This document shows positions 1 to 37,659 of a stretch of 37,659 bases of DNA, piece after piece. The translations under genes were made by a program, and so were the position numbers. The notes beneath the pieces were generated by a model that saw only the letters and a program-made list of their open reading frames with translations, ran no database searches and was not told the origin of the DNA. Numbering within the stretch: the first letter of the stretch is position 1; every line of letters begins with the position of its first letter. The stretch is from Endomicrobium sp. Lineage in GTDB: Bacteria; Elusimicrobiota; Endomicrobiia; Endomicrobiales; Endomicrobiaceae. The stretch spans positions 1 through 37,659 of the forward strand of contig JAISEE010000015.1 in NCBI GenBank assembly GCA_031264325.1, given 5' to 3'.

Positions 1-2
1 TG

Positions 3-986
3 CTTCTCACTGAAACAATAAATGAAATATCGAAGGCTTTGATAAAAAAAGAACAGATAATTATATTTTTAAATAGAAAAGGATATTCTCCAATAATTAT
101 TTGCGAACAATGTAAAAGTATATATAAATGTTTAAATTGTTCTATTTCTATGGTTTTTCATAAAAATCCTGATGTATTGAAATGTCATTATTGTGGTGTA
201 ATAAAAAAATTTCCAGTAACATGTCATAAATGTAATTGCAAAAAAGTAGTAGTTTTTGGTATTGGTATTCAAAGAGTTGAACAGGAACTTAAAAGTATTT
301 TTAAATTTGCAAAAATTCTTAGACTTGATGGAGATGTCGTATATAAAAAAAATGAATATGAAAAAATATATAATAAAATAAAAAATTGTGAATATGATAT
401 ATTACTTGGGACTCAAATGATAACAACTGGATTTGATTTTAAAGATGTTAATTTAGTATGTGTTATAGATGCTGATATGTCTCTTAATTATCCTGATTTT
501 AGATCTGTTGAAAGAACATTTCAACTTATAACACAAGTTGCTGGACGAAGTGGCAGAGGTAATTCTAGAGGTACTGTAATTATTCAAACTAATAATCCAA
601 ATCATTATGCTATAAAGTGTGTTGTTAACAATGATTTTTTATCTTTTTATAATACTGAGATTAAATTTAGAGAAAAATTGTTTTATCCACCATATTGTGA
701 TATTGCAAAAATTTTGATAAAGAATAGGAATATAAAAAAAATAAACATTGAATCTGAAAAACTTTTTTGTTTATTTAATAATATTATAAAAGAATATAAA
801 TTAAATTTAAAACTTTCAGGTCCTATCTCTGCGTATGTTTTTAAATTAAATAATCTATATAGAAAAAACATAATTGTTAAAGGGAAAAAAGAAGATATAT
901 TAACAATGTTTGAATATTTTAATAATTTAAAAAAAATATCAAGTAGTTTAATAAATATAGAAATTATGCCATTGTGTTTACTGTAG
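3..986 (+). CDS. priA: PriA-like primosomal helicase, second copy, 5' part outside the window
   Basis: The frame is open from the left edge, so this is the C-terminal 327 residues of a longer gene; the first possible internal start, TTG at 39, is not the true start because upstream residues (LLTETINEISK) align with the full PriA at 32974-34962 (LLLPETIDSISK). It contains the eight-cysteine zinc region (CEQC, CLNC, CHYC, CHKC), the second helicase domain with DILLGTQMIT, and QVAGRSGRG. It is clearly homologous end to end to the other PriA, ending in IEIMPLCLL versus VEIMPSDLL. In the conserved TKGxDF motif the lysine is a threonine here (TTGFDF). Codon use is more AT-biased and Lys/Asn/Ile-rich than in the other copy, which suggests relaxed selection. 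PriA reloads the replicative helicase at stalled forks. Whether the upstream half is intact cannot be seen. Confidence 0.85.
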   Translation, partial: LLTETINEISKALIKKEQIIIFLNRKGYSPIIICEQCKSIYKCLNCSISMVFHKNPDVLKCHYCGVIKKFPVTCHKCNCKKVVVFGIGIQRVEQELKSIFKFAKILRLDGDVVYKKNEYEKIYNKIKNCEYDILLGTQMITTGFDFKDVNLVCVIDADMSLNYPDFRSVERTFQLITQVAGRSGRGNSRGTVIIQTNNPNHYAIKCVVNNDFLSFYNTEIKFREKLFYPPYCDIAKILIKNRNIKKINIESEKLFCLFNNIIKEYKLNLKLSGPISAYVFKLNNLYRKNIIVKGKKEDILTMFEYFNNLKKISSSLINIEIMPLCLL

Positions 987-1054
987 AATTGTATAATAAT
1001 ATATAAAATTAATATATTAATAAAAAATATACATTAAAATATTTTTATAAATTC

Positions 1055-1081
1055 TTGACAAGATATTTTTAGTGTTATAAT
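1055..1081 (+). promoter_or_regulatory. Promoter of tRNA-Ile
   Basis: A perfect -35 TTGACA (1055-1060) and a perfect extended -10 TGTTATAAT (TATAAT at 1076-1081) are separated by 15 bases. The short spacer is compensated by the TGn element. Transcription would start near 1088, about 43 bases before the tRNA. Confidence 0.75.
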
Positions 1082-1130
1082 ATAAAAAATAGGTACATAT
1101 TTTTTATATTTTATATTGAAAAAACGTTTT

Positions 1131-1205
1131 GGGCCTGTAGCTCAGTTTGGTTAGAGCACTCGACTCATAATCGAATGGTCGTAGGTTCAAGTCCTACCAG
1201 GCCCA
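1131..1205 (+). tRNA. tRNA-Ile (anticodon CAT, lysidine type)
   Basis: A complete cloverleaf: acceptor stem GGGCCTG/CAGGCCC, D stem GCTC/GAGC, anticodon loop CTCATAA, T stem GTAGG/CCTAC, discriminator A. The anticodon arm sequence GACTCATAATCG matches the minor isoleucine tRNA whose C34 is changed to lysidine by TilS to read AUA, rather than a methionine tRNA. The first anticodon-stem pair (C27, A43) is mismatched. CCA is not encoded. AUA is frequent in the genes of this AT-rich genome, so this tRNA should be in heavy use. tilS is not in the window. Confidence 0.93.
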
Positions 1206-1483
1206 TTAATACTGTAAACTAATCTTTATTAATATCCAAATAGCAGTTAAATATTTTGAAACATAAGCTTGTTGTTTTTTGCTTTATTCTGACAAAATAA
1301 ACTAGCGAGTAAAAAAATGGAAAAATAATTTAACAATTATTTTCAGCTTTTGTTTTCTCTTGTCAATATATGTTTTAGGATATGTTTCTAGAAAATTTCA
1401 TATTTTTTATTTATCAAACAAACTCAAGAGCTGAAGGGCGAGTTTTTTCTTTTTTAAATTTGTTATAATCTTTGTGTTACAAA
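1206..1483 (+). other. Gene-free spacer with a weak terminator candidate
   Basis: No reading frame of note. The only signals are a weak stem AAACTC (1420-1425)/GAGTTT (1440-1445) followed by a T-rich run to 1457, which could end the tRNA-Ile transcript, and the promoter-like element at 1461-1469. Confidence 0.4.
1461..1469 (+). promoter_or_regulatory. Extended -10 element for the zinc-ribbon/rnpB unit
   Basis: TGTTATAAT (TATAAT at 1464-1469) has the same extended -10 form seen in front of other units here. No good -35 is visible in the T-rich sequence upstream. Transcription from about 1476 would give a leader of roughly 155 bases that includes the tRNA relic at 1485-1558. Confidence 0.5.
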
Positions 1484-1484
1484 T

Positions 1485-1558
1485 AGTTATAGTTCAATAA
1501 GAGATCACTCGACTCATAATCGAATGGTCGTAGGTTGTTCAAAATCCTTACTATTCAT
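1485..1558 (+). pseudogene. Decayed copy of tRNA-Ile(CAT)
   Basis: Bases 1506-1536 are identical to 1157-1187 of the functional tRNA-Ile, 31 bases covering the anticodon arm, variable loop and first T-stem strand. Flanks still align roughly: TATAGTTCAATAAGAG against TGTAGCTCAGTTTGGTTAGAG on the 5' side, and an expanded T loop followed by CCTTAC against CCTAC on the 3' side. The acceptor stem no longer pairs, so it should not be charged. It is either a duplicated tRNA in decay or a tRNA-like leader element. Confidence 0.8.
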
Positions 1559-1630
1559 GCTAAAAATTGTTTATTTCTTACATTCCAGTTTATATTTGCA
1601 AATTTTGGCGAAAATCATGGAGGGGGGTAA

Positions 1631-2347
1631 ATGGATTTAAAGCAAGATTTGGCGTTGTTATTTGAGCTACAAGGCTATGATATAAAAGTTAGCGATATTA
1701 ACAAGCAAATAAGTTTTGCGTCTAGTTTAATCGAACAAAAGAATATAACTTTAGAAGATAAAAAAACTAAATTAAACGAAGAAAAGAAAAAATATATGGA
1801 TTTAGTATTATTGAAAAAAGAAAAAGAATTTTTGCTTGCTGATAGTGAAAAAACCATAGCAAAATATTTTATGGATCTTAATACAATTAAGTCTAATGAT
1901 GCTTATAAAGCTTTACTTTTAAAAATAGAGAAAGTAAAAATTGATAAAAATATTATTGAAGATGAACTTTTGACGTTTATGGAAAAAGTAGATGAAGTAT
2001 CTGCAAAGATTAAATCTGCTGAAAGTGAATTTAAAAAGTTTGAAGAAAATATAAGGAAAGAAATAATAGATATAAAAAATAGTACAAATAAGTTTAAGGG
2101 AGAGTCTATTGCGTTGGAAAATAAAAGAGAAGAACTCAAGTTGAGAGTCAACAAATTTGTTTTGTCTCATTATGAGAGATTAAAAGGAGGACGTGGCGGT
2201 CGCGGGATAGCTATTGTTAACGGTGAAAGTTGCGACTGTTGCGGTATGACTTTGAGAATTCAGCTTGTCATCCAAGTTCTTAAATGTCAAGAACTTGTGT
2301 TTTGTGATAATTGTTCTAGAATATTATTTAAGAGTAACGCTTTATAA
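1631..2347 (+). CDS. C4-type zinc ribbon, coiled-coil protein (DUF164 family)
   Basis: The 238-residue protein starts at an ATG preceded by a very strong ribosome site (GGAGGGGG, 1619-1626). Residues about 10-175 are a long charged coiled coil rich in Lys and Glu. The C-terminus has four cysteines in two pairs, CDCCG and CDNC, forming the zinc ribbon of the DUF164 (CT398-like) family. The biochemical role of this family is not settled; nucleic-acid binding is usually proposed. The gene runs directly into RNase P RNA, with its stop codon inside the P1 stem, so the two are probably co-transcribed. Family assignment is firm, function is not. Confidence 0.85.
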   Translation: MDLKQDLALLFELQGYDIKVSDINKQISFASSLIEQKNITLEDKKTKLNEEKKKYMDLVLLKKEKEFLLADSEKTIAKYFMDLNTIKSNDAYKALLLKIEKVKIDKNIIEDELLTFMEKVDEVSAKIKSAESEFKKFEENIRKEIIDIKNSTNKFKGESIALENKREELKLRVNKFVLSHYERLKGGRGGRGIAIVNGESCDCCGMTLRIQLVIQVLKCQELVFCDNCSRILFKSNAL

Positions 2348-2715
2348 AGACGGATGCGCAACCGCTTTGCAGTCTTCTAGACACACATGCAAAGAGGAAA
2401 GTCCGAACTTTAACCTTTTAAGTATGTATATCCTCCTCTTAATTAAGGTAAACGATAGCAGGTAATTCCTGTCGCTCGTGAGGGTAGAGGTGCGAACAGA
2501 GACGCTTTTCTTAGAAATTAAGATAAGTATCCTTGCAAAAGGATAAGTTTTTACGGAAACGTGAAAGGTGAAACGGCAAAATCTTTATCGGAAAGCAAAG
2601 CTGAAGTATAGCTGCTTGACTGTTAAAAGCGATTTTAACAGCAGAGAAATGGTTGCGCTTTCAAAAGAAAGAGTTTTGAAAGACAGAATTCGGTGTATAA
2701 TTCGTCTTTATAAAG
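2340..2715 (+). ncRNA. rnpB: RNase P RNA (bacterial type A-like)
   Basis: This is the catalytic RNA that removes tRNA 5' leaders. The hallmark GAGGAAAGTCCG lies near 2394, GTGCGAACAGAGACGC near 2491, GCTGCTTGACTG near 2611 and GACAGAATTCGG near 2682. P1 is a 13-bp perfect helix (2340-2352 with 2703-2715) and P2 is GCGCAACC (2356-2363) with GGTTGCGC (2651-2658). Ends were set at the P1 limits; the mature ends may be a few bases shorter. P1 includes the last codon and stop of the upstream gene. No clear terminator follows, only AGATTTTTTT at 2721-2730. Confidence 0.93.
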
Positions 2716-2982
2716 CGTGGAGATTTTTTTAAAGGATTAAGAATGTCAATATATTTTGGATTTATATTATCTATAATAAAATTTTATAAGTGTAATATTG
2801 GGTGATCTTAAACGTGAGCCTTAATGTTGTCCCATTTCGATATGTTTAAACTTTACTGCAGACGGGTTTTAGATTTTTTTCTTGTAGGTTTTATTTGCTA
2901 AATTTTTAAAAAACGTTTCAAAGTTTTAATAATAATAGTTGTAAATTATGTTAATTTCAATATAGATTAGGATGCAGAATAA
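2716..2982 (+). other. Spacer before the dcw cluster, possible leader or small RNA
   Basis: No mraZ, the usual gene in front of rsmH, can be recognised. The spacer holds TATAAT at 2772-2777 without a convincing -35, a locally less AT-rich segment (about 2800-2866), and a weak stem AAACT (2848-2852)/GGTTT (2865-2869) followed by seven Ts. TTGTAA (2939-2944) with TATAGA (2961-2966) is a second weak promoter candidate, but it would start the message almost on the ribosome site. Confidence 0.35.
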
Positions 2983-3861
2983 ATGTATCATACTTCTGTA
3001 ATGCCATTAGAAGTATCGCAGTATCTTGTTAATAATATGAAAGGCTTATATGTTGATTGTACTTTTGGTGCTGGTGGGCATACTTTTTATTTATTGAACA
3101 AATTTGAAAAAATTAAAATAATTGCACTTGATTGGGATGAAGCCGCTTCAAATAGATTTTTTGAACTAAGAGAGGGTTTTAATGGTAAGATTGTGTTTGC
3201 AAGAGATAATTTTAGAAATATTAAAAGTGTTTTAGCTGGAATGAAAGTAAACAAAATTGATGGTATTTTGGCTGATATAGGTGTTTCTTCAAAACAGTTT
3301 GGTGATTTAAAGAGAGGCTTTTCTTTTAATTCTAACGTTCTTGATATGAGAATGGATAAGAGAAATACTTTAACAGCAAAGGAAATTATAAACTCTTATT
3401 CCAGTGATGATTTAGCTGATATTTTTTATAAATACGGAGAAGAGCGTAAGTCTAGACAAATTGCAGACGCTATTATTTTGCGTAGAAGGAGGGGAATAAT
3501 AAGTACTGCTTTGGAGTTGAGAGATATAGTATGTTCTGTTAAAAGATGTGATGGAAGAATAAATCCAGCTACAAAAGTTTTTCAAGCGTTGAGAATTTTT
3601 GTAAATGATGAGCTTGGTAATTTAGAAGCATTATTATCGGATGTTCCAAAATTGTTAAATCAATATGGTAGAATAGTTTTAATTAGCTTTCACTCTTTGG
3701 AAGACAGAATTATAAAACAAGATTTTAAAAAAAATGTTTCAGACGGAATATATAAACTACTCACAAAAAAAGTGATTACAGTTTCTAAGGAAGAGGTTTA
3801 TTCAAACCCAAGAAGCAGAAGTGCTAAAATAAGAGTAGCTGAGAAAGTAAGCAATGCGTAA
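2983..3861 (+). CDS. rsmH: 16S rRNA (cytosine-1402 N4)-methyltransferase
   Basis: The 292-residue protein (formerly MraW) is of normal family length. It uses S-adenosylmethionine to methylate C1402 in the P site of 16S rRNA. The SAM-binding signature FGAGGHTFYLL lies near residues 25-35, followed by ILADIGVSSKQF, the DMRMD motif, NPATKVFQALRIFVNDEL and ISFHSLEDRIIK near the C-terminus. The sequence around the start (YHTSVMPLEV) matches the family N-terminus. It opens the division and wall cluster and overlaps ftsL by 8 bases, so the two are translationally coupled. Confidence 0.96.
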   Translation: MYHTSVMPLEVSQYLVNNMKGLYVDCTFGAGGHTFYLLNKFEKIKIIALDWDEAASNRFFELREGFNGKIVFARDNFRNIKSVLAGMKVNKIDGILADIGVSSKQFGDLKRGFSFNSNVLDMRMDKRNTLTAKEIINSYSSDDLADIFYKYGEERKSRQIADAIILRRRRGIISTALELRDIVCSVKRCDGRINPATKVFQALRIFVNDELGNLEALLSDVPKLLNQYGRIVLISFHSLEDRIIKQDFKKNVSDGIYKLLTKKVITVSKEEVYSNPRSRSAKIRVAEKVSNA

Positions 3862-4105
3862 ACAACTTTACTTTGGGGTGTCATTAATTATTACGGTTTT
3901 TGTTTATCTTTGGCAACAAAATATGTCAATGAGATTGGCTTATAAAGTGAGTTTTTTGCAATCTGACTATGACAAATTAAACTCTGAGAACGATATTTTA
4001 AGATTAAAAATAAATTCAAATCTTGCTTTAGAAAAAATGGACGAAATTGCCAAAAAAAATAATCTTTTGCGACCTGATGAAAAACATATAATTTATATTG
4101 ATTAG
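3854..4105 (+). CDS. ftsL: FtsL-like cell division protein
   Basis: An 83-residue bitopic membrane protein: a short positively charged N-terminus, one membrane helix (about residues 6-18), then a predicted coiled coil with repeated leucines and Asn/Lys/Glu. This is the layout of FtsL, which pairs with a DivIC/FtsB partner and activates FtsWI at the septum. Sequence conservation in this family is low, so the call rests on size, topology and position between rsmH and the transpeptidase gene. It overlaps rsmH, and its stop lies 10 bases before the chosen ftsI start. Confidence 0.8.
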   Translation: MRKQLYFGVSLIITVFVYLWQQNMSMRLAYKVSFLQSDYDKLNSENDILRLKINSNLALEKMDEIAKKNNLLRPDEKHIIYID

Positions 4106-4115
4106 GCTCCTTAAA

Positions 4116-5804
4116 ATGAGGAATAAAAAAAATAGAATTAATAGAAAGACTATTCTAGCATTTGTGATGCTGTTGGTCTTTTTTCTTTTATTTGCAAAGC
4201 TTATCTATTTGCAGGTATTTCTTCATGAAAAAATAAATCGCACTGTTGGAAAAATGGTTAACCATGAGGCTGTTGAAGTTCCCAAACGAGGAGATATCCT
4301 TGACGCAAAAGGAAATATATTAGCGACAAGCATAAAAAGTTATACTTGTTTCATTGATGCAAAAATGATTGAAGATTTTGAAGCATTAAAAAAAGTGTTA
4401 TATGAAAATGGGATAAAAATAAAAGAAAAAAAAATATACGATTTTAAAAACATGTCTTATATTCCTATAGCTTTTAATGTCGATTCTTTTATTGTTGAAA
4501 AAATAAAAAAAACAAAACTTAAAGGCGTTGGTTTTGAAGCAAAATATATTAGACGGTACCCGCAAGGTCGGCTTTTAGCACATATACTTGGTATAACTGG
4601 TTGCGATGGTAGTGGTCTTGAAGGTATTGAGAAAATATGCAATACAAGTCTTTCAGGTGAAATTATAAAAACTAAAATAATTAGAGATGGTCGTGGGCAA
4701 ATAATCCGTAATCAATTTCTCAATACTCAAGAAATTCATGGTTGTAATGTGGAGCTTACTATAGATAGAAATATACAGTTTATAGTTGAACAAGAACTTA
4801 GGAAAGCCTTTGAAATATATAAAGCTACAAAAGCTATATGTATAGTTCAGGATCCAAAAACCGGAAAAATTCTCGCTATGGTTTCTATTCCAGATTTTGA
4901 CTGTTCAGATAAAATTAAAAATATAAAGAGTTTAAGAAATTCCGCAATCAGCGATTTATACGAACCTGGATCAACGTTTAAAATAATAACAATGGCGGCT
5001 GCCTTAGAAGAAGGAAAAGTAAAACTATCAGATTTACTTTATTTGGAAAGTGGTAAGTTTAGAATAGCTGGGCATACAATAAATGACGATCATAAAATAA
5101 AGGGTAGTGTCACATTATGTAGAGCTTTTGAAATGTCGTCTAATATAGGAATGGTAAAAATAGCTCAAAGATTAGGCACTGATCTTTTTTATGATTATAT
5201 AAGAAAATTCGGATTCTATTCATTGACTGGCATAGATTTGCCTGGAGAAGCTAAGGGTCTTTTGATGGATGTAAAGAGATGGAATGTCTTAACTCTTCCA
5301 AATATTTCGTTTGGTCAAGGTATAGGCGTTTCTGCTCTTCAAATAATAAATGCTTTTTCGTCATTGGCAAACGATGGAGTTTTATTAAGACCTTTTGTAG
5401 TACAAAAAATAATAAAATATAATTCTGAAAAGGAAATTTTCGAAAAGAAAGAAATAAGAAGAGTTGTTTCAAAAGGGACAGCTTGTATTATGAAAAAAAT
5501 GTTAAAGAATGCTGTTGACTTGGGCACTGGAAAAAGTGCGAAAATACATGGATATACGGTTGGAGGAAAAACTGGTACTGCGCAAAAGATTGACCATTCA
5601 ACTAAAACTTATTCAACTAAGTATTATACTGCTTCGTTTTGTGGAATGGTTCCGGCTATGAATCCTAGGTTTGTAGCTTTAGTAATTATAGATGAACCTA
5701 AAGGAAGCAGTTATTACGCTTCGTCGGTAGCATCGCCTGTTTTTGCAAAGATTTCTAAAAGAATTGTCGAATATTTATGTATTGAAAAAGATGATATAAA
5801 GTAA
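4116..5804 (+). CDS. ftsI: Septal peptidoglycan transpeptidase (class B penicillin-binding protein)
   Basis: About 562 residues from the ATG at 4116; an in-frame TTG at 4098 would add six residues and overlap ftsL. There is no strong ribosome site for either. The layout is an N-terminal membrane helix (about residues 15-35), a pedestal domain beginning at PKRGDILDAKGN, and a transpeptidase domain with the acyl-serine motif STFK (about 286), SSN (about 341) and KTG (about 485). It forms the cross-links of septal wall together with the glycan polymerase FtsW, encoded in the same cluster. A PASTA tail is absent, so it is the FtsI rather than the SpoVD/PBP2x form. Confidence 0.93.
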   Translation: MRNKKNRINRKTILAFVMLLVFFLLFAKLIYLQVFLHEKINRTVGKMVNHEAVEVPKRGDILDAKGNILATSIKSYTCFIDAKMIEDFEALKKVLYENGIKIKEKKIYDFKNMSYIPIAFNVDSFIVEKIKKTKLKGVGFEAKYIRRYPQGRLLAHILGITGCDGSGLEGIEKICNTSLSGEIIKTKIIRDGRGQIIRNQFLNTQEIHGCNVELTIDRNIQFIVEQELRKAFEIYKATKAICIVQDPKTGKILAMVSIPDFDCSDKIKNIKSLRNSAISDLYEPGSTFKIITMAAALEEGKVKLSDLLYLESGKFRIAGHTINDDHKIKGSVTLCRAFEMSSNIGMVKIAQRLGTDLFYDYIRKFGFYSLTGIDLPGEAKGLLMDVKRWNVLTLPNISFGQGIGVSALQIINAFSSLANDGVLLRPFVVQKIIKYNSEKEIFEKKEIRRVVSKGTACIMKKMLKNAVDLGTGKSAKIHGYTVGGKTGTAQKIDHSTKTYSTKYYTASFCGMVPAMNPRFVALVIIDEPKGSSYYASSVASPVFAKISKRIVEYLCIEKDDIK

Positions 5805-5898
5805 AAATTAAGTTTATTTGATTTAAAAGGTATATATAAATAAAATGCTATACTTTTCTAATAATATTTGTTTGTAAAGTAAAAATTAAGGAATAATA

Positions 5899-7431
5899 AT
5901 GCGGCTTAAAGATATACTGTCTGATAATATGAAAGTTTTTGTTTCCGACAATTTAGATGTTGAAATTTTAGGAATATCTTATGATTCAAGAACAGTTCAG
6001 AATGGATATATTTTTTTTGCTTTGACTGGACACAATACTAACGGTGGTAAATATATTAACGAAGCGATAAAAAAAGGAGCTTCTGTAATCGTAAGTCATT
6101 TAAAAGTTGAAACAGGCAAGGTTCCTCTGATTATTGCTGAAGACATTTTTAGATTTATGTCTATTTTTTCGGCTAAATTTTATAATTATCCGGACAAGGA
6201 ATTAAATATTATAGGTGTAACTGGCACAAATGGTAAAACTACGGTTACTTATATGATAGACAGTATATTTGCACATGTCGGTATTGATTGTGGCGTGATG
6301 GGTACGATTAGCTACAGATATAAAGATAAAGTTATAGAAGCTTCAAATACAACCCCTCAAGCTCCAGATATTTACAGGATTATGCGAGAAATGCTTAATG
6401 ACGGAATTAAACATATTGCTATGGAAGTTTCTTCTCACGCGTTAAGTTTAGGAAGAGTTTGCGACATAGATTTTGACATAGTTGTTTTTACGAATTTAAG
6501 TCAAGATCATTTGGATTTTCATAAAACTATGGATAGTTATTTTGAAACTAAGTCTGTTTTATTATATTCGTTAGGAACAGGAGAAAAGAAAAATGTAAAA
6601 TTCGCAATAATAAATATTGACGACAAATATGGCAAAAAATTTGTTGGCATGGATCTAAATGCTGAAAAGAAATTTTATTCTATATCAGATAAAATAGAAG
6701 CAGATTTTAAAGCCCAAAATATTAATCTTTCAAGCTCTGGCAGCAAGTTTGATTTATTATATGCCAGTAAGACTGCCAAGGTAAATATAAAACATTTTGG
6801 GCTTCATAATGTTTATAATGGTCTGGCTGCTTTAGCTGCCACTATTTGTAGCGGTATTGAGTTTCATAAAGCTATAGAGGGGCTAAATAGTGCTAGACAA
6901 GTTATAGGTAGACTTGAGCGTGTTGACACAGGGCATTTAGGGTTCGAGGTTTTTATAGATTACGCTCATACGGAAGATGCTTTGAAGAATGTCATTCAGG
7001 CGATAAAGAAAATTAAACATAAAAGAATTATTACTGTTTTTGGTTGTGGTGGTGACAGAGATAGAACAAAAAGACCTTTAATGGGGAAAGTTGCTGTTGA
7101 GATGAGTGATTTTGTTTTTGTAACATCAGATAACCCAAGGACTGAGGATCCAAATTTCATAGTTTTGGATATAGAGTCAGGTATAAAAAGAGTTTATAAG
7201 ACTAACTATAAAGTTGTAGTTGAGAGAGAGGAAGCTATAAAAGAAGCTATCATAATGGCAGATAAAGGTGATATTGTTTTGTTGGCTGGCAAAGGTCATG
7301 AAACGTATCAGAGAATTGGTTTAGATAAAATTCACTTTAGCGATATTGAAGTTGCTATAAAATATATAGCATTAAAAAATCAGAAGGAAAGTATTTTAAG
7401 TGAGGCTGAGCAAGGGGAGTTTAGCTTTTAA
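5899..7431 (+). CDS. murE: UDP-MurNAc-tripeptide synthetase, meso-diaminopimelate adding
   Basis: A 510-residue cytoplasmic ATP-dependent ligase adding the third residue of the peptidoglycan stem. The Mur-ligase P-loop VTGTNGKTT is near residue 108, with NTTPQAP, MEVSSHAL and FTNLSQDHLDFH following. The DNPR motif near residue 411 is the signature for meso-diaminopimelate rather than lysine, so the wall is expected to be of the Gram-negative A1-gamma type. ATG at 5899 follows AAGGAATAAT. A 94-base gap separates it from ftsI, the largest break within the cluster; it holds AT-rich sequence but no convincing promoter. Its stop overlaps the murF start by one base. Confidence 0.97.
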   Translation: MRLKDILSDNMKVFVSDNLDVEILGISYDSRTVQNGYIFFALTGHNTNGGKYINEAIKKGASVIVSHLKVETGKVPLIIAEDIFRFMSIFSAKFYNYPDKELNIIGVTGTNGKTTVTYMIDSIFAHVGIDCGVMGTISYRYKDKVIEASNTTPQAPDIYRIMREMLNDGIKHIAMEVSSHALSLGRVCDIDFDIVVFTNLSQDHLDFHKTMDSYFETKSVLLYSLGTGEKKNVKFAIINIDDKYGKKFVGMDLNAEKKFYSISDKIEADFKAQNINLSSSGSKFDLLYASKTAKVNIKHFGLHNVYNGLAALAATICSGIEFHKAIEGLNSARQVIGRLERVDTGHLGFEVFIDYAHTEDALKNVIQAIKKIKHKRIITVFGCGGDRDRTKRPLMGKVAVEMSDFVFVTSDNPRTEDPNFIVLDIESGIKRVYKTNYKVVVEREEAIKEAIIMADKGDIVLLAGKGHETYQRIGLDKIHFSDIEVAIKYIALKNQKESILSEAEQGEFSF

Positions 7432-8828
7432 TGGAGATTTTCCAGATTAGAGATTTAGTACAAGCTATGGATGGCGAACTTATAACAGGGGATCCTAATC
7501 TTTTAGTGGATGGTGTTTCAATTGATTCAAGAACTATACATAAAGGAGAAGCATACTTTGCGATAAAAGGTAAGCGCTATGATGGACATAATTTTATAAA
7601 AGAAGTCGTTAATAAAGCAGCTTCTGTCATAGTTTATTCAAACAAGAACTTAAAGTCTTTTGCTCGTTTTTCAAAGTTTCCTGCAATGGTTAAAACTGAC
7701 AACACTATTGTTGCTCTTGGAAAATTTGCAAAATATTATAGAGAAAAATTCAAAAATGTGAGTGTAGTTGGTATTACAGGCTCAAATGGAAAAACTACGA
7801 CAAAAGAAATTTTGTTTTCAATTTTAAACAATAAAGGAAAAACACTTTCAAATAAAGGAAATTTTAATAACAAAATAGGACTTCCTCTTTCAGTATTTAA
7901 TTTAACGTCTCAGTGTCAATATGCTATTTTTGAAATTGGTACATCACTTTATGGTGAAGTTGAAATATTGTCGAGTATTTTAATGCCAGATATAGCAGTA
8001 ATTACAAATATAGGTTTTTCGCATTTAGAGGCTTTTATTTCTCCGGAAGGCGTTTTTAAAGAAAAAAAAGTTTTATTTGAAAAAGTAAAAGAAAACGGTT
8101 GTTTAGTTATAAATAATGATGATAGGTTTTTAAGAACTATAATAGATGTTGTCGGCAGACGCAAAATTATTACTTTTGGTTTGAATTGTCAAGCCGATGT
8201 AACAGCTGAAAATATAAAGTTGTTTCCTAATCAAACAGTTTTTAATATTTATTTCAATAAGGAATCTTTAGAAATTTTTATGCCTGTGTGCGCAAAATTT
8301 AATATATACAATGCTTTGTCTGCTGGTGCATGCGCATTAGGATTGGGATTATCTTTGAGAGACATAAAAGCTGGCATAGAATCATTTAGTCATCCTAAAA
8401 TGCGTATGGAGGTTGTTTATGTTAAAAATGGAGGAGTATTGATAAATGATACTTATAATGCGAATCCTTCTTCAATGAGAAATTCCATAGATGCAGTATT
8501 GCAGAGTTATCCATGTAAAAATGTAAATTTGGTTTTAGCAGATATGCTTGAACTTGGCAATAAAAGCGATGAATATCATTTTGAGCTTGGAAAGTTTATT
8601 AGAGATAAAAAAATAAATTCAGTGAACCTTTTTGGGGATATTATTTTTAATACTAAAATTGGTCTTGGCGATAATAAAAATGTTTTTTATTCTAAAAGTT
8701 TGGATGAATTTTTGAACAATCTTAAAAATATTGATATTGATGAAAATTCTGTATTTTTATTTAAGGGCTCCAGAGGAATGAAATTAGAGAAAATTTTTAC
8801 TAAATTTTATGATTTTTTAGAGAGGTAA
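7431..8828 (+). CDS. murF: UDP-MurNAc-tripeptide:D-Ala-D-Ala ligase
   Basis: A 465-residue cytoplasmic ligase that attaches D-Ala-D-Ala to complete the UDP-MurNAc pentapeptide. The P-loop GITGSNGKTTTK begins near residue 114, then NNKIGLPLSVF and, near residue 340, YNANPSSMRNSIDA. Length and motif order are typical. The ATG overlaps the murE TAA by one base, with a ribosome site (AAGGGGAG) inside the end of murE, a coupling arrangement. The ligase that makes D-Ala-D-Ala is not encoded in the window. Confidence 0.96.
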   Translation: MEIFQIRDLVQAMDGELITGDPNLLVDGVSIDSRTIHKGEAYFAIKGKRYDGHNFIKEVVNKAASVIVYSNKNLKSFARFSKFPAMVKTDNTIVALGKFAKYYREKFKNVSVVGITGSNGKTTTKEILFSILNNKGKTLSNKGNFNNKIGLPLSVFNLTSQCQYAIFEIGTSLYGEVEILSSILMPDIAVITNIGFSHLEAFISPEGVFKEKKVLFEKVKENGCLVINNDDRFLRTIIDVVGRRKIITFGLNCQADVTAENIKLFPNQTVFNIYFNKESLEIFMPVCAKFNIYNALSAGACALGLGLSLRDIKAGIESFSHPKMRMEVVYVKNGGVLINDTYNANPSSMRNSIDAVLQSYPCKNVNLVLADMLELGNKSDEYHFELGKFIRDKKINSVNLFGDIIFNTKIGLGDNKNVFYSKSLDEFLNNLKNIDIDENSVFLFKGSRGMKLEKIFTKFYDFLER

Positions 8829-8837
8829 AGAAGCCGC

Positions 8838-9935
8838 ATGTTGTGTTATATTCTGTACAATTTGAGCTACATATTTACGCCTTTTAATGTTTTTCAATAT
8901 ATTACATTCAGGGCTGTCGGTGCTGTTTTGACGAGTATTTTTATTTGTTTTATAATAGGTCCTTGCATCATAAGAGAATTGACAAAGTTTAAAATCAAGC
9001 AAGTGGTAAGGACTGATGGCCCCTCGACTCATTTATCTAAAAAAGGAACGCCTACAGCTGGTGGTTTTATAATATTATTATCTGTTATAATATCAGCTCT
9101 TTTATGGACAAGATTAGACAATCGGTTTATTATTTGGCTTTTAATAGGATCTATTTGGTTTGGGTTTTTAGGCTTTTGCGATGATTTTTTAAAGTTAAAG
9201 AAAAGAAATACAAAAGGTCTTTCTGAAGGTCTTTCTGTCAGATGGAAACTTTTAGGACAGACTCTTTTCGCAGCGACATTTGCAATATATTTAAATTTTT
9301 TTCCTCAAAGTCAAGAGTTTGCAACTTTAGTAAATATTCCATATGTTAAAAATTTTTTTATAAATTTTTCTTTTTTATACATAGTTCTTGTTGTTGTTAT
9401 TGTTGTAGGCAGTTCTAATGCTGTAAATTTGACAGATGGGCTTGATGGGCTTGCTATAGGGAATATAGTTATAGTAACCTTTATTTTAGCTCTTTTTGCC
9501 TATTTTGCTGGACATGCGAAAATAGCTGATTATTTAAAAATTATTAATGTATCTGGGGTTGGTGAAGTTTCAGTGTTTTTGTGTGCGATTGTTGGAGCTG
9601 GATTGGGATTTCTTTGGTACAATGCTCCGCCTGCTCAGGTTTTTATGGGAGATACTGGAAGTTTATTTTTAGGTGGTATTTTAGGTATATCGTCAGTATT
9701 TATAAAACAAGAAGTTATTTTTATTTTACTTGGTGGCATTTTTGTTGCAGAAACTCTGTCGGTTATTATTCAAGTATTTCGCTATAAAATTGCTAAAAAA
9801 AGGGTTTTTAAAATGGCGCCCTTGCATCATCATTTTGAAATGTTGGGGATTTCTGAAACTAAAGTTACAATAAGATTTTGGATAATAGGAATAATTCTTG
9901 CAATATTATCTTTCGCATCGCTTAAATTGAGGTGA
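8838..9935 (+). CDS. mraY: Phospho-MurNAc-pentapeptide transferase
   Basis: A 365-residue polytopic inner-membrane enzyme that transfers phospho-MurNAc-pentapeptide to undecaprenyl phosphate, giving lipid I. Diagnostic motifs appear in order: VRTDGPSTHLSKKGTPTAGG after the first helix, CDDFLKL with the paired aspartates, NLTDGLDGLAIG, FMGDTGSLFLGG and MAPLHHHFEMLG. About ten hydrophobic segments are visible, as in the family. It starts nine bases after murF and ends three bases before murD. A ribosome site AGAGGTAAAG precedes the ATG. Confidence 0.97.
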   Translation: MLCYILYNLSYIFTPFNVFQYITFRAVGAVLTSIFICFIIGPCIIRELTKFKIKQVVRTDGPSTHLSKKGTPTAGGFIILLSVIISALLWTRLDNRFIIWLLIGSIWFGFLGFCDDFLKLKKRNTKGLSEGLSVRWKLLGQTLFAATFAIYLNFFPQSQEFATLVNIPYVKNFFINFSFLYIVLVVVIVVGSSNAVNLTDGLDGLAIGNIVIVTFILALFAYFAGHAKIADYLKIINVSGVGEVSVFLCAIVGAGLGFLWYNAPPAQVFMGDTGSLFLGGILGISSVFIKQEVIFILLGGIFVAETLSVIIQVFRYKIAKKRVFKMAPLHHHFEMLGISETKVTIRFWIIGIILAILSFASLKLR

Positions 9936-9938
9936 GTT

Positions 9939-11261
9939 ATGTGTAAAAATTTAGGCGTTTTAGGGCTTGGTAAAAGTGGCGTTGCAGCGGCAAATCTTGC
10001 GATAAAGTTAGGTTATAATGTACTTGCCAATGATCCAAACACAGTAAAAAAAAGAAAAATAAAGAAATTAAATAAAAAAGTTAATTTGGAATTTAGCAAT
10101 CATTCTAAAAAAATTTTAGATTCCGATGTTATCATAAAGAGCCCTGGTATTCATTCTGATATTTCCATACTGAAAAAAGCTGTTGAAAAGAAAATCGCTA
10201 TCATAAGCGAACTTACTTTTTCTTTAAAAAATTCAAAATATAAAAAAATTATTGCCATAACTGGAACTAATGGCAAAACTACAACTACAGATTTAACAGC
10301 TAAAATAATAAAGTCGTTTCATAAAGAATCTATAGTTGTTGGCAACATAGGAACGCCTTTGTCAGACAAAGCTTTAAAAACTAAAAAAAACACTTACATT
10401 ATAACGGAGCTTTCAAGCTATCAGCTTGAAGATACGCCAAATTTTAGACCTAATATTTCAGTTTTATTAAATATCACTCCGGATCATCTTGAGCATCATA
10501 AAACTATGAATGCTTATATAAAAGCGAAACAAAATGTATTTATAAACCAACGGTGCGGAGATTTTATAATATTAAACTATGATGACAGAATATGTAGAAG
10601 GATAAGTTCAAAAGTCAAAGCAAACTTAATTTATTTCAGCAAAAAAGCATTAATAAATAAAGGTGTTTTTTATAGTAATGGTAAAATAGTAATAAAAGTC
10701 AGCAAAAAACATTTTGAAATAGAGCCTAAAATTAATATAGTAGGTAGTCACAATATAGAAAATATTTTGGCAGCAACGGCCGTGTCGTATATTGCTGGTG
10801 TAAATCCAGAAAACATAGAAAAAGTTATTTCGAAATATAAAGGAGTGGAACACAGAATAGAGTTTGTTAAAACTGTAAATGGTTCGGATTACTATAACGA
10901 TTCAAAGTCAACAAATACAGATTCAACAAGAGTTGCTTTGGAATCTTTTGATAAAAATATTTTGATTATTATGGGTGGCAGAGACAAAGGTCTCTCCTAT
11001 TTACCTTTAAGGACTCTTGTAAAAGATAAAGTCAAAGCAATTTTTCTTATAGGTGAAGCTTCTAATAAAATAAGGAAAGATTTAAGCGGGGTCACTAATT
11101 TTTACGATTGCGGTAATATAGAAAATGCTGTTAAGCAAATTTATAAAATTTCTGTGCCGTGCGATACTATACTACTCTCTCCCGCGTGTGCTTCTTTTGA
11201 TCAGTTTAAAAATTTTGAAGAACGTGGAAATATTTTTAAACAACTTGTACATAAGTTATAG
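9939..11261 (+). CDS. murD: UDP-MurNAc-L-alanine:D-glutamate ligase
   Basis: A 440-residue cytoplasmic Mur ligase that adds D-glutamate as the second stem residue. The N-terminal dinucleotide-like fold begins LGVLGLGKSGVAAANLA. The P-loop ITGTNGKTTTTD is near residues 107-118, with NITPDHLEHHKTM and the C-terminal NDSKSTNTDSTRVALESF and SPACASFDQFKNFEERG blocks. GAGGTGAG precedes the ATG closely. It sits between mraY and ftsW, the usual dcw order. It is more Lys-rich than the family average, in line with the AT bias. Confidence 0.96.
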   Translation: MCKNLGVLGLGKSGVAAANLAIKLGYNVLANDPNTVKKRKIKKLNKKVNLEFSNHSKKILDSDVIIKSPGIHSDISILKKAVEKKIAIISELTFSLKNSKYKKIIAITGTNGKTTTTDLTAKIIKSFHKESIVVGNIGTPLSDKALKTKKNTYIITELSSYQLEDTPNFRPNISVLLNITPDHLEHHKTMNAYIKAKQNVFINQRCGDFIILNYDDRICRRISSKVKANLIYFSKKALINKGVFYSNGKIVIKVSKKHFEIEPKINIVGSHNIENILAATAVSYIAGVNPENIEKVISKYKGVEHRIEFVKTVNGSDYYNDSKSTNTDSTRVALESFDKNILIIMGGRDKGLSYLPLRTLVKDKVKAIFLIGEASNKIRKDLSGVTNFYDCGNIENAVKQIYKISVPCDTILLSPACASFDQFKNFEERGNIFKQLVHKL

Positions 11262-11269
11262 GTGAGGAT

Positions 11270-12367
11270 ATGTTTAAAATAGATTTTAGAAAACCAGATA
11301 GTATGCTTATAGTTTTGATATGTTTGTGCGTCATTTTTGGAACAATTATGGTTTTCTCTTCTAGCTTTATTAGTGCATATATCAGATGGTCTGCTCCGTA
11401 TAAATTTTTTTTTAAGCAAGTATTGTGGCTTTTGGTAGGCTTCGGTGTAATGTTTACAACAACTTTTATAATTAGTTATAAATTTTATAAAAGCCATGCA
11501 AAATTAATTTATATTATCTCTTGGATTTTTGTTGTAGCTGTGTTATTTTTAGGAGTATCAAGACTTGGAGCAAAGCGATGGTTAAATTTTGGTTTCTTTA
11601 CTATTCAGCCATCTGAATTTGCAAAAATATCGTCAGTTATAATAATTGCTGAGTTTATATCAAGAAAGAAAAATATGACTAAGGAATTAAAAAGTCTGAT
11701 AGCTCCATCGGTCACAATTCTTTTTATGTTATTTCCTATTGCATTAGAGACTGACTTGGGAACGCCTATTCTGATAGCTGTGGTATGTTTTGCTATGCTT
11801 TTTTGTGCAGGGTTATCAATGAAGGTTATTTTTATTAGTGGTATAATTGGCGCATTGCTAGTTGCTGAAGAAATAATAAGAAAACCATACAGGCTTATAA
11901 GGTTGCATGATTATTTAGTGTCTTTTATAAATATTGACGCTGCGTCATACCAAGTGAAACAGTCTTTAAACGCTTTAGGTGCTGGTGGATTTTTTGGAAG
12001 AGGTCTAGGTAAAAGCGAGATGAAACTTATGTATTTACCAGAAGCTCACACCGATTTTATTTTTCCTATTATTGGTGAAGAATTGGGGTTTTTAGGAGCT
12101 TGTGCTGTCATTGTTTTTTTTATATATCTATTTTTAAAAGGGATAAAAATGAGTAAACGTATGCCTGATGTTTTTTCTGAATATTTATGTTTAGGTATAA
12201 CGTTTGTCATTGTTTTTCAAGCGGTTATAAATTTATCTGTTGCCACCGGAATATTTCCAGCAAAAGGACTTTCTCTTCCTTTTATATCTTTTGGAGGAAC
12301 ATCTCTTGTTATAAGTATGGCTACGTACGGAATATTGATAAATTTATCGCAACACAGTAAAAGATGA
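11270..12367 (+). CDS. ftsW: Lipid II polymerase, SEDS family, septal type
   Basis: A 365-residue integral membrane protein with about ten hydrophobic segments. SEDS signatures are present: GTIMVFSSSF near the N-terminus, AKRWLNFGFFTIQPSEFAKI, PEAHTDFIFPIIGEELGF, and GLSLPFISFGGTSL near the C-terminus. It polymerises glycan strands from lipid II at the septum with FtsI as partner. Its place between murD and murG favours FtsW over RodA. The start follows AGGTGAGGAT, eight bases after murD. The end lies six bases before murG. Confidence 0.95.
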   Translation: MFKIDFRKPDSMLIVLICLCVIFGTIMVFSSSFISAYIRWSAPYKFFFKQVLWLLVGFGVMFTTTFIISYKFYKSHAKLIYIISWIFVVAVLFLGVSRLGAKRWLNFGFFTIQPSEFAKISSVIIIAEFISRKKNMTKELKSLIAPSVTILFMLFPIALETDLGTPILIAVVCFAMLFCAGLSMKVIFISGIIGALLVAEEIIRKPYRLIRLHDYLVSFINIDAASYQVKQSLNALGAGGFFGRGLGKSEMKLMYLPEAHTDFIFPIIGEELGFLGACAVIVFFIYLFLKGIKMSKRMPDVFSEYLCLGITFVIVFQAVINLSVATGIFPAKGLSLPFISFGGTSLVISMATYGILINLSQHSKR

Positions 12368-12373
12368 AATGTA

Positions 12374-13456
12374 ATGAAAAAAGATAAAAAGAAAAATATT
12401 ATCATTGCAGCAAGTGGTACAGGTGGGCATATATACTCTGGCATAGCTCTTGCTAGAGAGTTTCAAAACAAAGGTTGTATTCATATTTTTTTTATAAATA
12501 ACAACTCCGCATCTCTTGAAATTTTAAACAATAGCGGTTTCCAATATATTGCTTTTAATATGGTTGGAATGCCTAGAAAATTTTCATTTTCATTTGTAAT
12601 ATTTTTAGCTAAATTAAAAATTTCTTTTTTAAAAGCTTTAAAATATATTTTTTATATAAACCCTTTAGCTGTTATTGGCACGGGTGGTTATCTTACTGTT
12701 CCTGTGCTGTTTGCTGCTAAAATTTTAGGCAAAAAAATTTTTATACATGAGCAGAATACAGTTCCAGGAAAAGCTAATATGCTTCTAAGCAAAATAGCAG
12801 ATGAGATTTTTGTAAGTTTCAATTTTTCTACAAAATACTTTAAAAATAAAAATTTTATTATTTCTGGTTATCCGGTGCGGGAAGATATTTTTAGTGCATC
12901 AAAGAACGATGCTTTAAAAATTTTTAGTTTGAATAACAATATTTTTACGATTTTGGTTTTCGGTGGCAGTTTGGGAGCAACAAAATTGAATGAAGTTACG
13001 TGTAAAGCTTTTTTACGTTTTGTTTCAAGCAGTGGAATGCAAGTGATTCATATAACTGGAGCAAAAGATTTTGCAAGGATGCAAAAGATTGTAGGAGTGC
13101 GTGCGAATTACAGAATATTTAATTACATGCATAATATAGCATATGCTTATGCCGCGTGCGATATTGTTATATCGCGTTCAGGTGCGGGGACTGTTTTTGA
13201 GCTTAAGGCTTTAGGAAAGTATGCTGTTTTAATTCCATATCCGTATGCGACAGGTAACCATCAATATTGGAATGCTAAAGAAATTGAAAAAAAAGGAAAA
13301 GTAAAAGTAATTGAAGAAAAATATTTTACAGAAAAAAAATTATTGGAAGTTGTCGAAGTTCTTAAGCTAAACGCAAAAAAAGATGCAGTAAAAAATATTG
13401 TAAAGCTGTCACAAAAAATAATATATGAGGAAATAACTAAATGTGTGAAGTTTTGA
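12374..13456 (+). CDS. murG: UDP-GlcNAc:lipid I GlcNAc transferase
   Basis: A 360-residue GT-B glycosyltransferase on the inner face of the membrane, making lipid II from lipid I. The N-terminal glycine-rich loop SGTGGHI lies at residues 14-20, followed by GTGGYLTVPVLFAA, HEQNTVPGKAN, the second loop FGGSLGATKLN, and the donor-binding block ISRSGAGTVFELKALGK with PYPYATGNHQYWNA. Length is normal. It is the last gene of the cluster. An overlapping small frame, 13440-13505, starts inside its end and stops after 21 codons. Confidence 0.96.
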   Translation: MKKDKKKNIIIAASGTGGHIYSGIALAREFQNKGCIHIFFINNNSASLEILNNSGFQYIAFNMVGMPRKFSFSFVIFLAKLKISFLKALKYIFYINPLAVIGTGGYLTVPVLFAAKILGKKIFIHEQNTVPGKANMLLSKIADEIFVSFNFSTKYFKNKNFIISGYPVREDIFSASKNDALKIFSLNNNIFTILVFGGSLGATKLNEVTCKAFLRFVSSSGMQVIHITGAKDFARMQKIVGVRANYRIFNYMHNIAYAYAACDIVISRSGAGTVFELKALGKYAVLIPYPYATGNHQYWNAKEIEKKGKVKVIEEKYFTEKKLLEVVEVLKLNAKKDAVKNIVKLSQKIIYEEITKCVKF

Positions 13457-13999
13457 TTTTAAACAGTTATGGAAATGAAAGATCATTGAACTACGTTTGT
13501 TTATAAAAGAGTTTTTCAAAACAACTAAAGTTTTATGTTATTGTTCAAATGTTTTTTTTTGTTGTGTAAAATATAGATTGTATTTTTTAAAAATAAAATT
13601 ATAGATGACCTAGTTGTTTTTGGCGTTAACACATGTCCAAATTCATGTTAGATAAATATATTTGAATACTGTATGAGATGTGCGAGAGTAAGAGTTAAAC
13701 AAAAATATTTATATATTTATAATTATAAATATATAAATACGTAGATGCATCCCAGATAAGAAAAATAAATAAAGCGATGTGAATATGATAAGACAAATGA
13801 TATGATTTTACGATTCTTTTACAAATTATAGAGTATACAAATTTATGATAAAAAGTATAAAAATTAAATTAGACTAGCAAACTAATTTATGTGATATTTT
13901 GTTAGTTTTGTGATGTGTGAGATTATGAAATTTGCATATCGTATAAAGATAAGTGAAATGAATACGTAACAATGTAGATTACATAAGATAAAATAAAAA
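13457..13999 (+). other. Gene-free stretch where the dcw cluster breaks off
   Basis: In most bacteria murC, murB and division genes follow murG. Here a 543-base stretch has no usable frame and no recognisable Mur ligase motif. It contains a perfect palindrome (13706-13739), listed separately. No clear terminator for the dcw transcript and no convincing uvrB promoter were found. Confidence 0.5.
13706..13739. repeat. Perfect 34-base AT-only palindrome
   Basis: The 17 bases TATTTATATATTTATAA (13706-13722) are followed at once by their exact reverse complement (13723-13739). The repeat contains no G or C. It could extrude as a cruciform or form a long hairpin in RNA from either strand. No T-run follows, so it is not a standard terminator. 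Confidence 0.9.
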
Positions 14000-16030
14000 A
14001 TGGAAAAATTTAAACTAGTATCAAATTTCAAACCATCAGGCGATCAACCTCGTGCAATTGATGAGCTTTATCATAATTATCTTAAAGGTAAAGACTTACA
14101 GGTTTTGCTTGGGGTCACTGGTTCAGGTAAAACTTTTGTTATGGCAAATGTAATAGAAAAACTTCAAAAGCCTGCTCTTATAATATCTCCAAATAAAATT
14201 TTAGCGGCTCAAGTTTATGCTGAATTTAAATCTTTTTTTCCAAATAATGCAATTGAATATTTTATATCTTATTATGATTATTATCAACCTGAAGCATACA
14301 TCCCATCAAGCGATACATATATAGAAAAAGATGCTTCTATAAACGATCGCATAGACAGACTTAGACTTAAAGCCACAACGTCTTTACTAGAAAGAAAAGA
14401 TGTTATTGTAGTGGCATCAGTTTCATGTATATATAATCTTGGCTCACCTAAAGATTATCAAAATAGATGTATTGAAGTTATTTCAGGTAAAGAAAAATCA
14501 ATGAGGAGATTATTATCTGAGCTTGTGGCAGGTTACTATGAAAGAAATGAGGCTGAATTTATAAGAGGTCGCTTTAGAGTTAAAGGAGATACAGTTGAAA
14601 TTTTTCCAGCTTATCTTGAGACTGCTATAAGGATTGAATTTTATGGAGACGAAATAGAAAACATAAAAGAGTTTAATCCTCTTACAGGAGAGATAATAAA
14701 CAAAAAAAATAAGACTTACATATATCCTGCAAAATTATTTGTTACAGATAAAAAAAAGATTGAAAGAGCCTTAAAAAATATACAGATTGAATTGGACGAG
14801 TATCTTAAGGTTCTAAAGTCTCAGAATAAGATTTTAGAAGCTCAGAGGCTTGAACAGAGAACAAAGTATGATATGGAAATGTTGAGAGAAACAGGTTCTT
14901 GTAATGGCATTGAAAACTATTCAAGACATTTATCTGAAAATTCTGATGGGGCAAGACCAACCACTCTTATAGATTATTTTTTGCAAGATAATAATGATTT
15001 TTTAATAATAGTTGATGAGTCGCATATATCTCTACCACAGATTAAGGGGATGTATGAAGGTGATAGAAGTAGAAAACAGACCCTTATAGATTTTGGCTTT
15101 AGACTTCCTTCTGCGCTTGATAATAGACCATTAAGATTCAGTGAATTTGAGCGGCTTATAAAAAAGATTATGATGGTATCTGCGACACCAGGGGCTTACG
15201 AGCTCGAAAGAAGTAAAAAGAATATAATTGACTTAATTATTCGTCCGACAGGTCTTGTGGATCCCGAAGTTATTATTCGTCCTATTGATGGACAAATACA
15301 AGATTTAATGATTGAAATTCAAAAAACAGTTGATAAAAAACAGAAAGTTTTGATTACTACTCTTACAAAAAAGACTGCTGAAGATTTAGCCTTTTACTTT
15401 AAGGAAAAAGGTTTTAAAATTGAATATTTGCATTCAGAAATAGAAACATTAGATAGAATAAAAATCATCAAAGATCTTCGTTTAGGCAAATTTGATGCGT
15501 TAGTTGGAATAAATCTTTTGAGAGAAGGGTTAGATTTACCAGAAGTGTCGCTGGTAGTTGTTTTAGATGCCGATAAAGAAGGTTTTTTACGCTCTGAGGC
15601 TACACTTATACAGATTTGTGGCAGAGCTGCAAGAAATATAGATGGCCGTGTCATTTTTTACGCAGACAATATGACAGGTTCAATGCAGAGAGCTTTAAAT
15701 GAAATGAAACGTCGTAGAAAAAAACAGATTGAATACAACAAAAAAAATGGTATTCAACCAAAGACGATAGTAAAAGCTGTTCACGAGTTTGACGAATTTC
15801 AAAATTTATCAAGACAGAGGTCTATATCGCAAATTGTTGAAGAAGGAAAATATGATTATGTTGTTATGCCTAAAAATATTGACACTATAATTAAAAAATT
15901 GGAAGTGCAAATGAAAGATGCGGCTGAAAATTTGAATTTCGAGACAGCTGTATCTCTAAGAGATAAAATGCTTGAGTTGAAGGATATGAAACTTGAAACT
16001 TCATCATTAAGAAAGAAAAAAAAGAAGTAA
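14000..16030 (+). CDS. uvrB: Excinuclease ABC subunit B
   Basis: A 676-residue nucleotide-excision-repair protein that receives damaged DNA from UvrA, verifies the lesion and recruits UvrC. The Walker A motif GVTGSGKT is at residues 38-45. The damage-probing beta-hairpin block YYDYYQPEAYIPSSDTYIEK is near 92-111. DESHISLPQIKGMYEGD and the helicase motifs GINLLREGLDLPEV and QICGRAARN follow. A C-terminal UVR domain is present (about 625-660). Length is typical. The gene stands alone between gene-free stretches; uvrA and uvrC are not in the window. No good ribosome site precedes the ATG. Confidence 0.97.
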   Translation: MEKFKLVSNFKPSGDQPRAIDELYHNYLKGKDLQVLLGVTGSGKTFVMANVIEKLQKPALIISPNKILAAQVYAEFKSFFPNNAIEYFISYYDYYQPEAYIPSSDTYIEKDASINDRIDRLRLKATTSLLERKDVIVVASVSCIYNLGSPKDYQNRCIEVISGKEKSMRRLLSELVAGYYERNEAEFIRGRFRVKGDTVEIFPAYLETAIRIEFYGDEIENIKEFNPLTGEIINKKNKTYIYPAKLFVTDKKKIERALKNIQIELDEYLKVLKSQNKILEAQRLEQRTKYDMEMLRETGSCNGIENYSRHLSENSDGARPTTLIDYFLQDNNDFLIIVDESHISLPQIKGMYEGDRSRKQTLIDFGFRLPSALDNRPLRFSEFERLIKKIMMVSATPGAYELERSKKNIIDLIIRPTGLVDPEVIIRPIDGQIQDLMIEIQKTVDKKQKVLITTLTKKTAEDLAFYFKEKGFKIEYLHSEIETLDRIKIIKDLRLGKFDALVGINLLREGLDLPEVSLVVVLDADKEGFLRSEATLIQICGRAARNIDGRVIFYADNMTGSMQRALNEMKRRRKKQIEYNKKNGIQPKTIVKAVHEFDEFQNLSRQRSISQIVEEGKYDYVVMPKNIDTIIKKLEVQMKDAAENLNFETAVSLRDKMLELKDMKLETSSLRKKKKK

Positions 16031-16033
16031 AAA

Positions 16034-16064
16034 TTGACATAATGGGAGAAATTTATGCTATAAT
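16034..16064 (+). promoter_or_regulatory. Strong promoter with no gene behind it
   Basis: A perfect TTGACA (16034-16039) and a perfect extended -10 TGCTATAAT (TATAAT at 16059-16064) are separated by 19 bases, immediately after the uvrB stop. Transcription from about 16071 would enter 425 bases without a gene before tRNA-Phe. Confidence 0.65.
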
Positions 16065-16495
16065 TTTTCACGAAACTTTTAAATGAAATCATGTTAATTG
16101 GCAATAGTTATTATGTCAAATTTAATAGTTATTTTTTTTGTGATGGGATGGTGCACAGAATGTGCATTTGGTAATTATTTTTAAATTAAGATTAAGTTTA
16201 GAAAAATGGTGGGATATTTTGAAAAGGTTTTATATAAATATAAACTTAATTCTGAACTATTATGTTGTCTTGTTAGTAGAGTGTTAAACAAAATTATTTC
16301 ATTGGTCTTGTAAAGAAATAAAGACAAAACATAATGAAATTTAGTGAAAATTTCTGTCTAATTAAGATTAAAGATTTAATCAAAAAAAAGACGAAAAATT
16401 TACAAAGATGAAAAAATGTAAAATAAGTAAAATTTTTGAAGCTTGTAAAAAGTTTTTGAAAGTTGTATATGAAAGATGTACGCGGTTTTAGGTAT
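16065..16495 (+). other. Gene-free stretch, possible untranslated transcript
   Basis: No credible coding frame. It holds a hairpin TGCACA (16152-16157)/TGTGCA (16161-16166) with a three-base loop, extendable by two G-T pairs. The sequence AATAGTTATT occurs twice between about 16103 and 16133, the second followed by a T-run. It may encode a small RNA, be a long tRNA leader, or be the remains of a lost gene. Confidence 0.4.
16443..16471 (+). promoter_or_regulatory. Candidate promoter of tRNA-Phe
   Basis: TTGTAA (16443-16448) and TATATG (16466-16471) are spaced by 17 bases, the -10 preceded directly by TG. Each hexamer matches the consensus at four of six positions. Start near 16478 would leave a leader of about 18 bases. 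Confidence 0.4.
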
Positions 16496-16568
16496 GCTGA
16501 GGTAGCTCAGTTGGTAGAGCACAGGTCTGAAAAACCTGGTGTCGACAGTTCGATTCTGTCCCTCAGCA
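16496..16568 (+). tRNA. tRNA-Phe (anticodon GAA)
   Basis: Acceptor stem GCTGAGG/CCTCAGC, D stem GCTC/GAGC, anticodon stem CAGGT/ACCTG around the loop CTGAAAA, T arm GACAG-TTCGATT-CTGTC, discriminator A. CCA is not encoded. Confidence 0.96.
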
Positions 16569-16584
16569 TATTTTTAATTTGAGC

Positions 16585-16610
16585 ACAACCAAAAAGTTGT
16601 CATTTTTTTT
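16585..16610 (+). terminator. Weak terminator between two tRNAs
   Basis: A short stem ACAAC (16585-16589)/GTTGT (16596-16600) is followed by CA and eight Ts. The five-pair stem is weak for a factor-independent terminator, so partial read-through into tRNA-Thr is likely. Confidence 0.4.
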
Positions 16611-16683
16611 GCCGATGTAGCTCAGTTGGTAGAGCAATTGCTTCGTAAGCAATGGGTCGGAGGTTCGAGTCCTCTCATCGGCT
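16611..16683 (+). tRNA. tRNA-Thr (anticodon CGT)
   Basis: Acceptor stem GCCGATG/CATCGGC, D stem GCTC/GAGC, anticodon stem ATTGC/GCAAT around TTCGTAA, T arm GGAGG-TTCGAGT-CCTCT. It reads ACG. The base after the acceptor stem is T, whereas bacterial threonine tRNAs usually have A73. CCA is not encoded, and a T-rich run follows. Confidence 0.94.
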
Positions 16684-17583
16684 TTTTATTTTTGTTTAGT
16701 TTCATTCTTTCATATTTATTATAGACTTGATATAACGTTGAGACCATTACAAACTAAAGTTAATTTATTTAAAAATATTTTTAACAAAGGATGTTTAGGC
16801 AAAAAAAATCACAACAAACTTAGATAAAAATATTAATACTGAATAGTGTAAATTTGTTACTTTTTTAGAATTGAAACTGTAAATTTGCGATATCGTTGTT
16901 TCAAATTTTTTGTAATAAGTAAAATATTCGAAAAGAAACTCTTAAAATAATAATAAAATGTCAACGAGTTTTATTTAGTTAAAAGTTGTTTATTAATAGT
17001 ATACTTTGCTTTTAAAATTTAAGAAAACAAAGTGTAAGTCTCATTGTAGATTTTTGTTTAATCCATGCTTTAAGCATTTGTTTATGCTTCGCATTATTTT
17101 TGAAATATATCATGAAAGACGTAATATTTTATTTTTAAAAGACGGCTGTCCATGCATCTGGTTTTGTTTACTTGAGACGTTAATAAAAGAGGAAAACGAT
17201 GTTTATCGTTCGCAAGTTTAACATAAAATAATATTATTTATTGATATATGAAAATTCCAAGTTAACAAGGTATGTTTTTGAAACTGAAATTGAACTTGTT
17301 TTTATGTGTGTCTATGGAACAGTAAATTGACAACTTATTATTTGAGTACATCTATTAGAACGCGGGAGCATTGTAGATTATTTTCTCATGCAATAAGCAT
17401 CCATAAAGCATCATAAGTTATAAAAGAAGTAGCGGATAAAGATAATTTATAAATATTGTGCTCTTATAACGACATATATTTATTTGTTAATTTATTTAAA
17501 TTTACTTAGTTGATAAGTTGATATGTTTATATACTTTAATATATTTATACTCTATAACTTTGAAATGAATTTAAATTTTAGCG
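16684..17583 (+). other. Gene-free stretch of about 0.9 kb
   Basis: No gene recognised. A 71-codon frame at 17006-17221 and a frame at about 17330-17410 are no longer than AT-rich sequence gives by chance, and I recognise no family in them. AAGAGGAAAACGATG near 17189 looks like a ribosome site and start, but the frame ends after 10 codons. This is probably decayed coding DNA. Confidence 0.45.
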
Positions 17584-17612
17584 TTAGCAAAAATATGAAA
17601 ATATGATATAAT
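17584..17612 (+). promoter_or_regulatory. Promoter of the yggS-proC-ileS operon
   Basis: TTAGCA (17584-17589, four of six to consensus), a 17-base spacer, and an extended -10 TGATATAAT (TATAAT at 17607-17612). The start would be near 17619, which makes the ATG at 17618 unlikely and favours ATG 17630 for yggS. Confidence 0.55.
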
Positions 17613-17629
17613 ATGAGATGGTGATAAAG

Positions 17630-18325
17630 ATGATAAATATCTGCGAGAATGTAAAGTTTATTAGATCTGCCATAAAATTATTTGAGAGTACTTCTTGCCA
17701 AGTGGATATTGTGGCGGTGACAAAGACATTTCATTATACAGACATTTTAACGGCCTTGAGTTGTGGCATAAAGCATATAGGTGAAAGCAAAATTCAGGAA
17801 GCCATTCCTAAGTTTGATCAACTCGGGCTTTCGTTATCTGGCGTTACAAAGCACTTCATTGGACATTTACAGACAAATAAAGCAAAAAAAGTTGTAGAAA
17901 ATTTTGATTTTATAGACTCTCTAGATAGCCTAAAATTAGCAAACGCTGTAAGTTATTATGCAGCAAAAGTCGGTAAAATTCAAAACTGTCTTATTGAGGT
18001 TAAGGTTTCAAAAGAAGACTCTAAAACTGGGATTTTGCCAAGAGACGTTAGTAGTTTTTATGCCAAGTTTTTGTCAGTTTCTAATATTTCAATAAGAGGG
18101 TTGATGGCCATAGCTCCTTATGACAAGAATCCGAAAGATTCAAGATGCTATTTTAAGCATGTAAAAAATTTATTCGAAGATATAAAAAAATCTTTTGCTA
18201 ATCCGAGATTTGATATTTTATCCATGGGAATGTCTTCAGATTATAAGATTGCAGTTGAGGAAGGAGCAACTATGGTGAGAATCGGTTCGGCAATATTTGG
18301 AGAAAGAGTTTATGGAGATAAATAA
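17630..18325 (+). CDS. yggS: PLP homeostasis protein, YggS/PLPBP family
   Basis: About 231 residues, a single-domain TIM-barrel protein that binds pyridoxal phosphate and buffers B6 vitamers. The PLP lysine is in AVTKT (about residue 32), followed by HIGESKIQEA, HFIGHLQTNKAK, and the C-terminal LSMGMSSDYKIAVEEGATMVRIGSAIFG with phosphate-binding residues. I prefer ATG 17630 over ATG 17618 because the family N-terminus fits (MINICENV) and the promoter would start the message at about 17619; the leader would be only about 11 bases. proC overlaps its end by 14 bases, a common pairing. Confidence 0.93.
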   Translation: MINICENVKFIRSAIKLFESTSCQVDIVAVTKTFHYTDILTALSCGIKHIGESKIQEAIPKFDQLGLSLSGVTKHFIGHLQTNKAKKVVENFDFIDSLDSLKLANAVSYYAAKVGKIQNCLIEVKVSKEDSKTGILPRDVSSFYAKFLSVSNISIRGLMAIAPYDKNPKDSRCYFKHVKNLFEDIKKSFANPRFDILSMGMSSDYKIAVEEGATMVRIGSAIFGERVYGDK

Positions 18326-19124
18326 AAAATTTTTTTTTATCGGATCGGGGAACATGGCATCTGCCATAATCGGTGGGATTTTAGAGTCTAACATTGTTAA
18401 ATCTGAGAACATTGTTTGCAATGATGTTGTTAAAGAAAAAGTTATAAATTTACAAAAAAAATATGGAGTATCTATTGTAGAAGATAAAGGCGAGGCAACA
18501 ATAGAGGCAGATATAATTTTTCTTTCCGTAAAACCTCAAGATATTCCCAAAGTACTTGATGAGATAAGACATTTTGTAAGAAGTAAAACTATTATTGTTT
18601 CAATTGTTGCTGGCATAACGACAAAATTTATTGAAGAGAGTATTCAAAAAAATACTGCTGTTATTAGAACCATGCCTAATAGCCCAGCGCTTGTGCGTTC
18701 AGGCGCAACAGCTTTATGCAAAGGCAGATTTGTATCAGGCGATCAGTTGCAAAGAATCAAAGACTTGTTTGTTTCTATAGGGAAAGCCGAAATACTTGAT
18801 GAAAAAAATTTTGATATTATTACTGCTTTGTCTGGTTCCGGACCTGCGTATATATTTTATTTTTGTGAACTTATGCAAAAAGCTGCTGAAAAATTAGGTC
18901 TTGATAAAAATATATCTAAAACTTTTGCAATTCAAACAGTTTACGGTGCTGGAAAAATGTTAAGCATAACAAATGAACCCGCTGAAATTCTCAAGGAAAA
19001 AGTAAAATCACCAAATGGTACCACAGAAGTGGCATTAAAATACTTTGAATCTCAAAAATTGCAAAATATTGTTTATGAAGCAATGAATCAAGCAATGAAA
19101 AAATCCAAAACGTTGAGCAAATAA
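18312..19124 (+). CDS. proC: Pyrroline-5-carboxylate reductase
   Basis: A 270-residue cytoplasmic enzyme that performs the last step of proline synthesis with NAD(P)H. The dinucleotide-binding loop FIGSGNMASAIIGG is at residues 9-22, FLSVKPQD and RTMPNSPALVRSGATA follow, and the catalytic-domain signature is ALSGSGPAYIFYFCELM. The usual VTSPGGTT block reads VKSPNGTT. ATG 18312 has a good upstream site (GGAG at 18299-18302); a TTG at 18297 is possible but less likely. It overlaps yggS by 14 bases. Confidence 0.95.
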   Translation: MEINKKFFFIGSGNMASAIIGGILESNIVKSENIVCNDVVKEKVINLQKKYGVSIVEDKGEATIEADIIFLSVKPQDIPKVLDEIRHFVRSKTIIVSIVAGITTKFIEESIQKNTAVIRTMPNSPALVRSGATALCKGRFVSGDQLQRIKDLFVSIGKAEILDEKNFDIITALSGSGPAYIFYFCELMQKAAEKLGLDKNISKTFAIQTVYGAGKMLSITNEPAEILKEKVKSPNGTTEVALKYFESQKLQNIVYEAMNQAMKKSKTLSK

Positions 19125-19155
19125 ACTATAACAAAAAAAACAAAGGTGGATTAAA

Positions 19156-19419
19156 ATGATTATTAAGGTAAGAGTGATCCCGGATTCAAAAAAAAATGAA
19201 ATTGTAAGCAGGGTAGGTTCTATTTTGAGAGCTAAAATTGTTGCATCTGCAGTTGAAGGTAAAGCAAACGAAGAATTGTGCGACTTTTTGGCTGATTTTT
19301 TTGATGTTAAAAGGTCTATGATTTTTTTAAGAAAAGGCGAAAGAGGCAGAGAGAAAACAATAGAAATAACTGGGCGCTCGGAAGAAGAGCTTGGCGAAGT
19401 TTTGGATACCATTCCGTGA
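19156..19419 (+). CDS. yggU: DUF167 family protein YggU
   Basis: An 87-residue small soluble protein of the YggU (DUF167) family. Recognisable blocks are IKVRVIPDSKKNEI, LRAKIVASAVEGKANEEL and FLRKGERGREKTIEI. The family function is unknown; the gene is often linked to yggS, proC and membrane genes as it is here. AAAGGTGG lies just before the ATG. It is 31 bases after proC and 44 before ileS. Confidence 0.9.
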   Translation: MIIKVRVIPDSKKNEIVSRVGSILRAKIVASAVEGKANEELCDFLADFFDVKRSMIFLRKGERGREKTIEITGRSEEELGEVLDTIP

Positions 19420-19463
19420 AATATATTAATTACTATAAAGTTTCAAGCTTAAGGAAGTAAAAA

Positions 19464-22250
19464 ATGGCTAAGGAAAAAGATTATTCTAAAACTATAAATC
19501 TACCTAAAACAGATTTTCAAATGAAAGCTAATTTATCTCAAAATGAATCTTTATTTGTTGATGAGTGGGAGAAGAAGCAACTTTATGTTAAGTTATGTGA
19601 AAAAAATAAAAATAAAGAGAAATTTATTTTTCATGACGGACCTCCGTATGCGAATGCTCATATACATATAGGAACTGGGCTTAACAAAGTTTTAAAAGAT
19701 TTCATTATAAAATATCGTTCAATGTCTGGGAGTTATATTCCCTTTACGCCAGGTTGGGATTGCCATGGTCTTCCAATAGAGTTAATTGTTCTAAAAAAAA
19801 TGAAGACTGACAAGGACAAAATTGACAAAATTGTTTTTAGAAAACAAGCGGCAACTTTTGCAAAAAAATTTGTTGATATACAAAGAGAAGAGTTTAAAAG
19901 ACTTGGAGTTATAGCTGACTGGAATAATCCCTATCTTACTTTAGATCCAAAATATGAAGCTTCAATAATAAAAGTTTTTAAAGAGTTAGTTGAGAAAGGA
20001 TATATATACAGAAGAAAGAAACCCGTTTACTGGTGCCCTTCTTGCGAGACTGCTATGGCTGATGCGGAAATAGAGTATGCAGATCATGAGTCAGAGTCTA
20101 TATTTGTAAAATTTCAGATAATATCTTTGCCTGAAGCTTTAAAGTCAAGAGAAAATATGTTAAATGATTTTTCTGTATTGATATGGACCACTACTCCATG
20201 GACGCTTCCTGCAAACGTTGCATTGGCTTTTAATGGTAAATCCGATTATGCCGCTACTGTTTATAAAATGGCGTTTGGTAAGGAAGAAAAATTTATAGTT
20301 GCAAAGGCTTTGCTTGAAAAGGTTAAAGAAAGAATAAAAGCTTTAAGCTATAATATTATTTTTGAAACTAAAGGTGTTGGTTTTGTAAATATAAAATGTC
20401 AAAATCCACTTATTGCAAACAGACAGTCGCAAGGAATTGTAGCTGAGTTTGTAAGCATGGAAGATGGTACTGGTATAGTTCATATAGCACCTGGACATGG
20501 CCATGAAGATTATCATGTCGGGTTAGAATACGGACTAGAGATATTATCGCCTATAAATGGCAAGGGTTTGTTTACAAAAGAAGTTCCTGAGTTTGAGAAT
20601 ATTCATATATTCAAAGCTAATAGTTTAATAATAGAAAAACTTAACAAAGAAGGGAAAGCTTTTGCTCAGTTAAAATTTAAGCACTCTTATCCTTATTGTT
20701 GGAGATGTAAGAAGCCTATAATTTTTAGAGCTACGCCACAATGGTTTTTATCAGTTGAACATGATAACTTGAGAGAGAAACTTTTGAAATCTGTAAAAGA
20801 CATTAAATGGATTCCAAGTTATGGTAAAAATAGAATAACATCTATGTTGAAAAATCGTCCTGATTGGTGCTTAAGCCGTCAACGTTTATGGGGTGTGCCT
20901 ATACCTGTTTTCTATTGCAGAAAGTGCAGTGAACCTCTTTTGGATATAAAAGTAATAGATTCAATATCAAAGCTTTTCAGCAAGAAAGGATCGGATTCTT
21001 GGTTTGAAATGAGCGAAGAAGAACTTTTAAAAGGAACGAATGCAAAGTGTTTTTCGTGTGGTGCAATAAGTTTTACAAAAGAAGAAGATATTTTAGACGT
21101 ATGGTTTGATTCTGGTATTTCCTGCGAAGCTGTTTTATCAAGTAATAATTATAAAGATTTGGAGTTTCCTGCAGACTTGTACCTTGAAGGCAGTGATCAA
21201 CATCGTGGTTGGTTTCAAGCATCTCTCATATCAGCTGTAGCTGTCAAAGCCGTGGTGCCTTATAGAAATGTTTTAACGCATGGATTTGTTGTTGACGGAC
21301 ATGGTAAAAAAATGTCTAAATCGTTAGGAAATTTTATATCAATTGAACAGTTGATAAGTAAATACGGTGCAGACGTTCTTCGCCTTTGGATAGCCTCAAG
21401 CGATTACAAAGAAGATATAAGAGTTTCAGATGAAATTATAAAAGGTTTGGGCGATATATATAGAAAAATAAGGAATACAATAAGATTTTTGCTTGGCAAT
21501 ATAGGTGATTTTAATGTTAAAAAAGTTTTGGTGTTTAAAGAAATGCAGGAGATTGACAGATATGCTTTAAGCAAGCTTCAGTGGCTTATATCATCCACTG
21601 TGACCGCTTACGAGAGTTACGAATTTCATAATGTAGTTTCAGCTATAAATAATTTCTGTACGGTATTTTTAAGCGGTTTTTATCTTGATGTATTAAAAGC
21701 TATTCTTTATTGCGATAAGAGAGAAAGTAAAGAAAGAATAAGTGCTCAATCTGCTATATTTGAGATATGTTCTGTGATAATAAGGCTTGTATCTCCAATA
21801 CTTTCTTTTACTGCTGAAGAAGCATGGAATGAATTGAAAAAACTTGATTCTAATTTGATTTGGTCAGTTTTTCTTTCTGATTTCCCTGTGATGAACAGCA
21901 AATATATTCTACAAGCCAAGATTATTGAGAAATGGAAAATAATATTAGAATTAAGAGAAAAAGCTTTACTTTCTTATGAAAAATTAAGACAAAATAAGAT
22001 TATAGGTTCAAATTTGGAGGCTTCTCTTAGTATTACCTATGGACATAAATATACTGCAGTGTTTAAAGATTTAAAACTTGTTAACTTATCTTTAGGAAGT
22101 TGGGATATAAAGTATAAAAATTCGGATAAAGAAGATGAACTGAGTATTGAAACTGTAAAATCTGAGTATAAGAAATGTGGCAGATGTTGGAGGCATATAG
22201 ACGGAATTAAAAATGATTTGTGCCCTAGATGTTCGGAGGTTTTAAAGTAA
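19464..22250 (+). CDS. ileS: Isoleucyl-tRNA synthetase
   Basis: A 928-residue class I synthetase. The first signature is HIHIGTGLNK near residue 66, so the HIGH motif reads HIGT, a variant I believe occurs in other bacterial IleRS. The editing domain includes WTTTPWTLPANVA and GTGIVHIAPGHGHEDY. KMSKS is exact near residue 614 (GKKMSKSLGNF). The C-terminal zinc site CGRCWRH...CPRC (about 904-925) marks the bacterial type. AAGGAAG precedes the ATG. lspA begins on the base after its stop. Confidence 0.97.
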   Translation: MAKEKDYSKTINLPKTDFQMKANLSQNESLFVDEWEKKQLYVKLCEKNKNKEKFIFHDGPPYANAHIHIGTGLNKVLKDFIIKYRSMSGSYIPFTPGWDCHGLPIELIVLKKMKTDKDKIDKIVFRKQAATFAKKFVDIQREEFKRLGVIADWNNPYLTLDPKYEASIIKVFKELVEKGYIYRRKKPVYWCPSCETAMADAEIEYADHESESIFVKFQIISLPEALKSRENMLNDFSVLIWTTTPWTLPANVALAFNGKSDYAATVYKMAFGKEEKFIVAKALLEKVKERIKALSYNIIFETKGVGFVNIKCQNPLIANRQSQGIVAEFVSMEDGTGIVHIAPGHGHEDYHVGLEYGLEILSPINGKGLFTKEVPEFENIHIFKANSLIIEKLNKEGKAFAQLKFKHSYPYCWRCKKPIIFRATPQWFLSVEHDNLREKLLKSVKDIKWIPSYGKNRITSMLKNRPDWCLSRQRLWGVPIPVFYCRKCSEPLLDIKVIDSISKLFSKKGSDSWFEMSEEELLKGTNAKCFSCGAISFTKEEDILDVWFDSGISCEAVLSSNNYKDLEFPADLYLEGSDQHRGWFQASLISAVAVKAVVPYRNVLTHGFVVDGHGKKMSKSLGNFISIEQLISKYGADVLRLWIASSDYKEDIRVSDEIIKGLGDIYRKIRNTIRFLLGNIGDFNVKKVLVFKEMQEIDRYALSKLQWLISSTVTAYESYEFHNVVSAINNFCTVFLSGFYLDVLKAILYCDKRESKERISAQSAIFEICSVIIRLVSPILSFTAEEAWNELKKLDSNLIWSVFLSDFPVMNSKYILQAKIIEKWKIILELREKALLSYEKLRQNKIIGSNLEASLSITYGHKYTAVFKDLKLVNLSLGSWDIKYKNSDKEDELSIETVKSEYKKCGRCWRHIDGIKNDLCPRCSEVLK

Positions 22251-22724
22251 ATGGAAAAGCCGTTAATACTTGGCATTTTTATTTTTATTTTAGATCAGTT
22301 TATAAAATATTTGATTGTAAAATATGTGAACTGTGCAGTTGTTATAAATGTTATTCCTATACTTGATTTTTTTAATATTACAAATATTCATAATACAGGA
22401 ACAGCTTTTAGTATATTACGAGGTAAAAATTTACTGTTGTCCTTGATAATTTCTTTTTTTTTATCGATTTTGGCATTATGGATTTATAAAAATAAAGAAA
22501 AGTTTGATAATTTACAGAAATATGCCTTTTGTCTTGTAATATTTGGTGGTTTTAGTAATCTCGTAGATAGATTTTTTAGAGGTTTTGTTGTTGATTTTTT
22601 GGACTTTGGTGTCAATTTTTTAAGATGGCCTTCTTTTAATGTGGCTGATTTTTGTATATGTGTTGCAATGTTTTTGATTGTAATAGATTTATTATTTTTT
22701 GATGGAAAGCAAAGGGTAAGATAG
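22251..22724 (+). CDS. lspA: Lipoprotein signal peptidase (signal peptidase II)
   Basis: A 157-residue inner-membrane aspartic protease with four hydrophobic segments that cleaves the signal peptide of diacylated prolipoproteins. Conserved blocks are NIHNTGTAFSI, GGFSNLVDRFFRGFVVDF and FNVADFCIC. The catalytic aspartates should be D115 (VVDF) and D133 (VAD). It follows ileS with no gap (GGAGG in the end of ileS) and precedes lgt, which performs the step before it in lipoprotein maturation. Confidence 0.95.
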   Translation: MEKPLILGIFIFILDQFIKYLIVKYVNCAVVINVIPILDFFNITNIHNTGTAFSILRGKNLLLSLIISFFLSILALWIYKNKEKFDNLQKYAFCLVIFGGFSNLVDRFFRGFVVDFLDFGVNFLRWPSFNVADFCICVAMFLIVIDLLFFDGKQRVR

Positions 22725-22726
22725 AA

Positions 22727-23485
22727 ATGCATCCTATTATTTTTAGTATTGGCAAATTAACTATTTTTTCTTATGGTTTTTTTATTGCGTTGGCTTTTTT
22801 TACGGCTATTGCATATCTTTCAAATCAAATAAAAAAATCAAAAGAAAAAATAGTTTCACAAGATGAGCTTTATTCTTTGTTTGTATATATTATAATTTTT
22901 GGGATAATAGGAGCAAGGCTTCTATTTATTTTTTTAAATCCACAAGATTTTGCTTTAGATTTTATGCTTGTTTTTAAGTTATGGAAGGGTGGGCTTACAT
23001 ATTATGGAGGTTTTATAGCGACTGTTATATTTGTGTTGGTGTATGTTATAATAAAAAAAATATCAATACTAAAACTTGGTGATTTTTTTGCTCCAGCTTT
23101 GGCTTTAGGCCATGCTATAGGAAGAATAGGCTGTTTTTTTGCAGGGTGTTGTTACGGTAAAAAGACTAATGTCGCATGGTCTGTTATATTTAGAGATAAA
23201 AGTTCTTTGGCAGATCTAGGTGTACGCCTTCATCCTACTCAGCTCTACGAAGCATTTGGAAATTTTTTAATTTTTTTTCTTTTATATTTTTATTCCAAAA
23301 AAGAACGTGAAAAAGGATTTTTAATTTCGTTTTTTTTTATATCTTATGCTGTATTAAAATTTACAGTTGAATTTTTTAGAGGCGATCCCGACAGAGGGAG
23401 ACAGTATTTTGGTTTATCAGTATCACAGATTTTATCTTTAATATTATTTATAATTGGAGCTTCCATGGCATGCAAGAAAAAATAA
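22727..23485 (+). CDS. lgt: Prolipoprotein diacylglyceryl transferase
   Basis: A 252-residue polytopic inner-membrane enzyme that transfers diacylglycerol from phosphatidylglycerol to the lipobox cysteine. The N-terminus HPIIFSIGKLTIFSYG, the YYGGF block, the hallmark GHAIGRIGCFFAGCCYGK, HPTQLYE and FRGD are all present. It is two bases after lspA, so steps one and two of lipoprotein processing are adjacent. It overlaps rluD by 16 bases. Confidence 0.95.
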   Translation: MHPIIFSIGKLTIFSYGFFIALAFFTAIAYLSNQIKKSKEKIVSQDELYSLFVYIIIFGIIGARLLFIFLNPQDFALDFMLVFKLWKGGLTYYGGFIATVIFVLVYVIIKKISILKLGDFFAPALALGHAIGRIGCFFAGCCYGKKTNVAWSVIFRDKSSLADLGVRLHPTQLYEAFGNFLIFFLLYFYSKKEREKGFLISFFFISYAVLKFTVEFFRGDPDRGRQYFGLSVSQILSLILFIIGASMACKKK

Positions 23486-24357
23486 CGTATAGAGGATTTG
23501 AAAAAAAAAGAGTAGATTTTTATTTAGCTTCAGTTTATAAAGATTATTCTCGTTCGTATTTTCAAAAACTTATAGATAAACAAAGAATTCTTGTAAATGG
23601 CAGGTTTGTTTTGGCAAGTTATAAGCTTAAAAGAAGTGATATTATTTATTTTGAATTTGAAAAAGAAGAAAAATTTCAAATATCACCTGAAAAAATAAAA
23701 CTTGACATAATATACGAAGATGATGATATTATTCTTGTAAATAAGCAAGCAGGTATTGTAGTTCATCCTTCTTATGGACACCCATCTGGGACTCTTCTTA
23801 ATGCTTTAATGGCTTATTCAAAAGGTAAGTATAATTTTTACTTAGTTCATAGATTAGATAAAGATACTTCAGGTCTTATTATTTTTGCAAAGAACGTAAA
23901 GTCTAAAATAAACATATCAAAGCAGTTTCAGAATAAAACTGTAAAGAAAATTTATCTTGCCGCAGTAAAAGGAACTATTGCCGAAAATAAAGGCATGATA
24001 GAAGCTCCACTTGGCAGATCACTTCATAACAGAAAGCTTATGTCTGTTAACCCCTTGGCAAAAAAAATGGCAATTAGTGAGTTTAAAGTTCTTGCAAGAA
24101 GAGATGGATATACTTTAGTGGAAGTAAGAATTATCACAGGGAGAACGCATCAAATAAGAAGCCATATGAAATATATTAACCACTCTGTGGTTGGGGATCA
24201 ACAGTATGGTGGTTCTGAAGTTTGTATTGATGGAAAAAAATATAACAGACAAATGTTGCATGCGTATTGCGTAATTTTTATCCATCCAAAAACTTCAAAG
24301 ACAGTTGAATTTATAGCTGAACTACCAAATGATATGAACGTAATTTTTAAAAAATAA
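23470..24357 (+). CDS. rluD: RluA-family 23S rRNA pseudouridine synthase (RluD-like)
   Basis: A 295-residue enzyme with an N-terminal S4 RNA-binding domain (about 10-65) and a catalytic domain. The catalytic aspartate is D130 in VHRLDKDTSGL, and GRTHQIRSHM follows. RluD-type enzymes modify 23S rRNA around helix 69, but RluC and RluD are hard to separate by eye. ATG 23470 has GGAGC nine bases upstream and lies inside the end of lgt. It is the last gene of the operon; no terminator is evident. Confidence 0.9.
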   Translation: MQEKITYRGFEKKRVDFYLASVYKDYSRSYFQKLIDKQRILVNGRFVLASYKLKRSDIIYFEFEKEEKFQISPEKIKLDIIYEDDDIILVNKQAGIVVHPSYGHPSGTLLNALMAYSKGKYNFYLVHRLDKDTSGLIIFAKNVKSKINISKQFQNKTVKKIYLAAVKGTIAENKGMIEAPLGRSLHNRKLMSVNPLAKKMAISEFKVLARRDGYTLVEVRIITGRTHQIRSHMKYINHSVVGDQQYGGSEVCIDGKKYNRQMLHAYCVIFIHPKTSKTVEFIAELPNDMNVIFKK

Positions 24358-26414
24358 TTTTTTGACAGACTTAAAATACACAAGTGGATATTTGTAACTG
24401 CAGAACAGACATAGAAGTTGATAAATTTATTGCGCGTAGCGCTGTTGTTTTAAACCTTGTATCAATACAGGTTGAAGGAATGATGTAAAAATTTTTATTG
24501 AGTTTTTGCAGAGATTGAAAAGAATCAGTCAGTTGAAACTGTGCAATGTATGTGTTTTTTTTAAAATTCAATACTTTTTATGGTATTTTTTTTGTTTAAA
24601 AATAAACATTTTGAGTTGAATTTTTTAAACACCAAGCAAAAAATAAAAATGACATATTCATAAAATTTAGCGTGAAACTAATAAAATTTTCTGCTTTGAA
24701 GCTGTGGATTGGGATTAGATTATAACAAAAAAATGATTTAATGGAGAGAATAAAATGGGTAATAAAATAAACGGCCATCATGGGGAAGTTTGATAAAAAA
24801 ATAACGTCTGAGATCCTTTATTACAAGTGACAAATTTGATAAATAATTATCATTGTGAATCCGTTAATAATAAATAAAACTGAATGTTTTTATTTATATA
24901 TAATTTGTGGTAAAAAATATTTTGACGGAATCTTTTAGTTTTGGCCTAATCTTTTAGGCCATAGAAATTCTAAGATAGATAAAACTATAAAAATAGATTG
25001 ATAAAATTCTGTATACTACATTAGGACTTACACGTGCTTTACAATAATTCCTGCCGAAAAATTTTTATATCAACACTCTTTTTACTTAATGAAAAATATT
25101 TTTATTCCAACTAATGGGTTTCAGTGGTTGTAGAAGTCACTGTTAAAATAGTGTTTCAATATTGACATTTATCATTTAATAAGTGGTAAAAATTGATTTT
25201 TAAAAAACGTTTATCGCTGCGATGCGGTATTTTTGAAATTGTGTTTCTATTGATTGTATAGATTTTATTCAAGTTTGGCTTTTGAAGGGTTAACTTTAAT
25301 AGTAATAAAAAAAAGATATAAATAGTAACTTATAAAAAGTTGAGGGTATTATTATAAAGGGACGTTTAAAGAAGACCTTGTGCTTATTTGGTTTAAAAAG
25401 CTTACTTCCTATTATCTCTCTTATTATCTTTCTCCCCATGAACCATTTTGTTCAATCATAGCCGTGTAACACATAAGCCAAAAGCGGGGGGGGTGTCCCT
25501 CATTTAGAGGAAGATTAAACTATAATATAATGGGATAAGGGAGGGGCTAATAATTGAGTTTGCAATAATAAACTGCTGCTGGATTTTTGTTTGTGAGAAC
25601 AAACATTTACGTAGAATTTGATGACATAAGATGTAAAAAGTTTTAATAAAAATTATTTACATATAATTTTTATTAAACTGTAAGATTTTTAAAAAAATAA
25701 TATACAACCTTGCACACCAAATCCATGTGCAAAGTAAGCTCGGAATTTGTAATTTTTTCTTTTTTAAGTTAGTACGGTATAGGCTAACTTTTAAATCTAT
25801 AGTTATTATTTTTTAAAGTTTAGCATTTCATAAGACAATTGAGACAGTTATTATTTTATTACAAAAATTGAGAAACTATTTCTGTTAAACCAGAAGTGCT
25901 AAACATGTGTCTTGTAGTAGCTTTTGTAGAATTTAGTGAAATCTTGTCCGCGTATTTAAAATTTTGGCAGTAATTCTAAATTTTCGTTGTAGTTGTTCGA
26001 TTTTGTTCCAGTATCATATAGAGCAGTTATTATAATATGGTATATTTGTCAATTTGTAGTTTTTATGTTGCTTGTCATATTTTTGTAAGAGTTGACAGAT
26101 AAATCTTTGTCGGAGTATATATCGTTTGTAGCACATCTGTTTTGCAATAAGCTTCAACGTTTTGCGTTTTTTATTATTTTAATTGTTTAATTATGGCGAT
26201 ATGTGGTGAAATATAATATGTTCGTTAAAAGATTTAAGATTTTAAGTCTATTTGGAAGAACTATTTTATTTTGTAGTAGTTGTATACATTTTAATTATTT
26301 TTTTGGAAAAAGCCAAAATCAGTTGTTTGTCTATTCTTTTTTAAATTTTTATTATTAAAATTGTTTTTATAGATTTTATTTCCATAAAGCTTGTACAATA
26401 GATTATATAAAATT
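24358..26414 (+). other. Gene-free stretch of 2.1 kb between rluD and valS
   Basis: No intact gene on either strand. Items seen: adjacent hairpins at 24432-24442 (GCGC-GTA-GCGC) and 24453-24473; a ribosome-site-like GGAGAG with ATG at 24755 that stops after 12 codons; a hairpin GGCCTAA-TCTT-TTAGGCC at 24943-24960; a pyrimidine-rich patch and an eight-G run (25486-25493); a GAGA tetraloop hairpin at 25588-25605; and a - strand fragment reading EAYCKTDVLQT near 26132-26155. I found no T-box in front of valS. This is probably eroded coding DNA. Confidence 0.5.
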
Positions 26415-26423
26415 TGGTATAAT
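26415..26423 (+). promoter_or_regulatory. Extended -10 element of valS
   Basis: TGGTATAAT (TATAAT at 26418-26423) lies 47 bases before the valS ATG. The only -35 candidates are weak or badly spaced (TTGTAC at 26391-26396). Start would be near 26430. Confidence 0.55.
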
Positions 26424-26470
26424 TTTTTAATTATTTAGTGCAATGTTAAATTTTTGAAGGGGCTATAAAT

Positions 26471-29125
26471 ATGGACATGGATAAAGTTTACAATTTTAAA
26501 GAAGTTGAAAAGAGATGGGGTAAATATTGGATAGAAAATAAAACGTTTTCAGCAAAAATAGATAAAAATAAAAAACCATTTACAATAGTAATACCGCCTG
26601 CAAATGTAACTGGATCTTTGCATATGGGACATGCTTTAAATGCTACTTTGCAAGACGCTATAATAAGGTTTAAAAAAATGCAAGGGTATAATACTTTATG
26701 GGTACCAGGTACAGATCATGGTGGGATAGCTACGCAAAATGTGGTTGAAAAACTTCTCAAAAAAGAAGGAATAATTAAATATGATTTAGGACGAGAAAAA
26801 TTTTTAGAGAAAGTGTGGAAGTGGCGAAGCGATACAGGTGATACGATATTAAATCAGCTTAAAATGATAGGTTGTGGATTAGATTGGGATAGAGTTTCTT
26901 TTACAATGGATAAAAGTCGTTCTAAATCTGTAAAAAAAGCGTTTATACAGTTATTTAAAAGGGGGCTTATATACAAAGGCAAAAGACTTGTAAATTGGTG
27001 TCCTAGATGTTCAACGGCATTGTCTGATATAGAAGTAGAGTATGAAGATGAAAAAAGCAGTTTATGGTATATAAAATACCCTTTAAGAGATTTTGATAGT
27101 TATGTTATTGTTGCAACAACACGTCCTGAAACAATATTTGGCGATACTGCAGTCGCCATTAATCCTGACGATGAAAGATATATGCATTTAGTAGAAAAAA
27201 TTTTAAAACTTCCCTTAGTAAACAGAGAAATAAAAATAGTTTCAGATTATATTGTAGATAAGTCTTTCGGCACAGGGGTTGTTAAAGTTACACCTGCTCA
27301 CGACATAATTGATAACGAAATAGCAAAAAAAAATAATTTAGAAACAATAGAGATAATAGATATTAACGGTAAGATGATAAACACACCTGAAAAGTATCAG
27401 GGATTAAATGTTGAAGAGGCAAGAAAAGAAGTAGTTAAAGATTTAAAAAAAGCTGATTTTTTGACAAAAATAGAAGATTATACTCACTCTGTAGGCAGAT
27501 GTTACAGGTGTTTAGCTAAAATAGAGCCTTTAGTGTCGGAGCAGTGGTTCTTAAATGTTGAAGAAATGTCTAAAAAAGCCGTAGCTGCAGTGAATGATGC
27601 AAAAACGATTTTTTATCCTGAATCTTGGAAAAGGCCTTACATTTTATGGCTTGAAAACTTAAGGGATTGGTGTATAAGTCGTCAGATATGGTGGGGGCAT
27701 AAAATTCCAATATATTACTGTGTTGACGATAAAAATAACAAAACAAGTTGCAAGCCTATAGCTTCTTTTGATAAACCTAAAGAATGTCAGCATTGTAAAG
27801 GAGAAAATTTTGTCCAGGAAGAAGATGTTTTGGATACATGGTTCTCTTCAGCTTTATGGCCTATAAGCGTGTTTGGTTGGGGTGAAAATGAAAACAGCCA
27901 AGATTTGAAATATTTTTATCCAACATCTGTTTTAGTTACAGGCCACGAGATAATTTATCTATGGGTTGCAAGAATGGTGCAATTTAGCCTTGAATTTACG
28001 AAAGACGTACCGTACAGGGATATATTTATACATGGTATAGTTAGAGATAAGCATGGCAAAAAGATGTCAAAATCTTTAGATAATGTGGTTGATCCTCGCG
28101 ATATTATTGAAAAATACGGTGCAGATGCTTTAAGATTTGCTTTGACTAAGTCTGCTACCCCTGGAAAAGATATACAGATTTTTGAAGAGTCTTTTTTAGC
28201 TGCAAGAAATTTTGCAAATAAAATTTGGAATGCGTCAAGGTTCATATTGATGAATTTGGAAAGTTTGGGAAATATAGACAAAGTTGACAAAAAGATAAAT
28301 CCTACCGAGCTTGCCGATGAATGGATTGTTGTTGAATTTGAAAGTATTCTTGCAAAAGTTAAAACAGCTTATGATTCTTATAATATCGATATAGTTGCAA
28401 GGGAAATTTATGATTTCTTCTGGACAAAATATTGCGATTGGTATATAGAGTTATCAAAAATACGCATGATGTGTTCCGATATTAATATAAAAAGACAAGT
28501 GTTATCAATACTTGTCTATATATTAAAAGGAGTTTTACAATTATTATCGCCAATAATGCCATTTATAACTTCAGAAATTTGGCAAATATTAAACAAAGAT
28601 AAAAAAATAATAGCTGAAAGTGTATTTCCAAAGGTAAAGTTTTCACAATTTTTTGAGTCTTTAGAAAAAATGAGAACAGTACAAGATATAATTGTAAAAA
28701 TAAGAACATTAAAAAGTGAAATGAACATCTCGTCTGCTGTTCAAATAGAGGCATTGTTTAATGTTTTAGATGATAATAAAGAAAAAATTGTGAAAGAAAA
28801 TGAACACTATATAAAGCAACTTGCCAAAATAGTATCCATACAGTTTGGTAAAAATATTAAAAGACCCAAAAATTCAGCCCTAACCATTGCTGGTGGGTTT
28901 GAAATATTTCTTCTTTTAGAAGGAATTGATATAGAAAAAGAGAAATCAAGACTTTTAAAAGAACTTGCGATCGCTGAGCAGGAAGTTGAAAGAACTGTTG
29001 CTAAATTAAACAATGAGAATTTTGTCAAAAGGGCGGCAAAAGTAGAAGTGAAAAAGATTCAAATAAGATTTAGCGATGCTACTGTTAAAGTTAAAAAAAT
29101 ATACGAAAGTTTAAAATTTTTGTGA
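26471..29125 (+). CDS. valS: Valyl-tRNA synthetase
   Basis: An 884-residue class I synthetase charging tRNA-Val. HMGH is exact near residue 50 (GSLHMGHALNATLQD), editing-domain blocks include ATTRPETIFGDTAVAINP, WFSSALWP precedes the second half, and KMSKS is exact near residue 530. The C-terminal coiled-coil arm (about 820-880) has the usual NENFVKRAAKV block. A ribosome site GAAGGGG precedes the ATG at 26471. It stands as a single gene after a 2.1-kb gene-free stretch, with its own promoter element. Confidence 0.97.
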   Translation: MDMDKVYNFKEVEKRWGKYWIENKTFSAKIDKNKKPFTIVIPPANVTGSLHMGHALNATLQDAIIRFKKMQGYNTLWVPGTDHGGIATQNVVEKLLKKEGIIKYDLGREKFLEKVWKWRSDTGDTILNQLKMIGCGLDWDRVSFTMDKSRSKSVKKAFIQLFKRGLIYKGKRLVNWCPRCSTALSDIEVEYEDEKSSLWYIKYPLRDFDSYVIVATTRPETIFGDTAVAINPDDERYMHLVEKILKLPLVNREIKIVSDYIVDKSFGTGVVKVTPAHDIIDNEIAKKNNLETIEIIDINGKMINTPEKYQGLNVEEARKEVVKDLKKADFLTKIEDYTHSVGRCYRCLAKIEPLVSEQWFLNVEEMSKKAVAAVNDAKTIFYPESWKRPYILWLENLRDWCISRQIWWGHKIPIYYCVDDKNNKTSCKPIASFDKPKECQHCKGENFVQEEDVLDTWFSSALWPISVFGWGENENSQDLKYFYPTSVLVTGHEIIYLWVARMVQFSLEFTKDVPYRDIFIHGIVRDKHGKKMSKSLDNVVDPRDIIEKYGADALRFALTKSATPGKDIQIFEESFLAARNFANKIWNASRFILMNLESLGNIDKVDKKINPTELADEWIVVEFESILAKVKTAYDSYNIDIVAREIYDFFWTKYCDWYIELSKIRMMCSDINIKRQVLSILVYILKGVLQLLSPIMPFITSEIWQILNKDKKIIAESVFPKVKFSQFFESLEKMRTVQDIIVKIRTLKSEMNISSAVQIEALFNVLDDNKEKIVKENEHYIKQLAKIVSIQFGKNIKRPKNSALTIAGGFEIFLLLEGIDIEKEKSRLLKELAIAEQEVERTVAKLNNENFVKRAAKVEVKKIQIRFSDATVKVKKIYESLKFL

Positions 29126-29293
29126 TAGCTTTTATATTAACAAATATCTATAAAGTTTTTCGTAAGATATATAAAAATTAGGGGTTAGTAAAAGTTGTAT
29201 TTAGTTGTATTTATTTGTGTATTTGTGTATGTTATATTTTGATAATAAATAACATTTTTGCAAAAATATTTTGTTTAAGCAAGATATTTTTTT

Positions 29294-29302
29294 TGTTATA
29301 AT
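29294..29302 (+). promoter_or_regulatory. Extended -10 element of rdgB
   Basis: TGTTATAAT (TATAAT at 29297-29302) with a weak -35 (TTTAAG at 29274-29279, 17-base spacer). The start near 29309 gives a leader of about 58 bases. Confidence 0.5.
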
Positions 29303-29366
29303 ATGTTTATATATTCTTTATAAATATAAAAATTATAAAATATTAAGAATACAATAAAATATTTTA

Positions 29367-29960
29367 ATGATAAAAGAAATAGTACTTGCCACAGGCAATA
29401 GGCATAAAGTTGAAGAAATAAAAGAAATTCTAAAGGGTTTAAGTATTAAAATTACTCCTATGATTTTTTTTTTACAATATCCAATCATAAAAGAAGACGG
29501 TAAAACTCTTGAGGAAAATGCCATAAAGAAAGCCAGTGAAGTTAGCAAATTTTTTGGCAAATGGGCTTTAGCCGATGACTCTGGACTGGAAGTTGATTAT
29601 TTAGATGGAGCGCCAGGTGTTTATTCTGCTAGATATGCTGGAGAGAAATGTTTTTATAAAGACAATAACAGTAAATTACTTAAGGCTTTAGATGGCGTGC
29701 CTTTTGAAAAAAGAACTGCAAAACTTAGGACAGTAGTAGCTATTTCAAGTCCTGATGGAAAAATAAATTTGTTAGAAGGTAAAATTTTTGGTATAATAGC
29801 CTTACAGTCTATGGGGGATAATGGGTTTGGTTATGACCCAGTGTTTTATGTTCCTGGCCATGGTAAGACTTTTGCAGAATTAAGTATAAACACAAAAAAT
29901 TCTATTAGTCATAGAGCGATAGTTTTACAGAAAGCTAAAGAAATTATAAAGAATTTGTGA
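29367..29960 (+). CDS. rdgB: dITP/XTP pyrophosphatase (Ham1 family)
   Basis: A 197-residue nucleotide-pool cleaning enzyme that hydrolyses dITP, ITP and XTP to monophosphates. The N-terminal TGNRHK is at residues 9-14, the catalytic block LADDSGLEVDYLDGAPGVYSAR at about 69-89, and the C-terminal GFGYDPVFYVPGHGKT and SHRAIVLQKA blocks follow. Length is normal. No ribosome site is visible before the ATG. tRNA-Pro follows 24 bases later and may share its transcript. Confidence 0.95.
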   Translation: MIKEIVLATGNRHKVEEIKEILKGLSIKITPMIFFLQYPIIKEDGKTLEENAIKKASEVSKFFGKWALADDSGLEVDYLDGAPGVYSARYAGEKCFYKDNNSKLLKALDGVPFEKRTAKLRTVVAISSPDGKINLLEGKIFGIIALQSMGDNGFGYDPVFYVPGHGKTFAELSINTKNSISHRAIVLQKAKEIIKNL

Positions 29961-29984
29961 ATATTATATTATATAGAAGTTAAG

Positions 29985-30058
29985 CGGGGAGTAGCGTAAT
30001 TGGCTATCGCGCCTGCTTTGGGAGCAGGAGGTTGTGGGTTCAAGTCCCGCCTCCCCGA
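29985..30058 (+). tRNA. tRNA-Pro (anticodon TGG)
   Basis: Acceptor stem CGGGGAG/CTCCCCG, D stem GCG/CGC, anticodon stem CCTGC/GCAGG around TTTGGGA, T arm GTGGG-TTCAAGT-CCCGC, discriminator A. CCA is not encoded. UGG can read all proline codons if U34 is modified. Confidence 0.96.
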
Positions 30059-30114
30059 TATTTCATAATCTTTCTATGTAAAAAATTTTTATTTATTATG
30101 GATTTGAAACTTTT

Positions 30115-30750
30115 GTGAGTAAAAAAATAAGCAATTTTATCAAAAAAACAGGTAAAGTAGGTAATATAATAATCATTTCTGCTCCTTCTGGATCTGGTAA
30201 AAGTAGCATATGCGAAGCTGTTTTGGCTGAAGGTAAAAAAAATATAAATTATTCAATATCTTATACTACAAGACCACCAAGAAAAGATGAAAAAAATGGC
30301 AAAAATTATTATTTCATAAGTGAAAATAAATTTAAACAAATGGTTGAAGAAAAGAAGTTTGTTGAGTGGGCTAAAGTACACGGTAGTTATTACTACGGCA
30401 CTTCGAAAGAACTTCTTAATAAAGCTTTGAGTGCTGGTAAAAATATAATTTTAGAGATAGATGTTCAAGGTGGTGTAAATATTAAAAAACAGTATCCAAA
30501 TAATTCTTGTATGATTTTTATAATGGCTCCGGACTTTAAGACTCTAAAAAAAAGATTAACAACAAGAAATAAGGACTGCAAAGAGACAATATATATGCGC
30601 ATGCTTAATGCTAAAAAAGAGCTTAAATATCTTCCAAAGTATGAGTATCTGGTTATAAATAAAAAATTAGATGAGGCTGTATACGCAGTAAAAACAATAA
30701 TAAAATCGTTGGAGTATAAAATAGAAAAAGATAGAGTATATTTCGTTTAA
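30115..30750 (+). CDS. gmk: Guanylate kinase
   Basis: A 211-residue enzyme phosphorylating GMP to GDP. The P-loop SAPSGSGKS is at residues 22-30, the GMP-binding block SYTTRPPRKDEKNGKNYYF at about 49-67, then YYGTSKE and LEIDVQGG. The start is GTG; the nearby upstream ATG (30098) reads only six codons and stops at the TGA overlapping this GTG. The N-terminus is about 15 residues longer than the shortest homologues. It heads the gmk-rpoZ-coaC-coaB-udg-priA group, a conserved bacterial order. Confidence 0.94.
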   Translation: MSKKISNFIKKTGKVGNIIIISAPSGSGKSSICEAVLAEGKKNINYSISYTTRPPRKDEKNGKNYYFISENKFKQMVEEKKFVEWAKVHGSYYYGTSKELLNKALSAGKNIILEIDVQGGVNIKKQYPNNSCMIFIMAPDFKTLKKRLTTRNKDCKETIYMRMLNAKKELKYLPKYEYLVINKKLDEAVYAVKTIIKSLEYKIEKDRVYFV

Positions 30751-30777
30751 ACAGTTTGTACTTTTGGAGGAATAAAA

Positions 30778-31011
30778 ATGGCATTAACGGAAAGTCAATT
30801 AAGAGAGGCAATATCTTTATCTAAATCGAGTAGGTATGATATAGTAAAACATGCTATAGAATGGATTTATTTAAACATACAAAATGAAGAGTTTAGAAAA
30901 TTAGATCAGGCGGACATTATAAATAAAGCTTTAAGCGATATTGTTACAGACGTAGTTACTCCTGAAAAAATGGCGGAGTTTGACAAAAAAAATAAAAAAA
31001 TCAAAATCTGA
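30778..31011 (+). CDS. rpoZ: RNA polymerase omega subunit
   Basis: A 77-residue small helical protein. SRYDIVKHAIEWIYLN near residues 17-32 corresponds to the family block in which omega binds the beta-prime C-terminus, and DQADIINKALSDIV resembles the second helix. Similarity is modest, but size and position right after gmk and before the coaBC genes are the usual context for rpoZ. The ATG has a strong ribosome site (GGAGG). Omega helps assembly of RNA polymerase. Confidence 0.85.
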   Translation: MALTESQLREAISLSKSSRYDIVKHAIEWIYLNIQNEEFRKLDQADIINKALSDIVTDVVTPEKMAEFDKKNKKIKI

Positions 31012-31054
31012 TCCAAATGAGTAAGATGATTGTTAAAGATTTTAAGGTAAAAAA

Positions 31055-31600
31055 ATGTCCTTGAAAAATAAGAGTGTTGTTATAGGCGTTTGTGGAAGTA
31101 TTGCAGCGTATAAAAGTTGTGATATTATAAGAGGGCTTAGTAGGCTTGGTGCAAATGTAGAGCCTATTCTTACAAATGGTGGGGCGAAGTTTATAACTTC
31201 GCTTACACTGCAAGTACTTTCAAAAAATAAAGTTTATTCTGAAATGTTTGATATTCATGGTAATTATGAAATAAATCATATATCTTTGGCAAAAAAAGCT
31301 GACATTATAATTGTTGCTCCGGCTACTGCTGATGTTATTGCAAGTCTTGCTTGCGGAAGGGCTGACGATTTGCTTACATGTACAGTTCTCGCTTCTAATG
31401 TAAAAACTTTGATTTGTCCTGCGATGAATTCCAATATGTTAAACCACAAAGCCACACAAAACAATATTGAGACTTTGAAAGGTTATGGTTATAAATTTGT
31501 TATACCTGATAAAGGCGAACTTGCGTGTGGTGATTGTGGTGATGGTAGGCTTGCTTCTGTAAATGTAATACTTTCTGCAGTTGAAGGCTTTGTTTTATAA
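31055..31600 (+). CDS. coaC: Phosphopantothenoylcysteine decarboxylase (CoaC half, separate gene)
   Basis: A 181-residue flavoprotein that decarboxylates phosphopantothenoylcysteine to phosphopantetheine. The N-terminus GVCGSIAAYK binds FMN, the active-site histidine is about H75 in NHISLAKKAD, PAMN is at 122-125, and the catalytic cysteine is about C158 in GELACGDCGDGRL. In most bacteria this domain is fused to CoaB in one protein of about 400 residues. Here it ends in a TAA that overlaps the coaB ATG by one base, in another frame. Confidence 0.93.
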   Translation: MSLKNKSVVIGVCGSIAAYKSCDIIRGLSRLGANVEPILTNGGAKFITSLTLQVLSKNKVYSEMFDIHGNYEINHISLAKKADIIIVAPATADVIASLACGRADDLLTCTVLASNVKTLICPAMNSNMLNHKATQNNIETLKGYGYKFVIPDKGELACGDCGDGRLASVNVILSAVEGFVL

Positions 31601-32259
31601 TGTCTGAAAAGTTTACGTTTTTAATTCTGTCTGGTCCAACGAAAGAGTATATAGACCCTGTCAGATATATAAGCAATGAATCATCTGGAAAAATGGGGTT
31701 AGCTTTAGCTAGTTATGCTGTAAAAAAGGGATATAAAGTTATTTTTATTTCTGGCGAAGTCAAAAAATATCCCAAAAAAGTAGAACTTATAAAAGTCACG
31801 ACTGCTCTTGACATGTTTAAGGCATCTAAGTTCAAATTACAGGTAGTCGACATTGTTATAATCGTGGCTGCAGTTGCTGACTATAGACCTGTTAAACTTC
31901 AAAAACATAAAATAAAAAGATCTGGTAATTCAATACTATTAAAATTTAAAAAAAATTTTGATATTGTAAAATATTGTGGAAAAAATAAATCTGATCAAGT
32001 TGTTGCCGGTTTTGCTCTTGAAACCCAAAACCTTCTTGCGAACGCCAAGCTTAAATTGAAAAACAAAAATTTAGATCTAATTGTTGCCAACGGAATAGAT
32101 TCTTTTGGTTGCGATAAGACTACTGTTCACTTGATGAGATCTTGTTCTGATAATGTTGTAAAAATAGAAAACAGAAACAAGAAATTTATAGCTGGAAAAA
32201 TTATAGATGAAACAGTTAGAATATTTAAAACTATTAAATCTTTTAAAAAGAACACTTGA
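31600..32259 (+). CDS. coaB: Phosphopantothenate-cysteine ligase (CoaB half, separate gene)
   Basis: A 219-residue enzyme joining 4'-phosphopantothenate and cysteine, the step before CoaC. Conserved blocks are SGPTKEYIDPVRYISNESSGKMG near the N-terminus, VAAVADYRP, and LLKFKKNFDIVKY with the conserved lysine; GFALE and LDLIVANGI follow. The start codon shares one base with the coaC stop, so translation is likely coupled. udg starts inside its last 53 bases. Confidence 0.93.
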   Translation: MSEKFTFLILSGPTKEYIDPVRYISNESSGKMGLALASYAVKKGYKVIFISGEVKKYPKKVELIKVTTALDMFKASKFKLQVVDIVIIVAAVADYRPVKLQKHKIKRSGNSILLKFKKNFDIVKYCGKNKSDQVVAGFALETQNLLANAKLKLKNKNLDLIVANGIDSFGCDKTTVHLMRSCSDNVVKIENRNKKFIAGKIIDETVRIFKTIKSFKKNT

Positions 32260-32977
32260 TGAGTATTTAAATTGGGGAGAAACTGAAATTGTCAAAAAAT
32301 CTATTGATAATATAATTTTAACAGAAGGGTCTGTAAAAGCATTTTTTCAAAAAAAACAATCTAAAAGCATCTTGAATCCTAAAGAGAAGATTGGAGTTTT
32401 AAAAAGGGAAATAGATTTTTGTAAAAAATGTTCTTTAGGAAATAACAGATTAAATACTGTTATCGATACAGGTTTTCTGACAACAGGTTTAATGTTTGTT
32501 GGTGAATATCCAGATTTTGATAAAAATCATAAAGATGAGTCTTTTGTTGATAAGACAGAACAGGCAGAACAACTTTTAACAAAAATTATTGAAGCGATGG
32601 GTTATACAAGAAAGAACGTTTATATAACAAATATTATTAAATGTCGCACTATGATAGACCCTGTAAATACCAAGAGGAAGCCTAACTACAAACCTTCCAC
32701 TTCGTTTGAAATAGGAACTTGTAAATATTATTTAGATAAGCAAATAGAAATTATCAAGCCTAAAATTATCATACTTTTAGGAGAGGTAGTATTTTCAGAT
32801 TTTTTATATAACGAAGAGTCTATAGGTAAAGTTAGAGGTGTTGTAAAAGAGTACAAAGGCATAAAGCTTATGCCTACATACCATCCTGTGGTTTTACTTA
32901 AAAATTCGAGATTAAAAAAAATTGTTTGGGATGATATGAAAAGAGTAATGCACTATTTGAATACAGGAAAAATATGA
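32207..32977 (+). CDS. Family 4-like uracil-DNA glycosylase, divergent
   Basis: A 256-residue protein of the uracil-DNA glycosylase superfamily, iron-sulfur branch. Four cysteines in the family spacing (72, 75, 146, 172: CKKC, NIIKC, GTC) would hold a 4Fe-4S cluster. NVYITNIIKCR and KIIILLGEV are typical. The usual GEAPG motif reads GEYPD and the following phenylalanine is in SFVD instead of PFVG; the HPS block reads YHPVVLL. It would remove uracil from DNA, but the altered uracil pocket makes activity uncertain. It overlaps coaB by 53 bases and priA by four (ATGA). Confidence 0.82.
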   Translation: MKQLEYLKLLNLLKRTLDEYLNWGETEIVKKSIDNIILTEGSVKAFFQKKQSKSILNPKEKIGVLKREIDFCKKCSLGNNRLNTVIDTGFLTTGLMFVGEYPDFDKNHKDESFVDKTEQAEQLLTKIIEAMGYTRKNVYITNIIKCRTMIDPVNTKRKPNYKPSTSFEIGTCKYYLDKQIEIIKPKIIILLGEVVFSDFLYNEESIGKVRGVVKEYKGIKLMPTYHPVVLLKNSRLKKIVWDDMKRVMHYLNTGKI

Positions 32978-34962
32978 TAGTTTTAGACGTAGCTGTTCCG
33001 GTGCCTTTGAATAAAACTTTTTACTATTTGCCTCCAAAATGCGTAGATCCTAAAAATATTATCGGCAAAAGAGTCAAAGTTCCGTTTGGTAAAAGAATTT
33101 TAACAGGGTATGCGATTACATGTTTGTATCTTGAAGAAGATCCGTCTTTAAAGTTAAAGCATATTGTGGAAGTTATAGATGATGAAGTTTTAATTAACAA
33201 CGAAACAATAGAACTTGCAGATTATATATCAAAAAATTATATATGTTCTTTGGGAGAGGCTTACTCTTCTATAATACCTATTTCCATGCAACCCCCTAAA
33301 AAAATTTCTAAAAAGACAAAAGATGTTCTTGAACTCTCATATAAAAGATATCATTTAAATGCACAACAAAGAAAAGCTGTTTCAACAATAAGTATGAATT
33401 TGGACAAAAATTATTACAGTGTTTTTCTTGTACATGGCGTTACAGCTTCTGGTAAAACAGAAGTATATATAAATGCTATGGAACATGCATTAAATCATAA
33501 TAAAAACGCAATAATGCTTATTCCTGAAATTTCACTTACACCTCAGTTTATGGACATAATGACAAAAAGATTTGGTTCTAAAATAGGCGTTTGGCATAGT
33601 GGCATTACAAATGTTGAAAAATATAAATTATTTCATAAAACAAAAACAGAAGAAGTAAAAATAATACTGGGAACAAGATCTGCAATTTTTGCCCCATTCA
33701 AAAAATTGGGTGTTATCATTATTGACGAAGAGCATGAGCATACATACAAACAAGAGCAAAAACCTTTTTACGATGCAAGGGAAATTGCAAAATGGAAGGG
33801 AAAATATCATAATGCCGTTGTTATCTTTGGATCAGCTACGCCAAGTCTTGAAACTTATAGAGATGCACAAGAAAAAAAAATCTGTTTAATAGAACTAAGC
33901 GAACGTGTTGATAAAAAAGAGTTGCCTGAAGTAAAAATTATTTCGCTTAAAGAAAGACTTTTTAAAACAAGTTTGTTGCTTCCTGAAACTATTGACTCAA
34001 TATCAAAAACTTTAGCTCGCAAAGAGCAGATAATAGTTTTTTTGAACCGGAGAGGGTATTCTCCGGTAATTATGTGCAAAAAATGCAATACAGTTTATCA
34101 ATGTTCTAAATGTTCTATATCTATGACTTTTCACAGAAACCCAGATTTAGCGAAGTGTCACTACTGTGGAGAAATAAAACATTTGCCGTTAGTATGTTCT
34201 GTTTGTAAGACTATAGGAGTTACTGTTTTTGGAATAGGAACGCAAAAAGTCGAATATGAGCTAAAAGGGCTTTTTAAGAATGCAAAAATATTTAGGTTAG
34301 ATGGTGATGCAGTTTCTTCTGTTAAAAAAACTTACGCTACTGCTTATACTGGTGTAAAAAATGAAGAGTACGATATATTGCTTGGTACTCAAATGATAAC
34401 AAAAGGCTTTGATTTTCCCAGAGTAAGCTTAGTATGTATTATAGATGCTGACACATCTTTATATCTTCCAGGGTTTAAGTCTGCAGAAAGGACTTTTCAG
34501 CTTATAACTCAAGCCGCGGGTCGTAGTGGTAGGGGTGACATTAAAGGTAGTGCTATAGTCCAGACCAGTAATCCCATGCATTACGCAATAGAGCACGCTA
34601 AAAATCATGACTTTGTAAGTTTTTATAATATAGAGATAGAACAAAGAAAAAGAATGTTTTATCCTCCGTATTGTGATATTGCAAAAATAGTCGTAAGAAA
34701 TAAAAACGAACAAAAAGTTGATGAAGACTCTGAAAGTCTTTTTACTTTTTTAAAAGCTTTAAATGATAGTTATGATGTCGGGCTAAAACTTTTGGGTCCC
34801 GCCCCAGCTTATATTGCTAAGCTAAATAATACCTATAGACGATATATTATTATTAAAGGTGAAAGAAAAAAAATACTGCATTTCGTAAAATTTTTAAAAG
34901 ATTTTAAACAGCCTTCTGGAACATTTGTTGGTGTAGAAATAATGCCTTCAGATTTATTATAA
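32974..34962 (+). CDS. priA: Primosomal replication restart helicase PriA, full length
   Basis: A 662-residue 3'-5' DNA helicase that recognises abandoned forks and starts reloading of DnaB. The N-terminal DNA-binding domain begins VLDVAVPVPLNKTFYYLPP. Walker A GVTASGKTE covers 155-163, DEEH is at 251-254, eight zinc cysteines lie at 368-411 (CKKC, CSKC, CHYC, CSVC), and ITKGFDF and QAAGRSGRG complete the second helicase domain. All motifs are intact, unlike the TTG variant in the copy at 3-986. It is somewhat shorter than the E. coli protein. The ATG overlaps the udg stop (ATGA). Confidence 0.97.
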   Translation: MIVLDVAVPVPLNKTFYYLPPKCVDPKNIIGKRVKVPFGKRILTGYAITCLYLEEDPSLKLKHIVEVIDDEVLINNETIELADYISKNYICSLGEAYSSIIPISMQPPKKISKKTKDVLELSYKRYHLNAQQRKAVSTISMNLDKNYYSVFLVHGVTASGKTEVYINAMEHALNHNKNAIMLIPEISLTPQFMDIMTKRFGSKIGVWHSGITNVEKYKLFHKTKTEEVKIILGTRSAIFAPFKKLGVIIIDEEHEHTYKQEQKPFYDAREIAKWKGKYHNAVVIFGSATPSLETYRDAQEKKICLIELSERVDKKELPEVKIISLKERLFKTSLLLPETIDSISKTLARKEQIIVFLNRRGYSPVIMCKKCNTVYQCSKCSISMTFHRNPDLAKCHYCGEIKHLPLVCSVCKTIGVTVFGIGTQKVEYELKGLFKNAKIFRLDGDAVSSVKKTYATAYTGVKNEEYDILLGTQMITKGFDFPRVSLVCIIDADTSLYLPGFKSAERTFQLITQAAGRSGRGDIKGSAIVQTSNPMHYAIEHAKNHDFVSFYNIEIEQRKRMFYPPYCDIAKIVVRNKNEQKVDEDSESLFTFLKALNDSYDVGLKLLGPAPAYIAKLNNTYRRYIIIKGERKKILHFVKFLKDFKQPSGTFVGVEIMPSDLL

Positions 34963-36144
34963 ATAATAACTTACCTTTCATTTTTTTGTTGTGCAGCATA
35001 TAAAAGTTTAATGTAAAAATTAAATTTTTGTTGTTTTTATTATAACTTTATGTTACATGATGCTACACGCGATAGTTGCATTTTAAAAATGTTGTCAAAT
35101 TATAAAATATTTTTTGTGTTTAGCTTTCTGTAACAATATTAAAAATAAGAAATTTTATGTTATTTTCAATAGTTATTGTTTTTTGAAGAAGAAACTAATC
35201 TGGAACTGTGGCAAGACTTTTGATTTCAGAATGGGATTTTTCTATTGTGAAGTTTAGAATTTTACTTAATAATAATTATTTTTTTGGTCGCTTTCGCGAG
35301 CACATGTGTCGGATTATTTCAAAATTTTACGCAAAGTTATAAAGTCAAGTATTTGTTTAACATATTTTAATATGGATGATGCTGGAACAGTAAAATTTTA
35401 TCAAATGATAATAGTCCTTGATATTTCTCTCTATGAATATATCATTGTTTTTATTATATATCTTATTAAAAAAATGTTTTATTTTTTTAATTTCGTTTTA
35501 CCGTTTTCTATACTAATGCTTATACTTGATGTTTTTTTTACAATATTTTATTTACCTTGATACGTACCGAACGTATTCTTGCAATAAAAAATATATCAAG
35601 ATAAAATTTTTATATTTTTCGGAATAAATTTATTTTATTATAAATTAAGTTTTTTTATTTGATCTAAATTTTCGTAGTATTAAGTTCAGAGCAGATCTTT
35701 TTATAGAAAACATTTATCTATAAGTTTTGTAGTTTTGCTAGAGTTAATTGTGCATAGCGTTACTATATTTTTTAATTTTTTGAAATTTTAAAAATCGTAA
35801 AAATGACAATCCTATAGTATTTCAAAACATCAACGTCATTTTCAATCGACAATTTTTATATTTATCAAAATTGTTTTCTGAACTAAACCAACAATTCATT
35901 AGAAGATAATTTATCAGCTAAAATGGTCTTTTGCTTAAAACAAGTATTAGCGTATCACAGTTAAGCAATTTTAAAATAATCTTATGTGGCTTTGTTTAAA
36001 TCAGCGAATTGATTGTCGTAGTTTGATAGTATTATTTTTCTAATTTTAATTTATTATATGTATATGTGCTGTAAGAATTGTTTTTAGTATATTTATATTT
36101 ATTTTTTTAATTAATTTGTCCATAGAAAAAAGATAAATAATTTT

Positions 36145-36749
36145 TCAAATCTTTTCCGATAAAACAATATCAGCTTCTTCTTCGGTTTTTTTTCTTAAGT
36201 GATAATAAGTGATAATAAGATTTTAAAACATCCTGTTTGCCTTTGCTGTTTAAAAAACAGGCAAGACGTTCAAATGAAAAACTAAAAAAACATTTTCTGG
36301 CTTGAAACGATTGAATATGTCTAACAAGATTGAAAATTTATCTATATATAGAGTTTTACCTATATTTAATATTACTTAAATTTTATATTTAAATCTTATA
36401 TTTATGTTTGATTTAAAAATGTTTATTTTTAATTTCTATTTAAGATATGCCAAGATCAACTCTTTCATTAATATTTAATGTGTTAGAGTATATTCATTAC
36501 AAGTATTATTTAAATTTTTAAGTTTTGGAAATCCATATTTGTCTTGAAGATATAATTTATAAGTATTTTATTTAAATTTACAAAGGCTTTGTTTTTAAAA
36601 GTGTTTTATACGGTAACTTTAAAGAATTGTTTTTTTGACTTTTAAAAGTAACCTTCTTAATGAATTTTATAATTAATATTGATAAACTCATTTTGCCGGT
36701 GAGTTTTAGAAGTATTTTCTACTCTTATAGTTTTTGCTGAAACTTTCAT
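36145..36749 (-). pseudogene. Probable relic of a ~200-residue protein gene, family unknown
   Basis: Reading from 36749 down, a start MKVSAKTIRVENTSKTHR opens a 30-codon frame, then the sequence is broken. From about 36370 it reads GKTLYIDKFSILLDIFNRF...KPENVF, which continues as FFSFSFERLACFLNSKGKQ if one base is restored to the A7 run (T7 on this strand) at 36284-36290. It continues again as DVLKSYYHLRKKTEEEADIV...LSEKI-stop if one copy of the 10-base tandem repeat at 36197-36216 is removed. Two small lesions thus reconnect about 70 codons to a stop at 36145. The upstream third is too eroded to join. I do not recognise the family. Confidence 0.4.
36197..36216. repeat. Tandem 10-base duplication
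   Basis: AAGTGATAAT occurs twice in a row, followed by AAG of a third partial copy. Removing one copy restores a - strand reading frame, so it looks like a frameshifting slippage duplication. Confidence 0.85.
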
Positions 36750-37303
36750 TTTTTTTCTTGATAATTAAGAATTTTATTTTTATACTTAACTTGGAAATTT
36801 GATATAAAGTAGATTTATCCTATTTATCCTCAAAAATATTTTTTGTACATACTATTGTGTGAATTTGCGTTTATTTGTGATGTTTACTCAAGTTTTATAA
36901 ATTTTTACAGAAAATCTCATATTAAAAGCAAATTCAGCATATTTAGTTTTTTTTGTGAAATATTTCTATTAACTCTGGTTTATCTATTTTATATTTTTTA
37001 TAAAATTCATCAAATGAAAATAATATTTTTATCTTTTTAATACATTTTATACATTATGGCTATAGTTTGTATATTTTATCTAAATTCATATTTTTTACGA
37101 TTTTAAAAAGGTTTACATGTCTCATACGAAAATAATTTTTACTTCTAACTTCTCTATATCTTAACTATGATTGTGATATTTTGTTTAATTTACTTATCGT
37201 AAAATAGCATTATTGTTATGAGATTTGTTTAATGATTCCAAATTATATAAAGTTTTAACAAACAAGATCATCAAGGAAATTTTTTTGTTGTCTACAGCTA
37301 GAA

Positions 37304-37376
<73 letters not shown>

Positions 37377-37412
37377 ATTAACCATATGTTATTAGTCTAT
37401 ATAAATTATAAA

Positions 37413-37441
37413 ATTATACTGAGAGTTAGCTGAAATGTCAA
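37413..37441 (-). promoter_or_regulatory. Perfect consensus promoter of tRNA-Ala
   Basis: On the - strand TTGACA (37441-37436) and TATAAT (37418-37413) are separated by exactly 17 bases. Start near 37406 leaves about 30 bases of leader before the tRNA. This is the best sigma-70-type promoter in the window. Confidence 0.85.
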
Positions 37442-37659
37442 ATAGAATGGATTATAATTTCAAGCTTTGGATGTTTATTAAGTTGCTTTAACTATCTGCC
37501 CATTTAATAACTTAGTGTTTTAAATGTAAATTATAGTGCAAATTGAAAATATGTTATTATATGTTTTATATTTATGGTAGTTTTTATAGCACAGTGTGCT
37601 TAAATTAAATATTCATTATATTTCATTTGTAAAACAATTTTGTTGTTTTTTTATATTTT
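37442..37659 (+). other. Right edge, no gene seen
   Basis: AT-rich sequence with stops in all frames; no RNA gene or terminator recognised before the window ends. Confidence 0.5.

Follow-up and report, generated by a model that had tools for sequence, protein, structure and literature searches.

A probable tRNA-Val(CAC) pseudogene with a short tRNA-Ile-derived patch upstream of rnpB in an Endomicrobium genome

The window, which is the whole 37,659-nucleotide stretch of Endomicrobium sp. DNA analyzed here, derives from an 802-kb assembly of 34 contigs that is 75% complete. Within it, a functional tRNA gene with a CAT anticodon is followed by a degenerate tRNA-like element, a gene for a C4-type zinc-ribbon protein, and rnpB (Table 1). 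Two further CAT tRNAs in the assembly are consistent with a set of fMet, Met, and Ile2, from which we infer that the upstream gene encodes tRNA-Ile2 (hereafter tRNA-Ile). Using ARAGORN and the Rfam tRNA model (gathering score 29 bits), the upstream gene scored 72.7 bits, whereas the element scored 25.2 bits, which is under the gathering score, and received no ARAGORN call. An earlier note on this DNA had reported that 31 bases of the element are identical to the functional tRNA 349 bases upstream, and this holds exactly: CACTCGACTCATAATCGAATGGTCGTAGGTT occupies 1506-1536 and 1157-1187, an offset of exactly 349. These 31 nt form the longest exact match between the element and tRNA-Ile, and no other exact copy is present in the 802-kb assembly besides tRNA-Ile itself. 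We also confirmed the extended -10 that had been noticed at 1461-1469 ahead of the element, which reads TGTTATAAT, and the downstream zinc-ribbon gene and rnpB, which match PF02591 and RF00010, respectively.

Table 1. Features of the tRNA-Ile to rnpB interval, in window coordinates
Feature	Position	Strand	Basis
Functional tRNA, anticodon CAT, inferred tRNA-Ile2; patch donor	1131..1205	+	ARAGORN; Rfam tRNA, 72.7 bits
Donor stretch within tRNA-Ile, identical to patch	1157..1187	+	Sequence match
Probable degraded terminator of tRNA-Ile gene; AACTCTTGAGAAATCaaGGGTTTTTT here in relatives	1420..1449	+	Slot alignment by eye; inference
Extended -10 TGTTATAAT, ancestral promoter of tRNA-Val, zinc ribbon, and rnpB	1461..1469	+	Orthologous TGCTATAAT in relatives
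Very probable tRNA-Val(CAC) pseudogene, whole element	1481..1557	+	Slot holds tRNA-Val(CAC) in relatives; flanks as in G026
Decayed tRNA-Val acceptor 5' strand and D arm	1481..1505	+	Alignment with G026 tRNA-Val
Patch from tRNA-Ile: anticodon arm, variable loop, 5' half of T arm	1506..1536	+	31/31 to Ile, 22/31 to Val
Decayed tRNA-Val T loop, T-stem 3' strand, and acceptor 3' strand; 3-nt insertion	1537..1557	+	Alignment
C4-type zinc-ribbon protein, CT398-like coiled coil, 238 aa	1631..2347	+	Pfam PF02591, 31.3 bits
rnpB, RNase P RNA class A	2346..2713	+	Rfam RF00010, 94.0 bits, E 2.4e-28

The rnpB score of 94 bits is below the Rfam gathering score of 100. The gene abuts the stop codon of the zinc-ribbon gene, a junction that relatives share. 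In nearly all relatives examined (L038-L069), a conserved GAGGAAAGTCC lies 42-85 nt past that stop codon, which makes it probable that RNase P RNA arises by processing of the zinc-ribbon mRNA or is started inside the open reading frame. On the upstream side, the terminator-like site folds weakly in the window, and about 200 bases (214, at 1207-1420) of unique AT-rich DNA separate it from tRNA-Ile. This stretch is missing from the nearest relative, G026, in which the corresponding gap is about 20 bases, and a search for it as a repeat found no second copy within the window's genome.

To place the element, we compared the locus with those of relatives, which were fetched by their zinc-ribbon gene; this gene was present in 31 of the 42 genomes in a search of the genus Endomicrobium/Endomicrobiellum. 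Ca. Endomicrobiellum (Elusimicrobia) is related to the window genome, and a scan of genome contigs with the zinc-ribbon protein recovered two relatives that carry names, Ca. Endomicrobiellum pyrsonymphae PV1 and Ca. Endomicrobiellum dinenymphae DS12. The named Ca. Endomicrobiellum records are symbionts of termite-gut flagellates. Nearly all relatives with intact synteny show the order tRNA-Ile(CAT), tRNA-Val(CAC), zinc ribbon, rnpB, which is usual for the genus, and the arrangement Ile-Val-rnpB extends beyond the genus, to further genera of the family (G066, G067) and to other members of the same taxonomic order (G039, G041). The element lies in the slot of tRNA-Val(CAC), with tRNA-Ile(CAT) on one side and the zinc-ribbon/rnpB unit on the other. 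In G026, whose zinc-ribbon protein is 76% identical, this slot contains an intact tRNA-Val and reads TTTGCTATAATCCTCCTGTCGC-tRNA-Val-TGCTAAAAATTGCTTATT, compared with TTTGTTATAATCTTTGTGTTAC-element-TGCTAAAAATTGTTTATT in the window. The flanks of the element are continuous with those of the G026 gene, with the promoter before and ATGCTAAAAATTG after, and TGCTAAAAATTG follows the slot in both. The promoter is orthologous, as TGCTATAAT, in G026, G009, G024, and G007, and also in the genomes that lack a tRNA in the slot (G030, G016, G060, G004, G019). Two relatives carry insertions between an intact tRNA-Val and the zinc-ribbon gene, of about 1.3 kb (G013:C13) and about 6 kb (G005:C13); each might be a mobile element sitting at the 3' end of the tRNA.

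The proper limits of the element, 1481-1557, are in register with the 72-nt tRNA-Val. In alignment with G026, its ends (TAGTTA...ACTA..CATGCTAAAAATTG) are of the Val type, with AAATAGTTA against GGGTAGTTA and ACTATTCATGCTAAAAATTG against ACTACCCATGCTAAAAATTG in tRNA-Val, and differ from the tRNA-Ile ends GGGCCTGTA and CAGGCCCATTAATA. The acceptor and D arms had both been described as decayed. This is true of the D arm, but the acceptor retains 6 of 7 pairs (AAATAGT/ACTATTC), which derive from GGGTAGT/ACTACCC of tRNA-Val and not from tRNA-Ile. We also attempted to name the parent gene by comparing each arm with every tRNA of the genome, which gave too weak a signal alone: with context ignored, tRNA-Val ranked second of 39 tRNAs, within 0.2 score units of tRNA-Ala(CGC), and the CAT tRNAs were clearly below both. 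Because tRNA-Ala(CGC) and tRNA-Val fit the decayed ends about equally well, the assignment to tRNA-Val is based chiefly on position and flanks. The earlier note was right that an unevenly conserved tRNA relic lies in the zinc-ribbon/rnpB leader, but the slot and flanks identify it as tRNA-Val(CAC) rather than as a decaying duplicate of tRNA-Ile. We conclude that the element is very probably a pseudogene of tRNA-Val(CAC), patched from tRNA-Ile over a short stretch in a manner resembling gene conversion. It has no tRNA function and probably none of its own.

The patch matches tRNA-Ile at 31 of 31 positions and tRNA-Val at 22 of 31, and at all nine sites where the two tRNAs differ it is of the Ile type (9/9). 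It sits in tRNA register inside Val-type ends, which indicates that it replaced the matching part of tRNA-Val and was not inserted. The distinguishing sites set the length of the copied tract at about 24-36 bases. For homologous recombination of the RecA type the patch would be short, which counts against the copying scenario. The Val-derived ends have decayed almost entirely through G/C-to-A/T changes and indels, with 13-14 of 24 G/C sites changed or deleted, compared with 0-1 of 18 A/T sites. None of the 14 G/C sites in the patch has changed relative to its donor (Fisher p 0.0003-0.0009 against the ends, with hand-read counts and with patch limits set post hoc by the match itself). Under uniform decay, an untouched run of 31 sites has a probability of 0.004 or less, a value that likewise depends on limits chosen after the match was seen. 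Because such a run is improbable in a chimera that had formed early and then decayed evenly, the order of events appears to be loss of function, decay, and then copying, with the patch probably arriving later than most of the decay. The patch is present in one assembly only, so that purifying selection on it is conceivable, and none of the other genus genomes searched shows it. A scan of viral contigs with the patch and its flanks gave no match. A terminator-like hit on the minus strand over the patch was dismissed, as it corresponds to the anticodon hairpin.

Loss of tRNA-Val(CAC) has occurred in parallel in G030, G016, G060, G004, G019, and G031. In the first five, the slot lacks a tRNA while the TTTGCTATAAT promoter and the downstream unit are kept, and a genome search returned only weaker matches to Val(CAC), as strong as those of the other Val tRNA; some of these genomes are complete or near-complete. 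In G031, tRNA-Ile lies directly 5' of the zinc-ribbon gene. The window's assembly keeps Val(TAC) and Val(GAC), and no second Val(CAC) gene was found in it, although at 75% completeness absence is not proven. The UAC anticodon reads GUG by ordinary wobble rules, which makes the CAC species redundant.

The history that best explains these comparisons is as follows. In the reduced, AT-drifting genome of an Endomicrobium symbiont, Val(CAC) would have been dispensable since Val(UAC) can read GUG, and its gene would have decayed, mainly through G/C-to-A/T changes and indels. A short, non-reciprocal copying event from tRNA-Ile into the Val slot would then have overwritten 24-36 bases in register, by gene conversion or by replication template switching between neighboring same-strand tRNA genes. 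Retention of the promoter would follow from the continuing dependence of the zinc-ribbon protein and RNase P RNA on it, and the relic would now be part of an untranslated leader, its tRNA function gone and probably with no function of its own.

We weighed this history against others. Downstream duplication of the whole tRNA-Ile gene, with decay of the copy and separate loss of tRNA-Val, would account for the 31-nt identity and for a forced global alignment that favors Ile (25.5) over Val (16.5), a difference driven by the patch. It is very unlikely, because the element coincides with the Val slot and has the promoter and 3' flank of the Val gene, its outer ends TAGTTA and ACTA..CATGCTAAAAATTG are Val-type rather than GGGCCTG and CAGGCCCATTAATA, and a uniformly decaying duplicate would seldom retain the untouched run described above. 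Even less probable is that the patch arose as an artefact of assembly or amplification in a metagenome-assembled genome. The assembly is fragmentary, at 34 contigs, and a 31-nt repeat is near common assembly k-mer lengths, but an internal replacement in register calls for a pair of junctions no more than about 36 bases apart, flanked on either side by unique sequence, whereas an ordinary repeat misjoin makes one junction.

A further possibility is that the tRNA-like element has been retained as a functional leader, acting as a docking or processing site for RNase P, as a decoy, or in feedback on RNase P RNA. Its position ahead of the zinc-ribbon/rnpB unit and its preserved promoter would fit such a role, as would acceptor pairing retained at 6/7 through two double changes and the presence of a true RNase P substrate, tRNA-Val, at the start of this region in relatives. 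However, relatives with an empty slot keep the downstream unit, the patch is absent from all other genomes searched, and the element folds no better than many shuffled sequences (z-score -1.29; 21 of 200 shuffles as good). We rejected compensatory change in the acceptor stem as a sign of function, since simulated decay by GC-to-AT drift alone often gives the same pairing, with at least 6 of 7 pairs in 26% of simulations when Watson-Crick pairs are counted and in 69% with G-U pairs. Feedback control of RNase P RNA, which the earlier note offered as speculation, is left unsupported. That note had named absence of the element from relatives as one observation that would speak against its proposal, and the relatives do lack the tRNA-Ile-like element; with no shared patch and several relatives in which the slot is deleted, conserved RNase P feedback is not supported. 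We therefore regard a functional leader as very improbable, and a role specific to this lineage is still conceivable.

One other locus bears on this question. In G017 (G017:C4:23586-23660, minus strand; L067, L101), a second degenerate tRNA-Val(CAC) slot has an undamaged Val acceptor stem enclosing a scrambled interior, which is a point in favor of a functional leader: all 14 acceptor bases (7 bp) are intact, and 36 of 60 interior bases have changed relative to the intact copy on another contig in the same bin. The contrast between stem and interior has p 3e-5 in an ungapped comparison, and a pattern search found this to be the only such case among 77 genomes of the family. The stem may have been retained for processing within the zinc-ribbon/rnpB leader. 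The G017 bin contains two divergent tRNA-Ile/zinc-ribbon loci, on contigs C1 and C4, and perhaps mixes two genomes; a pair of zinc-ribbon loci occurs in G018 as well. Across the class, well beyond the genus, the zinc-ribbon/RNase P RNA unit has an intact tRNA ahead of it, and together with the G017 stem this leaves a slim possibility that processing of the tRNA is important to the message. The transcript of Endomicrobia RNase P RNA would then start with a tRNA or tRNA-derived stem, RNase P processing would determine where the zinc-ribbon/rnpB message begins or how much of it is produced, and tRNA parts would have been kept for that job, here and on G017 contig 4, after their function in translation was lost; we consider this scheme a long shot. 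The literature searched contained no direct precedent for a tRNA-rnpB operon, which is not evidence of novelty.

The tRNA-Val(CAC) pseudogene shares with known tRNA pseudogenes its loss of function, a score under the tRNA gathering threshold, indels, and broken arms. It is also longer than the functional gene (77 vs 72 nt), as bacterial tRNA pseudogenes reportedly tend to be (PMC9858662). It differs in that the anticodon arm is the best-preserved part and comes from another tRNA family. With tRNA remolding by ectopic gene conversion, which has been discussed for tRNA genes (PMC4981973), it shares the anticodon of one family in the slot of another, recognized by synteny. Remolding in that study is defined through anticodon changes in primates and fruit flies, and alloacceptor remoldings there are mostly recent and fall in pseudogenes (PMC4981973); here, in contrast, a block of about 31 nt was apparently copied into an already decayed gene of a bacterium. 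Relative to the tRNA-Val(CAC)-zinc ribbon-rnpB locus of Endomicrobium (Endomicrobiellum), the promoter, slot, and downstream genes are the same, but the tRNA is dead and chimeric, whereas other genomes have an intact copy, have deleted it, or retain just the acceptor stem (G017 contig 4). The processes are thus already known, namely tRNA pseudogenization and remolding or gene conversion, and the element is a new example of them, essentially an ordinary fossil.

As a clear bacterial case, with an apparent short conversion patch in a decaying gene, it illustrates how synteny can assign to tRNA-Val a relic whose closest match by sequence is tRNA-Ile. It also cautions that uneven conservation in tRNA relics is poor ground for inferring function, and that drift from GC to AT can make a decaying stem look as if it had undergone compensatory base changes. 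For the Endomicrobia, the locus places RNase P RNA behind one of the substrates of its own enzyme, an arrangement that would be testable in cultured Endomicrobium proavitum if the locus there matches.
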